Positions 1 to 10,489 of a stretch of 10,489 nucleotides of DNA are shown in pieces (positions within the stretch are counted from its first letter, which is position 1; every line of letters begins with the position of its first letter). Under the pieces are notes generated by a model. That model worked only from the letters and a program-made list of their open reading frames with translations, was not told the DNA's origin and searched no databases. The position numbers and the translations under genes were made by a program. The stretch is from JALXCG01 sp026991065 [NCBI: Gemmatimonadota bacterium] (GTDB taxonomy: Bacteria > GCA-2686955): positions 1 through 10,489 of the forward strand of contig JALXCG010000830.1 of NCBI GenBank assembly GCA_026991065.1, in the 5' to 3' direction.

Positions 1-306
1 CTGCCACCGCCCGACTACCGGGCCATCCTGGTCGAACTCATCAACGGCGCCCCCGAAGGCGATGGTGAAACCGCCGCCGAAGAATCCCCCCGCACAGCCG
101 GTCCGAAACCGGCTGAAATCGCGGCATCACCTGAATCGCCGAGCACCTCGGAGCCACCCACCGGGGCACAAGCCACTCCGGCGGAAGAAGTACCCCTGAG
201 CAGTCCCGATTGGCCCTCCGAACCACCGCGAAAAGGCGCCACGCCTCCCCCGTCCCAAACCACTCCCGACCCGGCGGACAATCCGCCCCCGCCGCAAGAG
301 AAGTGA
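1..306 (+). CDS. C-terminal tail of an unidentified protein (5' truncated)
   Basis: The frame is open from the first base and ends at a TGA at 304-306, giving 101 visible residues. The first ~18 (LPPPDYRAILVELINGAP) could end a folded domain. The rest is low-complexity sequence rich in Pro, Ala, Glu, Ser and Thr, with runs such as PPPPQEK at the very end, so it is probably a disordered tail. Third codon positions are mostly G or C, as in the neighbouring genes, which supports real coding. The stop lies two bases before the ATG of the NnrS-like gene, so the two are probably co-transcribed and translationally coupled. I do not recognise the family and the functional part lies outside the window, so I assign no function. 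Confidence 0.55.
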   Translation: MPPPDYRAILVELINGAPEGDGETAAEESPRTAGPKPAEIAASPESPSTSEPPTGAQATPAEEVPLSSPDWPSEPPRKGATPPPSQTTPDPADNPPPPQEK

Positions 307-308
307 CC

Positions 309-1517
309 ATGACCACCATCTCCACTCTGCTTGAACGCTGGCGCCAGGAGCCCTACCTGGTCTTCTTCTTCCACGGTGCCTTTCTGGCCTGGCTGGGGAT
401 TCTCCCATGGCTGCTCCTGGCCACCGGTCTCTCCTCCGACTATCCGGCGACCTACCACGCCTACACACAGATTCAAGGCTTTCTGACCACCTTCGCCATC
501 GGCTTTCTTTTCACCGCCCTGCCCCGCCGGACCGGCACCGCGCGCCCCTCCAAAGCGCAGGTGGTTGCCGGGCTGGCATTGCCGTTTCTCCTCACGCTGG
601 CCGCATGGCGCGGTGCCTGGGTCACCGCGCAGCTCATCTGGGTCGTTCTGGCGCTGCTCCTGCTGGAATTCGCGCTGCGACGCTTTTTCTCTCCCCGCGC
701 CGACCGCCGCCCACCGATCGCCTTCATCTGGGTGCCGATCTCCCTGCTGATGAGCCTGGCGGGCGCCCTCTTCATCCTCTCCGCCAACCTCCAGGACTCG
801 GCGCCGGCCTGGCTCGAAGCGTACGGCCGTCTGCTCCTGCTGCAGGGCTATTTTCTCGGCCTGATCGTCGGCGTCGGCGCCCTGGTCTTCCCCCTTCTCA
901 CCCGCTCCGGCGGTACCCGTGATGCCACCCGCGCCGACCTCGGTCGCGGCCTGCTGCACCTCGTTGCGGCACTTCTGCTGCTGCTCAGTTTCGCGCTGGA
1001 AGTGCAGGCGCGCTACAGCGCCGGCTACGCCCTGCGCGGAGCCGTTGTCCTCATCGTGCTTCTTTTCAGTGCCGAGATCTGGCGTCCGCCCAGCGTTCCC
1101 GGCTGGCATCGGCGGGCCATCTGGCTCACCCCCTGGTTGACTGTTCTCGGCTACGCCATCGCCGCGATCGCCCCGGAGATCCGCCAGGGCGCGCTGCACG
1201 TCACCCTGATCGGAGGTTTCGCCCTGCTGGCCTTCACCGTCGGCATGCATGTCGCCCTCGCCCACAGCGGTTTCAAGGCGCTGGTCAACGGTCGCAGCCC
1301 GCTTTCGCTGGTTCTTGCCGCGGCTTTCCTGGCTGCCGGCGGCGCTCGGCTGCTGGCGGAAACCGACCCACCCCACCGCCTCATCTGGCTGGGGACAGCG
1401 GCCCTGCTCTTTCTCGCCGGCACCCTCGCCTGGGGCGGCCTCATGGTTCCCCGGATTCGCCCTTTCGCGGCGGCTCCTGAAACAGAGTCAACCGCCGCCG
1501 GGGAGCCGGCCCGATGA
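309..1517 (+). CDS. nnrS: NnrS-family multipass membrane protein
   Basis: This 402-residue, very hydrophobic protein has about a dozen predicted membrane segments, the size and topology usual for NnrS. The family opening is visible (ERWRQEPYLVFFFHGAFLAW), followed by QGFLTTFAIGFLFTALPRRTG around residues 56-76 and a late LIGGFALLAFTVGMHVALAHSG segment carrying histidines. NnrS proteins are haem- and copper-containing inner-membrane proteins linked to nitric oxide or nitrosative stress; the exact activity is unclear. I chose ATG 309, just after the upstream stop and preceded by a purine-rich AAGAGAAG; GTG 303 is an alternative, and an upstream start at 210 would overlap the preceding gene heavily. 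The TGA overlaps the ATG of the next gene by four bases, so the two are coupled. The variable C-terminus (PETESTAAGEPAR) is polar and probably cytoplasmic or disordered. Confidence 0.87.
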   Translation: MTTISTLLERWRQEPYLVFFFHGAFLAWLGILPWLLLATGLSSDYPATYHAYTQIQGFLTTFAIGFLFTALPRRTGTARPSKAQVVAGLALPFLLTLAAWRGAWVTAQLIWVVLALLLLEFALRRFFSPRADRRPPIAFIWVPISLLMSLAGALFILSANLQDSAPAWLEAYGRLLLLQGYFLGLIVGVGALVFPLLTRSGGTRDATRADLGRGLLHLVAALLLLLSFALEVQARYSAGYALRGAVVLIVLLFSAEIWRPPSVPGWHRRAIWLTPWLTVLGYAIAAIAPEIRQGALHVTLIGGFALLAFTVGMHVALAHSGFKALVNGRSPLSLVLAAAFLAAGGARLLAETDPPHRLIWLGTAALLFLAGTLAWGGLMVPRIRPFAAAPETESTAAGEPAR

Positions 1518-2881
1518 TGCTGCACCCGATCAACCACGCCCCCACGGTCATCATCGTCGGCGCCGGAAGCGCGGGGCTCACCTTGGCCTGGAAGTTGGCC
1601 GCCCGTGAGGTGCGCGTCCTGGTGGTGGAGAAGAGTCCGCGCGAAACCCTCGGCCGCACCTGGGTCAACGGTGTAGAGGAGCGCCTCTTCGCCGACGTCG
1701 GGCTGCCTCGCCCGGCGGCCCCTCTGCGCTTTGCTGAACGCGAACGCTTCATCATCCAAGCCCCCGGCGGCAGCCGCCTGGTGGTCCACAAGCCCGCGGT
1801 GGCGGAGATCGACATGCGCCACTTGAGCACCGCGCTCTTCGCCCAAGCGCGGCTTGCCGGAGCGAAATTCCGCTTCCGCACCAAGGCAACGCGCCTGCGG
1901 GTGCGCGACGGTTCCGTCACCGGCGTGGTCCTGCGCGCGGCCGACGGCACCGAAGAGGAACTGGGCGCGCGCTGCGTGGTCCACGCCGCCGGTCACCGCC
2001 CACTGCCCGGTACTGCGGCCCTGGGCGATGCCGCTCCCGGCGGCGAGGTGGACCCGAGCGATTTCTGCGTCGCACTGCAGGAAGTCTATGCCATCAGCGA
2101 CCCTGCCGCGGCCCGGCGCCATCTGCTCGCGCAGCACCTGGAACCCGGCGATTCCCTCTCCCGCATCGGTGTCCGCGGCGGCTACGCCATCTCCAACATC
2201 TCCATCGACGTTGAAAAGGGTGAGGTCGCCTTTCTCACCGGGGCCATGCTGAAACAGGGGCCACAGGCGGCCCGGCAGATGCTCGACGAGGCTCGGCACG
2301 CCCTCGACTTTGTGGGCCCCAGGCTCTTTGGCGGCGGCGGTTTAATCCCGGTGCGCCGGCCACATGACAAACTGATCGCCCCCGGCTACGCTCTGCTTGG
2401 TGACGCCGCCTGTCAGGTCTATCCGGCACACGGCAGCGGCGTCGCCACCGGAATGCGGGCCGCCCTCCTCCTGGCCAACACTCTGGTCGGGGCGCTGCGC
2501 TCCAGCGATCCGCTCGACGAGGAGGCTCTCTGGCCCTACGCCGCTCTCTTCATGCGCTCGCGCGGAGCGCTCTGCGCCGCCGCCGAAGTCACCCGCCGCT
2601 TCGCCGAATCGCTCTCCCCGGCGGACAGCGACGCCCTGATCGAGCGCGGGCTGCTGGAGCCGGCGATGAGCCAGGCGGTTCTCGCCTGCCTGCCGTTCCG
2701 CCCACCGCTCCATCGCCTCCCCGCTCTACTCTGGCGGGTGCTCGGCTCCGGTGAATTCGGCTGGAGGCTCCTGCGGGCCCTGCGTCGCGCAGCCGCCCAG
2801 GAGCGCCACTATCGCCGATTTCCAGCCACCTACAGCCCGCAGGAGTTCCACTACTGGGCGGAACGAGCCCGACGCGGCTGA
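1514..2881 (+). CDS. FAD-dependent oxidoreductase, geranylgeranyl reductase-like
   Basis: This 455-residue flavoprotein starts with a dinucleotide-binding fold: VIIVGAGSAG gives the GxGxxG motif at residues 16-21, and the acidic end of the second strand is Glu39. The second FAD contact is GYALLGDAACQVYPAHGSG (about 291-309), with Gly-Asp at 296-297. The pattern P-x(n)-GDAA-x-x-P-x-x-G-x-G is shared by geranylgeranyl reductase, FixC-like and PHBH-type monooxygenase families. There is no signal peptide or clear membrane helix, so it is likely cytoplasmic or membrane-associated. The C-terminal ~130 residues are basic, Leu- and Ala-rich, and less conserved. The start ATG overlaps the NnrS stop (ATGA) and follows GGGGAG; ATG 1517 is the next codon. 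The substrate cannot be told from sequence; an isoprenoid, quinone-like or aromatic compound is possible. Pairing with nnrS suggests a joint role in redox or NO stress, which is inference. Confidence 0.8.
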   Translation: MMLHPINHAPTVIIVGAGSAGLTLAWKLAAREVRVLVVEKSPRETLGRTWVNGVEERLFADVGLPRPAAPLRFAERERFIIQAPGGSRLVVHKPAVAEIDMRHLSTALFAQARLAGAKFRFRTKATRLRVRDGSVTGVVLRAADGTEEELGARCVVHAAGHRPLPGTAALGDAAPGGEVDPSDFCVALQEVYAISDPAAARRHLLAQHLEPGDSLSRIGVRGGYAISNISIDVEKGEVAFLTGAMLKQGPQAARQMLDEARHALDFVGPRLFGGGGLIPVRRPHDKLIAPGYALLGDAACQVYPAHGSGVATGMRAALLLANTLVGALRSSDPLDEEALWPYAALFMRSRGALCAAAEVTRRFAESLSPADSDALIERGLLEPAMSQAVLACLPFRPPLHRLPALLWRVLGSGEFGWRLLRALRRAAAQERHYRRFPATYSPQEFHYWAERARRG

Positions 2882-2912
2882 TCACCGCGGCGCCACACGC
2901 CGAGTGATCAGC
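2877..2912. terminator. Hairpin between convergent operons, likely bidirectional terminator
   Basis: A perfect 9-bp arm GCTGATCAC (2877-2885) pairs with GTGATCAGC (2904-2912). Inside it a second 5-bp stem, CGGCG (2888-2892) with CGCCG (2898-2902), closes a five-base CCACA loop, leaving only a small internal mismatch. The structure sits exactly between the flavoprotein stop (2879-2881, inside the left arm) and the rhodanese stop (2921-2923), where transcripts from both strands converge. There is no clear T-tract on either side, so classical Rho-independent termination is uncertain; it may act as a 3'-end stabiliser or collision point. Confidence 0.6.
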
Positions 2913-2920
2913 GGCTCGAA

Positions 2921-3577
2921 TCAACCACAGCCGCCACCGGCCACCGTGATCACCTTGTTCAGTTTCACCTTCTTCTCAAACTCCTGCTCCGGAATGTGCA
3001 GGTGATGAGGATCGGGCCAGGCGATCTCGGTGCGATCGCCCAGGGCGACCGGGAAGATGTAGCGCAACCCTTCCCCCCGGGGTTCGTCGGTCGCCTGCAC
3101 CAGCGGCTGCACCGGCACCGGGCGCGGCTCCGAATACTCGCCGAACTCCTTGAGCCAGCGATTGATCCCACCGGCGAGAATGTAGGCATTGCTGCTCTGC
3201 ACCGCCTTCAGAATCCGCCACCCCTGCGTCGCGCGCTCCTCGCCATTGGAAACCAGCACGACCACCGCCTCGGGATTCAGCGCGGCACCGACCTCGCCGG
3301 CGAGCTGATCGAAGGTGACGCGCCGCGCCTCCTGAAAGTGGAACATGTTGTAATCTGCTTCGTCGCGCAGATCCAAAACCACCAGGCGGACCTGATTGTT
3401 GTGCATCAGATCCAGCATCTCCGCCGGCTCGATCTGCACCTCACGAGCTTCCAGGGCGCGCTCCAGTTCAGCGGTTTTGCGCACCACCTTGTCGGCGGCG
3501 TCCGGCTGCGGAACTACCACCAGAGCGAGGCTGGCAAGGGCCAGCACAGTGGCTCCAACAGTTTTGAAGGTTGACAT
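2921..3577 (-). CDS. Exported rhodanese-like protein with Ser at the catalytic Cys position and a GGGCG C-terminus
   Basis: This 218-residue protein begins with a Sec-type signal peptide (hydrophobic residues ~8-23, likely cleavage after PDA near 27), so it should be periplasmic. A single rhodanese domain follows: the VVLDLRDEADYNMFHF strand/loop (66-81), the active-site loop (107-117) and the YILAGGINRWLKE closing element (132-144). In active rhodaneses the loop reads C-x-x-G-x-R; here it is S110-N-G-E-E-R115, so the sulfur-accepting cysteine is missing while the arginine remains. The only cysteine in the whole protein is Cys217, in a C-terminal AGGGCG tail that resembles the GGCGG arm of SoxY. 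A His-rich stretch (PDPHHLHIP, 188-196) precedes the tail. The start has a strong AGGAGG eight bases upstream. It is the last gene of the sulfur/cytochrome operon. Sulfurtransferase activity of the usual kind is unlikely; a sulfur-carrier or binding role is my inference. Confidence 0.85.
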   Translation of the reverse strand: MSTFKTVGATVLALASLALVVVPQPDAADKVVRKTAELERALEAREVQIEPAEMLDLMHNNQVRLVVLDLRDEADYNMFHFQEARRVTFDQLAGEVGAALNPEAVVVLVSNGEERATQGWRILKAVQSSNAYILAGGINRWLKEFGEYSEPRPVPVQPLVQATDEPRGEGLRYIFPVALGDRTEIAWPDPHHLHIPEQEFEKKVKLNKVITVAGGGCG

Positions 3578-3585
3578 GGTGAGTT

Positions 3586-3591
3586 CCTCCT
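3586..3591 (-). promoter_or_regulatory. Ribosome binding site AGGAGG overlapping the upstream stop codon
   Basis: On the minus strand AGGAGG lies eight bases before the rhodanese-like ATG and shares bases with the TAG stop (3592-3590) of the preceding YeeE/YedE gene. It fixes the start of the rhodanese-like gene and suggests that ribosomes finishing one gene re-initiate on the next. Confidence 0.65.
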
Positions 3592-4180
3592 AATCCCGGG
3601 CCTTGTCACGGTTGCCCCGCGCGGCTTCGTAGGTATCCGCTCCCCAGAACGTAAAAAGAGCGACCGCGGTCACCAAAACCGCTGTCTCCCCTTTGGAGAT
3701 GCCGAGCCACTGGTCCAATGTGTAGGTGCCACGGAATCCCGCTTGCTGGAAGAACTCCCAGAACTTCGGCACCACCTCGCCAAACGCCACGATCCCGACA
3801 AAGAGCCCGGCGATGAAGAAGAGCCCGTCGAGTTTCAGCGTGGAGGTTGCGACCAGGCTGGTGCCGGGGCAATATCCTCCCACCACCATGCCGATGCCGA
3901 GCAGTGCCCCGCCGAGAATCCCCGATCCCAGGTAGGTTTCGTCGATCCAGACGCGGTCGAGATCGAGCCAGCCAAGGGCACTGGCCCAGAGGGTGAGCAG
4001 CATGGCGACAACAATCGCCGTGAACATCACCCGCACAACGGTGAGATCGGTCAGATAGAACTGACCGGCAATGCGCCGCGAATCACCGAACCCGCTACGC
4101 TCGAGAGCAACACCAAACCCCGCGCCAATCAGAACATTGACCAGGAAGAAGGCGACCCCGCTCCATTCAAAAGGTGCCAT
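3590..4180 (-). CDS. YeeE/YedE (TsuA-type) sulfur transport half-protein, GGYCPGTS type
   Basis: This 196-residue integral membrane protein has about five hydrophobic segments. The N-terminal signature GFGVALERSGFGDSRRIAGQ (21-40) and the re-entrant loop motif GGYCPGTS (101-108, Cys104) are typical of the YeeE/YedE family, whose characterised members import thiosulfate through conserved cysteines (E. coli TsuA, and the Spirochaeta thermophila structure). Full-length TsuA is roughly twice this size and internally repeated, so this is one half. The start is supported by GAGGAG about seven bases upstream, and the gap to the previous gene is 12 bases. The preceding gene encodes another family member with a different motif, so the two probably form a heteromeric pore, as proposed for small PmpA/PmpB-type pairs. 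The cargo is likely thiosulfate or another small reduced-sulfur species, inferred from family and context. Confidence 0.87.
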   Translation of the reverse strand: MAPFEWSGVAFFLVNVLIGAGFGVALERSGFGDSRRIAGQFYLTDLTVVRVMFTAIVVAMLLTLWASALGWLDLDRVWIDETYLGSGILGGALLGIGMVVGGYCPGTSLVATSTLKLDGLFFIAGLFVGIVAFGEVVPKFWEFFQQAGFRGTYTLDQWLGISKGETAVLVTAVALFTFWGADTYEAARGNRDKARD

Positions 4181-4192
4181 GATTCCGACTCC

Positions 4193-4711
4193 TCAATTCC
4201 ACGCTTTGCGGAACAACCAGGCCACAGCGTAGCCCCCCGCGAATGCGGCCAACATGAATGCCCAGCTGCCCACCGCGAGAGTGGCGCCTCCGGTCAGCGC
4301 CTGCCCGGAGGTGCAGCCACGTGCGAGGCGCGCGCCGAAACCGGCAATGATGCCGCCGGCGAATGCCAGGGTCCAGCGCGCTCCGACCGAGATATTCGGC
4401 CCCCGCAGCGTCTCCACGCGACAACGCCCGGCCAGTTTTCCGGAAGTAAACCCACCCAAAGCCACCCCAACCAGCAGCGGAATGATCCAATGCTGCAGTG
4501 GCGCGGTCGAGTAGTGGCTGAGATAGGGAGAGAGGCGTACGTGATCGGGAATCACGACATTCATTACGGCTGCGGCGATCCGGGCAAAACCGCCGGAAGC
4601 GCCCAACCCGTGGCCGGTCAAGAAAAACGCCGCGAAGAGGACAAATCCGAGAAAGGCGCCCCCCAGATAGGGATTCCAAAGGCGATTCTCGGGCGAAGAA
4701 ACGGGTCTCAT
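4193..4711 (-). CDS. YeeE/YedE (TsuA-type) sulfur transport half-protein, GCTSGQ type
   Basis: This 172-residue membrane protein has hydrophobic segments at about 15-32, 75-88, 112-128 and 148-166. Family features are LTGHGLGASGGFARIA (31-46) and the loop RGCTSGQALTGGA (131-143), where Cys133 matches the conserved pore cysteine of one half of TsuA; Cys97 is a second candidate. I start at ATG 4711, which follows GGAGG seven bases upstream and overlaps the cytochrome b stop by four bases (ATGA). The frame stays open further upstream, but that part lies inside the cytochrome b gene and reads as basic out-of-frame sequence. It is coupled to the neighbouring half-protein and probably works with it in the inner membrane. 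The placement after a quinol-linked cytochrome b suggests that sulfur uptake and reduction are expressed together. Confidence 0.87.
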   Translation of the reverse strand: MRPVSSPENRLWNPYLGGAFLGFVLFAAFFLTGHGLGASGGFARIAAAVMNVVIPDHVRLSPYLSHYSTAPLQHWIIPLLVGVALGGFTSGKLAGRCRVETLRGPNISVGARWTLAFAGGIIAGFGARLARGCTSGQALTGGATLAVGSWAFMLAAFAGGYAVAWLFRKAWN

Positions 4712-5358
4712 GCTTTCCCTCCATCCTGGCCCTCTTCGAGATGGCCGTCGTGGTCCGGAATGGTACCTACGATCATGGCCCGGATGTTGGCCAAAGGCGT
4801 GTCGCCGGTAGTGGTCAAGTAGATGTGCATCACGGTGAAGCTGAGGAAAAACCAGGCCGCCATCGCATGAATCGGCACCAAATAGGTGAGTCCGCCGATC
4901 GGCTCCAGCAGTTGCGGCCACCGTCCGCCCGCCCACATCGCCACCCCGGTCACAATTTGCACCGGCAGCAGAACATTGAGAATGGCGAGATAGGTGATCT
5001 TCTGCAGCGGGTTGAGCTTGTTGTCAGGACCATGCTTCATCGGGTGCGGTTCGCCGCGAAATATGCCGCTCAGGTAGTACTTGGCCTGGGCGAAAGCCAA
5101 GCTCATGAACTCCTTCTCGGCCGGGATGTACTGGCGAATAAAGCCGCTGGTCATGAAGTAGAAGAACCCGAGGATCGCATTCAGCAGCAGCAGCGCACCG
5201 GCCGCATTGTGAATCAGCACGGCGGTTGAGAATCCAAAAACGTGCAGAGCTTGCGGCGCATGAACCTCGGCACCGGTCAGCAACAGAACCCCAATGGTGA
5301 TGGCTTGGATCCAGTGCCACAGACGCTCGTTCGCGGTATACATCAAGATCTGTTTCAC
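4708..5358 (-). CDS. Membrane cytochrome b (thiosulfate reductase / b561-like), quinol-linked
   Basis: This 216-residue protein with four predicted membrane helices resembles the cytochrome b subunits of thiosulfate reductase, formate dehydrogenase and NiFe hydrogenase. Likely haem-b ligands are His15 (ERLWHWIQA, helix 1), His50 (LIHNAAG, helix 2), His164 (PIHAMAAW) and His178 (VMHIYL) on the last helix pair, the usual two-haem arrangement. Loop 85-115 is polar with His105 and His109, and the C-terminus PDHDGHLEEG is acidic and His-bearing. The start is GTG 5358, set by GGAGGT six bases upstream; the upstream open frame belongs to the shadow of the preceding gene. GTG overlaps that gene's TGA by four bases. 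Its inferred role is to oxidise (mena)quinol and pass electrons to the seven-haem protein encoded just before it. Whether it reduces or oxidises quinol in vivo cannot be read from sequence. Confidence 0.86.
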   Translation of the reverse strand: MKQILMYTANERLWHWIQAITIGVLLLTGAEVHAPQALHVFGFSTAVLIHNAAGALLLLNAILGFFYFMTSGFIRQYIPAEKEFMSLAFAQAKYYLSGIFRGEPHPMKHGPDNKLNPLQKITYLAILNVLLPVQIVTGVAMWAGGRWPQLLEPIGGLTYLVPIHAMAAWFFLSFTVMHIYLTTTGDTPLANIRAMIVGTIPDHDGHLEEGQDGGKA

Positions 5359-7400
5359 GACCGCACCTCCGTTTCCTTCTTGGAATCGGCGAAACTGGCG
5401 AGAAAGACGCGTGTGCCGCCATGAATCAGAACCCCGATCACGACCAGGATCAGTGACCAGCGGCCGATGACATCTACCCAAGGGAAGCTCTCGTAGCCCA
5501 GCAGGTAGATTCCCGCCCTGGTGGCATTCGGTTGATAGAGCAAGCGTCCGTCGTCGCTCAGCAGCAGATCTCCCGCCAAGCGCACCGTGGCATCCTGAAC
5601 CATCACCGGCATAACGCCGCCCGGAACATAATCCGCCAGCACCGTACTCCGGCTGAAGCGGGAGTCGCCGCCGTGGCAGACCCTGCAATCACGCAGCGCC
5701 GCTACTCCCGGGGCCACGTCATGGTGAACACCGTAGGGTTGAATCTCACCGCGAATCTCAGCATCGGCGACGCCCGCCGATTGCAGCGCCTGCTGTATCG
5801 CGGCCACTTTGGCGTCGCTGTCCAGACGCAACTCTTCGATCGTCACGGAACCATCGTGATTCTCATCCAGCGCCTGAACAATGCTGCGCCGATAACTGCC
5901 GTCGGCGGCAAAAAGCGCTTGTTGCAGTTGCGGCAGAGGCACGGGGCGGCCGCGCTGCCGATCGAGCCAATACCAAGTGGTGACCAGATTCTGCGGCGCC
6001 AAACGCGTACTGCCATCCAACTCGTTGCGCTGTAGCAGCACCGGCTGGTAACCAGCGACCAAAGTGCGTGGATCGTGTGGATCGCCCTTCACCCCGCGGT
6101 AGTTCACAAGTGCCTCCCGCTCCGGACTGAGCAGAGTCCAGTCGGTCTGCCGGCGAGCCGCCGCGTAGAGCCGCGGAACGTGACACGCCTCGCAGCGCAT
6201 GCTGCTCATGTGACGCTCGACCGACGGCAGCCAGGTGTGGGTTCCCTCCAACCGGTGACAGTCGACGCAGTCGCGTCCACTGCCATCCAGGTCGCGCGCA
6301 ACCGTCGCCTGCGAAGAGTGCCCCTTGCCGAAATCGTGGCTCGGAGTCTTGAGAAACTCGCCGATCGCGAGCCGCCCGGTGGGGTGTTTCAGGTGGGTGG
6401 GCTGAGTCTGCCGCGACTCGGCAAAAAAGGCGGGATTGTTGAGCGACCCGTGACAGTCGCTGCAAACCAGCAGACGCTCCGCATGAACATCCCAGGGGCG
6501 ACTCAACTCCTCCTTGCCCGCGACGTTCATTCCGGAGCGCCGAATGCGCGTCCCGGCAATGATCTCGCCGGTGGTCTCGGTCATCGGCCGGTCGACCGAA
6601 GGCGGCAGGAAGAAGGGCTCATCCGGGCCATCCTGCACCGCGCCGTGACAGATTCCGCAGTTGTGGCTGGCCGGCTTGCGCAGCGGCAGCAGCGTGGCGG
6701 GAACCTTGCCGTCGGCATCGAAATGATCCGCGGCATACTGCCACTGCCCCGCTTCTCGGGTTACCAGACCGGTTTCCGCCAAGGTCGCGGTCGCCGCCCA
6801 GGCAAAACGCCCCGCCCGCAGCTCCGCGCTTCGCTCATCGACCGCCGGATCCGGCAGATGGCAGAGGAAGCAGTTCATCTCCACCACCCCGGAACTCTGC
6901 CAATCCCACGGTTCGGAAGTGCCTGGCTCGACCCCACGGACATGAGTCAAAGGACTCGTGGATGCGTTGCTCGGCAGCTCCATCAGCGACCGGCCATCCG
7001 CGCTTTGCACGGCAAAACCGCCACCCACGTGATGGGTGCCGAAGCGCCGCAGCCAGTCTGCCAGCCCGAGATCGAACTGCTCCGGATCGAAGCGCTCGTA
7101 GGTAAGCGGATCGAAGCGTTCAAGCAGCCCGGGGCCGTGGTCGAAACCGCGTCCACTGGGAGTGAACTTCTCTTCGTTGGTGCCCAGCCACACATGGTAG
7201 CTGTGCCCGGCGATGTAACCGGTGTCGTGGCAAGCGCCGCAAGTGCGCATGGTCGAAACCGGCCGCCCGGTTGTCAAGGCCGCGCCACCATCAATGTCGA
7301 TCAGTTCCACCGGTGGATGCAGAGCTGACACCGAGGCAAGAGCCGGGGCGGGCAGCAGCATCAGACCCAAGCAACCGCTGAATGCACGCAGCAACTTCAT
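5355..7400 (-). CDS. Seven-haem c-type cytochrome with EF-hand motif and C-terminal membrane anchor
   Basis: This 681-residue exported protein has a signal peptide (1-22, ending PALA-S). Seven CxxCH haem sites are visible: 54-58 (CGACH), 177-181 (CFLCH), 248-252 (CGICH), 313-317 (CSDCH), 378-382 (CVDCH), 403-407 (CEACH) and 572-576 (CRVCH). Between the sixth and seventh lies a canonical calcium-type EF-hand loop, D512-x-N-x-D-G-x-V-x-x-x-E523. A single membrane helix near 645-668 (GRWSLILVVIGVLIHGG) anchors the C-terminus and carries His660. The start is ATG 7400, after a GGGGGGAAG purine run and overlapping the octahaem stop by four bases. It probably relays electrons from cytochrome b to the octahaem reductase on the periplasmic side. 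Together with cytochrome b it recalls Geobacter CbcL-like designs, where multihaem c and diheme b parts are joined. No family symbol is justified. Confidence 0.87.
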   Translation of the reverse strand: MKLLRAFSGCLGLMLLPAPALASVSALHPPVELIDIDGGAALTTGRPVSTMRTCGACHDTGYIAGHSYHVWLGTNEEKFTPSGRGFDHGPGLLERFDPLTYERFDPEQFDLGLADWLRRFGTHHVGGGFAVQSADGRSLMELPSNASTSPLTHVRGVEPGTSEPWDWQSSGVVEMNCFLCHLPDPAVDERSAELRAGRFAWAATATLAETGLVTREAGQWQYAADHFDADGKVPATLLPLRKPASHNCGICHGAVQDGPDEPFFLPPSVDRPMTETTGEIIAGTRIRRSGMNVAGKEELSRPWDVHAERLLVCSDCHGSLNNPAFFAESRQTQPTHLKHPTGRLAIGEFLKTPSHDFGKGHSSQATVARDLDGSGRDCVDCHRLEGTHTWLPSVERHMSSMRCEACHVPRLYAAARRQTDWTLLSPEREALVNYRGVKGDPHDPRTLVAGYQPVLLQRNELDGSTRLAPQNLVTTWYWLDRQRGRPVPLPQLQQALFAADGSYRRSIVQALDENHDGSVTIEELRLDSDAKVAAIQQALQSAGVADAEIRGEIQPYGVHHDVAPGVAALRDCRVCHGGDSRFSRSTVLADYVPGGVMPVMVQDATVRLAGDLLLSDDGRLLYQPNATRAGIYLLGYESFPWVDVIGRWSLILVVIGVLIHGGTRVFLASFADSKKETEVRS
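5365..5370 (-). promoter_or_regulatory. Ribosome binding site GGAGGT setting the GTG start of cytochrome b
   Basis: GGAGGT on the minus strand ends six bases before the GTG at 5358. No ATG lies nearby upstream in frame. The next in-frame ATG (15 bases further in) would remove conserved N-terminal residues and be badly spaced, so this site decides the start. Confidence 0.65.
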
Positions 7401-8863
7401 TGTGCTTCCCCCCCTTCCGAGTGCAGAAGATCCAGCTGCCGGCGGCCTCCGCGATCGCGCGGATCGCCGGGATAGCCCAGTGCCGCCCAATCCATCCGCC
7501 CATGCTCGCCATGACAGTCGGCGCACTGCAGCGCTTCCTCTTTGGTGGCTACCATGTGCGATTGCGGCCAATACATCTCGGTCCGGGCAAAGCCATATTC
7601 GCCGCTGTATTTCAAACCGGTGATCGGTTCCGCCTGGCGGCAGGCCCGGTCCCAGTCAAACTCAGTCCAGTAGCCACCCGGGCCGACCGTATTGGGCACC
7701 AGGAAATACTTATACTTCTTGTCGTAAATCTGGTTGCCCCGATGCACCTTGAACGGCCAGATCTTGGCCGTGGGATCGGCAATGTCGCCACGGGGCGAAT
7801 TCAGCGCAGTCACTCCTTCCGGGTCGATCTTGTCGCCCTTCAGGTAGCGGTTCGCGAGGCCGTTGTACCAGTAGTATTCGGGCACTACGTTGCGCTCGTA
7901 GCGGAAACGCCCCTTGATCTTCATGTAGACGTGGTGATCGGTAATCGGCAGATCCTGCCCCGCCTCCGACCAGTCCCAGTGCATCTTGGTGGCTTCGCGA
8001 ACGGCAAACTCGGGAATGTGGCACGTCTGGCAAGCCACCGCGGCAACGTGCGCGTTCAACCGTTCGTTCTCATGGGGTGCTTCAACGTGACAGTCGGTGC
8101 AACCGATACCGGCGACATCGTCCACACTGACCGACATTGAGCGGCCCGGGATCTTGTGATTCTCGGCATGGTGGCACTCAACACAGGAAAAATCCAAGCG
8201 CCCCATGTGGACATCGATCTCTTCACTGGGGAAAAACATCGTCTGGTCGAGGTCACCATGCTTGACCGCATCGCCACCGCCACCGTTGAAATGGCAGTAG
8301 CCACAATTGGTGCGCTCCGGCAGCCCCACGCTCTTGGCCGCCGCCAGCAGATCGACATCCGCCGGGGGATTTCCCGCCCGGCCCTTGCGGTAGCCGCCAC
8401 TCTGGTCATGGCAGACCAGACAATCGATGTGCGTCGGGTCGTCGAAATCGAAATTCTGATCATGCCAATCATATCCGGCATGACAGGTGGTGCACTTCGG
8501 CCAGTTGCTCTCCACGCTGATACAGAAGTTGTTCAGCAGGTTCTTTTTGCCAATGGCGACCGGCTGGTCATGCCCCGGCACTTGGGCGGGGGTTCCATGC
8601 CACTGCCAGTGGGCGGTGTGGAGAAACTCCTCTCCCTGCTCGGCGTGGCATTCAAGACAGGCGCGCGTAACCGCGGGACCATCGACGAACTCCAAACCGG
8701 CAAAGAACCTTGAGTGGTCCACGTGCGCGACGTGGCTCGGAAGGCGCGAAAAGGGATCATCCCGCCGCTCTTGCGCAAAGCCTTGAAAGCGGACCAACGC
8801 AGTGATCGCACCCAATACGCTCAACACAACGGCGACCAGAAGGAGCGAGTGCTTTGCACCCAT
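7397..8863 (-). CDS. otr: Octahaem c-type cytochrome, tetrathionate reductase (OTR) family
   Basis: This 488-residue protein has an N-terminal signal or signal anchor (5-25) and eight CxxCH sites: 69-73, 124-128, 148-152, 187-191, 227-231, 255-259, 278-282 and 447-451. The count, spacing and the segments NNFCISVESNW, NCGYCHFNGGGGDAVKHGDL and MYWPQSHMVA match the octahaem tetrathionate reductase family known from Shewanella oneidensis. In that enzyme a lysine replaces the distal histidine at the active haem and a cysteine lies nearby. Here Lys201 (VKHGDL) and the non-haem Cys114 (NNFC) are the likely counterparts, with similar spacing. The Shewanella enzyme reduces tetrathionate and also nitrite and hydroxylamine in vitro, so the physiological substrate remains open. 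It acts in the periplasm. It is the first gene of a six-gene operon. The start ATG 8863 is preceded by GAGGTGA at good spacing. Confidence 0.92.
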   Translation of the reverse strand: MGAKHSLLLVAVVLSVLGAITALVRFQGFAQERRDDPFSRLPSHVAHVDHSRFFAGLEFVDGPAVTRACLECHAEQGEEFLHTAHWQWHGTPAQVPGHDQPVAIGKKNLLNNFCISVESNWPKCTTCHAGYDWHDQNFDFDDPTHIDCLVCHDQSGGYRKGRAGNPPADVDLLAAAKSVGLPERTNCGYCHFNGGGGDAVKHGDLDQTMFFPSEEIDVHMGRLDFSCVECHHAENHKIPGRSMSVSVDDVAGIGCTDCHVEAPHENERLNAHVAAVACQTCHIPEFAVREATKMHWDWSEAGQDLPITDHHVYMKIKGRFRYERNVVPEYYWYNGLANRYLKGDKIDPEGVTALNSPRGDIADPTAKIWPFKVHRGNQIYDKKYKYFLVPNTVGPGGYWTEFDWDRACRQAEPITGLKYSGEYGFARTEMYWPQSHMVATKEEALQCADCHGEHGRMDWAALGYPGDPRDRGGRRQLDLLHSEGGEAQ

Positions 8864-9080
8864 CGGCTCACCTCGTCAGTTTCTGTTCTGGCCCGCCCGG
8901 CCCCGGTGGACGCCCATCCACGGCAGCGCCAAGCCAGGAACGCGATAAAAACCCCGAACTCACCGCAGACTCTCCGCGGCAACAGCATCTCGGACCAGTG
9001 TCTTTTTCGTGGGGAAGGGTGATGGAAATCGGCAGTATGGCACCAGCCGCCTTTTTTGTCACCTAAATCTACTGAAAGTG

Positions 9081-9093
9081 CAATAAATTATTG
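9081..9093. repeat. AT-rich palindrome CAATAAATTATTG, candidate operator
   Basis: CAATAA and TTATTG form a perfect 6+6 inverted repeat around one central A, in an otherwise GC-rich region between divergent genes. Its position and symmetry fit a dimeric regulator site, for example a Crp/Fnr-superfamily protein, although it does not match the textbook FNR box (TTGAT-N4-ATCAA). It is directly followed by the palindrome GAGCGCTC (9094-9101). Confidence 0.35.
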
Positions 9094-9114
9094 GAGCGCT
9101 CTCCGGCCATCTCC

Positions 9115-9124
9115 CCGGATCCGG
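9115..9124. repeat. Perfect 10-bp palindrome CCGGATCCGG
   Basis: A perfect 10-base palindrome lies about 20 bases to the right of the AT-rich palindrome. It may be part of a regulatory cluster, but short GC palindromes arise readily by chance at this base composition. Confidence 0.2.
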
Positions 9125-9163
9125 AAAATCCCTCTAACCTATTGTTTGCGCGTGCGCTCAACC

Positions 9164-9179
9164 GCCGGCGTGAGCCGGC
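9164..9179 (+). repeat. GC hairpin with GTGA tetraloop
   Basis: GCCGGC (9164-9169), loop GTGA, GCCGGC (9174-9179) make a compact hairpin with a GNRA tetraloop. A competing pairing, GCTCA (9156-9160) with TGAGC (9171-9175), shares the same bases. It could fold in the leader of the methyltransferase mRNA if transcription begins upstream. No T-tract follows, so it is not a typical terminator. Confidence 0.25.
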
Positions 9180-9313
9180 CCCGGCGCCCCGGAGTAACAT
9201 TCGCAGGCATGGAATCTCCCGACGCTATGACGCATCGCGGCATCAGCTACACTCTTCCACTGCACGATTATACACAAGCTACACAATCCGCTTGAGCGAC
9301 ACCGAGGCAGAGA

Positions 9314-9946
9314 ATGTTTCACTTGAACAGCAACAGTTCTTTTCGCAGCAGCGACGCGGCAGATGAAAAATCCCGCCGCTTTTTCAATCGGGTGGCTTTT
9401 GCCTTCCCGCTTATCGAGCGTGCCCTCCTGCCCGGCTACCGCCAGGCGCTCGCCGCCACCCGGCTGGATACTGCGCTGACGGTCCTTGACCTGGGCACTG
9501 GAACCGGGATCCTGGCCGCGGCTTTTGCTGAGCGCGGTCACGTGGTGAAGGGGCTGGATTTCGCTCAACGGCTCCTGCAGCGTGCCGTTCGCCGTCACCC
9601 AACGGTTGCGTTCGAACTCTTTAACCTGGCCGACCTGGATTCCCTGCCAACCAACTCCTGGGACGTGGTCTCGATGGGCTATCTCCTCCACGGCCTTGAC
9701 CGCGACTTCCGCCAGGCGGTCCTCCGCGAAGCCGCGCGCATCGCCAACTCCCATGTGCTGATCTTTGACTACGGCGAACCGGGCAACGCGTTGGTGCGTT
9801 TCATTGAATGGATCGAGGGTCCCCACTATCCAGAGTTTCTTCGGGACTCGCGGGCCATCGATTTCGCCAGAGCCGGGCTCACCCTGCGCCACCATCGACC
9901 GATGCGCGGTTCCGGCGCCATGTGGCTCTGTGTGCCCGACTCCTGA
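9314..9946 (+). CDS. Class I SAM-dependent methyltransferase
   Basis: This 210-residue soluble protein has the class I SAM-binding motif VLDLGTGTGILA (57-68), the acidic residue of the second strand in GLDFA (Asp82), a motif II-like WDVVSMGYLLHGLD (116-129) and the VLIFDYGEP strand (148-156) of motif III. The N-terminal FFNRVAFAFPLIERALLPGYRQAL pattern resembles UbiE- and YcgJ-type methyltransferases that act on quinones or small molecules, but nothing identifies the substrate. The length is normal for a single-domain enzyme and there is no export signal. The start ATG 9314 is preceded by GAGG about nine bases upstream. It is convergent with the protoporphyrinogen oxidase gene, whose stop lies 20 bases away. 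A role in porphyrin or quinone metabolism is possible from context but not shown. Confidence 0.83.
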   Translation: MFHLNSNSSFRSSDAADEKSRRFFNRVAFAFPLIERALLPGYRQALAATRLDTALTVLDLGTGTGILAAAFAERGHVVKGLDFAQRLLQRAVRRHPTVAFELFNLADLDSLPTNSWDVVSMGYLLHGLDRDFRQAVLREAARIANSHVLIFDYGEPGNALVRFIEWIEGPHYPEFLRDSRAIDFARAGLTLRHHRPMRGSGAMWLCVPDS

Positions 9947-9965
9947 ACCCGCCCCGCGCAACCAA

Positions 9966-10489
9966 TCAGGGTGAAGAAAAGGTTCCACCGAGAGCAGCCT
10001 CGACCGCCCTTCCAACCGCCTCCGCGGCCGCGGTGCACTCATTAATGCCGATGCCGCGAAACGCATTGCCGACCAGGTGGACACCGGGTGGCAAGGCCTC
10101 TTCCACCGCCGCCACGCGGGCCAGATGGCCCAACTCATATTGCGGAATCGCTTCGGGCCAACGGCTGATCCGGGTGTATTGCGGGGTGCCGCAGACGCCC
10201 ATCAGTGCGCTCAACTCCGCCAACACGGTGGCGATCAGTTCCGACTCCGGCAGCAGCGCCAGATCACCCTGCCGCCGCCCCCCAACCAGCGTGCGCAGCA
10301 ACACCTTGCCGCGGGGAGATCGCGCTCCGGGGAAGATCGCCGAAGTCCACAGCGAGCCCAGAATTGCGCGCCGCTCAATCCCCGGACAGAGGAATCCGAA
10401 TCCGGCGACCGGCCCCGGCAGATCCGCGCCGTCGAAGAGCATCTCCACCACCGCCACCGCCGCATAGGGGATGCGCCGGCAGGCCTCCA
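9966..10489 (-). CDS. hemY: Protoporphyrinogen oxidase, FAD-dependent HemY type (C-terminal part, truncated at window edge)
   Basis: About 173 C-terminal residues are visible and the frame stays open to the right edge, so the N-terminal FAD-binding half is missing. Recognisable family elements are IPYAAVAVV near the edge, GFGFLCPGIERRAILGSLW, the RWPEAIPQYELGH block and, close to the end, GVHLVGNAFRGIGINECTA, which is the second FAD-contact segment of HemY/PPOX flavoproteins. These enzymes oxidise protoporphyrinogen IX, or coproporphyrinogen III in the Gram-positive route, during haem synthesis. The gene is often labelled hemG in deltaproteobacteria, although E. coli HemG is unrelated. Haem supply fits a region coding for fifteen c-type haems and a cytochrome b, but the gene is on a separate transcription unit from the cytochromes. 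Confidence 0.88.
   Translation of the reverse strand, partial: EACRRIPYAAVAVVEMLFDGADLPGPVAGFGFLCPGIERRAILGSLWTSAIFPGARSPRGKVLLRTLVGGRRQGDLALLPESELIATVLAELSALMGVCGTPQYTRISRWPEAIPQYELGHLARVAAVEEALPPGVHLVGNAFRGIGINECTAAAEAVGRAVEAALGGTFSSP

Follow-up and report, generated by a model that had tools for sequence, protein, structure and literature searches.

A pseudo-rhodanese with a terminal cysteine or predicted selenocysteine, commonly fused to a YedE-type transporter half, is a candidate sulfur-carrier arm

SoxY is a sulfur carrier with a single cysteine in a C-terminal GGCGG arm, and Sud of Wolinella (1QXN) is a periplasmic polysulfide-sulfur transferase of the rhodanese fold, which partners a sulfur reductase and holds sulfane on the cysteine of its active-site loop. 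How periplasmic sulfur passes to a membrane transporter during anaerobic sulfur metabolism is little understood. According to the available portion of one study, SoxYZ-derived sulfur reaches the cytoplasm ‘by unknown means’, and the YeeE-like SoxT1A was then shown to be needed (PMC11582611). The same portion cites PmpAB-like proteins as importers of zero-valent sulfur and gives the PmpB cysteine as the equivalent of Cys91, and the PmpA cysteine as that of Cys293, of TsuA, in which both are indispensable (PMC11582611). Here, we describe a protein family that is a candidate part for this hand-over and that offers a single testable residue.

The window, by which we mean the whole stretch of 10,489 nucleotides that was analysed, carries a six-gene operon on its minus strand. 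The genes encode an octahaem tetrathionate-reductase-family cytochrome (OTR; 7397–8863), a multihaem cytochrome with seven CxxCH motifs and a likely signal peptide (5355–7400), a cytochrome b561-type membrane subunit that starts with GTG (PF01292; 4708–5358), the YedE halves A (4193–4711) and B (3590–4180), and a pseudo-rhodanese of 218 amino acids (2921–3577), referred to below as the arm protein. Like its Shewanella counterpart, the OTR of the window is a full member of the family, with eight CxxCH motifs, a TIGR04315 score of 569.4 bits (cut-off 375) and a match of 513 bits to the Shewanella structure 1SP3; unlike that enzyme, it is encoded together with a multihaem cytochrome, a b561 subunit, a YedE pair and an arm protein. 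In many relatives the b561 subunit and the multihaem cytochrome form a single frame. The two YedE halves resemble PmpB and PmpA and divide the PF04143 profile between them, half B covering positions 2–150 (the N-terminal half) and half A positions 174–309 (the C-terminal half; Pfam). Both pore cysteines known from TsuA are present: Cys104 of half B (codon tgc, 3869–3871), within GGYCPGTS, occupies the place of Cys91, as judged by eye from the sequence of TsuA, and Cys133 of half A (codon 4313–4315), within RGCTSGQ, lies in a region that aligns with that of Cys293. A phmmer search of half B against the PDB returned chance matches only. The plus strand carries genes for NnrS and for a geranylgeranyl-reductase-type FAD-dependent reductase (210–1517 and 1514–2881), which head towards the operon.

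A preliminary description of this DNA had read the arm protein as a rhodanese fold that has lost its catalytic cysteine and carries a SoxY-like tail. The fold is borne out by a Pfam match to PF00581 (44.8 bits; cut-off 22.2) and by an AlphaFold2 model (mean pLDDT 89.7), for which the top Foldseek matches were rhodanese structures. Translation of the frame likewise confirms that residue 110, at the place of the catalytic cysteine within VLVSNGEERA, is serine (codon tcc, 3248–3250), and that the sole cysteine is the penultimate residue, Cys217 (codon tgt, 2927–2929), within AGGGCG. An N-terminal signal or anchor precedes the rhodanese domain, which is followed by a linker of about 70 residues and the terminal GGGCG. 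The comparison that had been drawn with the C-x-x-G-x-R loop of rhodaneses stands for a loop position without cysteine and fails in its details: the loop reads S-N-G-E-E-R, with glycine at +2 rather than +3, and its arginine is not conserved, being alanine in 55 of the 82 aligned sequences (the window protein, that of locus L002 and those of the best 80 of 115 relatives). The likeness to SoxY holds for the glycine-rich tail with its single cysteine and extends to nothing beyond it, since Pfam gives Rhodanese alone and no SoxY domain, and NCBIfam gives only rhodanese-containing families, all below cut-off; nor did the Pfam and NCBIfam scans match SoxZ in any of the ten frames of the window that they covered.

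The suggestion that the tail might be free was approached through structure prediction. In the model of the window protein, pLDDT falls to about 60 for residues 211–218 and to below 50 for residues 161–164 of the linker; in that of a relative fused to its transporter half (L004), it lies below 50 for the last nine residues. These low values are consistent with a free tail without proving one. With the fused model, the best Foldseek matches were again rhodanese-domain structures, none of them below E 0.001, and its membrane part gave nothing clear.

An initial search of 145 genomes, including the window's own, gave three matches and thereby the first two relatives, both of which have a loop serine, end in GGCG and are fused behind a YedE half. 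Their alignment was then used in a genome_contigs scan with the patterns YIL[AE]GGIN and [VLT]LDLRDE[ASR]D, neither of which includes the loop or the tail. The scan yielded 115 confirmed relatives, of which the best 80 were kept and the 35 weaker ones set aside. An 82-row alignment was assembled from the window protein, L002 and L004–L083, with L003 omitted as an apparent duplicate of L056. Two further sets comprise the window and 74 of 76 listed frames (A3; without L037 and L062, from a list that contained neither UGA-tail rows nor L002) and 54 of 68 listed fused frames (A2). For the hairpin test and the tree described below, we removed the duplicates L098, L099, L101 and L102, along with rows whose ends were identical, leaving 98 rows and, with the window, 99 rows, respectively. 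A plasmid search with the arm protein had zero matches.

Across the window protein, L002 and the best 80 of 115 relatives, the loop position is serine in 79 and glycine in three, and is never cysteine, so that the family shares the fold of catalytic rhodaneses and lacks their active-site-loop cysteine (0/82). The tail position is cysteine in 78 and an in-frame UGA in the other four. No other column holds cysteine in more than nine of the 82 rows, and in the window protein and 45 of the 81 relatives counted the protein has one cysteine only. Homologues that keep the catalytic cysteine and lack the tail, which the preliminary description had named as evidence against its reading, thus did not appear in this alignment. 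Nor is the tail a chance feature, an idea that we rejected from this conservation and from control frames: of 569 further open frames in these loci that reach 150 amino acids or more, and that need not all be genes, 20 place a cysteine among their four final residues, and GGC does not occur in the final five residues of any. We also considered a sorting signal of the MYXO-CTERM type and rejected it, as the window protein has no C-terminal hydrophobic helix ahead of the motif (by eye).

In 75 of the 80 best relatives (of 115), the arm protein and YedE half B form a single frame, with an extra predicted helix ahead of the rhodanese domain, so that the docking with the transporter proposed in the preliminary description comes close to being literal. 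The pair shares with PmpA/PmpB and TsuA the two halves and the pore cysteines at the Cys91 and Cys293 places; it differs from them in that half B continues into this helix, the pseudo-rhodanese and a cysteine or predicted selenocysteine (Sec) arm, and in that some members have UGA at the Cys91 place. The arm is separate from half B in L011, L024, L051 and L070, as it is in the window, and L071 is cut by a contig end. OTR lies upstream in 57 of the same 80 loci; in the remaining 23, the sequence ahead of the arm frame is shorter than 3.6 kb. The OTR, multihaem/b561, YedE_A and YedE_B::arm genes remain together across phyla. In the class of G146, one of the species with a UGA tail, a sample of 396 genomes gave matches to the family in 69; the 30 loci read there comprise 25 with a cysteine tail and five with a UGA tail, four of them already known and L100 newly added. 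Members also occur in records whose title or classification gives Planctomycetota, Pseudomonadota, Actinomycetota, Myxococcota and KSB1.

We also surveyed loci outward from the neighbouring genes. With OTR as the query, 17 of 386 genomes matched at 1e-50 or better, and 18 regions were fetched. Eight of these combine OTR with a YedE pair (two, L137 and L141, come from the previously found genomes G100 and G046), and in all eight the arm ends in a cysteine tail (GGC, GGCG or GGLCS), with no cysteine seen in the loop, which was placed by eye. The predicted co-occurrence of a cysteine-less loop with a terminal cysteine beside OTR is therefore upheld, and a tail cysteine that is not conserved in this genomic context, the other finding that would have spoken against the preliminary description, was not encountered. 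In remoter OTR-linked members the loop residue, again placed by eye, is alanine, lysine, aspartate, glycine, serine or another, with no cysteine seen, which suggests that the rule is the loss of the cysteine and not the gain of a serine; Ser110 was accordingly rejected as a universal mark and holds within the core family only. The ten OTR regions that lack YedE, several of which are short contigs, contain no frame ending in GGC, indicating that OTR does not always need an arm. One short contig without YedE (L144, 4124–4450) encodes, just after OTR, a secreted-looking protein of 108 amino acids that ends in KGTKPGC.

A second survey, with YedE_B as the query, gave 46 matches in 40 of 386 genomes, from which 30 loci were read and six more regions fetched. 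We read twelve arms that adjoin YedE pairs outside OTR operons: those of L181, L187–L192 and L195–L198, the last four being loci in which unfused, short-frame YedE_B genes were checked for a separate arm, together with that of the second pair of L139. Eleven of the twelve have a cysteine within the last three residues, and no catalytic-loop cysteine was placed in any of the twelve, the loop of the most degenerate ones being difficult to place. The exception is L192, whose fused YedE_B (L167/L192) lacks the tail cysteine. In L198, L195 and L191 the partner is a molybdoenzyme whose best NCBIfam match is PhsA, below the curated cut-off; L198 has DsrC- and DsrE-family genes nearby, and in L188 no obvious partner enzyme was seen. 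The window's own genome contains such an operon on another contig (L181, 1–5254; G000:C538), with a ferredoxin-like frame (by eye), NrfD, YedE_A and a YedE_B fused to a degenerate rhodanese that ends in EGGC.

Three of these loci have further features. In L192, a protein combining a metallo-beta-lactamase with three rhodanese stretches and ending in KGAGC (6482–8530) adjoins the YedE_B fusion. In L191, a ferredoxin-type subunit and the YedE_B fusion share the end AAFEDSGC (6963–7664 and 9187–10383). The OTR operon and the second YedE-type operon of L139 (5426–10765 and 11006–16514) are adjacent, and both are Cys-tailed.

The UGA tails have the same form in different species. L008, L012, L025 and L030 read GGG-TGA-GGY-stop at the tail, L100 is the fifth such member, and three different stop codons follow the glycine among the five. 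As a control, 213 frames ending in TGA were taken from 81 loci; GGN comes next in 13 of them, and GGN followed by a stop in one. All five UGA members have a hairpin with a 7-bp stem, whose loop, with G at its first position, starts 19–20 nt past the UGA. By the usual rule, SECIS-like hairpins lie 16–37 nt after the UGA. None of 92 Cys members combines a stem of 6 bp or longer, five G-C pairs and a loop start at 17–21, and simple shuffles gave 30 such cases in 10,000, for a range of loop starts that was chosen after seeing the five UGA members. With any stem of at least 6 bp and a loop start anywhere at 16–37, 36 of the 92 Cys members qualify, 23 of them with G-C-rich stems downstream at 22–37. 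Folding-energy z-scores against shuffles for four of the five tail hairpin regions were -1.15, -5.20, -2.80 and -1.52; as two of the four are unexceptional, energy alone is not decisive and does not prove an element in L008 or L030.

SelA is above cut-off in all five genomes with UGA tails, and tRNA-Sec was found in four, by ARAGORN with anticodon UCA in three and as a strong RF01852 match in G537; the fifth, G147, has only near-cut-off tRNA-Sec matches, which ARAGORN calls as serine tRNAs. Of the four UGA-tail genomes tested for SelB, two exceed the cut-off, as do 60 of 80 genomes of the set (32/42 and 28/38); with Sec machinery this common, SelB does not single out the UGA-tail genomes. The five species form one clade (SH-aLRT 99) and the UGA tail is one change on the tree, so that the exchange at the tail is a single event. 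We predict from these sequences that the UGA tails are selenocysteine tails. A standard gene caller would stop at the UGA, and the key residue would thus be lost from the predicted protein.

UGA also occurs at the transporter pore. When the six window proteins were compared with 129 loci by tblastn, an in-frame TGA lay opposite a residue only at the pore cysteine or the tail cysteine, a count that covers the aligned stretches only, other stops being TAA or lying inside alignment gaps. A UGA at the cysteine of GG[FY]CPGTS is found in five members of the same operon type, L012, L025, L100, L026 and L017 (and in the duplicates L099 and L102), and amounts to three changes on the tree. Three species, those of L012, L025 and L100, have UGA at both pore and tail. 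The other two have it at the pore without a UGA tail; the genome of L026 has a tRNA-Sec, and none was found in that of L017. Unfused YedE_B proteins outside this operon also show it, with GGYUPGT, GGYUPGS and GGFUPGT in L168, L172 and L185, whose genomes (G049, G086 and G818) have tRNA-Sec. All five members of the OTR-operon type and all three unfused YedE_B genes can form a stem of 6 bp or more whose loop starts 17–20 nt after the pore UGA. We dropped this hairpin as evidence for its poor discrimination, since 21 of 85 Cys pores have a comparable stem at 17–21.

Selenocysteine is known in related families. The available parts of two selenoprotein compilations list Sec members of YeeE/YedE (GUxSG) and rhodanese forms 1–5, the latter with the motifs UxxS, UxxG, CxU and UxxxxU (PMC13188914, PMC9312934), and an OTR-family selenoprotein is tabulated in the first (PMC13188914). 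Among the table entries examined in these parts, neither a terminal GGUG arm nor GG[FY]UPGTS appears (PMC13188914, PMC9312934). The preliminary description knew of no family of this kind, and we likewise found no description of the arm in the literature as judged by titles and abstract openings, in which subscription journals are thinly covered. Together, this suggests that a cysteine or selenocysteine arm on a sulfur transporter has gone unrecognised, and that it may resemble SoxY or Sud in its working while belonging to neither. With SoxY it shares a single cysteine in a glycine-rich C-terminal arm, GGCGG itself in the remote relative L190, and the idea of a periplasmic carrier; it differs in its rhodanese fold, its fusion to a transporter half in most relatives and its predicted Sec variants. 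With Sud, whose structure is a weak profile match (E 0.0081), it shares the rhodanese fold and the apparent partnership with a respiratory sulfur enzyme, but the arm has no cysteine in the loop and has one at the C-terminus instead.

On balance, we think it probable that the protein is a membrane-anchored periplasmic Cys/Sec sulfur-carrier arm that works between a respiratory enzyme and the YedE pore. Four things lead us to this reading: the loss of the loop thiol, the retention of a terminal thiol or UGA, the union with a transporter half and the steady pairing with sulfur-linked enzymes. The N-terminal signal or anchor and the extra predicted helix of the fused relatives would place the arm in the periplasm. 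The tail thiol or selenol may then take up a sulfane or thiosulfonate group that is produced or consumed by a periplasmic respiratory enzyme, which would be OTR here and a PhsA-like molybdoenzyme in some sister operons, and the arm could swing over to the opening of the two-half YedE channel, where it would hand its sulfur to the pore cysteine for import, which we infer in preference to export. The multihaem cytochrome and cytochrome b561 would exchange electrons with the quinone pool, and the rhodanese domain would serve as a scaffold or docking module. In the available part of a study of lucinid symbionts, a divergent soxY with an altered arm motif lies beside otr (PMC11237559), so that OTR has an unrelated arm protein as its companion in that case. 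Against the carrier we count the tail of L192 without its cysteine and the ten OTR regions without YedE and, as regards its Sec exchange, the SelB result in two of four genomes, the lack of a tRNA-Sec call in G147, the unexceptional hairpin energies and the single event at the tail.

A more far-reaching version of the carrier reading, which we offer tentatively and would sooner doubt than expect to hold, is a covalent chalcogen relay from an enzyme-charged Cys/Sec arm to a pore Cys/Sec. Sulfane sulfur (or selenium) would then be conducted as a bound persulfide and not as a free ion, and in some Chloroflexota both stations would be selenocysteines on one polypeptide.

It seems to us rather unlikely that the tail is instead a thiol or selenol redox arm, one that forms mixed disulfides or trisulfides and supplies reducing power like DsrC or thioredoxin-like thiols while YedE moves free thiosulfate or polysulfide. 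Exchange between Sec and Cys is typical of redox-active thiols, b561 and the multihaem cytochrome provide electron carriers within the operon, and there is the DsrC-family gene near the sister operon of L198. However, the single cysteine of the window protein and of many relatives, without a second conserved cysteine column, leaves no obvious partner to resolve a disulfide, and a pure reductant would have little cause to be fused to half of a sulfur channel.

The lack of a second conserved cysteine also bears on the proposal that the tail is a ligand for a metal or metalloid (mercury, selenium or arsenic species) that the operon detoxifies or imports, which we hold to be improbable. YedE-type proteins are linked to selenium transport, and the available part of one compilation notes a possible metal-binding role for Sec in SaoB, SaoC (Cys-Cys-COOH) and UXX-star proteins (PMC13188914); yet the partners, OTR and PhsA-like enzymes, belong to sulfur-enzyme families, and homologues of DsrC and DsrE lie near one sister operon.

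More improbable still, in our estimation, is that OTR acts here on nitrite or hydroxylamine and that the arm and YedE pair serve an unrelated sulfur sensing or scavenging. OTR can reduce both compounds, according to the title of a reference in the available part of one paper (PMC11237559), a capacity that we count against the carrier reading, and the NnrS gene lies about 1.4 kb past the arm gene on the opposite strand; however, OTR, multihaem/b561, YedE_A and YedE_B::arm are kept together across phyla, and the same kind of arm is also paired with PhsA-like enzymes. That the UGA tails are plain nonsense mutations which remove the last two residues of a clade in which the tail cysteine is dispensable is barely credible, for although UGA is one base away from TGC and TGT, the tail is at the extreme end and the SelB and hairpin-energy results are each wanting in two of four cases, the glycine and stop are kept in five of five diverged species with three stop codons (against one of 213 controls), the hairpin keeps a fixed position, SelA is present in all five genomes and UGA also falls exactly on the pore cysteine in three of the five species.

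Upstream of the genes discussed here, the loci differ in one further respect. The window has no gene for an ArsR-type regulator; 30 loci have one (31 frames), mostly directly upstream of OTR, for example at 1548–1898 in L018 and at 2150–2515 in L068, and 30 of the 31 frames carry a cysteine at one N-terminal place.
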